A stretch of 64,000 nt of DNA from an uncultured Flavobacteriales bacterium (GTDB lineage Bacteria > Bacteroidota > Bacteroidia > Flavobacteriales_D > Sanyastnellaceae): positions 124,001 through 188,000 of the forward strand of contig CALKGQ010000011.1 in the NCBI GenBank assembly GCA_938085425.1, read 5' to 3'. The notes beneath the pieces are model-generated. The model was not told where the DNA came from. It saw only the letters and a program-made list of their open reading frames with translations, and searched no databases. Below, in pieces: positions 1 to 64,000 of the stretch. How positions within the stretch are numbered: the first letter of the stretch is position 1; each line of letters starts with the position of its first letter. The position numbers and the translations under genes were made by a program.

Positions 1-1290
1 TTGACCTGTGCCACTTGCAAGCAGTTGTCCATCCTTGGCGAAAACCACGGTGTTCGACTTCGTGTGCTTGACCAATTTGAGCGCAAAGAGCAGATCCTCT
101 GCACATTCCGGCCGTTGCTGCGCGGTGGCACATGTCCAGTGGGCCGCCTCCTCCATGGCGTTGTCGCGTTCTTGGACCAAGTAGCCGTTGAGTGCGGAAC
201 GCACGGTGGACTTGGGCAAATCCCCGGGCTGTTGTTCGAGAAGGATGCGGTTTTTCTTTTGCGAAAGCACAGCAAAGGCGTCTGCCTCAAATTGGGGCGC
301 GATGACCACCTCGCAAAACAATTCATGGATGCGACGCGCTGTGGCCACATCGATGGGCCGGTTGGCGATCAGCACGCCACCAAAAGCACTCGTGGGGTCA
401 CCTGCAAGGGCATCGATGTAGGCTTGCTCTAGCGTCTCCCGGGTGGCGCACCCGCAAGCATTGTTGTGCTTCAGGATGGCAAAGGTGGGCGCGTTGTCTT
501 GGAACTCGTTCATCAGCTGGACAGCAGCGTCGACGTCCAACAGGTTGTTGTACGACAGAGCCTTGCCGTGAAGTGGCTTCAGAAGTCCATCCAGGTCCCC
601 AAAGAATTGGCCTTTTTGGTGTGGATTTTCACCGTAGCGCAGCGACCGTCCGTCGGGCGCGCTCAGGTTCAACACCTCCACACTGCCCCCTTGGAGGTCT
701 TCTCCGCTCAGGTGAGCGTGGATCATGGTGTCGTAATGCGAGCTGACCCGGAAACCTCGCGCCGCCAATTGCTTTCGTTCTTCCAGTGAAGTTTCACCGT
801 CGCGCTTCAGAATGTCGACGAGGGTCCCGTAATCGTTCATGGAGGGCACCACCACAACGTCTTGGAAGTTTTTGGCGGCGCCGCGGATCAAGGCGATGCC
901 ACCAATGTCGATTTTTTCGACAATGTCTTCCTCTGGCGCTCCACTCGCCACTGTGGCTTCAAAAGGATACAGATCCACCACGACCAGGTCGATGTTGGGC
1001 AGGTCGTATTGGGCCATTTGGGCTTGGTCTCCTTCGTGGTCCCTTCGGTTCAAGATGCCGCCAAACACCTTGGGGTGCAAGGTTTTGACACGTCCGCCAA
1101 GGATGGAAGGGTAGTCTGTCACCTGTTCGACAGGCACCACCTCTGCACCAAGAGCTTCGATGGCTGCCTGGGTGCCGCCCGTGGAATAAATGGTGGCCCC
1201 AATGCGCTGGAGTTCTTTGACGATGGGTGCGAGCCCCTCCTTGTGGTAGACAGAGATCAAGGCAGATTGGATGCGTCGCGTCGTGGACAT
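1..1290 (-). CDS. purH: Bifunctional AICAR formyltransferase / IMP cyclohydrolase (3' end outside window)
   Basis: Catalyses the last two steps of de novo purine synthesis: 10-formyl-THF-dependent formylation of AICAR, then ring closure to IMP, in the cytosol. The 430 visible codons begin at an ATG (1290-1288) with MSTTRRIQSALISVY. They show the MGS-like cyclohydrolase domain (STGGT at 36-40, KTLHPKVFGGIL at 69-80) and most of the formyltransferase domain (RYGENPHQ at 218-225, LKHNNACG at 273-280, then SAFGGVL). The frame stays open to base 1, so roughly 80 C-terminal residues of this ~510-residue family lie outside the window. The gene diverges from the permease at 1371; a TAGATTTG box lies 27 nt upstream of the start. 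Confidence 0.96.
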   Translation of the reverse strand, partial: MSTTRRIQSALISVYHKEGLAPIVKELQRIGATIYSTGGTQAAIEALGAEVVPVEQVTDYPSILGGRVKTLHPKVFGGILNRRDHEGDQAQMAQYDLPNIDLVVVDLYPFEATVASGAPEEDIVEKIDIGGIALIRGAAKNFQDVVVVPSMNDYGTLVDILKRDGETSLEERKQLAARGFRVSSHYDTMIHAHLSGEDLQGGSVEVLNLSAPDGRSLRYGENPHQKGQFFGDLDGLLKPLHGKALSYNNLLDVDAAVQLMNEFQDNAPTFAILKHNNACGCATRETLEQAYIDALAGDPTSAFGGVLIANRPIDVATARRIHELFCEVVIAPQFEADAFAVLSQKKNRILLEQQPGDLPKSTVRSALNGYLVQERDNAMEEAAHWTCATAQQRPECAEDLLFALKLVKHTKSNTVVFAKDGQLLASGTGQ

Positions 1291-1317
1291 GGGCAAAGGA
1301 TAGAGGATTGGAAGCCG

Positions 1318-1325
1318 CAAATCTA
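1318..1325 (-). promoter_or_regulatory. -7-like box upstream of purH
   Basis: TAGATTTG on the minus strand, an exact match to TAnnTTTG, 27 nt before the purH ATG. No convincing -33 TTG at 17-21 nt spacing. Confidence 0.45.
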
Positions 1326-1358
1326 CAACGCGCAATGTGGATTCTAAGGCCTTCGGTG

Positions 1359-1366
1359 TAGCTTCG
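1359..1366 (+). promoter_or_regulatory. -7-like box abutting the ABC permease start
   Basis: TAGCTTCG (one mismatch to TAnnTTTG) ends 4 nt before the ATG at 1371, so the transcript would be leaderless or nearly so. Confidence 0.45.
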
Positions 1367-1370
1367 TCTC

Positions 1371-2615
1371 ATGTTGTGGCTCCGCTTGTTACGAGAGAGT
1401 TTGTCCTTTGCTTGGCAAGCCATTTGGACGCACCGGCTGCGCACTTTTTTGAGCCTGCTCGGGGTCATGGTGGGCATTTTTGTCATCAGTGCGGTCTTCA
1501 CCGTGGTGGACTCTTTGGAAACAGAGCTTCGCGACACCTTCAACATGCTGGACGACGATGTTTTGTTCGTCACCAAATGGCCTTGGTCGGCAGGCGAGGA
1601 TTACCCATGGTGGAAATATGTCCAGCGCAGGCCACCTACAGAGCGTGACTTGGAGCTTTTGATGCCGCGGTTGACCCTTGCCTCCGCTGGAATGTACCAG
1701 TCAAAAACCTTCTTGGATGCCGAGGCGGGCAACAACAGGATGCAAGGTGTGGTGGTGGGCGCAGGCTCACATGGATACGATCAGGTGATCAGCTTGAACA
1801 TTGTGCATGGCCGCTACTTCTCACCGAGTGAAAGTGCGGCAGGCCGACCTGTGGCGGTGATCGGCCATGAGGTTGCCAATCAGTTGTTTGGGCGTTCCGA
1901 AGTCGTTGGCCAAACCCTCAAGGTCCGGGGCATCCGCATGGAAGTCATCGGCGTGCTTGCGCAGGAAGGCGAGAGCATCGTGTCCACGGGTCTTGATGAA
2001 TTCATGCTTGTGCCTTCTGCTTTTGCACCGCGCATCTACGATGCGCGTGCCGACGACAACGCCCAGATTGCCATCAAGGCACAACCTGGTGTCGACCTCG
2101 CAGCACTCGAGGATGAGTTGGTCCAACAGCTCCGCGCAGTGCGCCGTGTTCGGCCAGGGAGAGAGGAAGACTTCTCGGTCAACCGCATGGAAATGCTTAC
2201 CAGCATTTTGGATTCCATTTTCGCCAATTTGGCAAGGGGGGGATGGTTCATTGCCATGTTTGCCATTTTGGTGGGCTGTTTCAGCATCGCCAACATCATG
2301 TTTGTCTCCGTTCGTGAGCGGACCAAGATCATTGGTGTTCAGAAGGCCATGGGGGCCAAGAATGCCTTCATTTTGATCCAGTTCCTGTTTGAGGCCGTCG
2401 CCCTTTGTGTGTTTGGGGCACTACTCGCCTTGCTCGCCATCCAACTTTTGGTGTGGGGAGTCAATGCGTCGGACTTGGGACTCACCCTTGAGATTGCCCC
2501 CAAACGGGTGTTCTTGGCCCTGGGCGTGGCCGTGACTTCGGGATTGCTCGCGGGCATTGCCCCCGCAAGGCAAGCGTCCAAGTTGCCCCCAGTGGAGGCC
2601 ATGCGCACCACTTGA
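1371..2615 (+). CDS. MacB/FtsX-family ABC transporter permease
   Basis: Inner-membrane permease subunit of the MacB/LolC/FtsX superfamily, 414 aa. It has an N-terminal transmembrane helix (about 19-42, RTFLSLLGVMVGIFVISAVF), a periplasmic MacB_PCD-type domain (about 50-285) and a C-terminal FtsX domain with three helices. The FtsX domain carries the family signature RERTKIIGVQKAMGA just after the second helix, and ends PARQASKLPPVEAMR. These proteins work with a separate ATPase, often in lipoprotein or small-molecule export; no ATPase gene is adjacent, so partner and substrate are unknown. ATG 1371 is preceded at 4 nt by a -7-like box. In other Bacteroidota such permeases also sit next to purH. 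Confidence 0.9.
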   Translation: MLWLRLLRESLSFAWQAIWTHRLRTFLSLLGVMVGIFVISAVFTVVDSLETELRDTFNMLDDDVLFVTKWPWSAGEDYPWWKYVQRRPPTERDLELLMPRLTLASAGMYQSKTFLDAEAGNNRMQGVVVGAGSHGYDQVISLNIVHGRYFSPSESAAGRPVAVIGHEVANQLFGRSEVVGQTLKVRGIRMEVIGVLAQEGESIVSTGLDEFMLVPSAFAPRIYDARADDNAQIAIKAQPGVDLAALEDELVQQLRAVRRVRPGREEDFSVNRMEMLTSILDSIFANLARGGWFIAMFAILVGCFSIANIMFVSVRERTKIIGVQKAMGAKNAFILIQFLFEAVALCVFGALLALLAIQLLVWGVNASDLGLTLEIAPKRVFLALGVAVTSGLLAGIAPARQASKLPPVEAMRTT

Positions 2616-2630
2616 CCTGCGTCTGGAAAA

Positions 2631-3389
2631 TCAGAAATTGATGGCCAAGCCCACCCTGACGGAGTAGGGAGGAAGCTCGAGGCTCGTTGTGCTTGTGCTT
2701 GTCACATCACCGTTGTCATCCACCGCCAAGCCGCTGGCATCTGCCACTTCCACAATGTTGCCGTCTTCCAAGTGGAACATCTCGGCATACCGGGCCGTCA
2801 GGAATGAACGCTTGCCCAACTGAACCCTTGCCCCCAAAGCGAACCCGTAGCTAAAGTTGGCAGAGAAGAAGGGCACATCATTGACGGGCTTTTTGTCGTC
2901 TGTGTCGTCGAGAACCAACCGTGCACCCAACAGAGAACCACGCATCCCCGCGAAACCTTCGCCAAAGGGCTGAATTTTTCCATTCTGGAACAAGGTCAAA
3001 CGCAAGAGGTAGTGGGCATGGACAAGTTGGTTGCGCACGGTCAGTGTGCCTGTCGCTTCAAGGCTATCGACGGCCACGACGACCGTGGTGTCAAACCCAC
3101 CAATGGGTTGAAATCCTAGATCCAAACCCCCATCGAAAATGCCTTTGCGGTCGTGCTTCATGTAGGTCAATGCGAAGCCGTAGGATGGCTCGTCCAGCAC
3201 GGTTTCGATGTCTCCGCCCTGCCAGTCGGAAATGAGGTGAAACCCCATATGTCGCCATTTGGCCTTGATCAGATCATCCTTTTCCTCCAGTTCCACTGCG
3301 GCAGGTTCTTGCACTTGCGATTGCCCTGAAACGTTCAGACAAAGGGTCAAACAGAGGACAAACGATAGAAGGAGGGGAGTGAGTTTCAT
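2631..3389 (-). CDS. Putative outer-membrane beta-barrel protein
   Basis: A 252-residue exported protein of no named family that I recognise. Start chosen at ATG 3389 because it gives a clean signal peptide (MKLTPLLLSFVLCLTLCLNV) with likely cleavage SG|QSQ, leaving an N-terminal Gln; an upstream ATG at 3422 would bury it. The body shows alternating hydrophobic/polar strands and Gly-rich turns (FSYGFALGARVQLG, PPYSVRVGLAINF) and ends in Phe, the classical barrel signal. It faces the permease gene convergently with a 15-nt gap and diverges from the RmlD-like gene. Function unknown. Confidence 0.75.
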   Translation of the reverse strand: MKLTPLLLSFVLCLTLCLNVSGQSQVQEPAAVELEEKDDLIKAKWRHMGFHLISDWQGGDIETVLDEPSYGFALTYMKHDRKGIFDGGLDLGFQPIGGFDTTVVVAVDSLEATGTLTVRNQLVHAHYLLRLTLFQNGKIQPFGEGFAGMRGSLLGARLVLDDTDDKKPVNDVPFFSANFSYGFALGARVQLGKRSFLTARYAEMFHLEDGNIVEVADASGLAVDDNGDVTSTSTTSLELPPYSVRVGLAINF

Positions 3390-3521
3390 GTGATCGTCAG
3401 TGGTTTCCGATGCCCCATTCAAAGCAAGGATGATGCCAAAAGCTTGTTCAGCCTCATTCTTTCAACGCAATGGAGGGGGACAAAATTACAAAGCTTGGTA
3501 TGTTTTGTGCGTTTCGTGCCA

Positions 3522-3529
3522 CAAGTTTG
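3522..3529 (+). promoter_or_regulatory. -7-like box abutting the rmlD-like GTG start
   Basis: CAAGTTTG, one mismatch to TAnnTTTG, ends 4 nt before the GTG at 3534. This is the same geometry as at other genes here and supports the GTG as the start. Confidence 0.35.
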
Positions 3530-3533
3530 TGGT

Positions 3534-4427
3534 GTGGAAAGCAAAACGAATCCCCATCCTTGGTTGGTCACGGGTGCCCAGGGTCAATTGGGTGCCAGGC
3601 TTCTTTGGGCTGCGGCCTCACGAGGTGAAGCAGCGGTGGGCTTGGGTCGGGCGGACTTGGACATCACCCGAGAAGAAGAGGTGGCAAGGGCCTTGGACCA
3701 CCATCGACCTTCTGTGGTGCTGAACACCGCGGCATTCACGGGCGTGGATGCCGCAGAATCCGAGCAGGAGCTTGCCATGGCTGTGAATGGTCATGGTGTC
3801 GGCATCCTTGCAAGGGCCTGTGCCTTGAGGGGCATCCCCATGGTCCACCTCAGCACCGACTATGTCTTTGGCGAGGGCGCCCGTGCCCCACGGCAACCGA
3901 ACGATCCCGTGCAACCTCTTGGGGCGTACGGAAAGTCCAAGCAGGCTGGTGAAGCGCAATTTTTGGCAAGCGGAGTCCAGGGTGTGGTGGTTCGAGTGTC
4001 CTGGCTCTACGACGTGGAAGGACGCAATTTCTTGACCACCATGTTGCGTTTGGCCAAGGCCAACGGGGAGTTGAAGGTGGTGGACGACCAATGGGGTGTG
4101 CCCACTTCCGCCCCGCTGCTCGCTGGAGCCTTGTTGGACATGGCAAGTCTCGGGGAAAAGATGCCTCAAGGCATCTGGCATTACGCCCACGAAGGCGCCA
4201 CGACTTGGCATGGCTTCGCTTGTGAAATTGTGGCCTTGGCAGGATGGGACATCCCGGTCCATCGCATGTCCACAGAGGATTTTCCAACTGCTGCGGAGAG
4301 GCCCCAATGGAGTGTGTTGGATGGCACGGCGCTGCAAAAGCGCATGGGTTGGCATGGGTTGCCATGGCAAGAGGCGCTGAAGTCCACATGGAACTTGAGG
4401 GGAGATGGCGGACCTTTGCTCCGATGA
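3534..4427 (+). CDS. RmlD-like NAD(P)-dependent sugar-nucleotide reductase
   Basis: Short-chain reductase of the dTDP-4-dehydrorhamnose reductase type (297 aa), expected to reduce a 4-keto nucleotide sugar for surface polysaccharide. Visible motifs: Rossmann glycine loop TGAQGQLG near the N-terminus, LSTDYVFGEG, and catalytic YGKSK (YxxxK). No other rhamnose genes (rmlABC) are adjacent, so the exact sugar is inferred. The frame is open upstream to 3390, but GTG 3534 places the start about 10 residues before the nucleotide loop and has a -7-like box 4 nt upstream. The stop overlaps the next start as ATGA (4424-4427), coupling it to the phosphohexomutase. Confidence 0.82.
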   Translation: MESKTNPHPWLVTGAQGQLGARLLWAAASRGEAAVGLGRADLDITREEEVARALDHHRPSVVLNTAAFTGVDAAESEQELAMAVNGHGVGILARACALRGIPMVHLSTDYVFGEGARAPRQPNDPVQPLGAYGKSKQAGEAQFLASGVQGVVVRVSWLYDVEGRNFLTTMLRLAKANGELKVVDDQWGVPTSAPLLAGALLDMASLGEKMPQGIWHYAHEGATTWHGFACEIVALAGWDIPVHRMSTEDFPTAAERPQWSVLDGTALQKRMGWHGLPWQEALKSTWNLRGDGGPLLR

Positions 4428-6190
4428 AGGACGACATGCTTTTGAATGAAGTCATCGCCAAGGCCCGGTCCTGGACCAAGCCACCGCATGACAATGAGAC
4501 GCGGAACTTGGTCCAAAAATGGCTGGACGGATGCGCCACCGATCCCGAGAGCCGGGAGGCCTTGGTGGATGCTTTTTACACCGATTTGTCTTTTGGAACA
4601 GGCGGGCTCAGGGGCAAAATGGGACCAGGCACGAACCGCATCAACCCCACCACAATTGCAAGGGCGACCCAAGGCCTCGCCAACCACCTTCGGAAGGTCC
4701 ATGGCCCCAATCCTGCATCGGGTCCCTGGCGTGTGGCCATCGCCTGCGACAGCCGTCACCTTAGCCAGACCTTCGCCCAGATCACGGCGGAGGTGCTTGC
4801 CGCCAACGGGCTGGAGCCTTGGATGTATGCTGAACTGAGACCTACCCCTCAGTTGTCTTGGACAGTGAGAGAGCTCGGTGCGGTGGCAGGGGTGGTGGTG
4901 ACAGCCAGCCACAACCCATCCATTTACAATGGTTACAAGGTGTACGCATCTGACGGAGGACAAGTCGTGGCCCCTGAGGATGCCCAGCTGGTGTCGGAGG
5001 TCAGGGCGTTGCCGCCCGATGCGGATGTCCCCAGGTCCCCAGAAGGCATTCATTTGTTGGATGCTTCGTGGGATGAGGGATACCGAAAGTTGCTGACATC
5101 ATTTCGACTCTCAGAGGATTTGGTGCAGCATGGCTCTGATTTGCCGATTGCATTCACAGGTCTGCACGGCACGGGCGCACTGGCTGTCCCGGCTGCTTTG
5201 CGCGCTTTTGGGTTCCGGAACGTCCATGAGGTGGCATCTCAAGCGGTGCCAGACGGTGCCTTTCCCACCGTGGAAAGCCCCAATCCAGAAGAGGGAGCGG
5301 CATTGGCACAGGCCGTGGATTTGGCCCAAGAATGCAACGCGGCGTTGGTGATGGGCACAGACCCAGATGCAGACAGGGTTGGATTGGCGGTCCCTGACGG
5401 GAAGGGGAGCTACCGGCTCCTCAATGGAAATGAAACAGGAGCTTTGCTGGTCGATCACGTGCTGTCCAGATGGCAAGAAGCGGGCAAACTTGACCAACCC
5501 TCGTTTGTGGCCAAAACGGTCGTGACCACTTCTCTTCTCGAAGACCTCGCTTCCCATTATGGCGTGGAGGTGAGGGAGACACTGACGGGATTCAAATTCA
5601 TCGCGGAAGCCATTCGGAAGGAAGAAGGGAAGTTGCAATACGTGGCGGGGGGCGAGGAGAGCTATGGCTACTTGGTGGGCGACGCCGTGCGCGACAAGGA
5701 CGCTGTTCAAAGCTGTTGCCTTCTCGCGGAGTTGGCCCATGAGTTGGAGCGCAATGGACACACCATGTTGGACCGCCTGGCGGCCATCCACAAACGTCAC
5801 AAGGCCTACAAAGAAGGGCTGGTGAGTTTGGTGAAAGAAGGCAGGGAGGGCAAGGCCCAAATCGATGCCATGATGAAGGGTTTCCGCACGTCCCCTCCCC
5901 ATGCACTGGCGGGAGAAAAGGTCGTCGAGGTGTTGGATTTCCAAATGCAACAAGCCCTCACGCCTGAGGGATTGGTCCTGAGGTCCCTGCCTCAAGCCGT
6001 CTCCAACGTCATGCAATTTGTCACGGAGGCGGGATCGAGGGTGACGGTCAGGCCTTCTGGAACCGAGCCCAAGATCAAGTGTTATGCCAGCGTATCAGAA
6101 CCATGGGATGGATCGGAAAGCCACGACGATGTCATGGCCCGACTTCAGGAGCGGGTGAATGCTCATTTTCGAGCCCTTGGGGTGACGTAA
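4424..6190 (+). CDS. Phosphoglucomutase/phosphomannomutase (alpha-D-phosphohexomutase family)
   Basis: Interconverts hexose 1- and 6-phosphates through a phosphoserine enzyme, feeding nucleotide-sugar synthesis; cytosolic, 588 aa. Motifs in order: FGTGGLRGKMG (58-67), active-site TASHNP with Ser162, Mg2+ loop DPDADR (313-318), sugar-binding GGEESYG, and phosphate-binding RPSGTEPK near the C-terminus. ATG 4424 overlaps the rmlD stop by ATGA, which decides the start; the reading frame is open upstream inside rmlD. The 3' end overlaps the convergent cvpA gene by 59 bp. Confidence 0.95.
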   Translation: MKDDMLLNEVIAKARSWTKPPHDNETRNLVQKWLDGCATDPESREALVDAFYTDLSFGTGGLRGKMGPGTNRINPTTIARATQGLANHLRKVHGPNPASGPWRVAIACDSRHLSQTFAQITAEVLAANGLEPWMYAELRPTPQLSWTVRELGAVAGVVVTASHNPSIYNGYKVYASDGGQVVAPEDAQLVSEVRALPPDADVPRSPEGIHLLDASWDEGYRKLLTSFRLSEDLVQHGSDLPIAFTGLHGTGALAVPAALRAFGFRNVHEVASQAVPDGAFPTVESPNPEEGAALAQAVDLAQECNAALVMGTDPDADRVGLAVPDGKGSYRLLNGNETGALLVDHVLSRWQEAGKLDQPSFVAKTVVTTSLLEDLASHYGVEVRETLTGFKFIAEAIRKEEGKLQYVAGGEESYGYLVGDAVRDKDAVQSCCLLAELAHELERNGHTMLDRLAAIHKRHKAYKEGLVSLVKEGREGKAQIDAMMKGFRTSPPHALAGEKVVEVLDFQMQQALTPEGLVLRSLPQAVSNVMQFVTEAGSRVTVRPSGTEPKIKCYASVSEPWDGSESHDDVMARLQERVNAHFRALGVT

Positions 6191-6707
6191 AACCAACATC
6201 TTGGGCGGCATCTTTGATGCTCCCAAATGTGGGCGCCAGAAGGGGCGCCAAGGATTCGACAGGACCCAACAAAACGCTTGGTGGTTCGCTTGGAGGGAGC
6301 CAAGAGCGCGACCCCATGATTTGGTGGGCCATCATCAGCAGGAACGAAAGGATGAGCCATGTTTTGAGTCCACCGAACACCGCCCCGGCCAATTTGTTGA
6401 CCAGCCCCAAGGCCACCATGGCCAATACCTTTTCAAGCAGTTTGGCCAAAAGGTGAACCACCAAAACGACGGCGAGAAACGTCAAGGCCAAAGACGCCAT
6501 TTGGAGAGAGTTGACGGACCAAGTGACGTGTTCGGAGAGCTGTTCCGCGGCCAGATGAGAAAATTGGGAAGCTCCCCAGATGCCCCCCACCAACCCAACA
6601 AAGGACGCGACCGAGAGGACAAGACCCTTGGTGAAGCCACGGAAGGCTCCTGCGACCAGAAGCAAGAGCAAGACGATGTCCACGGGCGCCATGGGGAGGT
6701 TATCCAT
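6132..6707 (-). CDS. CvpA family membrane protein
   Basis: Small inner-membrane protein of the CvpA family (191 aa). It has four predicted helices: about 8-26 (VDIVLLLLLVAGAFRGF), 29-46, 68-90 and 104-128. The family's conserved start (D-I-V-L-L-L-L-L-V-A-G-A-F-R-G-F-T-K-G) is present. Homologues are linked to colicin V production and envelope stress, but the biochemical role is not established. The C-terminal 60 residues are Pro/Ser-rich and poorly conserved; they are encoded in the 59-bp overlap with the phosphohexomutase gene. Confidence 0.85.
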   Translation of the reverse strand: MDNLPMAPVDIVLLLLLVAGAFRGFTKGLVLSVASFVGLVGGIWGASQFSHLAAEQLSEHVTWSVNSLQMASLALTFLAVVLVVHLLAKLLEKVLAMVALGLVNKLAGAVFGGLKTWLILSFLLMMAHQIMGSRSWLPPSEPPSVLLGPVESLAPLLAPTFGSIKDAAQDVGFTSPQGLENEHSPAPEVGP

Positions 6708-6761
6708 ATTCGTGCAGGTTGTGGTGGAAAGTTAGGGGGGAAAAACTGCCTGTCGAAGGGG

Positions 6762-6769
6762 TACCTTCG
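6762..6769 (+). promoter_or_regulatory. -7-like box upstream of the GNAT gene
   Basis: TACCTTCG, one mismatch to TAnnTTTG, ending 8 nt before ATG 6778. Confidence 0.4.
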
Positions 6770-6777
6770 CTTTCTAC

Positions 6778-7278
6778 ATGGAACCCATCGCTTCTACCTT
6801 TTCCGTGCGCAAGGCCCGCCCATCTGATGCAGTCTTTGTGCATGATTTGGTGGTTGAATTGGCCCGTTATGAGGAAGCCGAGGAGGAGGTCACCTTGACG
6901 GTGCATCAATTGGAGGCGGATGCCCAGGCGGGATGTTTTGAGTGCACGGTGGCAGAGGACGCGAATGGACAGGTCGTGGGCATGGCGCTTCATCATGCGC
7001 GCTACAGCACTTGGAAAGGAAAAACGTGGTATTTGGAAGACTTGGTGGTGACGGAGGCTTGGCGTGGGCGTGGGGTGGGCCGTGCACTTTTTGAATCTGT
7101 GGCCGCCCATGCACGGTCCAAGTTTGCGCAACGCTTGGAATGGCAAGTGTTGGATTGGAATGCGCCAGCCATCGGATTTTACGAGCGGTTGGGCGCGGAT
7201 TTGGATGGCAAATGGCTCAACGGTCGACTCACCGCCAAGGCATTGGAAACGATGGCCTCCAACCATCCAGAGCCATGA
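6778..7278 (+). CDS. GNAT family N-acetyltransferase
   Basis: Acetyl-CoA-dependent transferase, 166 aa. It contains the acetyl-CoA pyrophosphate loop RGRGVG after the EDLVVTEAW strand, and the C-terminal NAPAIGFYERLGA segment typical of diamine (spermidine/spermine-type) acetyltransferases. The similarity is to the SSAT-like branch; the real acceptor is not evident. The stop overlaps the aspartate kinase start by ATGA, so the two are probably co-translated, though no metabolic link is obvious. Confidence 0.87.
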   Translation: MEPIASTFSVRKARPSDAVFVHDLVVELARYEEAEEEVTLTVHQLEADAQAGCFECTVAEDANGQVVGMALHHARYSTWKGKTWYLEDLVVTEAWRGRGVGRALFESVAAHARSKFAQRLEWQVLDWNAPAIGFYERLGADLDGKWLNGRLTAKALETMASNHPEP

Positions 7279-8558
7279 CCAAGCAGGCAGGCACATCGCC
7301 CCTTCGGACCGTTCACAAGTTTGGCGGCGCCTCCGTGAAAGATGCCGACGCCATCCGTCGCATTGGCGATCTCTTAGGGGAACATCTCTCCAGTGAAGAG
7401 CAAGCGGTTGTTGTGGTGTCAGCCATGGGGAAAACGACCAATGCCCTCGAGGCCATTTTGGAGGCTCCGTCCCATGGCCGTGAGGTCCTCTGGCAAACCC
7501 TGGTCTCTGGTCATTTGGCGGTGGCGAATGCGCTCGAACTGGGTCCAGAATGCGCCCGTCGGGTCCAAAGCGTGATGGAAGGCGCATGGCAAGAATTCTT
7601 GCAGGCCACAGATCCTGAAATGCAATACGACGCGCTTGTGGCCGCAGGAGAACTCGCGAGCACCACCTTGGTGCAGGCGTCGTTGGCGTCGTCAGGAGTG
7701 AAGGCGCTTTGGTGGGATGTCAGGGACACTTTGCAAACAGAGGGACCCCACCGTTTTGCCCGTGTGGAGGAATCTGGCTTGACGCACATGGGGCATACCC
7801 TGCGTGGACAGTGGGACGGTCCAGATCCGCCTCGCATTGTGGTCACCCAAGGTTTCATCGGCCGCCACAGCGACGGCCGCACTTCCACGCTCGGCCGAGA
7901 GGGATCGGACTACAGCGCGGCCTTGCTCGCCGTGGCCACCCATTGCGCATCGGTGACCATTTGGAAGGATGTCCCAGGCATGATGAATGCCGACCCCAAG
8001 CGGCACCCAGAAGCGGTCACTGTCCCCCGAGTGGACCATGCGGAGGCGGTTGAATTGAGTTATTACGGCGCAGGGGTCATTCACCCCCGAACGATCAAAC
8101 CCCTCCAACAAACGGGTCTGCCCCTGAAGGTCCGTTCCTTTGTCCACCCCACTGGCCCCAGCACGCACATCGACGCGTTCCCGGGATTGGTCCCAGACGT
8201 GCCGATGTTCATTTGGAGGGACAATCAGGTTTGGCTTGAGGTGTCCACTGCCGACCAGAGCTTTTTGGCAGAGGATCATTTGAAGACACTTTTTGAAGCG
8301 CTCCACCACGTGGGCCTTCACGTGCGGTTGATGCAGCAAAGTGCGACCCATTTTGGTTTGGTCATGGACAGGGACGATGCCCGCCTTTCCAGATTGGAAC
8401 AAGATCTTGCTCCAGCCTTGGTGGCCCAACGGTCGGAAGGCCTGCAATTGCTGACGGTCCGCCATGGCGATGCAGCGGTGCTCGACCGGTTGACAGAAGG
8501 CAAGGACGTGTTGATTGAGCAGCGCACGCAAGCGACATGGCGTCGCCTTTTGCGCTGA
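7275..8558 (+). CDS. lysC: Aspartate kinase
   Basis: Phosphorylates L-aspartate, the first step toward Lys, Met, Thr and diaminopimelate; cytosolic, 427 aa. Visible motifs: N-terminal VHKFGGASV (KFGG at about 15-18), the nucleotide/aspartate site around TSTLGREGSDYSAALLA, and KDVPGMMNADPK. The remaining ~130 residues form a regulatory ACT-type region; no fused homoserine dehydrogenase follows. ATG 7275 overlaps the GNAT stop (ATGA). The candidate ncRNA and an intrinsic terminator lie 3' of the gene. Confidence 0.93.
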   Translation: MTKQAGTSPLRTVHKFGGASVKDADAIRRIGDLLGEHLSSEEQAVVVVSAMGKTTNALEAILEAPSHGREVLWQTLVSGHLAVANALELGPECARRVQSVMEGAWQEFLQATDPEMQYDALVAAGELASTTLVQASLASSGVKALWWDVRDTLQTEGPHRFARVEESGLTHMGHTLRGQWDGPDPPRIVVTQGFIGRHSDGRTSTLGREGSDYSAALLAVATHCASVTIWKDVPGMMNADPKRHPEAVTVPRVDHAEAVELSYYGAGVIHPRTIKPLQQTGLPLKVRSFVHPTGPSTHIDAFPGLVPDVPMFIWRDNQVWLEVSTADQSFLAEDHLKTLFEALHHVGLHVRLMQQSATHFGLVMDRDDARLSRLEQDLAPALVAQRSEGLQLLTVRHGDAAVLDRLTEGKDVLIEQRTQATWRRLLR

Positions 8559-8606
8559 AAGTCAGGAAAATAGAGGGTCGTTCGGGCCAGAAATTTGGTT
8601 TTCCCA

Positions 8607-8614
8607 AACATTTG
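8607..8614 (+). promoter_or_regulatory. -7-like box in front of the candidate ncRNA
   Basis: AACATTTG, one mismatch to TAnnTTTG, ends 4 nt before the first paired base of the RNA (8619). That is the distance expected between a Bacteroidota -7 element and the start site. No clear -33 TTG. Confidence 0.35.
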
Positions 8615-8618
8615 ATTC

Positions 8619-8729
8619 ACATTGCTAGAACCAAAGGATTGGTCTCCTTTGGATTGGTACGAGCGGTTCTTCGGAGCTGCTCGAGTTCAATGTCAAGTGG
8701 GGCGGGACGCAAGTCCCGCCTTTTCTTTT
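8619..8729 (+). ncRNA. Candidate structured small RNA: three-way junction plus terminator
   Basis: No coding frame fits here, but the DNA folds into an ordered RNA. P1 pairs ACATTG (8619-8624) with CAATGT (8688-8693). Inside it sit two hairpins. P2 is CCAAAGGA (8631-8638) with TCCTTTGG (8645-8652), 6-nt loop. P3 is GAGCGGTTC (8661-8669) with GAGCTGCTC (8674-8682), closed by a UUCG tetraloop and containing two G-U pairs. A GC-rich terminator hairpin with a GCAA loop and U-tract follows at 8701-8729. Junction strands are 6, 8 and 5 nt. It could be an independent sRNA or a processed lysC 3'UTR. I cannot assign it to a named family; Rfam's Flavo-1 is worth testing. Confidence 0.6.
8701..8729 (+). 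terminator. Intrinsic terminator
   Basis: Perfect 8-bp stem GGCGGGAC/GTCCCGCC (8701-8708, 8713-8720) with a GCAA tetraloop and a run TTTTCTTTT. Ends the ncRNA and/or the lysC transcript. Confidence 0.85.
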
Positions 8730-8775
8730 GGGAAAAAGTGGGGCCGATGCAGAGTGGAGTGGTCCTCGAGGGAGA

Positions 8776-8997
8776 TCAGTATTCGTCTTCGTTGAAGAAG
8801 AAATCCTCCTTGGAAGGATAGTCAGGCCAAATGTCTTCGATGGTCTCGAAAGACTCGCCATCGTCCTCCAACTGTTGCAAGTTCTCCACCACCTCCAACG
8901 GCGCACCCGTCCTCATCGAGTAATCGATGAGCTCATCCTTGGTGGCGGGCCAGGGAGCGTCTTCCAAGTAGGAAGCCAATTCAAGTGTCCAGTACAT
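8776..8997 (-). CDS. DUF2795-like small acidic protein
   Basis: A 73-residue soluble, acidic protein that I recognise as a strongly conserved Bacteroidota family annotated with DUF2795. It begins MYWTLELASYLEDAPWPATK and ends in the near-invariant EDFFFNEDEY. The DUF2795 fold is helical and has been proposed for small regulatory or nucleic-acid-associated proteins, but no function is established. It has its own promoter with both -33 and -7 elements (9021-9050), giving a 23-nt leader, and is convergent with the ncRNA unit. Confidence 0.85.
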   Translation of the reverse strand: MYWTLELASYLEDAPWPATKDELIDYSMRTGAPLEVVENLQQLEDDGESFETIEDIWPDYPSKEDFFFNEDEY

Positions 8998-9020
8998 GCT
9001 GTGGGTCTTGCTTCAGCGGG

Positions 9021-9050
9021 CAAAAATAACCGAAACTCGATGCGAGTCAA
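9021..9050 (-). promoter_or_regulatory. Promoter of the DUF2795 gene (-33 TTG, 19 nt, -7 TATTTTTG)
   Basis: On the minus strand TTG (9050-9048) is followed after 19 nt by TATTTTTG (9028-9021), matching the Bacteroidota consensus in both elements and spacing. This is the best complete promoter in the window; the leader is about 20 nt. Confidence 0.65.
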
Positions 9051-9069
9051 GTTTGTGGCGGTTTTTCCT

Positions 9070-9639
9070 TCAATCGATTCCATTTTTGGCCGGGACGTTG
9101 GGCACCCAAACCTTGTCGCCCGCCCCGGTTTCATGGGACAGATAGCGGCCCAAAACAAACAAGGCATCGGACAAACGGTTGAGGTACGTCAAACCCCTGG
9201 GGTCGATCGGTTCTGCACGGTGAAGGGCCACGCAGCAGCGTTCTGCGCGACGGCAGACCGTGCGTGCCACGTGGGCATCTGCTGCAGATGGATGGCCTCC
9301 GGGGAGCACAAAGTTGGTCAATGGTGGAAGTTGGGCTTCCCATGCATCCATCCAACGCTCCAATTTGGTGGATCCTTCTGGGTCCAGACCGGGCAGTTTT
9401 TTTTGCATTCCTTCGTCGGTGGTGGCCAAATGGCTGCCCAAGGTGAACAGTTCATTTTGCATCGTTTGCAAGTGTTCCCTTGCAGGCTCTGCAACGTCGT
9501 GCGTGGCCACCTTCCCCAGCCAAGCGTTCAATTCGTCCACCGTGCCATAGGCTTCAATGCGGAGGTCGTCCTTGCCGATGCGTCGGCCACCGAACAATCC
9601 TGTGGTGCCGTCGTCTCCTGTTCGGGTGTAAATGCGCAT
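9070..9639 (-). CDS. Cob(I)alamin adenosyltransferase, PduO type
   Basis: Transfers the 5'-deoxyadenosyl group of ATP to cob(I)alamin to make adenosylcobalamin, the cofactor of methylmalonyl-CoA mutase; 189 aa, cytosolic. PduO-type motifs: N-terminal ATP loop TRTGDDGTTGLFGG, then FVLPGG, AHVARTVCRRAER and LNRLSDALFVLGRYL in the five-helix bundle. This is the expected length for the family. A methylmalonyl-CoA epimerase 11 kb away suggests use in propionate/succinate interconversion. A TAGCTTGC box lies 3 nt before the ATG and leaves no room for a B12 riboswitch. Confidence 0.93.
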   Translation of the reverse strand: MRIYTRTGDDGTTGLFGGRRIGKDDLRIEAYGTVDELNAWLGKVATHDVAEPAREHLQTMQNELFTLGSHLATTDEGMQKKLPGLDPEGSTKLERWMDAWEAQLPPLTNFVLPGGHPSAADAHVARTVCRRAERCCVALHRAEPIDPRGLTYLNRLSDALFVLGRYLSHETGAGDKVWVPNVPAKNGID

Positions 9640-9642
9640 GTC

Positions 9643-9650
9643 GCAAGCTA
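9643..9650 (-). promoter_or_regulatory. -7-like box abutting the adenosyltransferase start
   Basis: TAGCTTGC (two mismatches to TAnnTTTG), 3 nt before the ATG at 9639. Weaker than the others but in the same position. Confidence 0.25.
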
Positions 9651-9684
9651 CAACGTGACCGGCTGAAGGCCTTTCATCTGGGTG

Positions 9685-9692
9685 TACCTTTG
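9685..9692 (+). promoter_or_regulatory. -7 box abutting the dCMP deaminase start
   Basis: TACCTTTG, exact match to TAnnTTTG, ending 6 nt before ATG 9699. A CTG 19 nt upstream may serve as a weak -33. Confidence 0.5.
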
Positions 9693-9698
9693 GCCTTC

Positions 9699-10118
9699 AT
9701 GGACGCAAAACAAAAGCGCTACGACGCTGCCTACATGCGCATGGCCAAGGAATGGGCCAAGCTCTCTCACTGTGTGCGGAAGCAGGTGGGTGCACTCATT
9801 GTGAAGGACCAAATGATCATTGCCGACGGCTACAATGGCACCCCCAGTGGTTTTCCCAATGCATGCGAGGCGGAGGACGGTACCACCCAGTGGTACGTGC
9901 TTCACGCAGAGGCAAATGCCATCACCAAAATGGCCAAAAGCAACAACAGTGCCCAAGGAGCCACCCTCTACATCACGCTTTCCCCATGCAGGGAATGTGC
10001 CAAACTGATCCACCAGGCCGGCATCGTTCGCGTGGTGTATGCCGAGGCGTATAAGGACCAAAGCGGATTGACCTTTTTGAACCAAGCGGGGGTTGAATGC
10101 GTTGCTCTTTCTGAATGA
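9699..10118 (+). CDS. Deoxycytidylate (dCMP) deaminase family protein
   Basis: Zinc-dependent deaminase converting dCMP to dUMP for dTTP synthesis; 139 aa. The zinc site is explicit: HAEANAI supplies the His ligand and the catalytic Glu, SPCRECAKL supplies two Cys. GYNGTPSGF is the deoxynucleotide-binding signature of the dCMP group and separates it from tRNA adenosine deaminases. The start ATG 9699 follows a -7 box by 6 nt; upstream in-frame sequence belongs to the antisense of the adenosyltransferase. The stop overlaps the S41 protease start (ATGA, 10115-10118). Confidence 0.93.
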   Translation: MDAKQKRYDAAYMRMAKEWAKLSHCVRKQVGALIVKDQMIIADGYNGTPSGFPNACEAEDGTTQWYVLHAEANAITKMAKSNNSAQGATLYITLSPCRECAKLIHQAGIVRVVYAEAYKDQSGLTFLNQAGVECVALSE

Positions 10119-11794
10119 AACAATGGCAACCTTTGGGATTGGCGATTGCCCTCGTGCTTGGCCTTTGGCTGGGACGGGGCTGTGGTGCTTGGCAACCTGA
10201 TCTCGATGCTGGGAATCGACTTGCACTTCCTTCGAACTGGGGCAAGTCTGGGGACCAAGCCAGGCTCCTGAATGTCTTTCACCGCATTGAAGACTTGTAC
10301 GTGGACAGTTTCGATCGCGCGGCTCTTGTGGACGCCGCCATTGAGGCGATGTTGGAGGAACTCGACCCCCATACCGTGTATTTTTCTGGAGAGGAATTGG
10401 CGGCCATGTCGGAAAACATGGAAGGGAATTTTGAAGGGATTGGGGTGGAATTTTTGATCCAGAAAGATTCCTTGATGGTGGTGGCGGCCATTCCAGGAGG
10501 ACCTTCTGAGGCAGCCGGCATCCGAGCGGGAGACCGAATCGTGGAGGTGGAAGGGGAGCCCATTTCAGGCCCCACCCTCACCAACAGCAGGGTCATGGCA
10601 TTGTTGAAAGGCCCGCGGGGCACGAAGGTGCATCTGGCCGTTCATCGCCGGGGACGCACTTTGGACATCCATTTGGAGCGCGACAGAATCCCTATCCAAA
10701 GCGTGGTGGCGGCCTTTCTTCTCGAGGAAGAGGTTGGGTACATCAAGGCCATCCGTTTTGCGGCCAACACCGCACAGGAGTTTGAGGAGGCAATGGACCT
10801 TTTGGCCCAACAGGGTGCGTCTTCGGTCATCGTGGACTTGCGGGGGAACGGAGGAGGATACCTCAATGCCGTTGTGGAGATGGTCGATTTGTTTCTCGAC
10901 AAGGACCAGCCCATTGTGTACACCGAGGGGAAGTCCTCTCCAAGACGCGACTACACCAGCAGGCGCAAGGGGCGCTATGCAGGTTGGCCGCTTGCGGTCC
11001 TCGTGGACGAAGGCTCGGCTTCGGCAAGTGAAATCTTTGCGGGTGCCATCCAAGACAATGACCGTGGTTTGGTGGTGGGCCGACGGTCCTTTGGCAAGGG
11101 TCTCGTCCAAGAAGAATTCCCCGTTCCTGGATCGGGTGCACTGCGGCTCACGGTGGCACGTTTTTACACCCCCACAGGCCGGGCCATCCAGAAGCCCTAT
11201 GCAGCCTATGAGGAGGATTTTGACACCCGACTCGCCACCGGCGAATTGTACCATGCCGACTCCATGCCGTTGGTGGATTCCTTGCGCTACGTCACCCCCA
11301 TGGGACGTGAAGTGTTTGGCGGAGGCGGCATCGCCCCTGATGTATTTGTGCCTTGGGACAGCTCAGGGACAAGCGTATGGGTCAGCGAATGGATTTGGTC
11401 TGGTGTCCTTCGAGATGCCGTGTTCCAATGGATGGATGAGCACCGAAGTTCCTTGGAAGCATGTTCCCGCCCCAGTGACATTGAGGCCCTGCCCAACTGG
11501 AAGGAAGGCGTGTTGCAAGCGGTCAACCGTGAAGCCCAGTTGTTGGGATGGGATTGGCGAGAGCCCAATGCAGAGGAAGCCGCCAAATTAGAGCACCGTT
11601 TTTTGGCCCAAGTGGTCCGGACCTTGTGGGGGGAGTCCTCCTCTTACGAAGTCCTGATGGAAGGCGATGCAGGCGTGGCACGCGCCCTTCACCCCTTGTT
11701 GGATTCCACCACCTTCACGTCCGCAAATGGGGCCGTATCTTTGGGCCAGACAAGCAACGAAACATCAACCCAAACCGATTCTTATGGCTTTTGA
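10115..11794 (+). CDS. C-terminal processing protease, peptidase family S41
   Basis: Periplasmic tail-specific serine protease, 559 aa. Order: N-terminal membrane anchor/signal (4-24), helical prodomain with [14 protein letters not shown] domain (about 100-180, [16 protein letters not shown]), S41 catalytic domain (about 205-380), then a family-specific C-terminal extension of about 170 residues. The Ser-Lys dyad is visible: Ser303 in GSASASEIF and Lys328 in FGKGLVQ, exactly 25 residues apart, with Asp314 between. It overlaps dCMP deaminase (ATGA) upstream and the SOD gene by 11 nt downstream. Likely a protein-quality or processing protease; substrate unknown. Confidence 0.93.
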
Positions 11795-12380
11795 GCTCCC
11801 CCAACTCCCCTACGCTTACGATGCGTTGGAACCGCACATCGATGCGCGCACGATGGAAATCCACCACGGCAAGCACCACGCGGGTTACACAAGCAAATTG
11901 AACGCGGCCCTCGAAGGCACCGACATGGCCGGGAAGGACATTGAGTCCTTGTTGCGCGACCACAGTGACCACGGTGGCGTCCGCAACAACGGCGGAGGAT
12001 TTTGGAACCACACCTTGTTCTGGAACTGCATGTCCCCCAACGGTGGAGGCCAGCCGGCTGGCGCTTTGGGCGATGCCATTGCCCGTGATTTTGGAAGCTT
12101 TGAAGGCTTCAAGGATGCGTTTGCGAAGGCTGCGGCCACTCGTTTTGGGTCAGGATGGGCATGGCTGTGCGTCAAGGACGGCAAGCTCGAGGTTTGCAGC
12201 AGTGCGAACCAGGACAACCCCATGATGCCAGGAGTGGGATGCGGTGGGCACCCCATCTTGGGATTGGACGTTTGGGAGCATGCCTACTACTTGAATTACC
12301 AAAACCGCCGTCCCGACTACATCAACGCCTTCTTTGAGGTGGTGGATTGGGAAGCTGTGGGATCTCGTTTCAACGGATGA
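11784..12380 (+). CDS. sodA: Superoxide dismutase, Mn-type (Mn/Fe family)
   Basis: Dismutates superoxide; 198 aa, no signal peptide, so cytosolic. Metal ligands by alignment to E. coli SodA are His27 (MEIHHGKHH), His76 (WNHTLFW), Asp162 and His166 (LDVWEHAYY). NNGGG before the second His and Gln143 in ANQD favour the Mn or cambialistic class over Fe-SOD. Start ATG 11784 ([10 protein letters not shown]) lies inside the end of the S41 gene; the stop overlaps ispD by ATGA. It is an unusual operon partner for a protease and an isoprenoid gene. Confidence 0.96.
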
Positions 12381-13063
12381 AGCAACATGTCGTGATCGTC
12401 GCCGGGGGCACAGGCACCCGGATGCGTCGGGCCACGGCGAAACAGTTTTTGAATGTGAAGGGTCTGCCACTGATGTGGTGGACCCTTCGTCGTTTCAAAG
12501 AAGCCTTGCCTGAGGCAGGGGTGACCTTGGTCTTGCACCACAGTTTGTTCGAAGAGTTTGCGGCTTTGGAAACCAAGCATGGACCTTGCGGAGCCCGGCA
12601 GGTCGTCCCTGGAGGGGCCGAGCGTTTTCACTCTGTGGCGGCTGGTCTGGCGACCTTGGAAGGCGATGGCGTGGTGGGGGTGCACGATGCGGTCCGTCCA
12701 TTCCCTTCCGTGGAGACCATCCAACGGTGCTTTGCCCTGGCGGCAGAGAAAGGCAATGCCATTCCTGTGGTTCCTGTCAAGGACAGCATCCGAAGAATGG
12801 ACGACGCAGGAACCAGCAAGGCAGAGGACCGAAGCACGCTGCGCGCAGTGCAAACCCCTCAATGCTTTCAACTGGCCGGTTTGAAGGCTGCATTTGAGAC
12901 GTCTTACCGCGAGGCGTTCACGGACGATGCGAGCGTGATGGAATTTGCAGGCCATGAGATCCACCTTTGCGAGGGGGACCCCTGGAATGTCAAAGTCACC
13001 ACCCCAGAAGATTTGTTGATTGCAGAGGCCTTCGTCGAGGAGGCATGGGGAGGCACCCCCTGA
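12377..13063 (+). CDS. ispD: 2-C-methyl-D-erythritol 4-phosphate cytidylyltransferase
   Basis: MEP-pathway enzyme forming CDP-ME from CTP and MEP for isoprenoid synthesis; 228 aa, cytosolic. Motifs: nucleotide loop VAGGTGTRM followed by [17 protein letters not shown], and [10 protein letters not shown] near the C-terminus, all in family order and at normal length. ATG 12377 overlaps the SOD stop. It ends 5 nt from the convergent CPBP gene with no terminator between. Confidence 0.95.
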
Positions 13064-13068
13064 ACAGG

Positions 13069-14013
13069 TCAGGTTTCTGTGTCCAATGCCTCGAGGTACG
13101 CCTCAGGTCGCCCCAAAGTGAAAAGCCGTTGCCCAGCCCAACCCAGCGCCAGGAGTGCAGCGGCTGCTTGTCCCCAGTCGTATGCATCCCACATCGAAAG
13201 TGGCTGAGGCTCGAGACCTTGTTCCAACCACTCCGGACCCATCCAAGCTGCGGCAACGACCACGCCCGCGTTGTTGACCAAATGTCCTGTCACTGCCGGC
13301 CAAATGCTTCCGCTGTGCACCACGAGATACCCAAAGGCTGCGCCCAAAAGCATCCGGGGGATGAACCCAAAAAACTGCATATGGATTGCACTGAAGAGCG
13401 CTGCGGAGATCCAAATGCCCACGTGAATGTTGCCAGAGGCCCTGATGAGGAGGGGTTGCAACGTGCCCCGAAAGAGCCATTCCTCGCACAGCGCGGGCAA
13501 GAAGGCCACTGAGACCAGCACCATGCCGAGCCCTGCGCCCTCTGAAAATGCAAGAATGGAACGGGTCATCGCCATGGCCTGGGCTTCAAGACTGCCTGCC
13601 CAAGCATGCAATGCAGAGCCTGGCACAAGTGCCCATTCGTTCAGCCGGTAGGACCAGTCCATCAATGGGCTCATGCCAAGGGCGATGGCGGCGGCCAACA
13701 GCCAAAAGATGGGCCGAGGGGGCTTCATGAAGAAGCGTCCAAGAAAGCCAAGTCCCACGATGCCCGCAAAGGCCCATCCCGCACCTAGAAAGGCCAACAG
13801 TTGGTTCATGTTGTTCATGACCAAGAGCGTGCGTCGGTCCAGCCCCCTCTCTCCTCCAGCCAAAACGCGTTGACTCGCTGCCAAATCCCCCCCCGACACC
13901 CAAAGGACGCCCGCAAAGGCGGCCATGGCCATGAAGGTCAAGACAAGACAGCCCAGGAACACCACTTGGGCGACGGGGTGCATGGTTTGGAAGGCTCTAC
14001 GTACAAAGCTCAT
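13069..14013 (-). CDS. CPBP family intramembrane glutamic endopeptidase
   Basis: Multi-spanning membrane protease-like protein (CAAX/Abi family), 314 aa with about eight hydrophobic segments. The three conserved motifs are present: EEWLFRG (EExxxR), FSAIHMQFFGF (FxxxH) and HLVNN (HxxxN). This argues for an active enzyme of the Rce1 type. Physiological substrate unknown. Start placed at ATG 14013 (MSFVRR); the frame continues upstream to a GTG with no support. It diverges from dusB. Confidence 0.85.
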   Translation of the reverse strand: MSFVRRAFQTMHPVAQVVFLGCLVLTFMAMAAFAGVLWVSGGDLAASQRVLAGGERGLDRRTLLVMNNMNQLLAFLGAGWAFAGIVGLGFLGRFFMKPPRPIFWLLAAAIALGMSPLMDWSYRLNEWALVPGSALHAWAGSLEAQAMAMTRSILAFSEGAGLGMVLVSVAFLPALCEEWLFRGTLQPLLIRASGNIHVGIWISAALFSAIHMQFFGFIPRMLLGAAFGYLVVHSGSIWPAVTGHLVNNAGVVVAAAWMGPEWLEQGLEPQPLSMWDAYDWGQAAAALLALGWAGQRLFTLGRPEAYLEALDTET

Positions 14014-14047
14014 GGGCGGGAATTCATGGTGGCAGATGGCCACGCCG

Positions 14048-14055
14048 TAAATTTG
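14048..14055 (+). promoter_or_regulatory. -7 box upstream of dusB
   Basis: TAAATTTG, exact match to TAnnTTTG, 17 nt before the GTG start at 14073. Confidence 0.45.
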
Positions 14056-14072
14056 CGGAAACTTCGACGAAC

Positions 14073-15065
14073 GTGGCCCAAATCGGCAACATCAATCTTG
14101 GAGATTTTCCGCTTTTGCTGGCGCCCATGGAGGACGTGAGTGATCCGCCTTTCCGCGCCTTGTGCAAAGAATACGGGGCAGACATGATGTACACCGAGTT
14201 CATTTCTTCGGAAGGTCTCATTCGGGATGCAGCAAAGAGTGTTGCCAAACTCGACGTTTTTGAATACGAGAGGCCAATTGGGATCCAGATTTTTGGTGCG
14301 GAAATCCAATCGATGAGAGAGGCTGCCGCCATTGCTGAACAGGCTGGACCCGATTTGGTGGACATCAATTACGGGTGCCCAGTGAAAAAGGTCGCTTGTC
14401 GAGGGGCAGGAGCAGGCATTCTCCAGGACATCCCCAAGATGGTCAGCATGACCAAGGAGATTGTGGACACATGCACCCTTCCTGTGACGGTCAAAACCAG
14501 GTTGGGCTGGGACGATGGAAGCAAGCACATCGTGGAGGTGGCGGAGCGGCTGCAAGACGTCGGCATCCAAGCCATCAGCATCCATGGCAGGACACGCGCC
14601 CAGATGTACAAAGGCGAGGCCGATTGGTCCCTGATTGCCGCGGTCAAGGACAATCCACGCATGCACATCCCCGTCTTTGGCAATGGGGACATCGACAGTC
14701 CTGAGAAGGCGTTGCGCTACAAGGACAAATATGGTGTGGATGGCATCATGATTGGCCGAGCGGCCATTGGTGCGCCTTGGTTCTTCCGTCAGGTCAAGCA
14801 GTTCTTGGCCACGGGCGATGCAGGCCCGCTCCCCGACATGCAAGAGCGCGTCAGGGCGGTCCGTTTGCACTTGCAAAAGAGCTTGGAGTGGAAGGGGGAG
14901 CGTTTGGGGGTCGTAGAAATGCGGCGGCACTACGCCAACTATTTCCGGGGATTGCCACATTTCAAGGAGCATCGTTTGGCCTTGGTGACCATGGACAATC
15001 CCTCCGACATCGAGGCCAAATTGGAAGAAATTGTCCACCATTTTGGGGACCACGTGTTCCTCTGA
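14073..15065 (+). CDS. dusB: tRNA-dihydrouridine synthase
   Basis: FMN-dependent enzyme reducing uridine to dihydrouridine in the tRNA D-loop; 330 aa. Visible: LLLAPMEDVSDPPFR at the FMN site, GIQIFG, DINYGCPVKKV carrying the catalytic Cys, SIHGRTRAQMY and FGNGDI. The start is a GTG at 14073 (VAQIGNINLGDFPLLLAPM). This length matches Bacteroidota homologues and no ATG lies nearby in frame. A TAAATTTG box lies 17 nt upstream. Faces the LolC/E-like gene convergently. Confidence 0.94.
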   Translation: MAQIGNINLGDFPLLLAPMEDVSDPPFRALCKEYGADMMYTEFISSEGLIRDAAKSVAKLDVFEYERPIGIQIFGAEIQSMREAAAIAEQAGPDLVDINYGCPVKKVACRGAGAGILQDIPKMVSMTKEIVDTCTLPVTVKTRLGWDDGSKHIVEVAERLQDVGIQAISIHGRTRAQMYKGEADWSLIAAVKDNPRMHIPVFGNGDIDSPEKALRYKDKYGVDGIMIGRAAIGAPWFFRQVKQFLATGDAGPLPDMQERVRAVRLHLQKSLEWKGERLGVVEMRRHYANYFRGLPHFKEHRLALVTMDNPSDIEAKLEEIVHHFGDHVFL

Positions 15066-15074
15066 AAGCGGGAC

Positions 15075-16307
15075 TCAGGCTTGCTGCCTTCGGATGAGGT
15101 GACGCACCATGGTCGACGACCCAATGCCACCGACCAACACCACGACGGCCAAGGTGCCCATGACGTCCCAGGCAGAAAGCCGAACGGGATAAGCTGGCAC
15201 CACCGAGCCTTCCAGGGTCAACCAGCCAAACTGTGCCTGTCCCATCACGAGAAGGGTGCCGAGGAGGGCGCCACTGACTCCCCCCAGCACATTGATGGCC
15301 ATGCCTTGGAGCCCAAAGGTTCTTTCCATCATCGCGATGGGCATGCCCATGGCCCGCAACACCTCGAGGTCTCGTTTTTTGTCCAGCAAGAGCATGGTCA
15401 AAGAGGCCATGATGTTGAAGGCCGCCACGACCAATATGAAGCTGAGAATGGCAAACGTGGCCCATTTTTCAGCGCGGTTGGTTTGGGTGACAAACTTGTG
15501 TTTTTCATCTCTCGTGCGGATGTGCACGTCCTTCCATTCTTCCCCCAAGGCCGATTGGAGGGCTGCTGCCACTGAGGCGGCCAGGGTCTCTTGGGAAACA
15601 CCAGGACGCCCCTTCACCTCATAACGCGACACCTCGTGGGGGCGGCCCAGCAAGGTTTGGGCTTCCGACAAGTGGACCATCAGGTAGCGGGTGTCCAAAT
15701 CGGCGTTGATGGAAAAGGTGCCACACGCGTGCATGGGGACCGTTCGAAAGGCGCGCTCTCGGAAGGAGGAGAGCCGCTTGCCGCGGATGGGAGCAGACAG
15801 CGAAAACAGAGGGGGGTCGTCGGATTGGCTTCTCAATTGGAGCTCGGAACGGACCCCAAGACCCAAACACGCACATGGCACCCGGGTGGTGTCTGATCCT
15901 GCCGCAAACGCGCCTTCCACGATGGCCCCGTCAATGCTTGAAACTTCGACATAGCGCTTGTCGACCCCGAGAAGAGAAGCAACACGGACTTGGTCGTTGG
16001 CCCGCACGACACATTCGTCCTCCAACACAGGCGCCCATGCGGCCACGTCGTCCATTCCCTCCAAGTGCGCGCCCCAACCCTCGGGCAGGGTTGCACCTGA
16101 TGCAGGGACCACAGCCACATCGGCATCGAGGGTACCGAAGAGGGTTTTGACCAAATCTTCAATCCCATTGAAAGCGGACAAAATGCAAATCATGGCCGCG
16201 GCCACAGCGGAAATCACAAGGACTGAAATTCCCGAAATGACATGCACCAGCGTGCTGGATCGTCGTTGGACGATGTAGCGAAAGGCGAGACGTGCCGGAA
16301 GACGCAT
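15075..16307 (-). CDS. LolC/LolE-type ABC permease (lipoprotein release family)
   Basis: Inner-membrane permease, 410 aa. It has one N-terminal helix (about 22-45, VHVISGISVLVISAVAAAM), a large periplasmic domain (50-270) and three C-terminal helices with an FtsX signature (LDKKRDLEVLRAMGM). The start MRLPARLAFRYIVQRR is typical of LolC/E-like proteins in Bacteroidota. By family it should help release outer-membrane lipoproteins, but the LolD ATPase is not in the window. It follows rbfA by 9 nt and is probably co-transcribed with it, a pairing seen in related genomes. Confidence 0.87.
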   Translation of the reverse strand: MRLPARLAFRYIVQRRSSTLVHVISGISVLVISAVAAAMICILSAFNGIEDLVKTLFGTLDADVAVVPASGATLPEGWGAHLEGMDDVAAWAPVLEDECVVRANDQVRVASLLGVDKRYVEVSSIDGAIVEGAFAAGSDTTRVPCACLGLGVRSELQLRSQSDDPPLFSLSAPIRGKRLSSFRERAFRTVPMHACGTFSINADLDTRYLMVHLSEAQTLLGRPHEVSRYEVKGRPGVSQETLAASVAAALQSALGEEWKDVHIRTRDEKHKFVTQTNRAEKWATFAILSFILVVAAFNIMASLTMLLLDKKRDLEVLRAMGMPIAMMERTFGLQGMAINVLGGVSGALLGTLLVMGQAQFGWLTLEGSVVPAYPVRLSAWDVMGTLAVVVLVGGIGSSTMVRHLIRRQQA

Positions 16308-16316
16308 GTGGGGCCG

Positions 16317-16655
16317 TCAGGATTTGAGCGCCTGGTCGACTTCGTCCACGAAATCGAGGCTGTCGTCCAAATAGAAATTCAGTTCGGGGACCCTGCGCAA
16401 TTGCTTGCCCACCTTGCCTCCCAAAGCCTTGCGCACACGCCAATTTTCTGTCTCTACAGTTTGCAAGGCTTTTTCTTTGTCGGCCACCGCCATGAAACTC
16501 AGGTAGACGCGCGCCAAGCCCAAGTCAGGACCAATGCGCACCTGCGTGACAGTGATGAACAACCCCCCAAACCAAGTGGTGGATTCGCGCTGAAAAAGAA
16601 TGCTGAGTTCGCGCTTGATCAATTCTGACACGCGCTCTTGACGGATGGAAGCCAT
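16317..16655 (-). CDS. rbfA: Ribosome-binding factor A
   Basis: Small KH-fold factor that binds the 30S subunit and assists 16S rRNA maturation; 112 aa. Family features: SIRQERVSELIKRELSILF at the start, TVTQVRIGPDLGLARVYLSF in the core, and a C-terminal LRRVPELNFYLDDSLD. The ATG at 16655 sits 4 nt after a TACCTTCG box, so its mRNA should be leaderless although hflX lies only 37 bp upstream. Followed by the LolC/E-like gene. Confidence 0.93.
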   Translation of the reverse strand: MASIRQERVSELIKRELSILFQRESTTWFGGLFITVTQVRIGPDLGLARVYLSFMAVADKEKALQTVETENWRVRKALGGKVGKQLRRVPELNFYLDDSLDFVDEVDQALKS

Positions 16656-16659
16656 GGGC

Positions 16660-16667
16660 CGAAGGTA
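16660..16667 (-). promoter_or_regulatory. -7-like box abutting rbfA
   Basis: TACCTTCG, one mismatch to TAnnTTTG, ending 4 nt before the ATG. Confidence 0.45.
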
Positions 16668-16691
16668 GGCAGTGCGCCCAGATTCACCGCT

Positions 16692-17870
16692 TCAGTAGAG
16701 GAATTGATTGTAAGGGTACCGCTTGATGTGCAGATCCTTCACACGCTCGTACATGGCGCGTCGAAATTCGTCATAGCCTTCCTTCGTCTTGGCGGAGAGA
16801 AACATGGTGTCATGGCCCAAGGCAGAGAACCTCTCTTGGATGCCCCTTTGAAGGTCTTCTCTGGACCGCTCTCCTTCGGGGTCGGACAACATGTCGACCT
16901 TGTTGAAAAGCACGACGGTGGGCTTGCTGTCGCTGCCAATGTCCGTCAGGGTGCGTTCCACAACATTCATGTGGTCTTCAAACTGGGGGTGGCTGACGTC
17001 AATGACATGTACCAGCAGGTCGCTTTCCCGAGTTTCATCCAAGGTGCTCTTGAAGCTCTCGATCAACTGGGTCGGCAACTTGCGGATGAACCCGACCGTG
17101 TCACTCAACAGGAAGGGCAGGTTGTCGATGACCACTTTGCGCACAGTGGTGTCAAGCGTGGCGAACAGCTTGTTCTCTGCAAAAACATCGCTTTTGGACA
17201 TCAAAGTCATCAGCGTGCTTTTGCCGGCATTTGTATACCCCACAAGGGCGACACGGATCATGGACCCCCTGTTTTTGCGCTGGGTGGCCATTTGTTGGTC
17301 GATGCCTGCAAGTTGCTTTCGCAACAGTGCAATGCGGTCGCGAATGACACGGCGGTCGGTTTCGATTTCCTTCTCTCCAGGCCCCTTCATGCCGATGCCT
17401 CCTTTTTGCTTTTGGAGGTGGGTCCACATGTTGGTGAGACGCGGAAGCAAGTACTGGTATTGCGCCAATTCCACTTGGGTCTTGGCATGGGCGGTTGCCG
17501 CGCGTTGGGCAAAAATGTCCAAAATGAGGTTGGTGCGGTCGAGGATCTTGCGCTCTGGGATTTCCTTCTCAATGTTGCGCAATTGGACCGGGCTCAGCTC
17601 ATCGTCAAAAATGATGATGTCGATCTCCTCTTCCTCCACATATTCCTTGATTTCCTGCAGCTTGCCCGACCCTACAAACGTTCGCACATCGGGCTTGTCC
17701 AGTCCCTGGATGAACACACGTTCGGTTTGTGCTTTGGCCGTCAATGCGAGAAAGGCAAGTTCTTCGAGGTATTCCTCCAGTTGTTCCCTGCGCTGCAGCC
17801 GCGTGGCCAAGCCAATCAGCACGCACGTTTCCGCAGGCTTGGCTGTGGGGATGGGGACGCGTTTGGCCAT
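16692..17870 (-). CDS. hflX: GTPase HflX
   Basis: Ribosome-associated GTPase that splits stalled 70S ribosomes; 392 aa. N-terminal HflX domain (about 15-170) with VGSGKLQEI and ILDRTNLILDIFAQRA, a coiled-coil linker (GPGEKEIETDRRVIRDRI), and a GTPase domain with G1 GYTNAGKST, DTVGFI (G3) and NKVD (G4). Length is normal. It lies 12 nt downstream of the cytochrome c gene and 36 bp upstream of rbfA on the same strand. Confidence 0.95.
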   Translation of the reverse strand: MAKRVPIPTAKPAETCVLIGLATRLQRREQLEEYLEELAFLALTAKAQTERVFIQGLDKPDVRTFVGSGKLQEIKEYVEEEEIDIIIFDDELSPVQLRNIEKEIPERKILDRTNLILDIFAQRAATAHAKTQVELAQYQYLLPRLTNMWTHLQKQKGGIGMKGPGEKEIETDRRVIRDRIALLRKQLAGIDQQMATQRKNRGSMIRVALVGYTNAGKSTLMTLMSKSDVFAENKLFATLDTTVRKVVIDNLPFLLSDTVGFIRKLPTQLIESFKSTLDETRESDLLVHVIDVSHPQFEDHMNVVERTLTDIGSDSKPTVVLFNKVDMLSDPEGERSREDLQRGIQERFSALGHDTMFLSAKTKEGYDEFRRAMYERVKDLHIKRYPYNQFLY

Positions 17871-17882
17871 GGCAGTGTGGAC

Positions 17883-18230
17883 TCAGTCGGTGAATTTGTC
17901 GATGTAGACCGCCAGTCCGCGAATGCTTGGCATGTCCAAGGTGTTTCGGTGCGGCGGCATGGTGCCTTTTCCATAGGCAATGATGGCCACCCGCTCTTCG
18001 ACAGTCATGTTGCTGGTGCGCAAGTCTGGCGCCGTTGCAAGCACGGGTTTGCCATCTTCGCCATGGCACATGGCGCACTTCATGGCATAGTTGCGTGAAG
18101 CGTTGGCAAGGTCGAGCCCTGCAGCATCTGGCATCTCATGGCCTTCGGGCGATGAGCTTCCGCATGCCATCAGCCCCAGCACGCCCAAGAACAAGAGAGC
18201 CGTGGCTTTGGTTTGAAGCCGGAGGCCCAT
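17883..18230 (-). CDS. Monohaem cytochrome c lipoprotein
   Basis: Exported electron-transfer protein, 115 aa. Start ATG 18230 gives a lipoprotein signal (lipobox LMAC at about 20-23) followed by a short linker and one haem site CAMCH. A plausible distal Met ligand lies in KGTMPPH, as in class I cytochromes c. The mature domain is small (about 90 aa), similar to soluble c-type domains that feed terminal oxidases. Partner not evident; neighbours are a small membrane protein and hflX. Confidence 0.85.
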   Translation of the reverse strand: MGLRLQTKATALLFLGVLGLMACGSSSPEGHEMPDAAGLDLANASRNYAMKCAMCHGEDGKPVLATAPDLRTSNMTVEERVAIIAYGKGTMPPHRNTLDMPSIRGLAVYIDKFTD

Positions 18231-18250
18231 GCCTCGCCCAGCCAATAGGT

Positions 18251-18598
18251 TCACCCTTTCTTTTTCCTGGCGTCCATGAAGCTCTTCACGAAGGTTGCCA
18301 AGGCCACTACACTCAGGCCCAACATGGTGGCCACACGTGCGGCTGCGGCCATGTCTTCTCGGCCCAATGCGCCCTGCAAAGGCTTCACCAAACCAATGAC
18401 AATCAACAGAGTAAGCAACACAGCCACGTGGGCCAAAACTTTGTTTTCGTTTTTGACTCCGCGGTTGCAAGCGAGCAACAGAACGCCAAACACCGTGGGG
18501 ATCCATGCGGTCATGGACTCTGAGGACATGGCTCCAAAGGAACCGAGTGCCACCAATGCAATGGCATGGATCAGGCTGATCTTGTGTGGTTTCATCAT
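18251..18598 (-). CDS. Small integral membrane protein of unknown function
   Basis: 115 aa with four hydrophobic segments (about 8-25, 30-46, 56-73, 85-104) and a Lys-rich C-terminus (DARKKKG). I do not recognise the family. The start may be either of two adjacent ATGs (18598 or 18595). It sits 9 nt after gdhA and 20 nt before the cytochrome c lipoprotein on the same strand, so a membrane role in the same transcript is plausible but unproven. Confidence 0.7.
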   Translation of the reverse strand: MMKPHKISLIHAIALVALGSFGAMSSESMTAWIPTVFGVLLLACNRGVKNENKVLAHVAVLLTLLIVIGLVKPLQGALGREDMAAAARVATMLGLSVVALATFVKSFMDARKKKG

Positions 18599-18607
18599 GC
18601 CCGCAAG

Positions 18608-19999
<1,392 letters not shown>

Positions 20000-20794
20000 T
20001 CAGAGGCAGGGCGTTCTGCCACCATCGACCGGCAAATTGATGCCAGAGATATACCCAGCCGCCGGTGAACAAAGGAAGGCGATGGCATGCGCGATTTCTT
20101 CAGGCTGGCCTACGCGGCCTGCAGGAACTTTTGCGGCCATGGCGTCCAAGATTTCCTCGGGCTGTTGTCCCGTCGCTTGGGCCTTGGCTTGTGCCAGGCT
20201 TGTCAGACGTGCGGTATGTGTGGCCCCTGGCAGCACATTGTTCACCGTGATGCCAAACGGCGCCACCTCTGTGGCCCATGTTTTGGCCCAATTCGCGACC
20301 GCCCCTCGCACCGTGTTGGACACCCCAAGGCCGGCGAGCGGCGCTTTGACCGACGTGCTGATCACGTTGACCACCCTGCCCCAACCGGCCTTTTTCATTC
20401 CGGGGAACACGGCTTGTGTCAAAATGTGGTTGTTTGTCAGGTGTTGTTGAAAGGTCGCGAGGAAGGCATCTGGATGTGCTTCTGAAATCGGCCCTCCCGC
20501 CGGTCCCCCTGTGTTGTTCACCAAAATGTCGATGGGCCCTTGGGACAAGATGGCTTGCGCTGCCGATTGGACCTGTTCAGGCTCTTGGAAATCGGCTGTG
20601 GCAAATTGGTGGCCCGACCCTGGAAGGAGCTTCAATGCCTCTTTTAGGCGCTCTGCATTGCGGGCCAAGAGGGTGACCGAGGCCCCCAACCCGGCAAGTT
20701 GTTGTGCAGCTGCCAATCCGATTCCTTGCGAGGCACCGCACACCAGCGCATGCTTGCCTTCAAGGCTCAAGGGAAGAACATGGAACTCATTCAT
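20000..20794 (-). CDS. SDR family oxidoreductase lacking the usual Tyr-Lys pair
   Basis: 264-residue Rossmann-fold protein, similar overall to 3-oxoacyl-ACP reductases. Cofactor loop GASQGIG (20-26), structural LVNNTGG (91-97) and C-terminal [12 protein letters not shown] are normal. At the active site the YxxxK motif is replaced: Ser159 and Arg163 (SNTVR) stand where Tyr and Lys are expected. A subgroup of bacterial SDRs shows the same LSNxxR-like pattern, so this is probably an inherited feature, not a mutation, but its chemistry is unclear. Starts 5 nt after a perfect TACCTTTG box and diverges from the epimerase gene over 34 bp. Confidence 0.85.
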
Positions 20795-20799
20795 GTGGC

Positions 20800-20807
20800 C
20801 AAAGGTA
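20800..20807 (-). promoter_or_regulatory. -7 box abutting the SDR start
   Basis: TACCTTTG, exact match, ending 5 nt before ATG 20794. It lies back-to-back with the epimerase box, 9 nt away. Confidence 0.5.
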
Positions 20808-20816
20808 GCCCAGGCC

Positions 20817-20824
20817 TATTTTGG
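20817..20824 (+). promoter_or_regulatory. -7-like box abutting the epimerase start
   Basis: TATTTTGG, one mismatch to TAnnTTTG, ending 4 nt before ATG 20829. Confidence 0.35.
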
Positions 20825-20828
20825 CACC

Positions 20829-21233
20829 ATGAAGCGATTGGAACACTTGGGCATCGCCGTGCAGGACTTGGCGGAGGCTGAACGCATTTTCACGGATGTG
20901 CTCGGCGTGGCACCTTACAAGCGAGAGTTGGTCGAGGACGAAGGCGTCAGGACTTCTTTTTTTCAAACCGGAGATGCCAAGGTGGAATTGTTGGCTTCCC
21001 TGAATGAGGAGGGCCCCATTGCCCGTCATTTGGCCCGAAGAGGTCCAGGACTTCATCACGTGGCTTTTTTGGTGGACGACCTTGAAGAGGAGCTGCGCCG
21101 GCTCACCTCCCAGGGTTACCGTGTGATTTCTGGCCCCAAACCTGGAGCCGACAACAAGCAGATTGCCTTCTTGCATCCTTCTGAAACCGGCAAGGTTTTG
21201 GTGGAGCTTTGTGAGGAAATGAAGGAGGACTGA
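20829..21233 (+). CDS. mce: Methylmalonyl-CoA epimerase
   Basis: Epimerises (2S)- and (2R)-methylmalonyl-CoA, connecting propionyl-CoA carboxylase to the B12-dependent mutase; 134 aa. It is a glyoxalase/VOC fold with two beta-alpha-beta-beta-beta units. Likely metal ligands are His6 (LEHLGIAV), His in LHHVAF, and Glu residues in VELLASL and LVELCEE. ATG 20829 is preceded by a -7-like box; the reading frame upstream is antisense to the SDR gene. Together with the corrinoid adenosyltransferase it implies a methylmalonyl-CoA pathway in this organism; the mutase itself is not in the window. Confidence 0.93.
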   Translation: MKRLEHLGIAVQDLAEAERIFTDVLGVAPYKRELVEDEGVRTSFFQTGDAKVELLASLNEEGPIARHLARRGPGLHHVAFLVDDLEEELRRLTSQGYRVISGPKPGADNKQIAFLHPSETGKVLVELCEEMKED

Positions 21234-21246
21234 ACCCTCCAGGCAT

Positions 21247-22215
21247 TCATTCGCCTCCCCTTTGTTTCCGGGCCTTTTTGCCACCCTTGAACTTGGCCTT
21301 TCCCATCCCTTTCATTTTGGGGTCGAACAGCGTTTTGGAGGCTGTGCTTCGCGTCGGCGCCGCACAACCTTCTGCGGGTTTCTTGCGGAACAAGTCATGG
21401 GCAAACGAGACCCGCCAGGGTCGGTAGCCGCCTTGCATCCAATGCAACCCTCTTGCGTCGATGTCCACCACCCTTGGCCCCGAAGGTGAGCTTGCCTGAG
21501 CCAGCTGGAGCAGATCGACGGTCCATTGAACGCGCACCATGCGACCACGGTACACCTTCAGGCCTGCACCTGCGCCAGCCACCAAGGCAACATTCCAAGA
21601 GGGAAGCTCGACATGTGGGAACAAATAAGGAGCGTTGCTGGTGTACGATTGGTCGAAACGAAAACTGCCTCTCAGCCCGGTCATGAATTCCACAAAGCCC
21701 TCGGGTCCGGTGGCCCTTGCGTGAAGGGCTTGCGCCTCGACGTCCACCGACCATGACGAGGCTTCCACGCCTTGCCAAGTGGTGGCCATCACAAGTGAGG
21801 TGTCGCCCGTGGAGGAAGGTTTGGAAAGGCCCAAGAATTGTTCCTTGCCTCGGAGGTAAGACACACCTACTTTGACCAAAATGCGGTCCACCCAGAGCAA
21901 ATCCGGTGTCATTTGGAGGTGGCCCAAAGAGGCTCCCCAACCTGTTTGCGGGCGGGCGAACATGACTCCGGCATGGAGGGTGTCCAGCCCAGGGTTCTCG
22001 GCCGTCCCGTGGTTCAAGGTCCATTGGCTGTCCCAAGAGGTAGGCACGGGCAACATGGAACGGGTTCCAACAGAGAGGCTCCAAGCAGTGCTTCGATGGG
22101 TGCGCAGGGTGGATTCAAAAGGGTCGTCCCACACTCCCTGGGCATGGGCTTGGAGGGAGGCGATGCAGCCAACGGCTGTCCAAATGCACGTCCAAGGCCG
22201 GCGTCGAAGACTCAC
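21247..22215 (-). CDS. Putative secreted beta-rich/barrel protein with Lys-rich tail
   Basis: 322 aa, no family recognised. Start set at a GTG (22215) that overlaps the kmo stop as GTGA. This gives a signal peptide (arginine-rich start, hydrophobic core IWTAVGCIASL, cleavage AHA|QGV) with mature N-terminal Gln. The middle shows repeated amphipathic strands with Gly/aromatic turns (GWGASLGHLQM, VALVAGAGAGLKVYRG), suggesting an outer-membrane barrel. The last ~25 residues are strongly basic (MKGMGKAKFKGGKKARKQR), unlike a normal barrel terminus. Third gene of the operon with kmo and the trans-sulfuration enzyme; function unknown. Confidence 0.7.
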   Translation of the reverse strand: MSLRRRPWTCIWTAVGCIASLQAHAQGVWDDPFESTLRTHRSTAWSLSVGTRSMLPVPTSWDSQWTLNHGTAENPGLDTLHAGVMFARPQTGWGASLGHLQMTPDLLWVDRILVKVGVSYLRGKEQFLGLSKPSSTGDTSLVMATTWQGVEASSWSVDVEAQALHARATGPEGFVEFMTGLRGSFRFDQSYTSNAPYLFPHVELPSWNVALVAGAGAGLKVYRGRMVRVQWTVDLLQLAQASSPSGPRVVDIDARGLHWMQGGYRPWRVSFAHDLFRKKPAEGCAAPTRSTASKTLFDPKMKGMGKAKFKGGKKARKQRGGE

Positions 22216-23567
22216 TCTGCACGGGAGGTTTCCTGTTCCAGGTGGCGCAACACGTGCTCCATCCACCCGTCGTCTTCGTAGTGGTTCCAAGCCTCGGGCT
22301 TGGACATGACGGAAGCCATCGCACGTTGCTGCTGCTGGCCTCTTTCGAGGGCTTTGTCGTAGGGAATGTGGCTGAATGTCACCTGCGAATACAGGGGAAT
22401 CCATCGGTCGGGATGGGCTTTTTGCAGCCTTGCCTCCAGTTTTTTCTGCAGCAAGAAGGCAGGGTCTCCCGTGAGGTCCCGCATTTCCACGTAGTTTTTC
22501 AACGCCAATTCCAAAATGGCGTCCCCGGCTGGCTTTCGCTGGGCCGTGTAGGCCTCGAGGATTTCGTCCCATGAACCATGGGCGTCCATCAAACCGTCCA
22601 GGATGGTGCAATCCTCCATGCCGCTGTTCATGCCTTGTCCATAGAAGGGAACAATGGCATGGGAGGCATCCCCCATCAAGGCCACCTGCCCTCCGTCGTT
22701 CCAAGGCCAGCAACGGATCATGACCAAGGACGATACGGGGTATCGGTTCCAGTCCTCCACCAAATGGGGCAACAGCGGAACCACGTCAGGGAAATGGGTT
22801 TCAAAAAAGGCCTTCACCTTTTCTCCGGTGTCCAAAGCATTCAGTCCATCGGGCCCTTCATAGGGCCCAAACAATGTGCAAGTGAAGGTTTTGTCTGGAT
22901 TGGGAAGGGCCATGAGCATGAAATGCCCCCGCGGCCAGATGTGCAATCCGTCTTCTTCCATTTGGAATCCTCCATCTGGCCCTGGGAGCATGGGCACCTC
23001 CTTGTAACCATGGGCCAGGTAACGTTGCTCAAAGTCGAAACGGTCGTTGCGCGCCATGCGTCCTCGAACGGCACTGAAGGCCCCATCCGTGCCAAAAATT
23101 TGGTCGACTTCCACGTCCATGGCATGTCCGCCTGTCTCGAGGTGAAGGTGCACAGCCTCCTCCTTTCTGGTGTATCCGTGGCAACGGTGGTCGAACGCAA
23201 AGCGAACCTTTGGCATCTGTTCCGCACATTCCACCAGGATGCGGTTGAGTCCTGCACGTGAGACAGAGTAGATGCATTGCCCCTCGAGTCCATAGGGTTG
23301 GAAGGTTTTCGTGCCATCGACCGCATGCATTCTTCTTCCCCGGATGGGCAAAGCAATGTCCCGCACCGCCTCGGCCACTCCCGCCAATTCGAGGGCTTTC
23401 CACCCCCGGTCGCTGAGTGCGAGGTTGATGCTTCGCCCTCCGTGGAGGTTTTGGTTCCTTGGATCGGGACGTCGCTCGTACACCGTGACGTCGTGGCCAC
23501 GGTTCCCGAGCATTCGCGCCCACAAGCTGCCGACCAAGCCAGCACCCACGATGGCCATTTTAGCCAC
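22212..23567 (-). CDS. kmo: Kynurenine 3-monooxygenase
   Basis: FAD-dependent hydroxylation of L-kynurenine to 3-hydroxykynurenine, in tryptophan breakdown and de novo NAD synthesis in some Bacteroidota; 451 aa. Motifs: FAD loop VGAGLVGSLWA, GRSINLALSDRG, the GTDGAFSAVRG segment, and the second FAD motif GDASHAIVPFYGQGMN. The C-terminal ~90 residues hold the substrate-gating helices; membrane-anchor character is weak. It overlaps the upstream trans-sulfuration gene by 8 nt. No kynureninase or 3-HAO gene is adjacent, so the rest of the pathway lies elsewhere. Confidence 0.95.
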   Translation of the reverse strand: MAKMAIVGAGLVGSLWARMLGNRGHDVTVYERRPDPRNQNLHGGRSINLALSDRGWKALELAGVAEAVRDIALPIRGRRMHAVDGTKTFQPYGLEGQCIYSVSRAGLNRILVECAEQMPKVRFAFDHRCHGYTRKEEAVHLHLETGGHAMDVEVDQIFGTDGAFSAVRGRMARNDRFDFEQRYLAHGYKEVPMLPGPDGGFQMEEDGLHIWPRGHFMLMALPNPDKTFTCTLFGPYEGPDGLNALDTGEKVKAFFETHFPDVVPLLPHLVEDWNRYPVSSLVMIRCWPWNDGGQVALMGDASHAIVPFYGQGMNSGMEDCTILDGLMDAHGSWDEILEAYTAQRKPAGDAILELALKNYVEMRDLTGDPAFLLQKKLEARLQKAHPDRWIPLYSQVTFSHIPYDKALERGQQQQRAMASVMSKPEAWNHYEDDGWMEHVLRHLEQETSRAE

Positions 23568-24744
23568 GGCCTGTCGTTGCGTGGGCCAAAGCCTGGTCCA
23601 AATCTTCGAGCAGGTCTTTCACGTCTTCGACCCCAACGCTCAAACGGATGAGGCCATCGGTGACACCTGTTTTTTCGCGGACCTCCTTGGGGATGCTCGC
23701 GTGGGTCATCGTCGCGGGGTGTCCAATCAAGCTTTCGACGCCCCCCAGAGATTCTGCAAGGGTGAAGAGCTTGGTTTGCGCCACCACAGCCTTGGCCGTG
23801 TCCATGTTGTCGTCCGCCAGAGTGAAGGCCACCATTCCGCCAAAGCCATGCATTTGGCGGGCAGCCACCTCGTGGCCTGGATGACCGGGGAAGCCAGGCC
23901 AGTGCACCTTGGCCACAGCGGGGTGCTTCGCCAAGTGATGGGCGATGGCTTCGCCATTTTCGCAATGCCTTTGCATGCGGAGGTGAAGGGTTTTCAAGCC
24001 GCGAAGCACCAGGAAGCAATCCATGGGTCCGGAGACCGCTCCGCAAGAGTTTTGCAAAGTGCGGATTTGGTCCGCCCATTCCTCGTCCGAGGTGACCAAG
24101 CACCCCATGACAACATCGGAGTGCCCTCCAAGGTATTTGGTCACACTGTGCATCACCATGTCCGCGCCTTGGTCCAAAGGATTTTGAAGCATGGGGGAGG
24201 CGAAGGTGTTGTCCACCACGACACGCGCATTGGTGCCCTTTGCAAGTTGTGCCATCGCCGAGATGTCGGTGATTTGCATCATGGGGTTGGTGGGGGTTTC
24301 CACCCAAATCATCCGGGTGTGCTCATTCATGGCAGCCTTCACCGCATCGAGGTCGCTCAGATCCACAAAGTGGAAGGTGATGCCGTAATGGGCGAACACC
24401 GTGGTGAACAACCGGTAGCTCCCGCCGTACAAATCGTTGATGCTGATGACTTCGTCACCGGGCTGCAAGGTTTTCAGGACGGTGTCCATGGCCGCCAAAC
24501 CCGAGGCGAACGAAAACCCATGCGCCCCGTGTTCCAATTCGGCAAAGGCCTTTTCTAGGGCCGAACGGGTGGGGTTGTGGGTGCGTGAATACTCGTAGCC
24601 TTTGTGGTTGCCCACGCCGTCTTGGACGTACGTGGAGGTCAAGTAGACGGGCGTCATGATGGCGCCTGTGCTCGGATCGGGTTCGACGCCGGCATGCACT
24701 GCCAGGGTGCCGCGTCCAAAGTTGGTGTGGTTGGTGTCGCTCAT
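23560..24744 (-). CDS. Cystathionine gamma-synthase/lyase family PLP enzyme
   Basis: Cys/Met-metabolism PLP enzyme (fold type I), 394 aa. PLP Lys203 lies in SVTKYLGGHSD; YEYSRTHNPTR (phosphate contact), FASGLAAMD, ETPTNP and VVVDNTFASP are all present, and LIRLSVGVED ends the domain. Sequence alone does not separate cystathionine gamma-synthase from cystathionine gamma- or beta-lyase. First gene of an apparent operon with kmo and a secreted protein. Both PLP-dependent trans-sulfuration and kynurenine metabolism use amino-acid side chains, but a functional link is not evident. Confidence 0.92.
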   Translation of the reverse strand: MSDTNHTNFGRGTLAVHAGVEPDPSTGAIMTPVYLTSTYVQDGVGNHKGYEYSRTHNPTRSALEKAFAELEHGAHGFSFASGLAAMDTVLKTLQPGDEVISINDLYGGSYRLFTTVFAHYGITFHFVDLSDLDAVKAAMNEHTRMIWVETPTNPMMQITDISAMAQLAKGTNARVVVDNTFASPMLQNPLDQGADMVMHSVTKYLGGHSDVVMGCLVTSDEEWADQIRTLQNSCGAVSGPMDCFLVLRGLKTLHLRMQRHCENGEAIAHHLAKHPAVAKVHWPGFPGHPGHEVAARQMHGFGGMVAFTLADDNMDTAKAVVAQTKLFTLAESLGGVESLIGHPATMTHASIPKEVREKTGVTDGLIRLSVGVEDVKDLLEDLDQALAHATTGRG

Positions 24745-24775
24745 GGGACCCGTAAGTTACGAGAGGGGGAGTGAG

Positions 24776-25861
24776 TTAGCGGCGTTCTGTTCGACGAAGC
24801 CAAAATGGCAGTACGCCAGCGCCCATCAACAAGTACAAATGACTCGTGAGCATTCTCCAAAGGAGCACAAGCGCCGTCCACATCGCCAAGGTCATTTCAA
24901 GGGGCAACACGCCCTCCAAAAAGGCCGGAAGGGCGAATTCCGCCAGCCCTGAAGACCCAGGCGTGGGGCTGATCATCATGACCGTCCACAAGGAGAGTTG
25001 ACGCGCCCAGATGTGCCAATGTGTCGTCCAGTTCCACGCGAGCTCTGCAGACATAAACGCCATCAACAGTGCATGGAGGGTGCCAAACCGTGCCATCCAG
25101 CTGATGCCGGTGGCGGCGGCAGCCTGACCCCAACGCCTCCAGGACATCGATCGGAGTTCCCGGGAGGCCAACAGCAAGTCTTCGGCGAATTGACGTCCTT
25201 CCACGGACCATCGACGCATCGCACCCAGAGAAGACAGCCACATCAAGCCACTGCGCACGGTGCGCGGCATCCAAAACAGCGCGGCGCTCAGAAAGAGGGC
25301 CAAACAGGCCATGAAAAGGTAGCCTCCGACAAAGATGAGGGCCACTGAACCCGTCCACCAACCCTGGGTTTCAGGCAAGAATCCGGACCACCCCACCCAA
25401 AGGGCCACCGAAGGAACGGCCAGCACAAAAAACAGTTCGTCCAAAAGGGCGGTGGACATCACGGTGGCCAAACTTTGGCCCCACCTCATGCCATTGCGGT
25501 GGAGGATGAAGGATGCCACTGCGCTGCCGCCCACCACAGACGGCGTCAAGGCAGAGGCGAATTCCCAAAGAACGATGCTCGACGCCGTTTTGGGCCAAGT
25601 CAAGGTCCCCATGGAGAGCACGCGCAGCCTCCACATGTAGCCCAAATCTCTAAGCAGTACAAGCCCTAAGGCCACGGCCACCCATTGGACCTTCCAATCC
25701 ACCGCCATTAGACCTTGCCAGGAGGCACCGCGTTCTGCGGTGTAGAGCACCCAGAGTGCCGTCAATACCACCGTCACCCCCACTACCCGACGCACGCGTC
25801 TTGCCGACAGCCATCGGCCCGCCTTCCGGTCAGATGGATTCGAAGTTTCAGGCATAGACAT
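24776..25861 (-). CDS. Flippase-like (LPG_synthase_TM / YbhN family) membrane protein
   Basis: 361 aa with about eight transmembrane segments. The family signature is near the C-terminus (MMISPTPGSSGLAEFALPAFL, split here as ISPTPGSSGLAE), the Pro/Gly-rich re-entrant motif of the lysylphosphatidylglycerol synthase membrane domain. Such domains act as lipid-linked substrate flippases or remain uncharacterised. Starts at ATG 25861 (or 25855), overlapping the radical SAM gene by 14 (or 8) nt, so the two are co-translated. A second, shorter homologue lies at 29246-30211. Confidence 0.82.
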   Translation of the reverse strand: MSMPETSNPSDRKAGRWLSARRVRRVVGVTVVLTALWVLYTAERGASWQGLMAVDWKVQWVAVALGLVLLRDLGYMWRLRVLSMGTLTWPKTASSIVLWEFASALTPSVVGGSAVASFILHRNGMRWGQSLATVMSTALLDELFFVLAVPSVALWVGWSGFLPETQGWWTGSVALIFVGGYLFMACLALFLSAALFWMPRTVRSGLMWLSSLGAMRRWSVEGRQFAEDLLLASRELRSMSWRRWGQAAAATGISWMARFGTLHALLMAFMSAELAWNWTTHWHIWARQLSLWTVMMISPTPGSSGLAEFALPAFLEGVLPLEMTLAMWTALVLLWRMLTSHLYLLMGAGVLPFWLRRTERR

Positions 25862-26882
25862 GCGAGCCTTCGCTGCAGTTGGTGCACATGTCGATTCCCG
25901 CCCGGTCGGCGAACAGGGTTTGTCGAAATTGATGGTAGGCGGGACCATGCCAAATGTCCCGCATGCTTTTGTTGCCAAGACGGCCCATGACGTGGTGTGC
26001 ATCCTTGTCAAAACAGCACGGCACCACACGTCCGTCCCACGTCAACACAGAACCCTGCCACATCCTCCAGCAGGAGTCGTCCAAGGGGTTGCGGAGCCGC
26101 CATTGTCCCGACATGGGGTCGCGGTCGTAACGTCGATGTTGCGGCTGGGTGGTCAGCAATGGGTGCCCATCTTGCGGGTCGTCGAGCTGGGCGGTCTTGA
26201 TGACCACCTCGTCCACCCCTTGGGCCCGCGCTTCCTGCAACACTTCAGGGACTTCGTGTTCATTGGGCCCCACCACCAAAAATTGCCAGACCAAGTGGGG
26301 TCCTTTTCCTCGTTTGCGTTTGGCCTCCACCATGGTGCGGGTGCCTTCGAGCACCTTCTTCAACTGACCTCCAATTCGGTAGGAGGCGTAGGTCGCTTGG
26401 GTCAAGCCATCGATGGAGATGATCAGTCGGCTCAGACCTGCTTCGATCAACGCGTCGCAGCGGGAGGGAGTCAAGTGGTGCGCGTTGGTGGACGTCGAGC
26501 TGTAAAGACCGTGGGTTTGGCAAGCTTCCAAAAGGCCTTCCAATTTGGGATGGAGCAGTGGCTCCCCCTGGAAGTACAAATTCACATACGTCAGCCAAGG
26601 CCCCATTTCTTGCATCCAATCCTTGGCGGCATCCACCTCAAGCATGCCCGTGGGCCGAGAAAACGACCTCAGCCCACTGGGGCATTCAGGGCAGCGCAGG
26701 TTGCACGATGTCGTGGGCTCGATGGAGAGGCTGGAGGGCATGGTGCCCGGATGCATGACCGCCGTGCCCGTGCGCTGGGCTTTTTGGAAGCTCGACCACA
26801 GACGCCAAGCGTTTTGGGCACGCAGGGGGGTCAACACCCCCAGCCGTTTCCATCGATCTTTTCCTGTGGCCCAACGTCCCAT
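25848..26882 (-). CDS. Radical SAM/SPASM domain protein
   Basis: 344 aa. [4Fe-4S]-SAM site CNLRCPEC (CxxxCxxC) at about 68-75, followed by a radical SAM core with YVNLYFQGEPLL and LIISIDGL. The C-terminal SPASM-type cluster region has Cys residues in DDSCWRMW, VVPCCFD and DMCTNC, suggesting auxiliary Fe-S binding. SPASM enzymes modify peptides, proteins or act on other substrates; no small precursor peptide gene is next to it. Start at ATG 26882 supported by a TACCTTTC box 4 nt upstream. Co-translated with the downstream flippase-like protein, hinting at a membrane or lipid-linked substrate (inference). Confidence 0.88.
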   Translation of the reverse strand: MGRWATGKDRWKRLGVLTPLRAQNAWRLWSSFQKAQRTGTAVMHPGTMPSSLSIEPTTSCNLRCPECPSGLRSFSRPTGMLEVDAAKDWMQEMGPWLTYVNLYFQGEPLLHPKLEGLLEACQTHGLYSSTSTNAHHLTPSRCDALIEAGLSRLIISIDGLTQATYASYRIGGQLKKVLEGTRTMVEAKRKRGKGPHLVWQFLVVGPNEHEVPEVLQEARAQGVDEVVIKTAQLDDPQDGHPLLTTQPQHRRYDRDPMSGQWRLRNPLDDSCWRMWQGSVLTWDGRVVPCCFDKDAHHVMGRLGNKSMRDIWHGPAYHQFRQTLFADRAGIDMCTNCSEGSHVYA

Positions 26883-26886
26883 GTCC

Positions 26887-26894
26887 GAAAGGTA
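26887..26894 (-). promoter_or_regulatory. -7-like box abutting the radical SAM start
   Basis: TACCTTTC, one mismatch to TAnnTTTG, ending 4 nt before ATG 26882; shares the 34-bp divergent gap with the DUF3109 box. Confidence 0.4.
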
Positions 26895-26903
26895 CGTTCG
26901 CGC

Positions 26904-26911
26904 TACCTTCG
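26904..26911 (+). promoter_or_regulatory. -7-like box abutting the DUF3109 start
   Basis: TACCTTCG, one mismatch to TAnnTTTG, ending 5 nt before ATG 26917. Confidence 0.4.
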
Positions 26912-26916
26912 TGGGG

Positions 26917-27495
26917 ATGATCCGCATTGGGGAAACGCTCTTGAGCGAAGACTTGTTTGAATCACACTTCGCGTGTGACCTCCAGGCCTGCAAGGGTGCT
27001 TGTTGTGTGAAGGGCGACAGCGGTGCGCCTTTGACCCAAGCGGAGGTGGGGCAATTGGAACAAGCCTGGGAGCAGGTGGGACCGACCTTGCCAGAAGCAG
27101 GCCAAAAGGCCGTGGCAGCGCAGGGGCTATCGGTGGTGGATGCAGATGGTGATTTGGTCACCCCTTTGGTGGAAGGAAAGGAGTGTGCGTACACGGTCTA
27201 CGACCCCGATGGAACGGCGAAGTGCGGGCTTGAGAAAGCCTATTTCGAAGGAAAAACGACTTGGCGGAAGCCCCTCAGCTGTCATCTGTACCCCATTCGC
27301 ATCAAGGAATTGGTGGATTACACAGCACTGAATTACCACCAGTGGTCCATTTGCGCGGCTGCCCGATTGTGTGGAAAATCGGAGCGCGTGACGGTGTTGG
27401 ACTTCTGCAAAGACGCGTTGATTCGGAGGTTTGGCCAGGATTGGTTCGACCAAGCACATCAAGCCCAAACGCTATGGCAAGAGCAAGCTTCCTGA
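26917..27495 (+). CDS. DUF3109 family cysteine-cluster protein
   Basis: 192-residue cytosolic protein of the DUF3109 family, common in Bacteroidota. Cysteines are arranged as in YkgJ-type clusters: CDLQACKGACC near residues 20-30, then single Cys in KECAYTV, AKCGLE, LSCHLYP, and CAAARLC. This suggests a zinc or Fe-S site. Ends with VLDFCKDALIRRFG. Activity unknown. ATG 26917 (MIRIGETLLSED) follows a -7-like box by 5 nt; its 3' end overlaps the OmpA-like gene by 22 nt. Confidence 0.88.
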   Translation: MIRIGETLLSEDLFESHFACDLQACKGACCVKGDSGAPLTQAEVGQLEQAWEQVGPTLPEAGQKAVAAQGLSVVDADGDLVTPLVEGKECAYTVYDPDGTAKCGLEKAYFEGKTTWRKPLSCHLYPIRIKELVDYTALNYHQWSICAAARLCGKSERVTVLDFCKDALIRRFGQDWFDQAHQAQTLWQEQAS

Positions 27496-28889
27496 TTCTC
27501 ATTGGGGTGTTGGGAGGCTGGCTCGTTCCAATGGGTGGTTCCGCCCAATGCCCTGTGGCTTGGGATTCCGAGGACCACCTGATGGTGCTCGGGGTGGATT
27601 CGAATCGGCTCTACGTGGGGCGGTCGGACGGCGACCTGCCATGGCAAGAGGCCCTTCATGGCCCTTGGGCATTGTGGTCGGCTCCTCGACTGGGCGGGGA
27701 CCTCGTGCCAGAGAACCTGGTCCCGTTCCAGGCTCCTGCTTGGGACAAACTTGGGACCGTCCAGCACGTCAGCATCCACCCCTCCCGTCCGATGGCTGTG
27801 ATGTCTGCCCACCGAACCCCTGATGCGTCCGACCTCGATTTGTTCATGTCGTACCGAATGGGCCCAGGCGAATGGTCCGTCCCCATGCCTTTGGACGGAT
27901 TGAATTCTGAAAAGGATGAGATTTTCCCCAAATGGGAGGGCCGTGACTTGGCCTTTGCCACCAGCCGGACCGGTCGATTTGAACGGCATTTGTCTTTGGC
28001 TGCCACCCAGTACTTGCGGTCCCAAACCCTCGAACCATCCGGGTGCCAAGATGGAAGACAGGCCCTCTCGGATGTGAAGGCGGGCCTCGAGACGATTTGG
28101 GCCACAGAGGTTCCCCCAGACGGTGGCCCCCTGCGGATTGTCGAGTGGGCCGTGCCAGTTGCAACGAACAGCCTTCCCGCAGGGTGGACCCTTTGTTTGG
28201 AAGTGGATGGCGAGCAATGGCCTTCGCCAGTGATGGCCGTCCGCGACATGTCCACGAGGCACCTTGTCGCCAAACTTCGTGGCGAGGAGGGATCGTGCGC
28301 GTCTCTGCAGGGTTTGCCCCAAGACAGGCCTTGGACGGTCCAATGGTTGCGGGAGGAGAGTGGCCCTGGACCCGTGTGGAACGAAGCGTCTCTCGTGGAA
28401 GCGGTGGTGACCGCACCGTCTGGGCGAGAGCTCAGGAGGATTCGCTTGTCCTCGCTCCAGGGATGGGCATTCGTGTTTTTGCCTTTGGACCCCATCCAGG
28501 GCTTGGCGAGACAGAGAAGCATGGACGCCAGCGACTGGCCTCAAGTGGAGGTTGCGGTGGTGCATTTTGACCACGCATCGGCCCAAGCTAAGCGAACTTC
28601 CTGGGAGGGCTTTGCGGCTTGGGCAAGGTCCACGTCCAACCGCAAAGCACCTGGAAGCTCAGCGGGCCGGTGGGTGGTCACGGGCCACACCGACGCTTCG
28701 GGCAGCCAAGCGAAAAACGAGGCGCTGAGCGCGGAGCGGGCACGGACGGTCGAACATTGGCTGATCACGGAACTGGGATGGCCCCAAGATCTTCTGGAAG
28801 TGCGGGCCAAGGGGAGTTCAGAACCGTTGGGCCTCGACCCGGCCTTAAACCGAAGGGTGGAGGTGCGTTGGGTCCCTTCCATGCTGTAA
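27474..28889 (+). CDS. OmpA-family protein with PD40-like beta-propeller region
   Basis: 471 aa exported protein. Signal peptide (ASFLILIGVLGGWLVPMG, cleavage GGSA|QC) leaves an N-terminal Gln. The central part has WD40/PD40-like segments (VSIHPSRPMAVMSAHR, DLFMSYRMGPGEWSVP, DEIFPKWEGRDLAFATS). The last ~110 residues form an OmpA C-terminal peptidoglycan-binding domain (VVTGHTDASG, LSAERARTVEHWL, NRRVEVRW). Likely a periplasmic or outer-membrane protein tethering to the wall, a common architecture in Bacteroidota. ATG 27474 lies within the end of the DUF3109 gene. Its TAA stop doubles as the first bases of the panD -7-like box. Confidence 0.85.
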   Translation: MARASFLILIGVLGGWLVPMGGSAQCPVAWDSEDHLMVLGVDSNRLYVGRSDGDLPWQEALHGPWALWSAPRLGGDLVPENLVPFQAPAWDKLGTVQHVSIHPSRPMAVMSAHRTPDASDLDLFMSYRMGPGEWSVPMPLDGLNSEKDEIFPKWEGRDLAFATSRTGRFERHLSLAATQYLRSQTLEPSGCQDGRQALSDVKAGLETIWATEVPPDGGPLRIVEWAVPVATNSLPAGWTLCLEVDGEQWPSPVMAVRDMSTRHLVAKLRGEEGSCASLQGLPQDRPWTVQWLREESGPGPVWNEASLVEAVVTAPSGRELRRIRLSSLQGWAFVFLPLDPIQGLARQRSMDASDWPQVEVAVVHFDHASAQAKRTSWEGFAAWARSTSNRKAPGSSAGRWVVTGHTDASGSQAKNEALSAERARTVEHWLITELGWPQDLLEVRAKGSSEPLGLDPALNRRVEVRWVPSML

Positions 28890-28894
28890 TTTCG
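28887..28894 (+). promoter_or_regulatory. -7-like box of panD, overlapping the upstream stop codon
   Basis: TAATTTCG, one mismatch to TAnnTTTG; its first three bases are the TAA stop of the OmpA-like gene. Ends 4 nt before ATG 28899. Confidence 0.4.
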
Positions 28895-28898
28895 CGCC

Positions 28899-29249
28899 AT
28901 GCTCATCAACGTAATGCGTGCCAAGCTTCACCGGCTGACGGTGACCCAAGCTGACTTGAACTACATCGGAAGCATTTCCTTGGACCCCGACTTGGTCGAG
29001 GCGGCAGGGCTTGTGGAAGGGGAAAAGGTTCAAATCGTGAACATCAACAATGGCGAACGCATCGAGACTTACGTCATCTTGGGAGAGCGCGGCACTGGCC
29101 AAGTGTGCCTGAATGGCCCTGCAGCACGTCGTGTCCAGCCTGGTGATGTGGTGATTGTCATCGCCTACGGCATGATGACCGTGGAGGAAGCCCGTGCATT
29201 TGAACCAACTGTGCTGTTCCCCGACACCGCCACCAACCGACTCGGATGA
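28899..29249 (+). CDS. panD: Aspartate 1-decarboxylase (pyruvoyl enzyme)
   Basis: Makes beta-alanine for pantothenate/CoA from L-aspartate; 116 aa. Self-cleavage site Gly24-Ser25 (YIGSIS) generates the pyruvoyl group; [12 protein letters not shown] precedes it and [20 protein letters not shown] follows, as in the family. ATG 28899 lies 4 nt after a -7-like box. The stop overlaps the flippase-like gene by ATGA; panD next to a flippase-like gene is a familiar Bacteroidota order. Confidence 0.96.
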
Positions 29250-30211
29250 CCTGGCGCAAGGTGCTTTCCACGTTGGTGTTCTTTGCCATTGGCATGGGCC
29301 TTTTTTGGCTGGCCATGCAGGGGGTGGAAGACACCGATGCGCTCGTGCGCGACATGCGTTCTGCCAAGTGGTGGGGCATCGCAGCTTCTTTTCTGATGGG
29401 GTACCTGGCCATCGTGTCACGTGGTTTGAGGTGGAACCTGCTCTTGGCACCGATGGGTCACCACCCTTCTCCGTCCCGAAGCGTGCATGCGGTGGCATTT
29501 TCCTATTTTGCCAATGCCTTTGTGCCCCGCTCTGGGGAGGTTGCGAGGTGCGCTGCCTTGAACCAAACGGACGACATCCCGGTGGATTTGTTGTTGGGCA
29601 CAGTGATCACAGAGCGCGTGGTGGATTTCCTTATGCTTTTTGGGCTGGTGGCATTTTCTCTGGTGACCAATTTGCAGGCATTCTTGCTGCTGATGGAGAA
29701 GGCTGAGTTGCCGGCGACCGCATCGCTTGTGACGTTGGCGGCGCTTGGACTGGCGGGCCTTGGCCTTGTGTTTTGGTTGGTCCAACAAAAGGGACGCTCT
29801 GGTTTGCTGGGCAAAATGGCCTCCTTTCTCCAAGGCATTGGCCAGGGAATCCAGAGTGTGTTGGCCATGGAAAAGCGGGCAGCCTTCATGGCCCACACTT
29901 TTTTCATTTGGGTCATGTATTTCTTGATGTCCTATGTGCTCTTTTTGGCGATTCCTGCGGTCGACACCATTGGACTGACCGATGCGGTCTTGGTCATGGT
30001 GGCGGGGGGGTTTGGGATGGTCTTGCCGGCTCCAGGAGGCATAGGTTCATACCATTGGGCGGTGTCCTTGGGATTTGCGGCGGTGGGCTTTGTTGGGGAC
30101 ATCGGGTTTGCTGTGGCCAATGTGATTTGGTTGACCCAAACGCTGATGATGGTGGCTGCAGGAGGTTTGGGCTACATCGTCTTGTTCTTGTACCGGATGC
30201 GCCGTGGCTGA
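29246..30211 (+). CDS. Flippase-like (LPG_synthase_TM family) membrane protein
   Basis: 321 aa, about eight helices. Family landmarks: [35 protein letters not shown] (two parts of the conserved cytoplasmic/re-entrant region), [14 protein letters not shown], and the C-terminal [14 protein letters not shown]. Closer to the canonical family pattern than the homologue at 24776-25861. Probably translocates or handles a lipid-linked intermediate; substrate unknown. Coupled to panD (ATGA) and overlapping rfaE2 by 8 nt. Confidence 0.87.
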
Positions 30212-30710
30212 GTTTGCCCCTCCTTCAGCGATGTCAGAGGTCCAAGCCCTCGTGGCGACTTGGCGAAAGGAAGGTGCCACGGTGGTGTTGACCAATGGTG
30301 TGTTCGACGTTTTTCACGTAGGACATGTGGCGGTGCTGGAATCGGCCGCTGCCCAGGGGGACAAGTTGATTGTGGCCGTGAACGGCGACGCCAGCGTCAA
30401 GCGATTGGGCAAGGGCCCCGACCGACCATTGAACCATGAGTCGGACCGAATGGCCGTGCTGGCTGCCCTCCGTTGTGTCGATGCAGTGGTGCTTTTTGAC
30501 GAAGACACCCCTTTGTCGGTGGTGAAAACCTTGAAGCCAAACGTCCTCGTGAAAGGAGGGGATTACGATGCCCTTGAAAAGGACCCTTTGCATCCTCGCT
30601 ACATTGTGGGCAGTGCCGAAGTTCGTGCAAGTGGAGGACGTGTTGTGGTGGTCCCCGTGGTGCCAGGAAAGAGCTCCACAGAGATGATTGAGCGCATCCG
30701 TCGGACATGA
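30204..30710 (+). CDS. rfaE2: D-glycero-beta-D-manno-heptose 1-phosphate adenylyltransferase
   Basis: Activates heptose-1-phosphate to ADP-heptose for LPS core; 168 aa, corresponding to the C-terminal domain of bifunctional HldE. Cytidylyltransferase-fold motifs: TNGVFDVFHVGHV (HxGH), VAVNGDASVKRLGKGPDRP, and PGKSSTEMI near the C-terminus. The start is probably GTG 30204, overlapping the flippase stop by 8 nt; an ATG at 30231 (MSEVQ) is an alternative. Followed by a hairpin terminator shared with convergent accC. Confidence 0.92.
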   Translation: MAEFAPPSAMSEVQALVATWRKEGATVVLTNGVFDVFHVGHVAVLESAAAQGDKLIVAVNGDASVKRLGKGPDRPLNHESDRMAVLAALRCVDAVVLFDEDTPLSVVKTLKPNVLVKGGDYDALEKDPLHPRYIVGSAEVRASGGRVVVVPVVPGKSSTEMIERIRRT

Positions 30711-30736
30711 AAAACGCCTGACGTTTGCCAGGCGTT
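30710..30736 (-). terminator. Intrinsic terminator for accC (may also stop rfaE2)
   Basis: 8-bp stem AACGCCTG/CAGGCGTT with an 8-nt loop. On the minus strand it is followed by TTTTT, fitting the end of accC 20 bp downstream of its stop. On the plus strand the U-run is poor. Confidence 0.65.
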
Positions 30737-30756
30737 GTTCAACCATCGATGGGGGT

Positions 30757-32091
30757 TCAGACGTTTTCTTCTTCCAGGAACTTGGTGGTGAAGTCCCCAT
30801 CTCTGAAGCGGGCGTTCTTCATCAAACGAGAATGGAAAGGGATGGTGGTCTTGACGCCTTCAATGATGTATTCATCCAAGGCGCGCTGCATCTTCTTGAT
30901 GGCTTCTTCCCGCGTTTGTGCCACGACGATCAGCTTGCTGATCATGCTGTCGTAGTGCGGGGGAATCATGTAGCCCGCATAGGCATGTGTGTCGACCCGC
31001 ACACCATGGCCTCCCGGCGCATGGTAGTCCGTGATGCGGCCAGGGCTTGGGGCAAAGTTGCGGTCTGGATCTTCCGCATTGATTCGGCATTGGATGCTGT
31101 GCAACTTGGGGTAGTGGTTGCGCCCGCTGATTTTTTCGCCCGCGGCCAATTTGATTTGCTCCTTGATCAAATCGTAATCGATCACCTCCTCCGTGATGGT
31201 GTGCTCCACCTGGATGCGTGTGTTCATCTCCATGAAGTAGAAATCGCGCTTGGCGTCCACGAGAAATTCCACGGTCCCCACGCCCTCGTATTTCACGGCC
31301 TCAGCCGCTTTGATGGCCGCCGCCCCCATGGCCTCGCGAAGCTTGTCCGTCATGTAGGGCGACGGGGTTTCTTCCACGAGTTTCTGGTGTCGACGTTGGA
31401 TGGAACAGTCGCGCTCACTGAGGTGGCATGCCTTGCCACGTCGGTCGGACGCGATTTGGATTTCAATGTGGCGGGGTTCCACCACAAATTTCTCCATGTA
31501 CATGCCGTCGTTGCCAAAGGCGGCTCCCGCCTCGCGGCGTGTGCTTTCCCAACCGTCTGCCAGTTCTTCGTCGTCGTTGCAAAGCTGCATGCCTTTGCCG
31601 CCGCCACCGGCGGTTGCTTTCAACATGATGGGGTACCCGATTTCGTGGGCACATGCTTTGGCCGCCTCGAAGTCCTCCAGGATGCCCTCGCTTCCAGGGA
31701 TGGTGGGCACACCAGCCGCTTTCATCGTGGCCTTCGCGGATGCTTTGTCGCCCATGGCTTCAATCATCTCAGGGCTTGCGCCAATGAATTTGATGTCGTT
31801 CTCGCCGCAAATGCGTGAAAAGTTGGCGTTTTCTGAGAGGAATCCATACCCCGGATGGATCGCGTCTGCATTGGTGATCTCCGCTGCAGCAATGATGTTG
31901 GGGATGTTGAGGTAGCTCTGGGCGCTGGGCGCTGGACCAATGCAGACCGCTTCATCCGCGAAGCGGACATGCAGGCTGTCTCGGTCTGCGGTGCTGTACA
32001 CCGCGACGGTGGAAATGCCCATTTCACGGCAAGTACGGATCACCCGAAGGGCAATCTCACCGCGGTTGGCAATCAGGATCTTGTTGAACAT
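30757..32091 (-). CDS. accC: Acetyl-CoA carboxylase, biotin carboxylase subunit
   Basis: ATP-dependent carboxylation of biotin on AccB, first half-reaction of malonyl-CoA synthesis; 444 aa. ATP-grasp enzyme: [16 protein letters not shown] start, [10 protein letters not shown], glycine-rich ATP loop [34 protein letters not shown] with catalytic Glu/Asn/Arg. Full family length. Third gene of fabH - accB - accC on the minus strand, 25 nt after accB, and followed by an intrinsic terminator. Confidence 0.97.
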
Positions 32092-32116
32092 GCGCTCAAG
32101 ATGTGTTGCAAGGGTG

Positions 32117-32626
32117 TCAGGATGGATCGACCAAGAAGAGAGGTTGGTCGTACTCCACAGGGGAGTTGTCGTCGACCAAAATCTTTACGATTTTCCCGGA
32201 CACCTCAGATTCAATTTCATTGAACAGCTTCATCGCCTCGATGACACAAACTGTGTCTCCTTGTTTCACGACATCGCCCACTTCGCAGAAGAGATCCTTA
32301 TCGGGGGCAGGACGTCGGTAGAAGGTGCCAATCATGGGCGACTTGACCTCAATGTAGTCGTTCGTCTCTTCAGCATCGGAATCCGAAGCGTCCGGAGTTG
32401 CTGAAGGGGCAGCGGCAGGAGCAGCCACCATAGGGGCTTGCATCATGGCTTGAGGCATGCCGGCGGGCACTTGAATGGCCTGCACCATGGGCTCGTCTTT
32501 TTTGCCTCGTCCCCGGGGCATCTCTGACTTGATGGTGATTTTGAACTCTTTTTGTTCAATTTCAACTTCTGTCACACCAGCTCGTGCGACGAATTTGATG
32601 AGGTCTTGGATTTCCGTCAGTTTCAT
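32117..32626 (-). CDS. accB: Acetyl-CoA carboxylase biotin carboxyl carrier protein
   Basis: Carries biotin between carboxylase and carboxyltransferase; 169 aa. N-terminal helical/beta region (1-45), an Ala/Pro/Met-rich flexible linker (about 46-85) and a C-terminal biotinyl domain with Lys133 in the EAMKLFN biotinylation motif. Lies between fabH and accC. Upstream TACCTTAC 24 nt before the ATG only weakly resembles a -7 box. Confidence 0.96.
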
Positions 32627-32673
32627 ATCTGAGGGTTTGGTTTTGCGTGGGTAAGGTAGGTGGTGGAGGCCTT

Positions 32674-33669
32674 TCAGGCGTATTTGTTGCCGTCATAGGC
32701 CCATTTGAGGTACACAGCACCCCAAGTGAATCCTCCACCAAAGGCTGCGAGGATGAGGTTGTCCCCTCGTTTCAATTGGGACTCCCAGTCGTACAAACAT
32801 AGGGGGATGGTGGCTGCCGTGGTGTTCCCGTACTTCTGGATGTTGATCATCACTTTCTCATGCGGCAGACCCGTGCGGCGTTGCGTGGCGTCAATGATGC
32901 GAAGGTTGGCTTGGTGGGGAACGAGCCACGCCACATCGTCTGCGGTCAATTGATTGCGTTCCATCACTTCAAAACTGACGTCGGCCATGTTGGTCACCGC
33001 TGCTTTGAATACGGGCTGTCCATCTTGGTAGATGAAGTGTTGCTTGGCATCCACGGTGTCATGGCTGGCAGGTCGCAAAGAACCGCCTGCCGGCATGCAC
33101 AGGAAGTCGCCACCTGCCCCGTCGGAGTAAAGCTGGCTGTCCATGATGCCGCATTCATCGTCCTGTTGCAAAAGCACGGCACAGGCCCCGTCGCCAAACA
33201 ACACGCAAGTCGTACGGTCGGTGTAGTCAATGATGGAGCTCATTTTGTCCGCGCCGACAACGACGACATTCTTTCCCGAACCGTTTTCCACGAATTGAGC
33301 CGCTGTTTTTAGGGCAAACAAAAACCCGCTGCAAGCTGCACTGAGGTCAAATCCCCAGGCCTTTGTCGCTCCAGCTTTGTGGCCAATGAGGTTGGCTGTG
33401 GAGGGAAAGAGCATGTCGGGCGTCACCGTGGCGCATATGATGATGTCGATGTCCTCTGGGGCCAAACCAGACTTGGCGCAAAGTGCTTTGACGGCCTCAG
33501 CCCCCATGTCCGAAGTGGCTTTCGTCGGGTCTTTGAGGATGCGACGTTCTTCGATCCCCGTTCGGGTTCGGATCCATTCGTCCGTTGTGTCGACCATTTT
33601 TTCAAGGTCGGCGTTGGTGAGTTTGTCTTCTGGCAAAAAACCAGAGACGCAGGTGATGGCAGCGGGCAT
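32674..33669 (-). CDS. fabH: Beta-ketoacyl-ACP synthase III
   Basis: Condenses acetyl-CoA (or a branched starter) with malonyl-ACP to begin fatty-acid synthesis; 331 aa. Catalytic triad visible: Cys113 (SAACSGF), His252 (VPHQAN) and Asn282 (YGNTT). [14 protein letters not shown] and [10 protein letters not shown] are family landmarks. It has its own TACCTTTG box 22 nt upstream, behind the rpmF terminator, but remains in the conserved DUF177 - rpmF - fabH - accB - accC order. Confidence 0.96.
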
Positions 33670-33691
33670 CTCTTCAAGTTTGAGTAAGGGT

Positions 33692-33699
33692 CAAAGGTA
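33692..33699 (-). promoter_or_regulatory. -7 box of fabH
   Basis: TACCTTTG, exact match, 22 nt before ATG 33669 and downstream of the rpmF terminator, so fabH-accB-accC can be transcribed independently. Confidence 0.5.
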
Positions 33700-33772
33700 G
33701 AAGCGACGTGCAAGGGACTTTTCGAGAAATGCCACGAGTCTTCAACGTGACAAGTGGAAAAGTTGAGGCATG

Positions 33773-33803
33773 AAAAAAGGATCCCCTGAGGAATCCTTTT
33801 TTT
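33773..33803 (-). terminator. Intrinsic terminator after rpmF
   Basis: A-rich/T-rich arms around GGAT...ATCC form a long hairpin with T-runs on both strands. It lies 34 bp past the rpmF stop, with a second small hairpin CAAGCC/GGCTTG at 33804-33819 just before it. Symmetric, so it could work in both directions. Confidence 0.75.
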
Positions 33804-33837
33804 CAAGCCCTAAGGCTTGTTGTTCTCATGTCGTGGG

Positions 33838-34026
33838 TTACGCTTCCTCGCGCTCCATCACCACCTTGCCCTTGTAATAGAGCTTTCCTTCGTGCCAGTG
33901 GGCGCGATGGAACATGTGCGGCTGGCCGGTTGTGGGGCATGTGCTCACGTTGGCTGCTTGCAGAGAGTCGTGGGTGCGGCGCTTGCGCGTGCGCGTTTTG
34001 CTTTGCCGTCTTTTTGGATGTGCCAT
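33838..34026 (-). CDS. rpmF: 50S ribosomal protein L32
   Basis: 62-residue basic ribosomal protein, MAHPKRRQSKTRTRKRRTHD at the start, then a short loop with a single Cys (STCPTTGQPHMFHRAHW) and KLYYKGKVV near the end. Most of the zinc-ribbon cysteines of some L32 proteins are absent, as in many Bacteroidota. ATG 34026 lies 5 nt after the DUF177 stop, the widespread yceD-rpmF pair. Confidence 0.96.
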   Translation of the reverse strand: MAHPKRRQSKTRTRKRRTHDSLQAANVSTCPTTGQPHMFHRAHWHEGKLYYKGKVVMEREEA

Positions 34027-34031
34027 AGTGC

Positions 34032-34544
34032 TTAGTTGTCGAGTCCTTTCAATGCTGCCCAGCGCGGGTCGATGTCCTTGGTGTCGTCTCCATCGTCGGT
34101 CGAATCGTCTTGCCACTCGGTCATGTCCAAGTCACAATCTTCTTCCTTTTCATGGATGAGTCGTCGTGGTTTGGACAAGTGCACCAACTGAAAAATGGCT
34201 TGGGCCACATCCAACTCGTACTCCTTGGTGCCAAGGATCCACAATTCGTCTTCCATCAAAGTCTCGTCGCCAAAACGAACGGAAATCCGGTCGCTTCCTT
34301 GAAGAGAAATGCTGACGTCTTCCAAACAACGGTCACAAGGAGCCGTCATTTGAGCGGCCAATTCCAAACGGAGGGTCATGGTGGTGTCGAGTTTGTCCAA
34401 CTCCACCAAAACTTCTCCGTGAACTTGGTCCACGTCAGAATGGGGAAAACACGCAAAGAACTCCGGGTCCACACGCATTTGAAATTCATGCTTTCCAGGC
34501 TTCAAACCCACAAACGGTATGCGGTAGTCGGCCAACAAACTCAT
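34032..34544 (-). CDS. DUF177 (YceD) family protein
   Basis: 170 aa, encoded directly upstream of rpmF as in most bacteria; the family is linked to ribosome biogenesis/23S rRNA accumulation. CDRCLED holds the conserved CxxC; the C-terminus is very acidic and ends DPRWAALKGL, a family signature. ATG 34544 (MSLLADYRIPF) chosen because a complete promoter (TTG, 20 nt, TACCTTTG) ends 21 nt upstream; the longer open frame would run into pdxA. Confidence 0.9.
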   Translation of the reverse strand: MSLLADYRIPFVGLKPGKHEFQMRVDPEFFACFPHSDVDQVHGEVLVELDKLDTTMTLRLELAAQMTAPCDRCLEDVSISLQGSDRISVRFGDETLMEDELWILGTKEYELDVAQAIFQLVHLSKPRRLIHEKEEDCDLDMTEWQDDSTDDGDDTKDIDPRWAALKGLDN

Positions 34545-34565
34545 GTCCTCCAAATTTGGGGAGTG

Positions 34566-34596
34566 CAAAGGTAGCGAAACCTTGTGGAAATGCCAA
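34566..34596 (-). promoter_or_regulatory. Promoter of DUF177-rpmF
   Basis: TTG (34596-34594), 20-nt spacer, TACCTTTG (34573-34566) on the minus strand; 21-nt leader to ATG 34544. Second-best complete promoter in the window. Confidence 0.6.
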
Positions 34597-34630
34597 CCCT
34601 TGGACGCACAACGTGGTTGACAGTGATGGG

Positions 34631-35695
34631 TCAACCGCGGGGCCTGGACTTATATTCTGGTTTGGGCGGAGTGATTTCCAGTGGGCTGCCTGCGTATTCG
34701 CGGTGCGCCAAACGATGTGTTCGAATGTCGCATGCCATCCTGATGGCCTCCCGAAAGGAGGCGCCATTGGCGGTGCCTTGCCCGGCAATGTCAAAACCAG
34801 TGCCGTGGTCGGGACTCGTCCGCACCACGGGCAGTCCCGCGGTGAAGTTGACCCCACGGCCAAAGCTCAGGGCCTTGAACGGGGCGAGCCCTTGGTCGTG
34901 GTACATGGCCAGCACGCCGTCAAATTGTCGCGACGCCCCGGACCCAAAGAACCCGTCGGCAGCGTAAGGACCCATGGCCTGAATGCCCTGCTTGCTGGCC
35001 GTCGTCAATGCCGGAGCCAACACACGCTTCTCTTCATCGCCCATCATGCCATTGTCGCCAGCATGCGGGTTCAGCCCAAGCACCGCGATGCGTGGTGAAG
35101 GGATGCCAAAGTCGCGTACCAAACTTTCGTGCATCAGCTTCAGCTTGGTGACGATTTTGGCCGAAGTCAGTTCGGTGGACACCTCCTTCAAGGCCACATG
35201 TCCCGTGGCCACGCCAATTCGGAGTCCATCGCAGCAGAGCAACATCAGGACATCTTCGACCCCTGCTTCGCTGGCGAGGTACTCGGTATGTCCTGGAAAG
35301 TTGAATCCAGCAGAGCGAATGGTGTCTTTGTTGATGGGTGCTGTGACCAAAACGTCCACATTGGTTTTGGCCAGCTGGGCCACGGCGCGTTGGAGGCTCT
35401 CCATGGCCACGGCTCCCGCTCGTTGGCTTGCTTCGCCTGGCTTGTGTTCGAATTCCTCGGCCTCAAAAGACACCAGGTTGATTTGGCCTGATGCGGCGGC
35501 GGATTCATCCTCTACCTCACCCCAAGGAACATTGTCGAAGGCCTTGACGGCCAATTCTCTGGGCGCGTAGACGATGGGCACAATGTGGGCCATTGTGCGG
35601 TCGTCTGACAGCGCATCTGCGAGGGCTTCAAGGCCGATGCCGTTGGGATCTCCGCAAGTGATGCCGACCCGGATTTTGGAATTGTTGGGGCTCAT
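34631..35695 (-). CDS. pdxA: 4-hydroxythreonine-4-phosphate dehydrogenase
   Basis: NAD-dependent oxidation of 4-phosphohydroxy-L-threonine in the DXP-dependent PLP pathway; 354 aa. Motifs: GITCGDPNGIG at the start, TAPINKDTIRSAGFNFPGHTEYLA, GLNPHAGDNG (metal/substrate His), YHDQGLAPFK and TSPDHGTGFDIAG. Metal ligands are therefore intact. Diverges from the T9SS-sorted protein gene; a TACCTTTG box lies 10 nt before its ATG. Confidence 0.96.
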   Translation of the reverse strand: MSPNNSKIRVGITCGDPNGIGLEALADALSDDRTMAHIVPIVYAPRELAVKAFDNVPWGEVEDESAAASGQINLVSFEAEEFEHKPGEASQRAGAVAMESLQRAVAQLAKTNVDVLVTAPINKDTIRSAGFNFPGHTEYLASEAGVEDVLMLLCCDGLRIGVATGHVALKEVSTELTSAKIVTKLKLMHESLVRDFGIPSPRIAVLGLNPHAGDNGMMGDEEKRVLAPALTTASKQGIQAMGPYAADGFFGSGASRQFDGVLAMYHDQGLAPFKALSFGRGVNFTAGLPVVRTSPDHGTGFDIAGQGTANGASFREAIRMACDIRTHRLAHREYAGSPLEITPPKPEYKSRPRG

Positions 35696-35705
35696 AGGGT
35701 AGTGT

Positions 35706-35713
35706 CAAAGGTA
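35706..35713 (-). promoter_or_regulatory. -7 box of pdxA
   Basis: TACCTTTG, exact match, ending 10 nt before ATG 35695; 8 nt from the opposite-facing box at 35722. Confidence 0.5.
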
Positions 35714-35721
35714 GCGACGAG

Positions 35722-35729
35722 TACCTTGG
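35722..35729 (+). promoter_or_regulatory. -7-like box of the T9SS-sorted protein gene
   Basis: TACCTTGG, one mismatch to TAnnTTTG, ending 7 nt before ATG 35737. Confidence 0.35.
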
Positions 35730-35736
35730 TCTTCCC

Positions 35737-38451
35737 ATGGTGCTGTCCCAAAAACCTTTCCCTTCCGTGTGGCAACGCTTTGGCGTGCTTTTGGTTTGTG
35801 CCTTGGCCTTGCCATGGATGGCGCACGCCACCCACAACCGGGCGGGAGAAATCACGTACACCCACCTTCAGGGACTGACCTACGAGGTGGTGATCACCAC
35901 CTACACCAAGGCAGATGCACTGGCCGACAGGCCATTCCTCAAATTGAGATGGGGCGATGAAATCGGCCCTGCATTGGACAGCCTGACACGTGAGTTGCCT
36001 CTGGCCCAGCTTCCGGGCAATGTTCAAGTGAACGTGTACCGTGGCACCCACACGTACGGCGGTCCTGGGGCTTACGAATTGTCGGTGGAGGACCCCAACA
36101 GGAACGATGGGGTTTTGAACATGACAGGCTCTGTGGACACCCCTTTCGCGATTCGTTCGCTGTTGATCATTGACCCCCAAGCGGGGAACAACAACAGCGT
36201 TCAATTGCTGAATCCCGCCACGGAAAACGCCTGCTTGAATCAGCTGTGGATCCACAATCCAGCTGCCTTTGATCCCGATGGAGACCTTTTGACTTTTGGC
36301 CTTGTTCCTTCCAGAGGATTCAATGGAGAGTTCATCCCCACCTATGTCTATCCGGATGAAGTGGGCAGCGTACCCAACGCCTTCGAGATCGACGAGTTCA
36401 CTGGGGACGTCACCTGGGACTCTCCCAAAATCGCGGGCGAATACAATGTGGCGATACGCATTGAAGAATGGCGGGAGGTTGCGGGGGAGTTGCGAAAGGT
36501 GGGGGAGGTGGTCCGGGACATTCAAATCGATGTTTCCCTGTGTGCGAATCAACCCCCGGTTTTGGTGGCCTTGGCAGACACCTGTGTGTTGGCGGGCGAG
36601 ACGCTCTCTGTGCCGGTGCTGGCCTCCGACCCTGATGGCCAAAGTGTGAGTATGTCTGCCGCTGGTGGCCCGTTGACTGAAGTGGCCCACCCGGCGACGT
36701 TTGTCAACTTGGGAGGTGGAGAAGGCGTCTTCACATGGACGCCCCAATGCGCAGAGGTTCGTGCCCAGCCATATCAAACCGTGTTCAAGGCCCAGGATTT
36801 GGGCAACTCGGTGCCATTGGTGGATTTGGCCTCGCAATTCATCACCGTGGTATCGCCCCCAGTGCTGTCGCTGATGGCCGAACCCATGGGGTACAGCATG
36901 ATGCTGACTTGGACGCCCCATGAGTGTGTGGACAATGCTGGAAGCCTCGATCCATCCATGGGGGCATACGATGTTTACCGAAGGCTTCAACTCGAAGAGA
37001 CGGATTGGACCCCGCAACTCTGTGAGACAGGGGTCCCTGAGGGGGTGGGTTATCAATGGGCAGGGTCCACCGAAGGGTTGGATGCGGTGGGATTCCTGGA
37101 CGAGGACGACTTGGACTTTGGGGTGACCTATTGTTACCGCGTGGTCACGCGCTATGGCGATGGGGCATTGTCGTTGGCCAGCGACGAAACGTGCGGCAGG
37201 ATTCGAAAAGATGTGCCCGTCATGACGAGGGCCTCGGTGCTAGGGACGGGCACCATGGATTCTGTGCTGGTCGGTTGGTCCCCGCCAACAGAGCTCGATG
37301 TCCTGGCCTTTGGAGGTCCGTACCGTTACGAACTGATGGGCCGTCCGATGGATGGCCAGGAGGAAGGCTGGAGCCCGCTTTGGTTGTCTCCAGCTGAAAG
37401 TGATTTGCTGGCGCTGGACACCCTTGTGAACGTCCCCAACTTGGACACCGAAGCATTGGCATGGGCCTTCCAAATCCTCTTGTACAGTGGATCTGACCTT
37501 GTTGGGGTGCCCCCTCCGGCTTCCACCCCTCGGTTGACCTTGGTTCCCGACGACAATCGATTGGCCTTGCAAATTGCCCAAGAGGCCCCTTGGCGTGTCG
37601 AGTCTTACATCATTGAACGGCAGGTCCCAACAGGTGGAGCCTACACCGTCTTGGACACCGTGTCCTTGCCCTTGTTTGTGGATTCGGGCCTGGTCAACGG
37701 GCAAACGTATTGTTACCGCGTGACCACGGTGGGTGGATACGACGACCCCACGACAGAATCCCCGCTTCAGAACCTCAGCCAAGAGGCTTGTGGCCAACCG
37801 TTCGATTTCACGCCCCCTTGTGCCATGGAACTCGACGTGGTGGCATCTTGCGCGGTGGAAAGGGACACGTTGTCTTGGACGCCTTCCTTGGGATGCACGT
37901 CAGATGACATCATGGCCTATCGAATCTATTGGGCTCCATTCTTGGGGGACTCCTTGACGCTTTGGCAGGAATTGGAGGCCACCGAGGACCCGTTTGCGGT
38001 TTTCAATGAAGACGATTCCCTTGGCACCATCGCAGGTTGTTTTGTGGTCACAGCCTTGGACAGCCTCATGCCCGGACCAGGTGGGTCGTTGCGACGCAAC
38101 GAGAGCATTCCGTCGGACACGGTTTGTGTGGACAACTGTCCCTTCTATTTCCTTCCCAACATCTTCAGCCCCAACGGCGATGACCGCAACGACACGTTTG
38201 ACGCTTTTCCTTGGAAATTCATCGACAGCGTGGAGGTTACCATCCACAACCGGTGGGGAGAATTGGTGTTCGAGACCAACAACCCAGACATCCAATGGGA
38301 CGGGACTTATCTCGACACAGCTGAGCGGATGCCAGATGGGGTGTACATGTGCGCCGTCACGGCCTACACGCGTCGTCTCGAAGGGATTGTGCCGGAACGG
38401 TTTGTCCAAGAACTGCATTTGGTGGATGGGCGAGGCTCTTTCATCGACTGA
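35737..38451 (+). CDS. Large secreted protein with gliding-motility C-terminal (T9SS type B) domain
   Basis: 904 aa surface or extracellular protein. Signal peptide (about 14-31, cleavage AHA|THN). Several Ig/fibronectin-like units follow, recognisable from repeated GVTYCYRVVT / GQTYCYRVTT strands and paired cysteines, so a multi-domain beta architecture is likely. The last ~100 residues (FYFLPNIFSPNGDDRNDTF ... IHNRWGELVFE ... MPDGVYMC) match the gliding motility-associated C-terminal domain used for type IX secretion (type B CTD), which is usually cleaved or anchored after export. Possible adhesin; ligand unknown. Diverges from pdxA. Confidence 0.85.
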   Translation: MVLSQKPFPSVWQRFGVLLVCALALPWMAHATHNRAGEITYTHLQGLTYEVVITTYTKADALADRPFLKLRWGDEIGPALDSLTRELPLAQLPGNVQVNVYRGTHTYGGPGAYELSVEDPNRNDGVLNMTGSVDTPFAIRSLLIIDPQAGNNNSVQLLNPATENACLNQLWIHNPAAFDPDGDLLTFGLVPSRGFNGEFIPTYVYPDEVGSVPNAFEIDEFTGDVTWDSPKIAGEYNVAIRIEEWREVAGELRKVGEVVRDIQIDVSLCANQPPVLVALADTCVLAGETLSVPVLASDPDGQSVSMSAAGGPLTEVAHPATFVNLGGGEGVFTWTPQCAEVRAQPYQTVFKAQDLGNSVPLVDLASQFITVVSPPVLSLMAEPMGYSMMLTWTPHECVDNAGSLDPSMGAYDVYRRLQLEETDWTPQLCETGVPEGVGYQWAGSTEGLDAVGFLDEDDLDFGVTYCYRVVTRYGDGALSLASDETCGRIRKDVPVMTRASVLGTGTMDSVLVGWSPPTELDVLAFGGPYRYELMGRPMDGQEEGWSPLWLSPAESDLLALDTLVNVPNLDTEALAWAFQILLYSGSDLVGVPPPASTPRLTLVPDDNRLALQIAQEAPWRVESYIIERQVPTGGAYTVLDTVSLPLFVDSGLVNGQTYCYRVTTVGGYDDPTTESPLQNLSQEACGQPFDFTPPCAMELDVVASCAVERDTLSWTPSLGCTSDDIMAYRIYWAPFLGDSLTLWQELEATEDPFAVFNEDDSLGTIAGCFVVTALDSLMPGPGGSLRRNESIPSDTVCVDNCPFYFLPNIFSPNGDDRNDTFDAFPWKFIDSVEVTIHNRWGELVFETNNPDIQWDGTYLDTAERMPDGVYMCAVTAYTRRLEGIVPERFVQELHLVDGRGSFID

Positions 38452-38465
38452 GCCCTTTCGCCGCG

Positions 38466-38473
38466 TAGCTTTG
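38466..38473 (+). promoter_or_regulatory. -7 box abutting ribE
   Basis: TAGCTTTG, exact match to TAnnTTTG, ending 4 nt before ATG 38478. Leaves no space for an FMN riboswitch. Confidence 0.5.
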
Positions 38474-38477
38474 CACC

Positions 38478-39086
38478 ATGTTCACGGGAATCATTGAATC
38501 GAAAGGGGAGTTGGTGGGGCTTCAGAAAGAGGGGGGCAATGTGCAATTGCAGGTGAGGGCGGACTTTGTCGATGAGTTGCAAGTGGACCAAAGTGTTGCC
38601 CATGACGGCGTTTGCCTCACTGTGGTGGCCATTGACAAAGATGTCTACACGGTCACTGCCATTGAGGAAACCCTGCTGAAGACCAATTTGGGACGGGCCA
38701 AGGTGGGCCACCAGTTCAATTTGGAGCGCTGCGCCATGGTGGGCGACCGGATGGATGGCCACGTGGTCCAAGGCCACGTGGACACGACAGGAACGTTGGA
38801 GCGCATTGAAACGCGAGACGGCAGTTGGATCCTCACGGTCGTTCATCCAAAGGGGTCGGGTTGGATCACCGTTCCCAAGGGCAGCATCACCCTCTCTGGC
38901 ATCAGTTTGACCGTCGTGGACAGCGCGCCGGGAAGGTTCACTGTGGCCATCATCCCCTACACCTGGGAACACACCAACCTGCATGCCACGCCAGAGGGAA
39001 GCCCCATGAACTTGGAGTTCGACGTCATGGGAAAGTATGTGGCCCAACTCCTCGAAGCCCACATCAACGCCCGGGGCGGGGCCTGA
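38478..39086 (+). CDS. ribE: Riboflavin synthase, alpha subunit
   Basis: Dismutates two 6,7-dimethyl-8-ribityllumazines to riboflavin; 202 aa. Two lumazine-binding barrels: the first begins [10 protein letters not shown] and contains [11 protein letters not shown]; the second contains [12 protein letters not shown] and [12 protein letters not shown]. Its start follows a TAGCTTTG box by 4 nt. The 3' end overlaps lptB by 23 bp in convergent orientation. Confidence 0.96.
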
Positions 39087-39807
39087 GGCTGAAATTTTGT
39101 CCGAGGTAAACGCGCCTCACCGTCTCGTCCGCAGCAAGTTCTTCAGCCGTTCCTTCTTTCAAAATTTTGCCTTCAAACAGGAGGTAGGCGCGGTCCGTGA
39201 TGTGCAATGTTTCTTGCACGTTGTGGTCGGTGATCAGCACGCCGATGCCCTTTTGGCGAAGTTGGTCCACGATCTTTTGAATGTCTTCCACCGCAATGGG
39301 ATCGACCCCGGCAAAAGGCTCATCGAGCAACACAAAGGAAGGTTTCGACGCAAGTGCTCGGGCGATTTCAGTTCTGCGCCGCTCACCTCCTGAGAGCACA
39401 TCGCCCATGTTGTTCCGCACCTTTTGGAGGTTGAATTCATCCAACAACTCTTCCAGCTCACGTGCAGCGTCCTTGGACGACAACCCTCTCCACTCCAAGA
39501 TGGCAGCGATGTTGTCCTCCACGGAGAGCTTTCGGAACACACTTGGTTCTTGTGGCAGGTAGCCAATGCCCTTTTGGGCACGGGTGTGCATCGGGTCCCG
39601 CGTGATGTCTTCTGTGCCCAAGGTGACGCGCCCGCCATTGGGTCGCACCAAACCCACCACTGCATAAAAGCTGGTCGTTTTTCCTGCTCCATTGGGACCA
39701 AGAAGACCCACCACTTCGCCGGGCGACACCCGAAAGGAGACATGGTCCACTACGGTGCGCTTCCCGTAGACCTTGACAATTTCGTGGGCGATGAGATCGG
39801 AAGCCAT
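39064..39807 (-). CDS. lptB: LPS export ABC transporter ATP-binding protein
   Basis: Cytosolic ATPase that, with LptF/LptG, drives LPS extraction from the inner membrane; 247 aa. Walker [13 protein letters not shown]-loop [14 protein letters not shown], signature [15 protein letters not shown], Walker [14 protein letters not shown], switch His in TDHNVQETL; the HNVQETL end is characteristic of LptB. ATG 39807 ([15 protein letters not shown]) chosen; the open frame upstream runs into the DUF5686 gene. Last gene of the kdsD - tatC - DUF5686 - lptB string. Confidence 0.95.
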
Positions 39808-39823
39808 GGGGCGAAGTTCGGGG

Positions 39824-42262
39824 TTAAAGTTCGATTCCAAGACCAATTCGCCAACCCCATGCTGCACGCATGCCCGGGACTGTGGTCGTGAGGCGACGGT
39901 GGACATCGAAGCGGAGCACATGAAAGATGTTTTCGATGCCCACCACCGCCTCCGCATACCAGCCCTGGAGTCCCGTGGTGGTGGAGGGCATGTCGGTGAT
40001 GGCTTCATGGCGCGTGTCCCATTGGCTTCGGACGCCCTTGACCCCAGCGACCTCGCGCAAATGGAGCCTTCGGATGCCTGGCAAACGGCCCAGCACCATC
40101 CCTTCACCATGCCATTCGGCAGAAGCCCTGACCCAACGGTCGCTGGCAAACTCCATGAAACGAAGCAAGTTGAATGCCTCGTTGATGCTCAAAAGGGTTT
40201 CATTGGCAGGCTGAAGCTCGGTCATGATGACTGGAGCCAAGCCGGTATAAAGTCCGGCCTGCGACCACCACTCGATTCGGCCGAGGGGCCCGAGGCGGCG
40301 CGTCCCCTCGGCATCGATGGTCCACCTTTGGTAACTGAATTCACTTCCCAAAATGCCTGGGATGCCCAAGGTCACTGTACCGGTCAAGATGGGCCATTTG
40401 GACCCTAGGCTCACCCTTTCGAACGCGCCAGACACAAATTTCTCATTGCGGGCATACCTCGTTTGAAGGGTCAATTCTGCCGTCACCAATGGGGAATCCC
40501 CTGTGGGGTCCCCTTCTCGGATGAATCGGACACTGTCGGTGGGGGCCACGGCGCGATGGCGCCACTCCAAGGCCTGTGCCCATCCCGACCCGAATTCATG
40601 GAGCCAACTGATTTCGGTGCGGGTGACTTCTGTCAATCTTGTTTGGTCGTTCAATTGCAAGGCGCTGTTCAACCCATTTCCCTGGTCGAAGTAGCCCATC
40701 ATCCCGAGCTGGTCAACATCGCGGGTGTGTTCCAAGAAGACTTCAGTCCGGGGAGATTTTCGCAACACCCATTCAGCCGAGGCCCCATATTTCCAGCGGC
40801 GGTCTTGGGTTCCATATGCCGCAAAGGTCCTCAACCATAGTTTGCGCGAGAAGTCATTGCTCGTTTGCAGCCCCAGGCTGTATCTCGACCCCTCGAGTGG
40901 GTTGGTGCTGAAGGCGTCAAAGTAAGGGCCAACCTCAATGGGTCCTTTGACGACATAGCCAGTGCCTGCAAGCATCAAGAAACCCTCCAAGAAGCTGTAC
41001 TGGGGCATGCTTTGCACTGAATCGACCATGGCGTAGGTCTCTGCAGCGCGTCGCGGCAGAGGTTCTGGTCGGAGATGCTTCCAAGAAGGTTCCAGCACGT
41101 CGTTGGAGCCTTCTGCAAAGCTCATGTCCCGTGTGCTTGTCCACACGGAATCTGGCCAGGCCTGTGCCAACTCAAAGTCGCTGTGGACAATGGTTTGATG
41201 GCTGTAGATCCCCATGCCGCCTTCACGCAGGCTGATGTCGGCAAGGTTCTCTTCACGTGCCAAGACCCATCGTCCGTCTTGGAGATCGAAGGTCTGGCTC
41301 CAGGCATAGTTCCGGACAAAGTTGACATTCGCCCCCTCGCTGATTTTGGCCTCCACATGGCGGAGGCCCAGTGTCAAGGTGTCGATCCACATTTCGCCTT
41401 CAAACGTCAGCTCTCCGCGTCGCCTCGGCACAAAGGCCAGGTGAAAGCATGGCCGGTTGTTTTGCTCGAGGGTGTCCAGGATGTAATAGCGGTAGTGGAC
41501 GTTGCCCCGGTCGTGGAGCGGACTTGTGAATGCCCGGTCGAGCAGCAACATTTGGTTTTCGTACAGGTTGATGTCCAAAAACTCAGACTGGACACTCGAC
41601 GTGTTTTCGCCGTTCTGCATCCAAGTGGCCCGTGCCGCTTCGACCCTCTTTTCCCGTCTCCGTTTCTCGGTCCTGATCGTTCCGGACGTCTCGGTCACAA
41701 AAAGTGGCAGGGCCACGCGATGCTCAGTGGAGTCGAGTTGGTCCCACACCCAGGCAAAAGGCCCCCACCACTTGCGCTCTGGCCAACGTTCTGGGTAGTC
41801 GTTGATGGCCACCTCTTGCAGTTCATAAAAGCTGTGGGCAAGGGCAGGAATGCGGCCGGGATCGTTCGCGGACTTGGCATCCGCCACGCGCTGCATCAGT
41901 GGTTTGGCTGGATTTTTGGCTTTCTTGTCCGGACGAATCACCGCGGCTTCGAGGTCCACACTTCTCGGTTCCAAGGCGATGTTGATGACTTGCGGGACAC
42001 CTCTTTGCAGGGAAATGCTTTGTCCTTGGTACCCCAAGCACGACACCACCACCCTTGTGACCTTGTCCTTCCCTGCGTCAAGGGCATACCGCCCGTCGAC
42101 GTCCGTCATGGTGCCGATGTTGGTGCCTCCAAAACTGACATTCACAAAGGGCAGGGCTTGCCCAGACCCCCCATCAAAGACCCTTCCCTCGACCGACGTT
42201 TGGCCCCAGAGTGACACCATCGAAGGCACCATCAGAAGAAGCAGGAGCAATCGGGGTTTCAA
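39824..42262 (-). CDS. DUF5686 outer-membrane protein with carboxypeptidase-regulatory-like domain
   Basis: 812 aa, or 824 if the ATG at 42298 is used. I prefer the TTG at 42262: it overlaps the tatC stop as TTGA and gives a compact signal peptide ([20 protein letters not shown]) with mature Gln. Residues about 22-110 form a CarboxypepD_reg-like beta-sandwich ([20 protein letters not shown] ... VDGRYALD). Then comes the DUF5686 region with many predicted outer-membrane strands and a terminal [10 protein letters not shown]. Such proteins resemble TonB-dependent receptor N-termini joined to a barrel; function unknown. It sits between tatC and lptB, consistent with an envelope role. Confidence 0.85.
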
Positions 42263-43071
42263 GAGGCGCGTCGTTTGTCTTGTCGGCGCGCAATCCAAAT
42301 GCCCATTTCATAAAGCAGAAGCACGGGAAGTGAAACCAACACTTGGCTGGTGACATCGGGCGGGGTGATCACGGCGGAGAGGGCCAAGATGCCCACCAAT
42401 GCATGTTTGCGGTACGACTTGAGTCCGTCGGCAGTCACCAAGCCCGCTTTGCTCAAGAAGAAGATGAGGACAGGCAATTGGAAAATCAGACCTGCGGCCA
42501 AAGTGATGCTGGCCACAGTCTTCACATAGCTCATGACCGCGATTCTTGCCGAGACATCCCCCAGTTCGTAGTGGCCCAAAAACTGGAGGCTCAAGGGGGC
42601 GATGCCAAAATACCCGAAGGCCACCCCCAGCATGAACAGAACCGAAGAAGCCAATCCTGCCCCTCTTGCAGCCGACCGCTCTCCCTGTTTCATCGCTGGC
42701 CTCACAAAGGCCCAAACCTGATGGATCACGACGGGAAAAGCGAGAATGAGTCCGCCTACGGCGCTGACAATGATGTGGGCTGAGAAATTGCCCAGCATGG
42801 TGGTGTTGATGAGCTCGTAGGAGATGCGGTCCACACACAATGCTTCACCAGAACCGATGGCGTGCGACAAGGCGCACCATGCTCGGTAACTGACAAACTT
42901 CGGATTTCGGGGCCCAAACAACACGATGTCGAACACCCAGTCCTTGGCCACAAAGAGACCAATGCCCCCGGCCAAGATGGCTGCAGCAGAGATGAACAAC
43001 CGACGGCGGAGCTCTTCTAGGTGGTCGAGGAAGCCCATTTGGGCATCGTCGTGGGCTTGGTCCATGGCCAT
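42259..43071 (-). CDS. tatC: Sec-independent protein translocase subunit TatC
   Basis: Core receptor of the twin-arginine translocon in the inner membrane; 270 aa with six predicted helices. Conserved MGFLDHLEELRRRLF at the cytoplasmic N-terminus, an extended first periplasmic loop, GLILAFPVVIHQVWAFVRPAM, and SAVITPPDVTSQ near the fifth/sixth helix. The first periplasmic loop (about 55-90) is longer than in E. coli TatC, as in other Bacteroidota. TatA/B genes are not in the window. Follows kdsD by 36 bp. Confidence 0.95.
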   Translation of the reverse strand: MAMDQAHDDAQMGFLDHLEELRRRLFISAAAILAGGIGLFVAKDWVFDIVLFGPRNPKFVSYRAWCALSHAIGSGEALCVDRISYELINTTMLGNFSAHIIVSAVGGLILAFPVVIHQVWAFVRPAMKQGERSAARGAGLASSVLFMLGVAFGYFGIAPLSLQFLGHYELGDVSARIAVMSYVKTVASITLAAGLIFQLPVLIFFLSKAGLVTADGLKSYRKHALVGILALSAVITPPDVTSQVLVSLPVLLLYEMGIWIARRQDKRRAS

Positions 43072-43107
43072 GCGGCGAAGTTCGGGAGGAATTGGTTTCC
43101 TGCCGAC

Positions 43108-44073
43108 TTACGTGAGCCCTTCGCGCAAACAATCGTGCAAATGGACCATTCCGACGTACTGTTCTTCCTTCACCACCACGACTTGACTGATGCCTTGACG
43201 TTGCATCCAGGATGCTGCTTCGCGGGCGAGAGTGTCGGCTTTCATGGTTTGCGGGGCGGGGGACGCCAAATCTCCGGCCGTCATTCCCTCGACACTGCCT
43301 TGGGCAAGGGCCCGCCGAAGGTCGCCATCGGTGATGATGCCTGCTGGTGTTTCTGGGCGGCCGTCTTTCACAACAACCGTGGCGCCATAGCGGCCTTCCG
43401 ACATGACCTTGAGCACATGGTCCAATGGCGCGGACCAAGGCACCGAAGGCTTGCGCTGGGGGTCCACCAAGGATGCAAGGGTCCAGGTGAGCATTTTGCC
43501 CAGCCTTCCAGCGGGGTGGTTGGCGGCAAAGTCATCAGGTTGAAATCCAGAATGCTCCATCAGGGCGACCGCCAGTGCGTCGCCGAGTGCCAATTGGAGG
43601 GAGGTGCTGGTCGTGGGGGCCAAATCCCAAGGACACGCTTCCTCTTCCACTGCAACGTCCAAAACGATGGCGGCGGAATGTGCAAGAGGCGAATCCGTCA
43701 CAGCGGTCATGGCCAAGATGGTGCACCCTCGTTTTTGGAGCGCTGGCAAAAGCGCAACCACCTCGTCGCTGGCCCCACTTTTTGAGAGGCAAAGGACGCA
43801 ATCGCCCGCTTCAACCGCCCCCAGGTCGCCGTGCAAGGCCTCGCCGGCGTGGAGAAAAAGGGCTTTTGTGCCAGTCGAGTTGAAGGTTGCGGCGATTTTG
43901 GCCGCCACATGGGCGCTCTTTCCAACCCCAGACACGACCACCTTTCCACTGCATTCAGAGATTCTGTGAGCCGCTTGAACAAAGGGGTTCCCGAGGTTTT
44001 GGGAAGCTCGTTCCAAGGCTTGTGCAGCCAAGGCCAAGGTTCGTTTTCCGGAAGTCAATTCTCGTGTGCCCAT
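43108..44073 (-). CDS. kdsD: Arabinose-5-phosphate isomerase (KpsF/GutQ family)
   Basis: Isomerises ribulose-5-P to arabinose-5-P, first step of Kdo synthesis for LPS; 321 aa. SIS domain (about 30-165) with SGVGKSAHVAAKIAATFNSTG and LSKSGASDEVV, then NHPAGRLGK, then two CBS domains (about 200-321; GRYGATVVV, GIITDGDLRRAL, QGISQVVVV). ATG 44073 (MGTRELTSGKR) is chosen because the SIS helix starts right after it; the frame is open upstream across the recQ promoter region. A TAGCTTTG box lies 63 nt upstream. Confidence 0.94.
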   Translation of the reverse strand: MGTRELTSGKRTLALAAQALERASQNLGNPFVQAAHRISECSGKVVVSGVGKSAHVAAKIAATFNSTGTKALFLHAGEALHGDLGAVEAGDCVLCLSKSGASDEVVALLPALQKRGCTILAMTAVTDSPLAHSAAIVLDVAVEEEACPWDLAPTTSTSLQLALGDALAVALMEHSGFQPDDFAANHPAGRLGKMLTWTLASLVDPQRKPSVPWSAPLDHVLKVMSEGRYGATVVVKDGRPETPAGIITDGDLRRALAQGSVEGMTAGDLASPAPQTMKADTLAREAASWMQRQGISQVVVVKEEQYVGMVHLHDCLREGLT

Positions 44074-44136
44074 GATGTTGTCATAATCCTTCGCCACAAT
44101 GTCGGTTGAAACGAACGGATGCTTATATTTATTCAG

Positions 44137-44144
44137 CAAAGCTA
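44137..44144 (-). promoter_or_regulatory. -7 box upstream of kdsD
   Basis: TAGCTTTG on the minus strand, exact match, 63 nt before ATG 44073; it would give the longest leader in the window. On the other strand TATATTTA (44124-44131) may serve recQ. Confidence 0.35.
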
Positions 44145-44154
44145 AAACCTTCCC

Positions 44155-46353
44155 ATGAGCCTGATGGAGTTGGCGCCCAACGAAGCGCTGAAGACATTTT
44201 TTGGATTCGATGAATTCAAGGGTGAGCAAGAAAAAGCCATCCAAAGCGTCCTTGCCGGCAGAGACACCTTCGTCATCATGCCGACCGGGGGTGGGAAATC
44301 CATGTGCTATCAGTTGCCAGCATTGATGATGGATGGTGTGGCCTTGGTCATCAGTCCCTTGATTGCCCTGATGAAAAACCAAGTGGACGCCATTCGTGGT
44401 CACCATGAGGACAAAAGGGTCGCGCACTTCTTGAACTCCTCACTGGGGCGGGCAGATGCGGAGCGGGTGAAACTGGATGTGTCCGAGGGGCATACAAAAC
44501 TGCTTTACGTGGCACCCGAGAGTTTGACCAAACCGGAGACCATCGCTTTTTTGCGGTCTGTGGGCATCAGCTTTGTGGCCGTGGATGAGGCGCACTGCAT
44601 CTCGGAATGGGGCCATGACTTCCGTCCTGAGTACAGAAGGATCAAGCCCATCATCAAAGACATTGCCGACGTCCCGATCATGGCGCTGACGGCAACCGCC
44701 ACACCCAAGGTTCAACTGGACATCCAGAAGAACCTGAACATGGTGGACGCCCTTGTTTTGAAGTCATCGTTCAACCGAGACAACTTGTTCTACGAGGTCC
44801 GACCCAAGAAGGACGCCCTCAAACAAATCGTGCGACACTCTCTCCAAAACGTGGGCAAGAGCGGCATCGTGTACTGTTTGAGCCGCAAAAGGGTGGAGCA
44901 AATTGCGGAGACCTTGCGTGTCAACGGCGTGAAGGCGCTTCCATACCATGCCGGAATGGACAGCAACACACGCAGCAGGATCCAAGATGAGTTCCTGATG
45001 CAGGACGTGGACGTGATTGTGGCGACCATCGCTTTTGGCATGGGCATCGACAAGCCTGACGTTCGGTTTGTCATGCACTACGACATGCCAAAATCTTTGG
45101 AGAGCTACTACCAAGAGACGGGACGTGCAGGGCGCGATGGAGGAGAGGGACGGTGCATTGCCTTTTACAGCCACAAAGACATCGACAAACTGGAGAAATT
45201 TCTGCAGGGGAAGCCCATTGCTGAGCAAGAGGTTGGCATGCAATTGTTGCAAGAGGTGATGGCCTATGCAGAAACCTCCAACAGTCGGAGAAAGTTCTTG
45301 TTGCATTACTTCGGGGAAGAATTCGATGAAGTCAACGGTCCTGGTGCACAGAATTGCGACAACAGCCTGAATCCGCCAGTCTTGGAGGACCGTCAAGAAG
45401 AAGCGCACCTCGTGCTCAGTGCCGTGCTCGAGCACAAGAACAAGCACCGCATGGGTTTTTACACCTCATTGCTGACGGCCAACAAGAACCGCCAAATGGA
45501 AGACTATGGTGCCGTGGACAGTGCCTTTTGGGGCCGCGGTGCAGAGGAGGATGTGGACCATTGGCAAGGGATCGTCCGACAATTGGTCGTGCTGAACTAT
45601 TTGAGGAAGGAGGTGGAAACGTATGGCGTGTTGCACCTCACGGACAAAGGGATGGACTTTGTGGGCAACCCAAGTCCCCTCATGCTGGCCAAACAACGCG
45701 ATTACAGCGATGTGGATGCAGGAGATTCTCTGGCCCAGACAAGGGGTTCCAGCGGTGGAGCTTTGGACCCCAAATTGCGGGGCATGCTCACCGACCTTCG
45801 AAAAAAGGTCAGTGCTGAAAGGTCCTTGCCGCCCTACGTCATTTTTCAAGACATCAGCCTCGACGAGATGGCCACGCACTACCCCACGACGGCAGATGAG
45901 TTGCTTCGCATCACCGGTGTGGGATCTGGAAAAGCAGCCAAATTTGGCAACCCATTTTTGGCCCTGATTGCAGAACATTTGGAGGCGGAAGGCATGGAGA
46001 AGACCGATTCATTGCTCGTCCGAAGCAGCGGGTCCAAATCGAGCCACAAAGTGACCATCATCCAACTGCTGGACAGGAAGTTGGGCCTGGACGACATCGC
46101 TGCAGGCATCCAAGGCACCCGGGACAAGGTGCTCGATGAAATCGAAGGCATTGTTGGGGCTGGGACCAAGTTGAGCTTGGACCACATCTTGGAAGACGCG
46201 TTGGACGAGGAATGCCTCGAAGAGCTGTTCGAGTTCTTTTCAGAATCAGAAGACGACAGCCTGACAGAAGCCCTTGAAGAATTTGACGATGTCTACTCTG
46301 AGGAGGAATTGCGGTTGGCACGGATCAAATTCCTGTCGGAGGTGGCGCATTGA
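44155..46353 (+). CDS. recQ: ATP-dependent DNA helicase RecQ
   Basis: 3'-5' helicase for recombination and fork repair; 732 aa. Walker A MPTGGGKSMCYQLP (43-55), DEAHCISEWGHDFRP, LTATAT, and C-terminal helicase motifs GIVYCLSRKRVE and YYQETGRAGRDG. An RQC-like region follows, then an HRDC domain (about 540-620) and an acidic tail. The RecQ zinc site is mostly missing: Ser377 stands in the first Cys position (NSRRKFLLHYFGE) and only Cys401 (QNCDNS) remains of the usual four. Longer than E. coli RecQ because of the C-terminal helical/acidic extension. Confidence 0.95.
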   Translation: MSLMELAPNEALKTFFGFDEFKGEQEKAIQSVLAGRDTFVIMPTGGGKSMCYQLPALMMDGVALVISPLIALMKNQVDAIRGHHEDKRVAHFLNSSLGRADAERVKLDVSEGHTKLLYVAPESLTKPETIAFLRSVGISFVAVDEAHCISEWGHDFRPEYRRIKPIIKDIADVPIMALTATATPKVQLDIQKNLNMVDALVLKSSFNRDNLFYEVRPKKDALKQIVRHSLQNVGKSGIVYCLSRKRVEQIAETLRVNGVKALPYHAGMDSNTRSRIQDEFLMQDVDVIVATIAFGMGIDKPDVRFVMHYDMPKSLESYYQETGRAGRDGGEGRCIAFYSHKDIDKLEKFLQGKPIAEQEVGMQLLQEVMAYAETSNSRRKFLLHYFGEEFDEVNGPGAQNCDNSLNPPVLEDRQEEAHLVLSAVLEHKNKHRMGFYTSLLTANKNRQMEDYGAVDSAFWGRGAEEDVDHWQGIVRQLVVLNYLRKEVETYGVLHLTDKGMDFVGNPSPLMLAKQRDYSDVDAGDSLAQTRGSSGGALDPKLRGMLTDLRKKVSAERSLPPYVIFQDISLDEMATHYPTTADELLRITGVGSGKAAKFGNPFLALIAEHLEAEGMEKTDSLLVRSSGSKSSHKVTIIQLLDRKLGLDDIAAGIQGTRDKVLDEIEGIVGAGTKLSLDHILEDALDEECLEELFEFFSESEDDSLTEALEEFDDVYSEEELRLARIKFLSEVAH

Positions 46354-46372
46354 TGGATGCGTCAAAAGGTTT

Positions 46373-47575
46373 CTATTGCTTCCGGGTCGTGTGCACTGCC
46401 GCAAAGGCCATAAGTCCTGCACCTGTTTTCAAAGCGTTTTCATCCACATCGAACAACGGAGTGTGCAGGCCTTTGGTGCCAAGTGGATTCCCCTCTTCAG
46501 GAGATGCTGTCCCGAGACGGTAGAAACATCCGGGAATTTCATTGGAGAAATAGCTGAAATCTTCGCCTGTCATCCGGATGTCCAAGGAATGAACCCTTTC
46601 CTTTCCCAGGTAGGCCTCGGCCACTTCGCGGAAGGAATGTGCCAAGCCCTCATCGTTGCGAACAGAAGGATACCCATGCCGAATCTCCAGTTCAGCCCTG
46701 CATCCATGGGCGGAGGCGGTGTCTTGAATCAAGGTCGTCAGCGCTTCGTGAAGGTCGGCCCTCACAGTTGGGTCCAGGGATCGGAACGTCCCCTTGAGAT
46801 GGACTTCATTGGGCAGCACGTTGGTCGCGCCCAAGGCCTCGACAAATCCAAAGGAGCAGACCACGGGTTCGGTGGGCTTGCTCCTGCGCGCGACCAATTG
46901 CTGCGCGGCCACGACAATCGCAGATGCCGCAAGCACCGCGTCCCTGCAGAGGTGTGGAAGGGCAGCATGCCCCCCCTTGCCATGAACGGTCAGATGGAGT
47001 TCATCTGCTGCGGCCATGTACGCTCCTGGACGGACCCCCACATGTCCTGCGGGCAATTGGGGATACACGTGTTGACCCAGGATGTGTCCGGGGATGGGGT
47101 TTTGGAGGACCCCCGCCGCCACCATGCCTTTTGCGCCTCCAGGAATCCGTTCTTCCCCTGGCTGGAAAATGCAGCGAATGGTGCCTTTCCATTCGGTTCG
47201 TGTCTCTTGGAGCAACTGCATGGCCCCCAACAAACTGGTGGTGTGGACGTCGTGGCCGCAGGCGTGCATGATGCCTGGACGTTTGGAGGCGTACGGCACC
47301 TCGTTGGCTTCTTGAATGGGCAGCGCGTCCATGTCCGCCCGCAAGGCCACAAGCCGAGAATCCGGTTCTTGGCCTTGAACATGGGCCACAATGCCGGTGC
47401 CTGTCACGCCAGTGGTGTGCTCAATGCCCCATTCAGTCAAGGTGTTGGCGACAAAGGCCATGGTCTCATGCTCCTCAAAAGAAAGTTCCGGATGGGCATG
47501 AAGATGACGTCGCAATGCCACCCACTGAGGGTGAAGTGTTTCTGCCAAGTTGTGAAATCGATCCCGAAGTGTCAT
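46373..47575 (-). CDS. M20 family amidohydrolase (aminoacylase/hippurate hydrolase type)
   Basis: Metal-dependent amidohydrolase of the M20D group, 400 aa, no signal peptide. Landmarks: RRHLHAHPELSFEE, LRADMDALPIQE, MHACGHDVHTTSLLG (metal His/Cys), FQPGEERIPGGAKGM (catalytic Glu), the dimerisation domain GKGGHAALPH, and TGEDFSYF. N-acyl amino acid, hippurate or IAA-conjugate substrates are all possible. Its start overlaps the TauE-like stop by ATGA. Confidence 0.92.
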   Translation of the reverse strand: MTLRDRFHNLAETLHPQWVALRRHLHAHPELSFEEHETMAFVANTLTEWGIEHTTGVTGTGIVAHVQGQEPDSRLVALRADMDALPIQEANEVPYASKRPGIMHACGHDVHTTSLLGAMQLLQETRTEWKGTIRCIFQPGEERIPGGAKGMVAAGVLQNPIPGHILGQHVYPQLPAGHVGVRPGAYMAAADELHLTVHGKGGHAALPHLCRDAVLAASAIVVAAQQLVARRSKPTEPVVCSFGFVEALGATNVLPNEVHLKGTFRSLDPTVRADLHEALTTLIQDTASAHGCRAELEIRHGYPSVRNDEGLAHSFREVAEAYLGKERVHSLDIRMTGEDFSYFSNEIPGCFYRLGTASPEEGNPLGTKGLHTPLFDVDENALKTGAGLMAFAAVHTTRKQ

Positions 47576-47970
47576 GATTCAACAGAGGGTTTGAGTGCCA
47601 GCCAAGCTTGGAACAACATACGCAAGGCTGCGTAAAGCATCACCAGTCCAAACACCAACTTCACCCATGCTTCGCTCCACTTCAAACTCCACTTGGAACC
47701 TCCCCAAGCGCCTGCAATGAAGGTGACACAAAGCACAGCGGCATACGCCCAATGCACTTCCCCTTCGCGATGGTATTGCATGACGGCCAAAATGCCGACA
47801 GGTGGAAGCATCATGGCCAGACTTGTGCCTTGTGCCGCATGCTGTCCAAGTCCGGCAAAGGCAACGAGTGCAGGAACAATGATGAGGCCTCCTCCAATGC
47901 CGACAAAGCCAGAAGCGACGCCTGCCACGAGACCGATGATGAGAAGAGAGAACAAGGTGATGGGGTCCAT
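47572..47970 (-). CDS. Half-length TauE/SafE family membrane protein
   Basis: 132 aa, four helices, containing one copy of the family repeat (LVAGVASGFVGIGGGLIIVP, then QGTSLAMMLPPVG). Usual TauE/SafE proteins have about 250 residues with two such halves, so this would have to act as a dimer. The sequence is intact, with no sign of a frameshift; the next gene starts in its stop codon. Members are proposed anion (sulfite, taurine-derived) exporters. Lies 7 nt after the PD40/barrel gene. Confidence 0.85.
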   Translation of the reverse strand: MDPITLFSLLIIGLVAGVASGFVGIGGGLIIVPALVAFAGLGQHAAQGTSLAMMLPPVGILAVMQYHREGEVHWAYAAVLCVTFIAGAWGGSKWSLKWSEAWVKLVFGLVMLYAALRMLFQAWLALKPSVES

Positions 47971-47977
47971 GATGAGG

Positions 47978-50900
47978 TCAAAAATCGAAGTTCAAAGACA
48001 AGGTGAATCTGCGAGGCAAAGTGATGCCATCGTCCACGCCATAGGCCCAGTCGGCCGCGAGCCAGTACCCCAGCACCCGAGATCTCAGGCCAAAGCCAAG
48101 GTCGTAAAGGATGGGCTCACGGTTGTTGCGGACAGTGACCGTGATGGGGTTGGCCTCTACGGTGACAAAGTTGAAGGAGTTGTCGTCGGTGTAGGGGTGC
48201 AGCCCCGTCCAGGCAGCGCCTACATCGGCAAAGCCGATGGCCTGAAGGTGTTTCAAGAAGTCTGTTTTTCCTGTGCTGTTGAAGAAAATGGGCAGCCGGA
48301 TTTCAGCATTCGCCACCGCCACATGCGAGCCATTGCGCACGTTGTTTTGAAAGCCACGAAGGGGAGAGATGCGGGCTTGGTAGGCAAAAGGGATGTCCGG
48401 GTCGACAGGCGTGTTGGCATTGCCATTGATGGACAGGCTGTTGTCTGTGCCGCCAAGCATGTGCAGCAAACGCTTTTGGCCAATGCTCCAATCAGCGGCG
48501 GTGCGCAGCGCCAAAATGCTGGGCCCCACCAAAGGAAAATAGCGTCGTACGTCGAACCCAACGGTTCCGAAGGACCATCCATTGTCAGGCACTTGAAGGC
48601 CGTCACCAGGTTGCTGCGCTGTGGAAGTCGCCACCCCGTCCACAAAATATTCCGCCCAAAATCTGGCCCGTAGCCCATGTCGAATGTTGAGCCTTGGCGA
48701 CCGCGTGTCGTCGTGGACAAAGGCCACCTGAAGGCCCAATTGTTCGCCAGTGCTGTTGGGTTCGCTGAGCGACAACAAGTCCGTGCCTTGCACCGCGTCT
48801 TGGCTGAAGCGGAAGGCGACGCCCCAACGGATGCTCCTCACTTCATCCAAGGCCCATCGCCACTCTCTGCGCAACAGATGGTTGGCCGTTTCAACAAGCT
48901 GTCCAGTTCCAGGGTCGATCCGAACACTGGATTGTCTTTGGAAGGAGAGCTCTTTGTCCAATTGCCCTTCCAAATTGAGATAAGCCAGTCCAAAGAAGGT
49001 GTTGGACAAATTGGCAGGAATCGTGTATCCGCCGATGAAATGTTTGTCGTCCATCACATCGCTGATCCGGATTTCAGTGGCATTTCCAAGTCCAGGTTGG
49101 GCATTGACTTGGCTGTTGTACGGTTGGTAGAAGTTGGTGCCAAACGTGTTGTTCAAGGCTGTTTGCAATTTGTCCAGAGCAAAGTTCAACCGATAATTCC
49201 TCGGCACCAATCGAGCATAGGAGGCCTCCTTTTGGGTTGGGTTGTCGTTGGTGCCGGGCTGCTCGGTTGGGACTGCAGTGGCGATTTCTTCCCCCTCAAA
49301 AACATAGTCTCTGAAATTGATTTCGTCTGGCGCAAACGGGCGGTCCCACTCAGGCAGTTGGGTGGGGTATGGCAAGTCGTCGGACACGGCCATTTGGACT
49401 TCAGGTTCTTGAGAGTGAAGCGCGGACAAGTCGGGCATGGGCAGGGCAACCCAGTGGTGAATGCCGGCGCGTGGCAACATGAACCGCGAAGTGTCCCTGC
49501 CCAAGAAGGCCGCGGTCGCTCCTTGTGGCATCGCGGTGGCGCTTCTCAATTGCGTGAAGTTGCGGTACCGCACAATGGTGTCGACGGCCACAATGGTGCT
49601 GTCCCGCCACCCAAACCCGAGGCCGTCCTCGATGTCGCCCTCCTTGCGCTGCACCATGAGGAACTCCTGGTGGTCCATCGGATGGGGGTGCCGTTCATCC
49701 ACATCAGGGGTGTGCGTCCACCGCGTCAATTCGATGGGGTCGTCTGCCAAATCCCCCACGTAAAGGTCCAGGTTGGGCGGAAAAGGGTGGTCCAAAAGGT
49801 CTTTTCTGAGGGTGTCATCGGGCCGATTCGAGGCGAACATGAATTGCGTCGATCCAGGCCAAAAAGCGGGCTGGAGATCGTCAAATCGGTCCCTCCACAA
49901 CGGGCGGTGGTTGTTGGCCAAGACGTCGTAACGGTAGAGGTCGCTGTGGCCATCCTGCAGGGCAGACATCAAGAGAATCCGACCGTCCGGGGAATACGCC
50001 ATGTCCAGGATTTGGTCGATTTTGAAGATTTCGCGCAAGTCCACATTTTGGGTGGCCATGTTGACAAGGCCCAAACGTGGAGCGCCTTCAAGTTCCAAGG
50101 CGAATGCGAGGGTTTTGCCCTTGGGGTGCCAAGCCAGACGTGGGGCAAGGTCGTCGTTCAACCGGTCGAGACGGTGGCCCAACACCGCGTGCCATGTCCT
50201 CTTCCCCGTGCGAAGGTCAAGGGTGCCTACGCGCCATTGCCCGCGCTCGTTCGTGGTGAAGGCCATCTGTGTGCCATCGGGAGAAGGGAGGAATTGTTGG
50301 CAGTGCAATCTTGGGTTGGCGCGCATGGGAATGTCATCGCCAAGCATTCGCTTCGCCTTTCTCAGTTCTTTGGGCCGGTCAAAAGAGGGGAAACGGTCCG
50401 CATAGGAAGGGCCAGCCTGCCGCAGATGGTACCCCTTTGCTTCCATCGCGAGGTCAGAGAGCATGAAGCCTGTGGCCAGCCTGAAGCCATTTTCGACACT
50501 CCTGGTGATCCGGGTCATGTACAAGACGTTGGCCACTGTCGGGACCCCGTAGATGTCCGCCACATAGGCCCACATCCCTTGCCCCAAAAGGGCCGCATCC
50601 GCCCCGCTGGTTTGGTCGATGCGTTCGAATGCGCCGGTTTGGCAAGCATCGAGGATCCGCCCTTGGCTTTCGGGATCCAGCCTTCTGGAAGCATACCGCG
50701 CGAGCCCTTCTGACATCCATTCGGGCACTTGCACCAGATTGCCACTGCGCAATGCATCGCTCCATTGGGCTTCGTACATGGCTTGGTTGAAGAGAATCCT
50801 GGCCAAACCTTCGCGAACATCCTCCAACAAACGCTGCCTGTCGCCTGTGGCATAGACAAACATTTTGCTCCCCACCAACCGGGCCGCTCCTCCAATGTTG

Positions 50901-51259
50901 GTGGCTTCATCTTGGGCCAGCATGATGCCGACATTGCTCTGTCTGAACTCTTCTTGGGAATTGAACACCAGGACCTGAATGGGGCCTTCCATGGCGCGTC
51001 CAAAAAGAGGAGCGAGTTCCTTGGCCTCGGTGTCCAGCACCCTGGCAACTTGTCCAGCAGCTTGGTCTCCTCCGCGGTAGTGGTAGACTTCGAACATGCC
51101 TTGTTCGAAATACTGCCATTCGAACCCACGGTATTGCACGCGGTTTTTGCCGTACTCCACATTGAGTCCATCCGTGAACTGCCCCAAGGCATTGGGGACT
51201 GCCATGAGAAAGACCCCTAGGACCAAGAGCATGGTGAAATGGAAAGGACGAAGCGACAT
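47978..51259 (-). CDS. PD40-repeat protein with pseudo-peptidase N-terminus and outer-membrane barrel C-terminus
   Basis: 1093 aa. Signal peptide with cleavage NALG|QFTDG (mature Gln). Residues about 30-270 resemble a gluzincin peptidase domain, but the HExxH position reads REGLA and only the downstream VPEWMSEGLARYAS is retained, so it is probably catalytically dead. About 310-560 are PD40/TolB-like propeller segments (FLPSPDGTQMAFTTNERG, MAYSPDGRILLMS). About 720-1093 form an outer-membrane barrel ending FTLSLNFDF. The architecture is common in Bacteroidota and annotated as TolB-like translocation protein; function unknown. First gene of an operon with the TauE-like protein and the amidohydrolase; a TAATTTCG box lies 6 nt before the ATG. 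Confidence 0.82.
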   Translation of the reverse strand: MSLRPFHFTMLLVLGVFLMAVPNALGQFTDGLNVEYGKNRVQYRGFEWQYFEQGMFEVYHYRGGDQAAGQVARVLDTEAKELAPLFGRAMEGPIQVLVFNSQEEFRQSNVGIMLAQDEATNIGGAARLVGSKMFVYATGDRQRLLEDVREGLARILFNQAMYEAQWSDALRSGNLVQVPEWMSEGLARYASRRLDPESQGRILDACQTGAFERIDQTSGADAALLGQGMWAYVADIYGVPTVANVLYMTRITRSVENGFRLATGFMLSDLAMEAKGYHLRQAGPSYADRFPSFDRPKELRKAKRMLGDDIPMRANPRLHCQQFLPSPDGTQMAFTTNERGQWRVGTLDLRTGKRTWHAVLGHRLDRLNDDLAPRLAWHPKGKTLAFALELEGAPRLGLVNMATQNVDLREIFKIDQILDMAYSPDGRILLMSALQDGHSDLYRYDVLANNHRPLWRDRFDDLQPAFWPGSTQFMFASNRPDDTLRKDLLDHPFPPNLDLYVGDLADDPIELTRWTHTPDVDERHPHPMDHQEFLMVQRKEGDIEDGLGFGWRDSTIVAVDTIVRYRNFTQLRSATAMPQGATAAFLGRDTSRFMLPRAGIHHWVALPMPDLSALHSQEPEVQMAVSDDLPYPTQLPEWDRPFAPDEINFRDYVFEGEEIATAVPTEQPGTNDNPTQKEASYARLVPRNYRLNFALDKLQTALNNTFGTNFYQPYNSQVNAQPGLGNATEIRISDVMDDKHFIGGYTIPANLSNTFFGLAYLNLEGQLDKELSFQRQSSVRIDPGTGQLVETANHLLRREWRWALDEVRSIRWGVAFRFSQDAVQGTDLLSLSEPNSTGEQLGLQVAFVHDDTRSPRLNIRHGLRARFWAEYFVDGVATSTAQQPGDGLQVPDNGWSFGTVGFDVRRYFPLVGPSILALRTAADWSIGQKRLLHMLGGTDNSLSINGNANTPVDPDIPFAYQARISPLRGFQNNVRNGSHVAVANAEIRLPIFFNSTGKTDFLKHLQAIGFADVGAAWTGLHPYTDDNSFNFVTVEANPITVTVRNNREPILYDLGFGLRSRVLGYWLAADWAYGVDDGITLPRRFTLSLNFDF

Positions 51260-51265
51260 TCTTCC

Positions 51266-51273
51266 CGAAATTA
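51266..51273 (-). promoter_or_regulatory. -7-like box abutting the PD40/barrel gene
   Basis: TAATTTCG, one mismatch to TAnnTTTG, ending 6 nt before ATG 51259, in the 20-bp gap to the divergent MBL gene. Confidence 0.4.
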
Positions 51274-51279
51274 CGCCTC

Positions 51280-51951
51280 ATGGTGCATTCCCTCACATGC
51301 AATGGCTTTGGAGAACAGACGTACATCGTGGAACTCGGTCAAGGCCAACTCCTTGTCGTGGACCCTGGCATGGCGACCCGTGAGGAAAGAGACGCTTTTC
51401 AGGCGCTTTGTTCACGGTTGAAGGCCCGACCCACAGAGGTGCTTTTGACCCACGCCCACTTGGACCATGTCATGGGATGCCATTGGATGTTCCAAACGTT
51501 TGGTCTTGCCCCACGAATGCACCCCAAGGATGCCCCCACCTACCAGCAGGGACCTTTGGCAGCCCAGATGTACGGCATTTCCATGGACCCTTTGCCGGAA
51601 CCCTGTCTGGATTTGAAGGAAGGCCAAGTCTTGGTGTTGGGCGATGTGACGATGGAGGTGCGTTTTGTGCCAGGCCATGCACCTGGTCACGTGGCCTTCG
51701 TTTGCCATGAGGCGGGATGGGTACTTGGAGGGGACGTGCTCTTTCAAAGGAGCATAGGCAGAACGGACTTGCCTGGATGCCACGCCCCTGACTTGGTACG
51801 GAGCATTGAGCAGCAATTGTACACCCTGCCCGAAGAAACGGTGATTTGGCCGGGCCACGGAGGCCCCACCACTGTGGGGGAAGAGAAGGCCCTCAACCCA
51901 TTTGTGAATGCTGCGGGGTCAGGCCTTTTGCAACGTGAAGCTGAAGGTTGA
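51280..51951 (+). CDS. MBL-fold metallo-hydrolase (glyoxalase II-like)
   Basis: 223 aa cytosolic hydrolase. Metal site LLTHAHLDHVMG (HxHxDH), further ligands in PGHAPGHVAF, GGDVLFQRSIGRTD and WPGHGG. The GRTDLPG loop is shared with the hydroxyacylglutathione hydrolase-like group in Bacteroidota, but substrate cannot be assigned. Starts 20 bp from the divergent PD40 gene; its 3' end overlaps the histidine kinase gene by 33 bp on the opposite strand. Confidence 0.92.
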   Translation: MVHSLTCNGFGEQTYIVELGQGQLLVVDPGMATREERDAFQALCSRLKARPTEVLLTHAHLDHVMGCHWMFQTFGLAPRMHPKDAPTYQQGPLAAQMYGISMDPLPEPCLDLKEGQVLVLGDVTMEVRFVPGHAPGHVAFVCHEAGWVLGGDVLFQRSIGRTDLPGCHAPDLVRSIEQQLYTLPEETVIWPGHGGPTTVGEEKALNPFVNAAGSGLLQREAEG

Positions 51952-52962
51952 TCCTTGGCCTACGGTGCTGCGTACATTGGCGGTTTGTCCATGCGCCTCC
52001 ACGATGTGCTTGACGATGGCCAAACCCAAGCCAGAGCCTCCAGCGTGGCGGGACCGGGACTTGTCCACGCGGTAAAACCGTTCGAAAACGCGGCCGAGGT
52101 GGGATGCATCAATGCCAATGCCCGTGTCGGCGACTTCCACAAGAATGGCATCGTCCGCGTCGTAGCAACGCACCTGACTTTCCCCGCCTTTTTCCCCGTA
52201 ATTGATGCTGTTGACGATGAGATTGGTCAGGACTTGGACAATTTTGTCAGAGTCGCCCAAGACCATCAGCTTTCCCTCTGCAAAGTTGCCCTTGAATGCG
52301 AGTGAAATGTCGTTTTTCTTGGCCTTGTTCTCCATGTTGTCGAGGGTCTCGCGGATGATTTCCAGCAAGTCAAAGGGCACCATTTCAATGTCCAGGTTTC
52401 CGGCCTCCATCTTGGTGATGACATCCAAATCTTCCAGCAACCCCGACATGCGGTCGACATTTTTGGCAGCCTTGAGCAAAAACTTCCGGCTGACTTCAAC
52501 ATCTTCCATGCCACCTTCGAGCAAAGTCAAGATGAACCCTTGGATGTTGAACACCGGTGTTTTCAATTCATGGGCCAAGTTGCCGATGAATTCTTTGCGG
52601 AACGTGTCTGTCTCTCGGAGGGCGGTGATTTCCTCAATTTGAGATTCTGCCCAAATCATGACATCTCTGTTGACCTGCTCAATGATGTCTTCGCCGAGAT
52701 CGACGTTGAGTTGGCTTCCCGATCCCTTGACGCGTCGGATGGTTTTGTAGATGATTCGCAGGCGCTCCTGGAGGTAGAGCCCCAGCTGCCGGTAGATCAT
52801 CACGTAAGAAAAGACGGCGACCATGAGACCGGACACAGGAGGCATCCAGGCATGCTCGCTCACTCCGGCCAGCCACATGACCAAGGCCGTGCAAATCATG
52901 GTGATGACCCCAGCCGAAGTGGAGGTCTGAACGGCAACAGAATGTGGACTCTGGCTTCCCAT
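51919..52962 (-). CDS. PhoR-like sensor histidine kinase
   Basis: 347 aa membrane kinase with two N-terminal helices (about 18-34 and 42-58) and almost no periplasmic domain, so the sensing is probably intramembrane or via partners. A HAMP-like linker and HisKA with His131 (NLAHELKTP) follow, then HATPase with N-box LTNLIVNSINYG, G1 VADTGIGID, F-box FERFYR and G2 GGSGLGLAIVKHI. Overlaps its response regulator stop by one base. The PhoB/PhoR-like assignment rests on sequence type, not on phosphate genes nearby. Confidence 0.93.
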   Translation of the reverse strand: MGSQSPHSVAVQTSTSAGVITMICTALVMWLAGVSEHAWMPPVSGLMVAVFSYVMIYRQLGLYLQERLRIIYKTIRRVKGSGSQLNVDLGEDIIEQVNRDVMIWAESQIEEITALRETDTFRKEFIGNLAHELKTPVFNIQGFILTLLEGGMEDVEVSRKFLLKAAKNVDRMSGLLEDLDVITKMEAGNLDIEMVPFDLLEIIRETLDNMENKAKKNDISLAFKGNFAEGKLMVLGDSDKIVQVLTNLIVNSINYGEKGGESQVRCYDADDAILVEVADTGIGIDASHLGRVFERFYRVDKSRSRHAGGSGLGLAIVKHIVEAHGQTANVRSTVGQGSTFSFTLQKA

Positions 52963-53639
52963 CAGCCTACGAATTTGTACCCCACGCCCTTGACCGTCTT
53001 GAAGAAATGTTCGCCCAACTTTTCACGCAATTTCCGGATGTGGACGTCGATGGTGCGGTCGCCCACGACCACATCCGTCCCCCAAACTGTGGCCAAAATT
53101 TTCTCACGTCCAAACACCCGACCCGGCTGAGAGGCCAAAAGGCTCAGCAATTCAAATTCTTTTTTGGGCAAGGAGAGCTCTTTGCCTTCGAGAAGGACCA
53201 CATAGCGTTCAGGGTCGATCATGAGCCCTGTGCCGTCGTAATCGCCGCCGACATAACTCGCTGACTTTTTGCGTCGCAACAAGGCTTGGATGCGGGAAAT
53301 CAAGACACGGGGTTTCACCGGCTTCAAGATGTAGTCGTCGGCGCCAGCGTCAAAGCCGGCGATTTGGCTGTAGTCTTCTCCGCGTGCGGTGAGCATGGCC
53401 ACGATGGTCCGGTCAAGGGAGGTGGTTTTGCGGATTTCTGTGCATGCCTCAACACCGTCCATCTCTGGCATCATCATGTCCAGCAAAATGAGGTCGGGGG
53501 TGAGCTTTTTCGCCAATGCGACCCCATCCTTCCCATTCTCGGCAGTCCGGACATCGTATCCCTCTTTCACGAGGTTGTATTCGATGAAGTCGAGGATGTC
53601 GGGTTCATCGTCCACAAGCAAAATGAGCTGCTTTCCCAT
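52962..53639 (-). CDS. PhoB/OmpR-type response regulator
   Basis: 225 aa. Receiver domain (about 4-118) with phospho-acceptor Asp54 (LILLDMMMPEMDG), acidic pocket DDEPD and Lys in YILKPVKPR, followed by an OmpR-type winged-helix DNA-binding domain (LSLPKKEFELLSLLA, VWGTDVVVGDRTIDVHIRKLREKLG). Start at ATG 53639 (MGKQLILLVDDE) preferred over 53657 because the receiver strand begins there. First gene of the two-component pair. Confidence 0.95.
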   Translation of the reverse strand: MGKQLILLVDDEPDILDFIEYNLVKEGYDVRTAENGKDGVALAKKLTPDLILLDMMMPEMDGVEACTEIRKTTSLDRTIVAMLTARGEDYSQIAGFDAGADDYILKPVKPRVLISRIQALLRRKKSASYVGGDYDGTGLMIDPERYVVLLEGKELSLPKKEFELLSLLASQPGRVFGREKILATVWGTDVVVGDRTIDVHIRKLREKLGEHFFKTVKGVGYKFVG

Positions 53640-53696
53640 GTCTGAAAGTTGCGGCATGTTGGGTTATCGGAATGTGAACTTGGCGTGAAGGAATCC

Positions 53697-55049
53697 TCAG
53701 GGCGATGGTTGATTCGCCTTTTGAACGGTTTTCAGGTAAACTTCCCATTTGGACCTGACCTCAGCAAAGGCGTCGTCGTTCCAAAAGGTTTGCCCCTCTT
53801 TGGCATCTTTTTCATGAAACATGGCGCTCACGTGCCACCCATAAAACCGTGAACCGGCCTGGCCCCACACCCATGTGGCTCCTGCCGCGAGCCAACCAAG
53901 CCCGTCAGGCGCCAACGCCGCAGCCAGGGCACACGTGAACAGCCACCAAAGGGGAAGCATGACAATGCCGTAGCCCAACCTCATTGTGGACACAAATTCG
54001 GGCTTGCGTACGCTCCTCTGGACCCACCATTTCACCAAGGCCATGGCGGGCCAGGTGCTGGCATGGGCGAGGATTGCCAGAGGGGTGAACAGGGCCAACC
54101 AGGTCCTGGAGGACCGCACGTCCTCTTTCTTCCAGCCCCAAGCTTCAGGCCTGCTTGGAGAGCCCATGGCGGACCATGCGTCCATCCAATCGCCATGTGC
54201 CTTCTTGATGCCTTCAGCCCATTGGGGCTCGTTCGCCCACTGGTGGGCCCAAGCTTGCAGCAAGGTGGGCACCTTCGACCATGACGAGGTGGACCGTTCG
54301 GTGGTGCGAAGGGCCCGCAATGCGTGGTGAAGGAATGGCTGGGCTTCGGCTGGCTGCAGATCCACCATCACCTCTCTCATGGCCTTGGAGACGCGTTCAT
54401 TCAATGCCGGTTTGTCAATGGTCCCATCTTCCAACAAAAGGTCCGCAAACGGCACGGGCTGACCGATGCGCATTCTGAATCCCCTTCTCCAGTCGACATA
54501 GTCTTCGTAGTCCAAGCCGATGGGGACCACTTGAATGTCCCGAAGGGCAGGATGACGCTTGGCGGACCTCGCCAGCATCTCTGCAAGGCCACCTTTCAAA
54601 GGCCTAAGCGACGGGAAAGGGTTGTGGTTGCCTTCGGGAAAAATTCCCATGGCGGCGCCGGCATGCATGCGGTCGACACACACGTCAAAGATGACGTCGT
54701 TCCGCATGCGGATGTCCTCCACACGGTCTCTTTGTCGGTAGATCGGGAGTTGGTTGTAGCCGTAGAGAATGTGTCTTGAGACTTTGTTCCAAAAGACATC
54801 GGCCCTGGTGAGCCAATGGATTTGTTGGGGCACAAATCCACAGAACGGCATGGGGTCCATCATCCCGTTTTGGTGGTTGCCCAGAAAAATGGTCGGGGTG
54901 CCTTTGGGGGGCAAGTCCTCGAGTCCCTCCAAGCCATGAATGCGGAAGTAGCGGCTGAACCCCGCCCAAACCAAGATGCGGGTGAGGCGGTAGTAGATGT
55001 GGCCCACTTGGATGGGCGGTGTCAAGATGGGGCGTTGACGTGTGGACAT
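53697..55049 (-). CDS. 1-acyl-sn-glycerol-3-phosphate acyltransferase family protein
   Basis: 450 aa membrane-associated acyltransferase for phospholipid or other glycerolipid synthesis. Acyltransferase blocks: NHQNGMMDP (HxxxxxD, as in the GPAT/DHAPAT-like subgroup), RADVFWNK, FPEGNHN, and VVPIGLDYED. The C-terminal half (about 330-430) has three hydrophobic segments. Start ATG 55049 (MSTRQRPILTPP), 16 nt after pheT, so probably transcribed with it. Confidence 0.9.
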   Translation of the reverse strand: MSTRQRPILTPPIQVGHIYYRLTRILVWAGFSRYFRIHGLEGLEDLPPKGTPTIFLGNHQNGMMDPMPFCGFVPQQIHWLTRADVFWNKVSRHILYGYNQLPIYRQRDRVEDIRMRNDVIFDVCVDRMHAGAAMGIFPEGNHNPFPSLRPLKGGLAEMLARSAKRHPALRDIQVVPIGLDYEDYVDWRRGFRMRIGQPVPFADLLLEDGTIDKPALNERVSKAMREVMVDLQPAEAQPFLHHALRALRTTERSTSSWSKVPTLLQAWAHQWANEPQWAEGIKKAHGDWMDAWSAMGSPSRPEAWGWKKEDVRSSRTWLALFTPLAILAHASTWPAMALVKWWVQRSVRKPEFVSTMRLGYGIVMLPLWWLFTCALAAALAPDGLGWLAAGATWVWGQAGSRFYGWHVSAMFHEKDAKEGQTFWNDDAFAEVRSKWEVYLKTVQKANQPSP

Positions 55050-55065
55050 GCTCAGGGGATGGGAA

Positions 55066-57564
55066 TCAGCGAAGCCGCGCGCCCGACGCCTCCAAGGCCG
55101 CCAAAATCCGTGACATTGCAGATTCAATTTGTTTGTCGGTCAGCGTTGCATCGGGGTGCTGAAGGCGAAACGCCATGGCGTAACTTTTTTCGCCCTCTTC
55201 CATCCCCTTGCCTTCGTAGACATCGAAGAGGGACACCTCTTGCAAAAGCTTGCGTTCCGCTTTTTGGGCTGCCAGACGCAGCGACTCGTAGGGGATGGAC
55301 TTGTCCACGACGAGGGCAAGATCTCGGCGAACGGAAGGAAATTTGGGCAGTTCTTTTGCCTTGATCTTCCGCTTGCGGACGGCTTTCCAAAGTTGTGCCA
55401 CATCAAAATCGGCCCAATACACGGGCGCATGGACACCACAAGCTTCAGCCACATGGGGTTGGACAAGTCCCCAACGTCCCACCTCTTTTCCATTGGGATG
55501 TCGAAGGATGAGCCCCTCTGCCAGCAGCCCTTCCGTTTCCGTTTCAGACTCCGCGAGCACTTTGAGCCCCACGGCATCCATCAGGGCTTCCACAGCATGC
55601 TTCAGATCGTAAAGCCCCGCTTGACCTTCTTTTCCTTTCGCCCTGTTCCAACTCTCTGGATGCGCGCGTCCTGTGATCCAGAGACTCAGGTGTTCTTTCT
55701 CGTCGTACATGAACTTGTCTTCACCACCGTCTTGTGGGGTCAATTTGCGACGGTAGGACCGACCAAACTCAAACATCCTGAGGTTGGGGTGCTGGTGGTT
55801 CGTGTTGCGCGCAATGGCTTCCAGGCCCTGAAAAATCAAGCTTTGCCGCATGGCACCCAGGTCAGAGCTCAAAGGATTGAGCATGGGCACACTTTCTTCT
55901 GGCGTCAAATCCCTGTCCTTCACAAGCTCTGCATAAGAAGCCTTGGTCAAAGAGTTGGACATGATTTCACTGAATCCGAGATGGACCAAGAGCTCACGCC
56001 AACCGAACAAAACGTCCTCCCGGCTGGGTTTTTCAGGCACCTCAAGGGTTCCGGACATGCGTGAGGGGAGGGGCACGTGGTCAAAACCATGGATGCGAAG
56101 CACCTCTTCGGCAAGGTCTGCAGGACGTGTCACATCGCTTCGGTAGGCCGGCACCACGAGGGACCATGTGTTGTCCTCTTCCTTGGAAATCGAAATGTCA
56201 AGCGCCTCCATGATGGACCTCAATCGATGGCGTTCAATCTCCGTTCCCAAAAAGCCAAACAGCCAAGTCAAGTCGAGTTCAACATGGGCTTCTTCCACCC
56301 TCGGGGAGCCAACAAATTCAACAGCTGCTTTCAACTCAGCCCCCGACCATTCGGTCAGCAAGGCCACGCAGCGTTCTGCCGCCTTTTTCACGGTTTGGGG
56401 GTCGACCCCTCGCTCAAAGCGGAAGCTGGCATCCGTGCTCAGCCCATGGCGCTTGGCGGTTTTTCTCACCGTCACAGGATGGAACCAAGCAGCTTCGATC
56501 AGCACCTTGGTGGTGGCGTCGGACACGCCACTGTGCGCACCTCCGTAGACGCCAGCCAAACACATGGGCGCTTGTTCGTCGGCAATCACCAAGTCTCTGG
56601 CGTCCAATTCCCGATCTTGTCCATCCAAGGTTTGGAAGGGCTCCGCGGCATGCGCATTGCGCACCACCATTTTGGAACCTTGGATGCAGTCAAGGTCGAA
56701 TGCATGAAGGGGATGGCCCCATTCGTGCAAGACCAAATTGGTGGCGTCCACCACGTTGTTGATGGGTTGGACCCCAATGGCACGAAGTTGCTTTTGGGCC
56801 CAATCTGGGCTGGGCTGAATGTTCACCCCGTGTAGTTCCACTGCGAGATAATGCGGACAATCCTCTTGGGCTTGCACATCGAGTTCGAACGATGCCTGTT
56901 GTTGGAGGGCCACGTCCAGAGAGGTCAATTGGGGCACCACAAGCTCGCCAACCTTCATGGGGCCTATGCCCTCGACGGTTCCATGCATAAGCCCTGCGCG
57001 AAGGTCCCTTGCAACACCCCAGTGGCCCATGGCATCGTTGCGGTTGGGCGTCAAACCGATTTCAATGACTTCATCTCCTTCCATGCCCAGCACATCGCCC
57101 AGGTGCGCCCCCACAGACACTCCTTCGTCAAGGACCATGATGCCGTCATGGCTGCTGCCCAGTCCAAGTTCGTCTTCTGCGCAGATCATGCCCAAAGACA
57201 CCTCGCCCCTGATTTTGCCTTTCTTGATTTTGAAAGGTTCACCAGATTGGGGATGAAGGGTGGTGCCTACCGTCGCGACCGGTACTTTTTGGCCTTCTGC
57301 CACATTGGCTGCACCACAGACGATGGTCAAGGGACCGTCATCGTGCCCGATGTCTACGGTGCAAATGCGCAAACGGTCGGCATTGGGATGGGGTGCCAAG
57401 CCAGTCACAAGTCCCACCACCACGCCCCTCAAACCTCCTGGGACGTCTTCGACAGTTTCCACGCCTTCCACTTCCAGTCCCGTGGCCGTGAGGACTTGGG
57501 CTGCTTCTGCCACTTCGACGTCGAAGGGAAACAATTGTCGGAGCCAGCGTGCGGAAATCTTCAT
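55066..57564 (-). CDS. pheT: Phenylalanyl-tRNA synthetase, beta subunit
   Basis: 832 aa subunit of the (alpha-beta)2 enzyme. N-terminal MKISARWLRQLFPFDV, EMAP/OB tRNA-binding domain (about 40-150), B3/B4 editing domain, B5 domain, catalytic-like core, and the C-terminal ferredoxin-fold anticodon-binding domain (FPSVRRDLALVVDKSIPYE). ATG 57564 chosen on the conserved start. A TAGATTTG box lies 33 nt upstream. pheS is 1.9 kb away on the opposite strand, beyond tRNA-Pro. Confidence 0.96.
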   Translation of the reverse strand: MKISARWLRQLFPFDVEVAEAAQVLTATGLEVEGVETVEDVPGGLRGVVVGLVTGLAPHPNADRLRICTVDIGHDDGPLTIVCGAANVAEGQKVPVATVGTTLHPQSGEPFKIKKGKIRGEVSLGMICAEDELGLGSSHDGIMVLDEGVSVGAHLGDVLGMEGDEVIEIGLTPNRNDAMGHWGVARDLRAGLMHGTVEGIGPMKVGELVVPQLTSLDVALQQQASFELDVQAQEDCPHYLAVELHGVNIQPSPDWAQKQLRAIGVQPINNVVDATNLVLHEWGHPLHAFDLDCIQGSKMVVRNAHAAEPFQTLDGQDRELDARDLVIADEQAPMCLAGVYGGAHSGVSDATTKVLIEAAWFHPVTVRKTAKRHGLSTDASFRFERGVDPQTVKKAAERCVALLTEWSGAELKAAVEFVGSPRVEEAHVELDLTWLFGFLGTEIERHRLRSIMEALDISISKEEDNTWSLVVPAYRSDVTRPADLAEEVLRIHGFDHVPLPSRMSGTLEVPEKPSREDVLFGWRELLVHLGFSEIMSNSLTKASYAELVKDRDLTPEESVPMLNPLSSDLGAMRQSLIFQGLEAIARNTNHQHPNLRMFEFGRSYRRKLTPQDGGEDKFMYDEKEHLSLWITGRAHPESWNRAKGKEGQAGLYDLKHAVEALMDAVGLKVLAESETETEGLLAEGLILRHPNGKEVGRWGLVQPHVAEACGVHAPVYWADFDVAQLWKAVRKRKIKAKELPKFPSVRRDLALVVDKSIPYESLRLAAQKAERKLLQEVSLFDVYEGKGMEEGEKSYAMAFRLQHPDATLTDKQIESAMSRILAALEASGARLR

Positions 57565-57597
57565 GGGGTCGATTGAGGGGTTGCCTAAGTCTTCTTG

Positions 57598-57605
57598 CAA
57601 ATCTA
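57598..57605 (-). promoter_or_regulatory. -7 box of pheT
   Basis: TAGATTTG, exact match to TAnnTTTG, 33 nt before ATG 57564. Confidence 0.45.
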
Positions 57606-57642
57606 CTTTGTTCGTGGCTTTTTCTTGTGGAAGAAAAACACC

Positions 57643-57650
57643 TACATTTG
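57643..57650 (+). promoter_or_regulatory. -7 box of tRNA-Pro
   Basis: TACATTTG, exact match to TAnnTTTG, 11 nt before the tRNA 5' end. A TTG sits only 15 nt upstream of it. Confidence 0.5.
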
Positions 57651-57661
57651 CACCCCTCCAT

Positions 57662-57734
57662 CGGGATGTAGCTCAGTTGGTAGAGTACGCGTCTGGGGGA
57701 CGTGTGGTCGCTGGTTCAAGTCCAGTCATCCCGA
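57662..57734 (+). tRNA. tRNA-Pro (anticodon GGG)
   Basis: Cloverleaf read by hand: acceptor CGGGATG/CATCCCG (57662-57668, 57727-57733), D-arm GCTC...GAGT, anticodon stem CGCGT/ACGTG with loop CTGGGGG (GGG at 57695-57697), T-arm GCTGG-TTCAAGT-CCAGT, discriminator A 57734. The C1-G72 pair and A73 are typical of bacterial tRNA-Pro. CCA is not encoded in full. Flanked by its own promoter box and a strong terminator. Confidence 0.96.
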
Positions 57735-57735
57735 C

Positions 57736-57764
57736 AAAAGCCACGAAACTCGTGGCTTTTTTTT
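57736..57764 (+). terminator. Intrinsic terminator of tRNA-Pro
   Basis: AAAAGCCACG/CGTGGCTTTT stem with a 5-nt loop followed by a run of eight T, starting 2 nt after the tRNA. Confidence 0.9.
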
Positions 57765-57787
57765 GTCTTCAACAACCCTGTCCGACC

Positions 57788-58153
57788 ATGGATTTCGCAT
57801 TTGAGAAAGATTGGCTGGCCCTTGTTCGGCTCATGATGGAGCGTTTTGGGGACGAGCCCGATGTCACGAGCATGGTGTTTGCAGTGGGCCTTCAAGAGGC
57901 AGGGCAAGGCGCAAAGCGCTACAAAAAGGATGAAAAGCTGGACTTGATGCACGTCGGGGTGTGCACCTTGCTCGAGCCTTTGGGACACTACGTGAGGGAC
58001 GGAGAGGACGAGGAGGGATGGCCTCACTTCCGCACGGGGACCCCAATCCCGGCATTGACGCCTGAGGAGCAAGAAATCATGATGAAACGGGCGTTGCTCG
58101 ACTACTTCGCCGCTTGGCTTGGTCGCGACACTGGGGAGAACTTGGTGGACTGA
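57788..58153 (+). CDS. Conserved hypothetical protein
   Basis: 121-residue acidic soluble protein, MDFAFEKDWLALVRLMMERF at the start, then KRYKKDEKLDLMHVGVCTLLEPLGHY and a C-terminal helix ALLDYFAAWL. I recall similar uncharacterised Bacteroidota proteins with a KxDLMHIAICTLLEP-like core, but no function is known. Start ATG 57788 is the first after the tRNA terminator; no clear promoter box was seen in the 23-nt gap. Confidence 0.78.
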   Translation: MDFAFEKDWLALVRLMMERFGDEPDVTSMVFAVGLQEAGQGAKRYKKDEKLDLMHVGVCTLLEPLGHYVRDGEDEEGWPHFRTGTPIPALTPEEQEIMMKRALLDYFAAWLGRDTGENLVD

Positions 58154-58178
58154 AAGACTTGGAGGGAAGACCTGGGGG

Positions 58179-58559
58179 TCATTCCATGATCACGGTCGTC
58201 TCGTTGGTCAGCATCTCTTCAATTTTGATGAGACCTGTGCCGGTCAGGGCACCCTTGGTGCATTCCACGTCGAGCACTGCGAAACCTGCCTGTCCTGCCA
58301 CGTAGAAGGAGGAGAAGTTGAAGGAGGTGAACCCTTGGTTGGAAGTGACCTGCGTGGTGTCGAAACGGGGCTCTCCGACAAAGTCCTCGTCCAACGAGCC
58401 CAGGGCAAACAAACGCACCTCTGCATCCGACACGGGAACTTCCTCACCGCCTTCCATACGGACCACGTAGATGTTGGCAATGGTGTCGTCCATTTCATAG
58501 CAACCGCCGATCATCAGGGTGGCTGCTGCCAACAATGCAATTGAGAAAATTCTTGTCAT
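58179..58559 (-). CDS. Small putative lipoprotein of unknown function
   Basis: 126 aa. ATG 58559 gives a lipoprotein signal peptide with lipobox IGGC at about 17-20, followed by a beta-rich domain (VYVVRMEGG-like IYVVRMEGGEEVPVSDAEV, FDTTQVTSNQGF). It resembles small carboxypeptidase-regulatory or transthyretin-like folds, but the match is too weak to assign. Diverges from the cyclophilin lipoprotein gene; a poor TACCCTAG box lies 13 nt upstream. Confidence 0.7.
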   Translation of the reverse strand: MTRIFSIALLAAATLMIGGCYEMDDTIANIYVVRMEGGEEVPVSDAEVRLFALGSLDEDFVGEPRFDTTQVTSNQGFTSFNFSSFYVAGQAGFAVLDVECTKGALTGTGLIKIEEMLTNETTVIME

Positions 58560-58585
58560 GGTCGTGTCGTGTCTAGGGTAGCGTC

Positions 58586-58593
58586 TAACTTTG
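58586..58593 (+). promoter_or_regulatory. -7 box of the cyclophilin lipoprotein gene
   Basis: TAACTTTG, exact match to TAnnTTTG, 16 nt before ATG 58610. Confidence 0.45.
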
Positions 58594-58609
58594 ACGTCAG
58601 ACCCCAAAG

Positions 58610-59392
58610 ATGATGAAAAAAGACCAAATGCGTTTCTTCACCCCCACCTTCTTCGCCAGTTCTTTGATGCTGGCCGTGTCGCTTTTGTTGATATCTGCCT
58701 CTGGATGTGAGACCAAAATGGACCAAGGTTCAGGTGCTTCTGAAGGCCCAGCGATGGTGCAGATTGACACGCGTTTTGGCCCCATGGTGGTGCAACTGAG
58801 CGATTCCACACCTCAGCACCGAGACAACTTTCTCAAACTCGTGGAGGACAGCTTCTACGACAGCCTGATTTTCCACCGCGTGATCCGAGAGTTCATGGTG
58901 CAAGGAGGCGATCCCCAAAGCAAGGGAGCTTCTGCCGACACGCGCTTGGGCAGTGGAGGCCCGGGATACACCATCGAGGCAGAGATCCGCGCCGACCACC
59001 TTCATTTCAAGGGAGCCCTGTCTGCGGCGCGTCAAGGAGACAATGTCAACCCGGAGCGCCGGAGTTCAGGAAGTCAGTTTTACCTGGTTCAGGGACGTCC
59101 CTTCAGCGAAGTGGAAATGAGCGGAATCGAGGGACGCATCGCCAACTTCGCCAATGAATACGGCAAGGGTTTGGAGAATGTTGAGAACGGTCAGTTTGTC
59201 TATTCTGACTCGTCCAAGGCGACTTACAAAAGACTTGGCGGCACGCCGTTCTTGGACATGCAGTACACTGTATTCGGCTACGTGGTGGAGGGGCTCGACA
59301 TCATCGACAGCATTGCCGCAGTGCCCACCGACCGTCGCCGTGGCGACCGTCCAATGGAGGACGTGGTGATGCGCATGAAGCGTTTGAACTGA
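58610..59392 (+). CDS. Cyclophilin-type peptidyl-prolyl isomerase lipoprotein
   Basis: 260 aa exported PPIase. Signal peptide with lipobox SASGC at about 29-33. Cyclophilin domain (about 48-258): FHRVIREFMVQGGDP carries the catalytic Arg-Phe segment, then GSQFYLV and FGYVVEGLDIIDSI. An insertion of about 40 residues (VEMSGIEGRIANFANEYGKG) between the core strands is typical of Bacteroidota periplasmic cyclophilins. Start may be either of the adjacent ATGs at 58610 or 58613. Likely a periplasmic or outer-membrane-tethered folding factor. Confidence 0.92.
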   Translation: MMKKDQMRFFTPTFFASSLMLAVSLLLISASGCETKMDQGSGASEGPAMVQIDTRFGPMVVQLSDSTPQHRDNFLKLVEDSFYDSLIFHRVIREFMVQGGDPQSKGASADTRLGSGGPGYTIEAEIRADHLHFKGALSAARQGDNVNPERRSSGSQFYLVQGRPFSEVEMSGIEGRIANFANEYGKGLENVENGQFVYSDSSKATYKRLGGTPFLDMQYTVFGYVVEGLDIIDSIAAVPTDRRRGDRPMEDVVMRMKRLN

Positions 59393-59425
59393 GTTTGGAG
59401 GCAGTTGGATGCAAACCCAAATCAC

Positions 59426-60442
59426 ATGAAGGATCAAATCGAGGCATTGTTGAAGGAGGTGGCGCAGGTCCAGTTGTCTGGACCTGACGAAGTGGAATCC
59501 TTTCGCGTGTCCTTTTTGGGCCGAAAAGGAAAGATGAAGGATTTGATGGCAGCCTTCAAGGAGGTGCCTGGGGAAGAAAAAAGAGAGCTTGGCCCCATGC
59601 TCAACGGCCTCAAGCAAGCGGTGGAAGCCAAGGTCAAGGAGGCCCAACAATCCACACGTACGGCGGCCCAAGCATCTGGGTTGGATGCCACAAGACCTTC
59701 AGGCGGTGTGCCTGTCGGCACGCACCACCCCCTGCAGGTGGTGAGGCGTGAAATCGTGGAGATTTTCCAAAACATGGGGTTTGCCGTGGCGGAAGGCCCC
59801 GAGGTGGAGGACGATTGGCATGTGTTCAGCGGACTCAACTTCCCACCGGAGCACCCTGCTCGGGACATGCAAGACACCTTTTTTGTAGAGCGAGATCCCG
59901 ACGTGTTGTTGCGGACCCACACCAGTTCGGTTCAAGTGCGTGAAATGGAAAAGCGCGAACCACCGATGCGCTTGATCATGCCAGGCAGGGTCTTCAGAAA
60001 CGAAGCCATTTCAGCACGGGCCCATTGCATGTTCCACCAAATCGAAGGTCTCTACATCGACAAAGACGTGTCGTTTGCAGACCTCAAGCAAACCTTGCTG
60101 CATTTTGCGCGGTGCTTCTTTGGTCCAGATACAGACATCCGACTGCGCCCATCCTATTTCCCCTTCACCGAGCCCAGCGCCGAGGTCGACGTGTATTGGG
60201 GGTTGAAAACGGAAGTGGACAAGCGCATCACCAAAGGCACCGGTTGGCTCGAAATTTTGGGTTGTGGAATGGTGGACCCCAATGTCTTGGAAGCCAATGG
60301 CATCGACTCGAAGGTCTACAGTGGTTATGCGTTTGGCATGGGCATCGAACGCATCACCATGTTGCGGTACCAAATTGGGGACTTGCGTCACTTTTTTGAA
60401 AACGACGTTCGCTTCCTCGATCAATTCGCAGGAGAGCGCTAG
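59426..60442 (+). CDS. pheS: Phenylalanyl-tRNA synthetase, alpha subunit
   Basis: 338 aa catalytic subunit. N-terminal coiled coil (about 1-85), then the class II core: motif 1 region (PLQVVRREIVEIFQNMGFAVAEG), motif 2 (GRVFRNEAISARAHCMFHQIEGL), and motif 3 (GYAFGMGIERITMLRY). ATG 59426 (MKDQIEALL) chosen over the TTG that opens the frame. It is 33 nt after the cyclophilin gene and convergent with the TPR gene, 6 bp apart; unlike many bacteria it is not adjacent to pheT. Confidence 0.96.
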   Translation: MKDQIEALLKEVAQVQLSGPDEVESFRVSFLGRKGKMKDLMAAFKEVPGEEKRELGPMLNGLKQAVEAKVKEAQQSTRTAAQASGLDATRPSGGVPVGTHHPLQVVRREIVEIFQNMGFAVAEGPEVEDDWHVFSGLNFPPEHPARDMQDTFFVERDPDVLLRTHTSSVQVREMEKREPPMRLIMPGRVFRNEAISARAHCMFHQIEGLYIDKDVSFADLKQTLLHFARCFFGPDTDIRLRPSYFPFTEPSAEVDVYWGLKTEVDKRITKGTGWLEILGCGMVDPNVLEANGIDSKVYSGYAFGMGIERITMLRYQIGDLRHFFENDVRFLDQFAGER

Positions 60443-60448
60443 CCCCAC

Positions 60449-62137
60449 TTAGACCTGCTGGTGGGGCAACAGGAAGGTCAATGCCAATTCCCCTGTCACC
60501 TTCTTTTCGACCGTGAATCTGCCTGCAAGCTTTTCAATTTGAACCAACACGGGGTTCCATGTGCTGCTGTGCACACCGCCGGCAAACATGCGCTGAAGCT
60601 CAAGCGTGGAGGGGGTTTCCGGACCTTCGATTTGCACGTGAATGCCATGCCAGTCGTTTCGAATGGTGCCGGTCAAAGGAGCGTCTGATGGGCTTTGGGG
60701 CAACAGTTTTCGCACCGTGGCAGAGAGCAAGGAAAGCAGGCCTTCCGGGGCTGTGGAACCTTCGGAGCTGCCTTCAAATTCCCATTCAATGGCTGTGCCA
60801 TGGTCCGTCTCCAAGGAGGCAATGATGTCGTCGAAGTCGAGGCGGTTGGGCCGTGTCAGGACTTCTTCCACGCCACCTTGTTCTCCGATGCCATAGCCCG
60901 AGAGCTCCATCTCCTTTCCTAGTTCGCCCGTGGGCTCACCGGCCGCCATGCGTTGCATGCGCAATGCCCGCACCCGCTCTTTGCGAAGCGCTTGCTTGAG
61001 TTGGTTGGAACGCAATGAAGTGGCCAAAAGCCCTAGAAGAATCAGGGCACATGCAAAGGGCCATGGTCCAGGAGAAGGACTGGGTTGCATGGCCTTGGCG
61101 GCTGCCAGTTCGAAGGGGTCGTCGCTCATCACTGGATAGGAGGAGAATCCTTTGGCATCGCCCGAAGTCTTGGCCGTTTGCAAAAGGGCAAGGGTCAAGC
61201 TGTCCGCCAAGGCAAGGTGACCGTACGCGGCCCCTTCGGCCCCTCGTTCTTTTTCAAACCGGGCCTGTTCCCTGGCGATCCGCGCGCGCAGAGAAAGGTC
61301 CGCCAGCTGATGTGCAGTTCTGCTCGCCTCGTGAAAGGCCAGGAGGGCTTCGAGCGGCTTTTGGGCCCGCTCAGCGGAGACCGCCACCCTCAACTGCCCC
61401 AAGGTCCAACGCTCCGCATCTGCAATGGGGTCGCAAAGTTGGACCATTTTTTTGGCCAAAGACAGGGCTTCCTGCATGCGGTTGGTGGAAGTGAGCAAGG
61501 TGTGAAGGTGGGTCAATTCCCCCAAGGCTTGGTCCCGTTCAGATGGCCGGACCTCTCGGACATAGGCATCGATGGCGAGGTCTGCCAAGGGATGGCCCAA
61601 CATGGCTCCTGCTTGGAGACGCAAGCCTCTCGCCCGGACCCCTTTTTGGAGGGTGGTGGCGTCCCAGGTGGCTTGCCAATGTCCTTGGACAAAATGCAAT
61701 TCCGCCAAGGAAAGTTCCATCTTGGGCACGAGCGCGGCCATGGGGCCAAGCTCTTGCTCTTTGGTCAGTGTGCGCAGGGCGTCGGCGGTTCGGCCACAGG
61801 CGACAAGGAGCTGGGCCAATTCCAACGACAGGGGTGTGCGTCGATAGGTCGGGCAGGTGGCACAAGTCCGCATGGCGAGCAGAAGCTCTTGTTTGGCCTC
61901 TGAGAGGTTGCCGGCATTCCATTGGATGTGGCCCATCCCTAGATGGGTTCGGGCCAAATCGCAACCTGAAAGTGGCTCGGACAAGAGTGTTCTGTAAAGA
62001 GAGAGCGCTTGGACCACCTTGCCTTGCATGCGCATGGTGTCGGCGCGGTCCAAAAGAGCCGGTGCCGCAACCAGCCCATAGGAGAGGCCCATCCACAGGC
62101 CTAGGATTCCAACGAAATATGACCGCATGCGTGGCAT
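60449..62137 (-). CDS. TPR protein with one transmembrane helix and a degenerate histidine-kinase-like tail
   Basis: 562 aa. Start ATG 62137 (MPRMRSYFVGILGLWMG) is set by a TACCTTGG box 5 nt upstream and yields a signal peptide. About 25-370 are helical TPR-like repeats (ADTMRMQGKVVQALSLYRTL, LELAQLLVACGRTADALRTL). A TM helix follows (about 393-412, PWPFACALILLGLLATSL), then a basic coiled segment and a C-terminal ~170 residues. The end, PVLVQIEKLAGRFTVEKK and ALTFLLP, resembles the last strands of a HATPase domain, but no H-box, N-box Asn or G1 DxG can be found. Probably a signalling pseudo-kinase descended from TPR-sensor kinases (inference). Confidence 0.75.
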   Translation of the reverse strand: MPRMRSYFVGILGLWMGLSYGLVAAPALLDRADTMRMQGKVVQALSLYRTLLSEPLSGCDLARTHLGMGHIQWNAGNLSEAKQELLLAMRTCATCPTYRRTPLSLELAQLLVACGRTADALRTLTKEQELGPMAALVPKMELSLAELHFVQGHWQATWDATTLQKGVRARGLRLQAGAMLGHPLADLAIDAYVREVRPSERDQALGELTHLHTLLTSTNRMQEALSLAKKMVQLCDPIADAERWTLGQLRVAVSAERAQKPLEALLAFHEASRTAHQLADLSLRARIAREQARFEKERGAEGAAYGHLALADSLTLALLQTAKTSGDAKGFSSYPVMSDDPFELAAAKAMQPSPSPGPWPFACALILLGLLATSLRSNQLKQALRKERVRALRMQRMAAGEPTGELGKEMELSGYGIGEQGGVEEVLTRPNRLDFDDIIASLETDHGTAIEWEFEGSSEGSTAPEGLLSLLSATVRKLLPQSPSDAPLTGTIRNDWHGIHVQIEGPETPSTLELQRMFAGGVHSSTWNPVLVQIEKLAGRFTVEKKVTGELALTFLLPHQQV

Positions 62138-62142
62138 GACAG

Positions 62143-62150
62143 CCAAGGTA
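62143..62150 (-). promoter_or_regulatory. -7-like box abutting the TPR gene
   Basis: TACCTTGG, one mismatch to TAnnTTTG, ending 5 nt before ATG 62137. Confidence 0.4.
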
Positions 62151-62225
62151 ACTTGAGGAACCAAGTCAAATTGGGGCGCAGAGGACAGGTTTCTGACACC
62201 CCGCGGTGCATGAATGATGGAGCTG

Positions 62226-63227
62226 TCAGGGGGCGTAAACCACAGACAGGACGGTCGTGCCAACTTCGAGCAACGTGGCTTTGTCGATGATGCTCATGTT
62301 GTCCGCGTGGGTGTGGTGGAATGGACCGTAGCCCATGGGCCTCACCTGAATGCGGTAGTCCACAATGTTGGCGCTAGGGATCCCGGCCATTTCTGAAATG
62401 AAATAGTTGTCGTCAATGGTCATGGGCGTGGGGGAGGTGGAAAACCGAGCGCCAAAGCCCAAATCCTCGGCACGCTTCCACACCTTTCGCACAATGTGGG
62501 GGGCATACTTCAAACTTGTCCCCTCTTGGTGAAAGGCAGCATCGGAAGCCCCGACCATGTCAAGCAAAACCCCAAACCTTGCCCTGTAGCCTGGTCGATG
62601 TGGATTTTGAGCCCAGTATTGGCTTCCCAAGCACCAATCCTTGTAACCATTTTCTGTGGCTGGGAGCCATTCGGGTTTGCCGTAGTCCTCGGCATCAAAG
62701 AAGATGATGTCCACGCCGACATCAGAAGGCCGCTCGCCGAGTTGACGTGCCACCTCCAACAACACCCCTACGCCTGAGGCACCATCGTTCGCGCCATCAA
62801 TGGGCTCACGTGTTCGTGTGCTGTCTTTGTCGGCAAAGGGTCTGGTGTCCCAGTGGGCGAAGAGCAAGATGCGGTCGCGGGATTCGGGATGGAACGTGCC
62901 CACGATGTTCTGCATGTCCAAAATGGACCCGTCGTAGGCCCTTGCGCGTCCCTCTTGTACGGTGACCTCAGCGCCATGCCGCGCCAACTCCTCCGCGAGC
63001 CAGCGGCCGCAGCGGTCGTGCTCAGGGGTGTTGGGCACTCGGGGGCCAAAATCCACCTGTTTTGCCACAAAAGCAAAGGCTGAGTCTGCGTCAAAAGAAG
63101 GACGAAGAACCTCCTTTTCCTGGGCCTCGACAGCCTGGGGCAACTCTGGAGAGGATGGGGCTTCACAACCTTGGGTCCATGCCAGGACCAAGCCAAGCGT
63201 CAATGGGAGAAACAGGCGGTCATTCAC
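62226..63227 (-). CDS. M28 family lipoprotein, glutaminyl-peptide cyclotransferase-like
   Basis: 333 aa periplasmic zinc enzyme. The GTG at 63227, overlapping the cysS stop by 8 nt, gives a lipoprotein signal (lipobox TQGC); the open frame upstream is antisense noise over cysS. M28 metal ligands: AHWDTRPF, GANDGASGVGVLLEVAR (Asp), FFDAEDYG (Glu), and HTHADNMSIID (His). The WCLGSQYWA block matches the LYGSRHLA block of mammalian-type glutaminyl cyclases, favouring conversion of N-terminal Gln to pyroglutamate over aminopeptidase activity. This fits the Gln-initiated mature exports in this window. Confidence 0.85.
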   Translation of the reverse strand: MNDRLFLPLTLGLVLAWTQGCEAPSSPELPQAVEAQEKEVLRPSFDADSAFAFVAKQVDFGPRVPNTPEHDRCGRWLAEELARHGAEVTVQEGRARAYDGSILDMQNIVGTFHPESRDRILLFAHWDTRPFADKDSTRTREPIDGANDGASGVGVLLEVARQLGERPSDVGVDIIFFDAEDYGKPEWLPATENGYKDWCLGSQYWAQNPHRPGYRARFGVLLDMVGASDAAFHQEGTSLKYAPHIVRKVWKRAEDLGFGARFSTSPTPMTIDDNYFISEMAGIPSANIVDYRIQVRPMGYGPFHHTHADNMSIIDKATLLEVGTTVLSVVYAP

Positions 63228-64000
63228 GGGTCCAGGAGCTTCCGTCTTTGCTGTCTTGGATGGTGACGCCCTGGGCGGACAAAACGTCCCGGATTTTGTC
63301 GGCAGTGCCCCAGTCCTTGTTGGCCTTGGCCTCGCCACGCATGGTCACTAGCAGGTCCAGATATGCTTCTGTTTCGGCACCGCCACCCGCGGCGGCGGAT
63401 GTGACTCCTTCCGCTTGCAGGCCGAGCACGTCCCGCACAAATGCCTGGAAGGTGTTTCGAAGAACCTCCAAATCCGCGGCCGTCAAGGTGGTGAGACCTG
63501 CCGCTGCGCTGTTGATTGATTTCACGGCGTCGAACAAGGTGGCAATCAAGATGGGCGTGTTGAAGTCGTCGTTCATCGCCCCTCGACATTTTGCCGCGAA
63601 AGCCTCTGCGTCGAAAGATGTCTCGCCCTCAGAAGGCCCAAGACCTTCAAGTGTGACCATGGCCTTCTCCAGCTTGGAGAGCCCCTTTTCTGCCGCTTGG
63701 AGGGCCTCATTGCTGAAGTCTAGGGTGCTGGCATAGTGGCCCATCAGCATGAAGAAGCGAACAGTCATCGGGCTGTACCCTTGTTCCAAGAGTTTGTGGT
63801 TGCCCGTGATGAGTTCTTCGGGGGTGAATCCATTGCCCTCCGATTTGGACATTTTGCGGCCGTTCACCGTGAGCATGTTGCCATGCATCCAGTAGCGCAC
63901 CGGGCGCTCTTCTCCGTTGGCCCCAACATTTTGCGCGATTTCACACTCGTGGTGTGGGAATTTGAGGTCCATGCCTCCACCGTGGATGTCGAAGGTTTCG
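63220..64000 (-). CDS. cysS: Cysteinyl-tRNA synthetase (5' end outside window)
   Basis: Class I synthetase charging tRNA-Cys. Visible is the C-terminal 260 codons: [23 protein letters not shown] at the window edge (zinc/substrate His-Cys region), [19 protein letters not shown] with the KMSKS loop, then the DALR-type helical anticodon domain ([16 protein letters not shown]) and a terminal [22 protein letters not shown]. The frame is open to base 64000, so about 240 N-terminal residues are missing. Confidence 0.96.

Follow-up and report, generated by a model that had tools for sequence, protein, structure and literature searches.

Several small RNAs of the Bacteroidetes provide points of comparison for the locus studied here. 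Flavo-1 (RF01705) is a free-standing noncoding RNA candidate (PMC2864571), and 6S-Flavo (RF01685) is likewise a free-standing noncoding RNA of ~100 nt. The Bacteroides FopS/GibS sRNAs (RF04319), of which FopS is a multicopy paralogous family, have a single-stranded seed located before the terminator and are bound by the RRM protein RbpB (PMC11697453). Neighbours at the level of the order are the Rfp sRNAs of Flavobacterium psychrophilum (e.g., Rfp18), which are conserved, strongly folded and independent and have TAnnTTTG promoters, with the -7 box at positions -12 to -5 (PMC9723704).

In this work, we analyzed a short element between lysC and a DUF2795 gene in a 64,000-nt stretch of DNA (the window) from an uncultured Flavobacteriales bacterium. 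An earlier sequence-only reading had proposed a structured RNA at this place, with a three-way junction, its own -7 box and a terminator, that would be either a known RNA such as Flavo-1 or a new one. The locus is very likely a real noncoding RNA gene, and its RNA, absent from Rfam, represents a new family of bacterial sRNAs of an ordinary kind. The second of the two options was thus borne out by the cmscan comparison that had been suggested, in which no Rfam 15 family matched the stretch or its homologues. Only sub-threshold matches (STnc400, rpsL_pseudo, DapZ, L20_leader, FopS and others) were obtained for this part of the window and the homologous loci. The Flavo-1 model gave no match at its gathering score, and none appeared when the cutoff was relaxed to E<=10 for the stretch itself and to E<=5 for the homologues. 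Assignment of the locus to the bacterial small SRP RNA (RF00169) was rejected, as the SRP RNA is located on another contig of the genome (C14:20180-20278, 54.9 bits). A tRNA gene at 57662-57734 (+) is the sole Rfam match at the gathering threshold in the window.

FopS/GibS and the window RNA are both Bacteroidota sRNAs in which a conserved, mostly single-stranded stretch immediately precedes an intrinsic terminator; in this stretch, the AT-rich relatives of the window RNA share a loose UUAG-UUUAA-GUUAA likeness with FopS. However, these relatives score 24.6-26.3 bits against a gathering score of 56, the window itself is unmatched, and the window RNA is single copy and has two extra hairpins, HP1 and HP2. 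The 6S-Flavo model is unmatched at the locus, and the window RNA lacks the long interrupted helix; in a search of 12 family genomes (G000 and 11 relatives), run without a positive control, this model found nothing at E<=1, so 6S RNA is undetected or very divergent there. The Rfp sRNAs were compared with the window RNA by their published description. No earlier description of the RNA was found in a literature search of incomplete coverage.

Promoter, fold and covariation

The predicted elements of the locus are as follows.

8595-8597, + strand: -33 element TTG; nearly all homologues have TTG or a near match 18-21 nt upstream of the -7 box
8617-8624, + strand: -7 box TCACATTG (TAnnTTTG type), overlapping the 5' strand of the proposed helix P1
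8629-8729, + strand: the small RNA itself, with a predicted length of ~101 nt and a start uncertain by +/- 2 nt; folds better than all 200 dinucleotide shuffles (z -6.79); homologues in nine genera
8631-8652, + strand: hairpin HP1, arms CCAAAGGA (8631-8638) and TCCTTTGG (8645-8652), loop UUGGUC
8660-8683, + strand: hairpin HP2, GAGCGGTTC (8661-8669), TTCG (UUCG tetraloop), GAGCTGCTC (8674-8682); two of the pairs are G-U, and a C-G pair at 8660/8683 extends the stem
8684-8700, + strand: conserved block AGTTCAATGTCAAGTGG, common to all genera; candidate seed or protein-binding site
8701-8729, + strand: intrinsic terminator, 8-bp stem GGCGGGAC (8701-8708) and GTCCCGCC (8713-8720), loop GCAA, directly followed by the T-run TTTTCTTTT (8721-8729)

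A site of the type TTG-N18-21-TAnnTTTG precedes HP1 in every genus that carries the RNA. In the window it consists of TTG, a 19-nt spacer and TCACATTG, which in the window's genus is a poor match to TAnnTTTG, and the 19-nt spacing is kept throughout the window's clade. In all 15 test loci, drawn from nine genera, the site outscored every other one in the 70 nt upstream; its summed score was 116 versus 76.8 +/- 3.8 for shuffles (maximum 89 in 500), where the assumed 5' ends had partly been chosen with the box in view and the best-site search spanned the whole upstream stretch. By computation, the gene is thus predicted to have its own promoter, with a signature whose position is conserved in all genera.

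By analogy with the -7 box position in F. psychrophilum, we placed the start at 8629, and transcription should begin near this position to give an RNA of ~100 nt. The sequence-only reading had chosen another box, AACATTTG (8607-8614), with a start near 8618 and a unit of roughly 110 nt. That box is present but is conserved within the genus only, and its slot scores 76 in the same promoter test, whereas all genera retain the promoter that ends at 8624; a discrete unit with its own promoter and terminator stands, at ~100 nt, and the proposed box and start do not.

An inverted repeat at 8594-8608 (TTTGGttttcCCAAA; TTTGGAAtTTCCAAA in the relative L014) occupies the spacer that separates the -33 element from the -7 box. 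Conservation within the genus extends over this entire spacer, so that the repeat is a putative binding site of a regulator.

The segment 8607-8740 folds with a z of -5.55 and beats all 200 dinucleotide shuffles. Covariation was scored, with shuffle and slide controls, on a 17-sequence model alignment that was fitted to the modelled structure and is therefore biased towards it; in this alignment, both-side changes occur in five of eight pairs of HP1 (98% of cells paired), in six of the seven modelled pairs of HP2 and in six of eight pairs of the terminator stem (100% of cells paired). No shuffle reached the observed covariation, and the slid controls were all far lower. These compensatory changes support three hairpins, HP1, HP2 and the terminator, in agreement with the two inner hairpins (8631-8652 and 8661-8682) and the terminator of the sequence-only reading. 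The terminator, a covarying GC-rich hairpin with a T-run, has the properties of an intrinsic terminator, and its variants among the homologues include G-U pairs as read on the + strand.

The closing helix P1 found no such support. All the sequence elements on which it and the rest of the sequence-only reading were built are indeed present, including ACATTG at 8619-8624 and its complement CAATGT at 8688-8693, the two proposed strands of P1. The helix is invariant among close relatives, and hence these are uninformative either way. Over the wider set, breakage is the sole departure seen in four of its six pairs, and one more never varies; the breaks are uncompensated even though the alignment was fitted to P1. 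Since its 5' strand lies inside the conserved -7 box, it would be promoter DNA outside the RNA, which explains conservation without covariation. The three-way junction depends on P1 and is likewise unsupported; the covariation analysis in relatives that had been proposed upheld the other helices.

The conserved part of the RNA differs between clades. The AT-rich genera (L066, L054, L063) combine a frozen HP2 with a freely changing HP1. In g1, g4 and g9 (the window, L045, L049), it is the loop of HP1, GGAUUGGUCUCC, that hardly varies, and HP2 is free; the sequence of this loop is variable elsewhere.

Distribution and genomic context

The DNA search found the element with 81-87% identity in six further genomes of the window's genus and, in part, in one other genus. 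A covariance model built from these eight sequences (R1) gave matches at E<=0.1 in 31 of the 114 genomes of the family, including strong ones in g1, g9 and g4; many of the weak ones also adjoin the DUF2795 gene, and reading of DUF2795-adjacent loci revealed the same RNA in g29, g5, g12, g2, g15 and g6. In total, at least nine genera of a single Flavobacteriales family (~27 of the 114 genomes) carry the RNA, and its chromosomal junction is the same in all of them. The AT-rich relatives (six genera) share a core with 89% mean column identity, AAGGCAAAUUUUCAUAGUUACAAUG...UUGUAAUGGUAGUUUUAGUUUAAUGUUAAGUGG, followed by the terminator.

A second model (R2) was built solely from the six AT-rich genera, without the window's genus. 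In the genome of the window, it retrieved the window RNA as its sole match, at an E-value of 0.0046 (E-values of both models are rough), on contig C11 at 132656-132727, i.e., 8656-8727 of the window; it also recovered the other g1 carriers, g9 and several g4 genomes. This recovery is an independent test of homology. The DNA search and both models agree on one significant copy in this genome.

No convincing homologue was found outside the family in samples of 399 genomes of the order and 395 of the phylum. Weak R2 matches in g30, g3 and other families or classes (L159, L160, L166, L170, L173, L215, L216), which mostly sit just after genes, were rejected as resembling generic terminator hairpins. 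Five viral-contig matches of the conserved motif all belong to a single type of phage structural gene and lack the RNA fold, and the weak DNA match L016 is coding and does not fold; both were discarded. Outside the known loci, matches of the conserved 15-mer fall within ORFs, on either strand, and were likewise set aside, with the exception of one possible further homologue in genus g8 (L185 / L175, G070), a weak, isolated match with GTTAATGTTAAGTGG directly before a terminator hairpin. Within the family, four g1 genomes gave no match, and their incomplete assemblies also lack the DUF2795 gene. The RNA is absent beside the DUF2795 gene in the sampled g10, g14 and g30 loci and in some g4 loci, and decayed or strongly rearranged versions occur at the same junction in L098 (G041) and L121 (G076).

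On the same strand, the RNA is preceded by lysC in g1, g2, g5, g6, g12, g15 and g29, and by a GNAT acetyltransferase gene in g9 and g4; the framing of the element as a lysC 3' region is therefore not general. Downstream lies the convergent gene of a 73-aa DUF2795 protein, from which the RNA is separated by an exbD-like gene in g6. Neither neighbour is obligatory, and thus the small RNA is an independent, free-standing gene. The DUF2795 protein (8776-8997, -) is itself strikingly conserved: it was found in 105 family genomes, and in nearly all of these its identity is 86-100%.

The conserved stretch and its possible function

The sequence AGUUYAAUGUYAAGUGG just before the terminator is the sole block common to all genera, with small variations in g4. 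The mean unpaired probability of its first 12 nt is 0.68 versus 0.35 for the whole RNA, and it is the higher of the two in 23 of 23 homologues. By analogy with FopS/GibS of Bacteroides, a base-pairing sRNA is the likeliest role, and the RNA probably works in trans through this stretch. We infer that RNA polymerase with the housekeeping sigma factor would start at ~8629 on the + strand from TTG-N19-TCACATTG and stop at the terminator, whose last nucleotide is 8729. The product of ~100 nt would comprise a 5' hairpin, a second hairpin, the conserved, mostly unpaired stretch and the terminator hairpin. The conserved stretch would then base-pair with mRNAs, and one of the two RRM_1 proteins of the genome (C2:91944-92156 and C14:126705-126908), which are of the type that binds FopS sRNAs in Bacteroides, may assist this pairing.

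The conserved stretch may just as well be bound by a protein as serve as a pairing seed. A structured RNA that acts through a protein by sequestering or guiding it, in the manner of 6S or Rsm-type RNAs, with the conserved stretch and HP2 as the binding site, is a possible but somewhat unlikely explanation: the HP2 core and the stretch that follows it are nearly invariant in six genera (89%), beyond what a short seed needs, and 6S-Flavo went undetected in the 12 family genomes (again without a positive control), whereas the sequence of HP2 is free to change in g1, g4 and g9 and the fold has no long interrupted helix of the 6S type. A more specific version, in which a protein-binding RNA restricted to the family serves, e.g., as a functional stand-in for 6S RNA, is suggested by the nearly frozen core in six genera alongside a free HP1 and undetected 6S RNA, and by the shift of constraint in the window's clade from HP2 to the HP1 loop; we regard it as very unlikely. 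Release by processing from the lysC 3'-UTR, as a derived RNA or terminator structure without its own promoter, would fit the position of lysC, whose 3' end lies on the same strand 53-135 nt ahead of the RNA in seven of nine genera, but it is at odds with the GNAT gene upstream in the other two and with the promoter signature ahead of HP1 in all genera, which leave it unlikely.

We give still less credence to a DNA-level or merely structural element, either a terminator region between convergent genes or an antisense to the DUF2795 transcript. Most carriers do have the element between convergent genes, but covariation is also seen in HP1 and HP2, which lie well away from the terminator, all 23 homologues fold more strongly on the + strand, and the exbD-like gene of g6 intervenes before the DUF2795 gene; such an element is very improbable. 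A small protein-coding gene is less credible again and is best regarded as extremely unlikely. The claim that the sequence cannot code was overstated, as ORFs of 94 aa (8537-8821, +), 57 aa (8622-8795, +) and 93 aa (8625-8906, -) cross the stretch, and an AUG lies within the conserved block. However, the homologues differ in length by other than multiples of three and conserve stems over codons, which makes coding unlikely, and a peptide from the conserved AUG was rejected because its frame would continue through the terminator and the changes follow the stem pairs. Covariation in three hairpins combined with out-of-frame length changes amounts to conserved structure without coding, as in a free-standing sRNA gene.

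The case of P1 shows that a promoter box complementary to the RNA body can be mistaken for a closing helix. To our knowledge, few small RNAs of Flavobacteriales have been described outside Flavobacterium. The RNA family reported here now has a usable covariance model, its promoter and terminator boundaries are predicted, and at least nine genera carry it, so that the transcript and its targets are directly testable.
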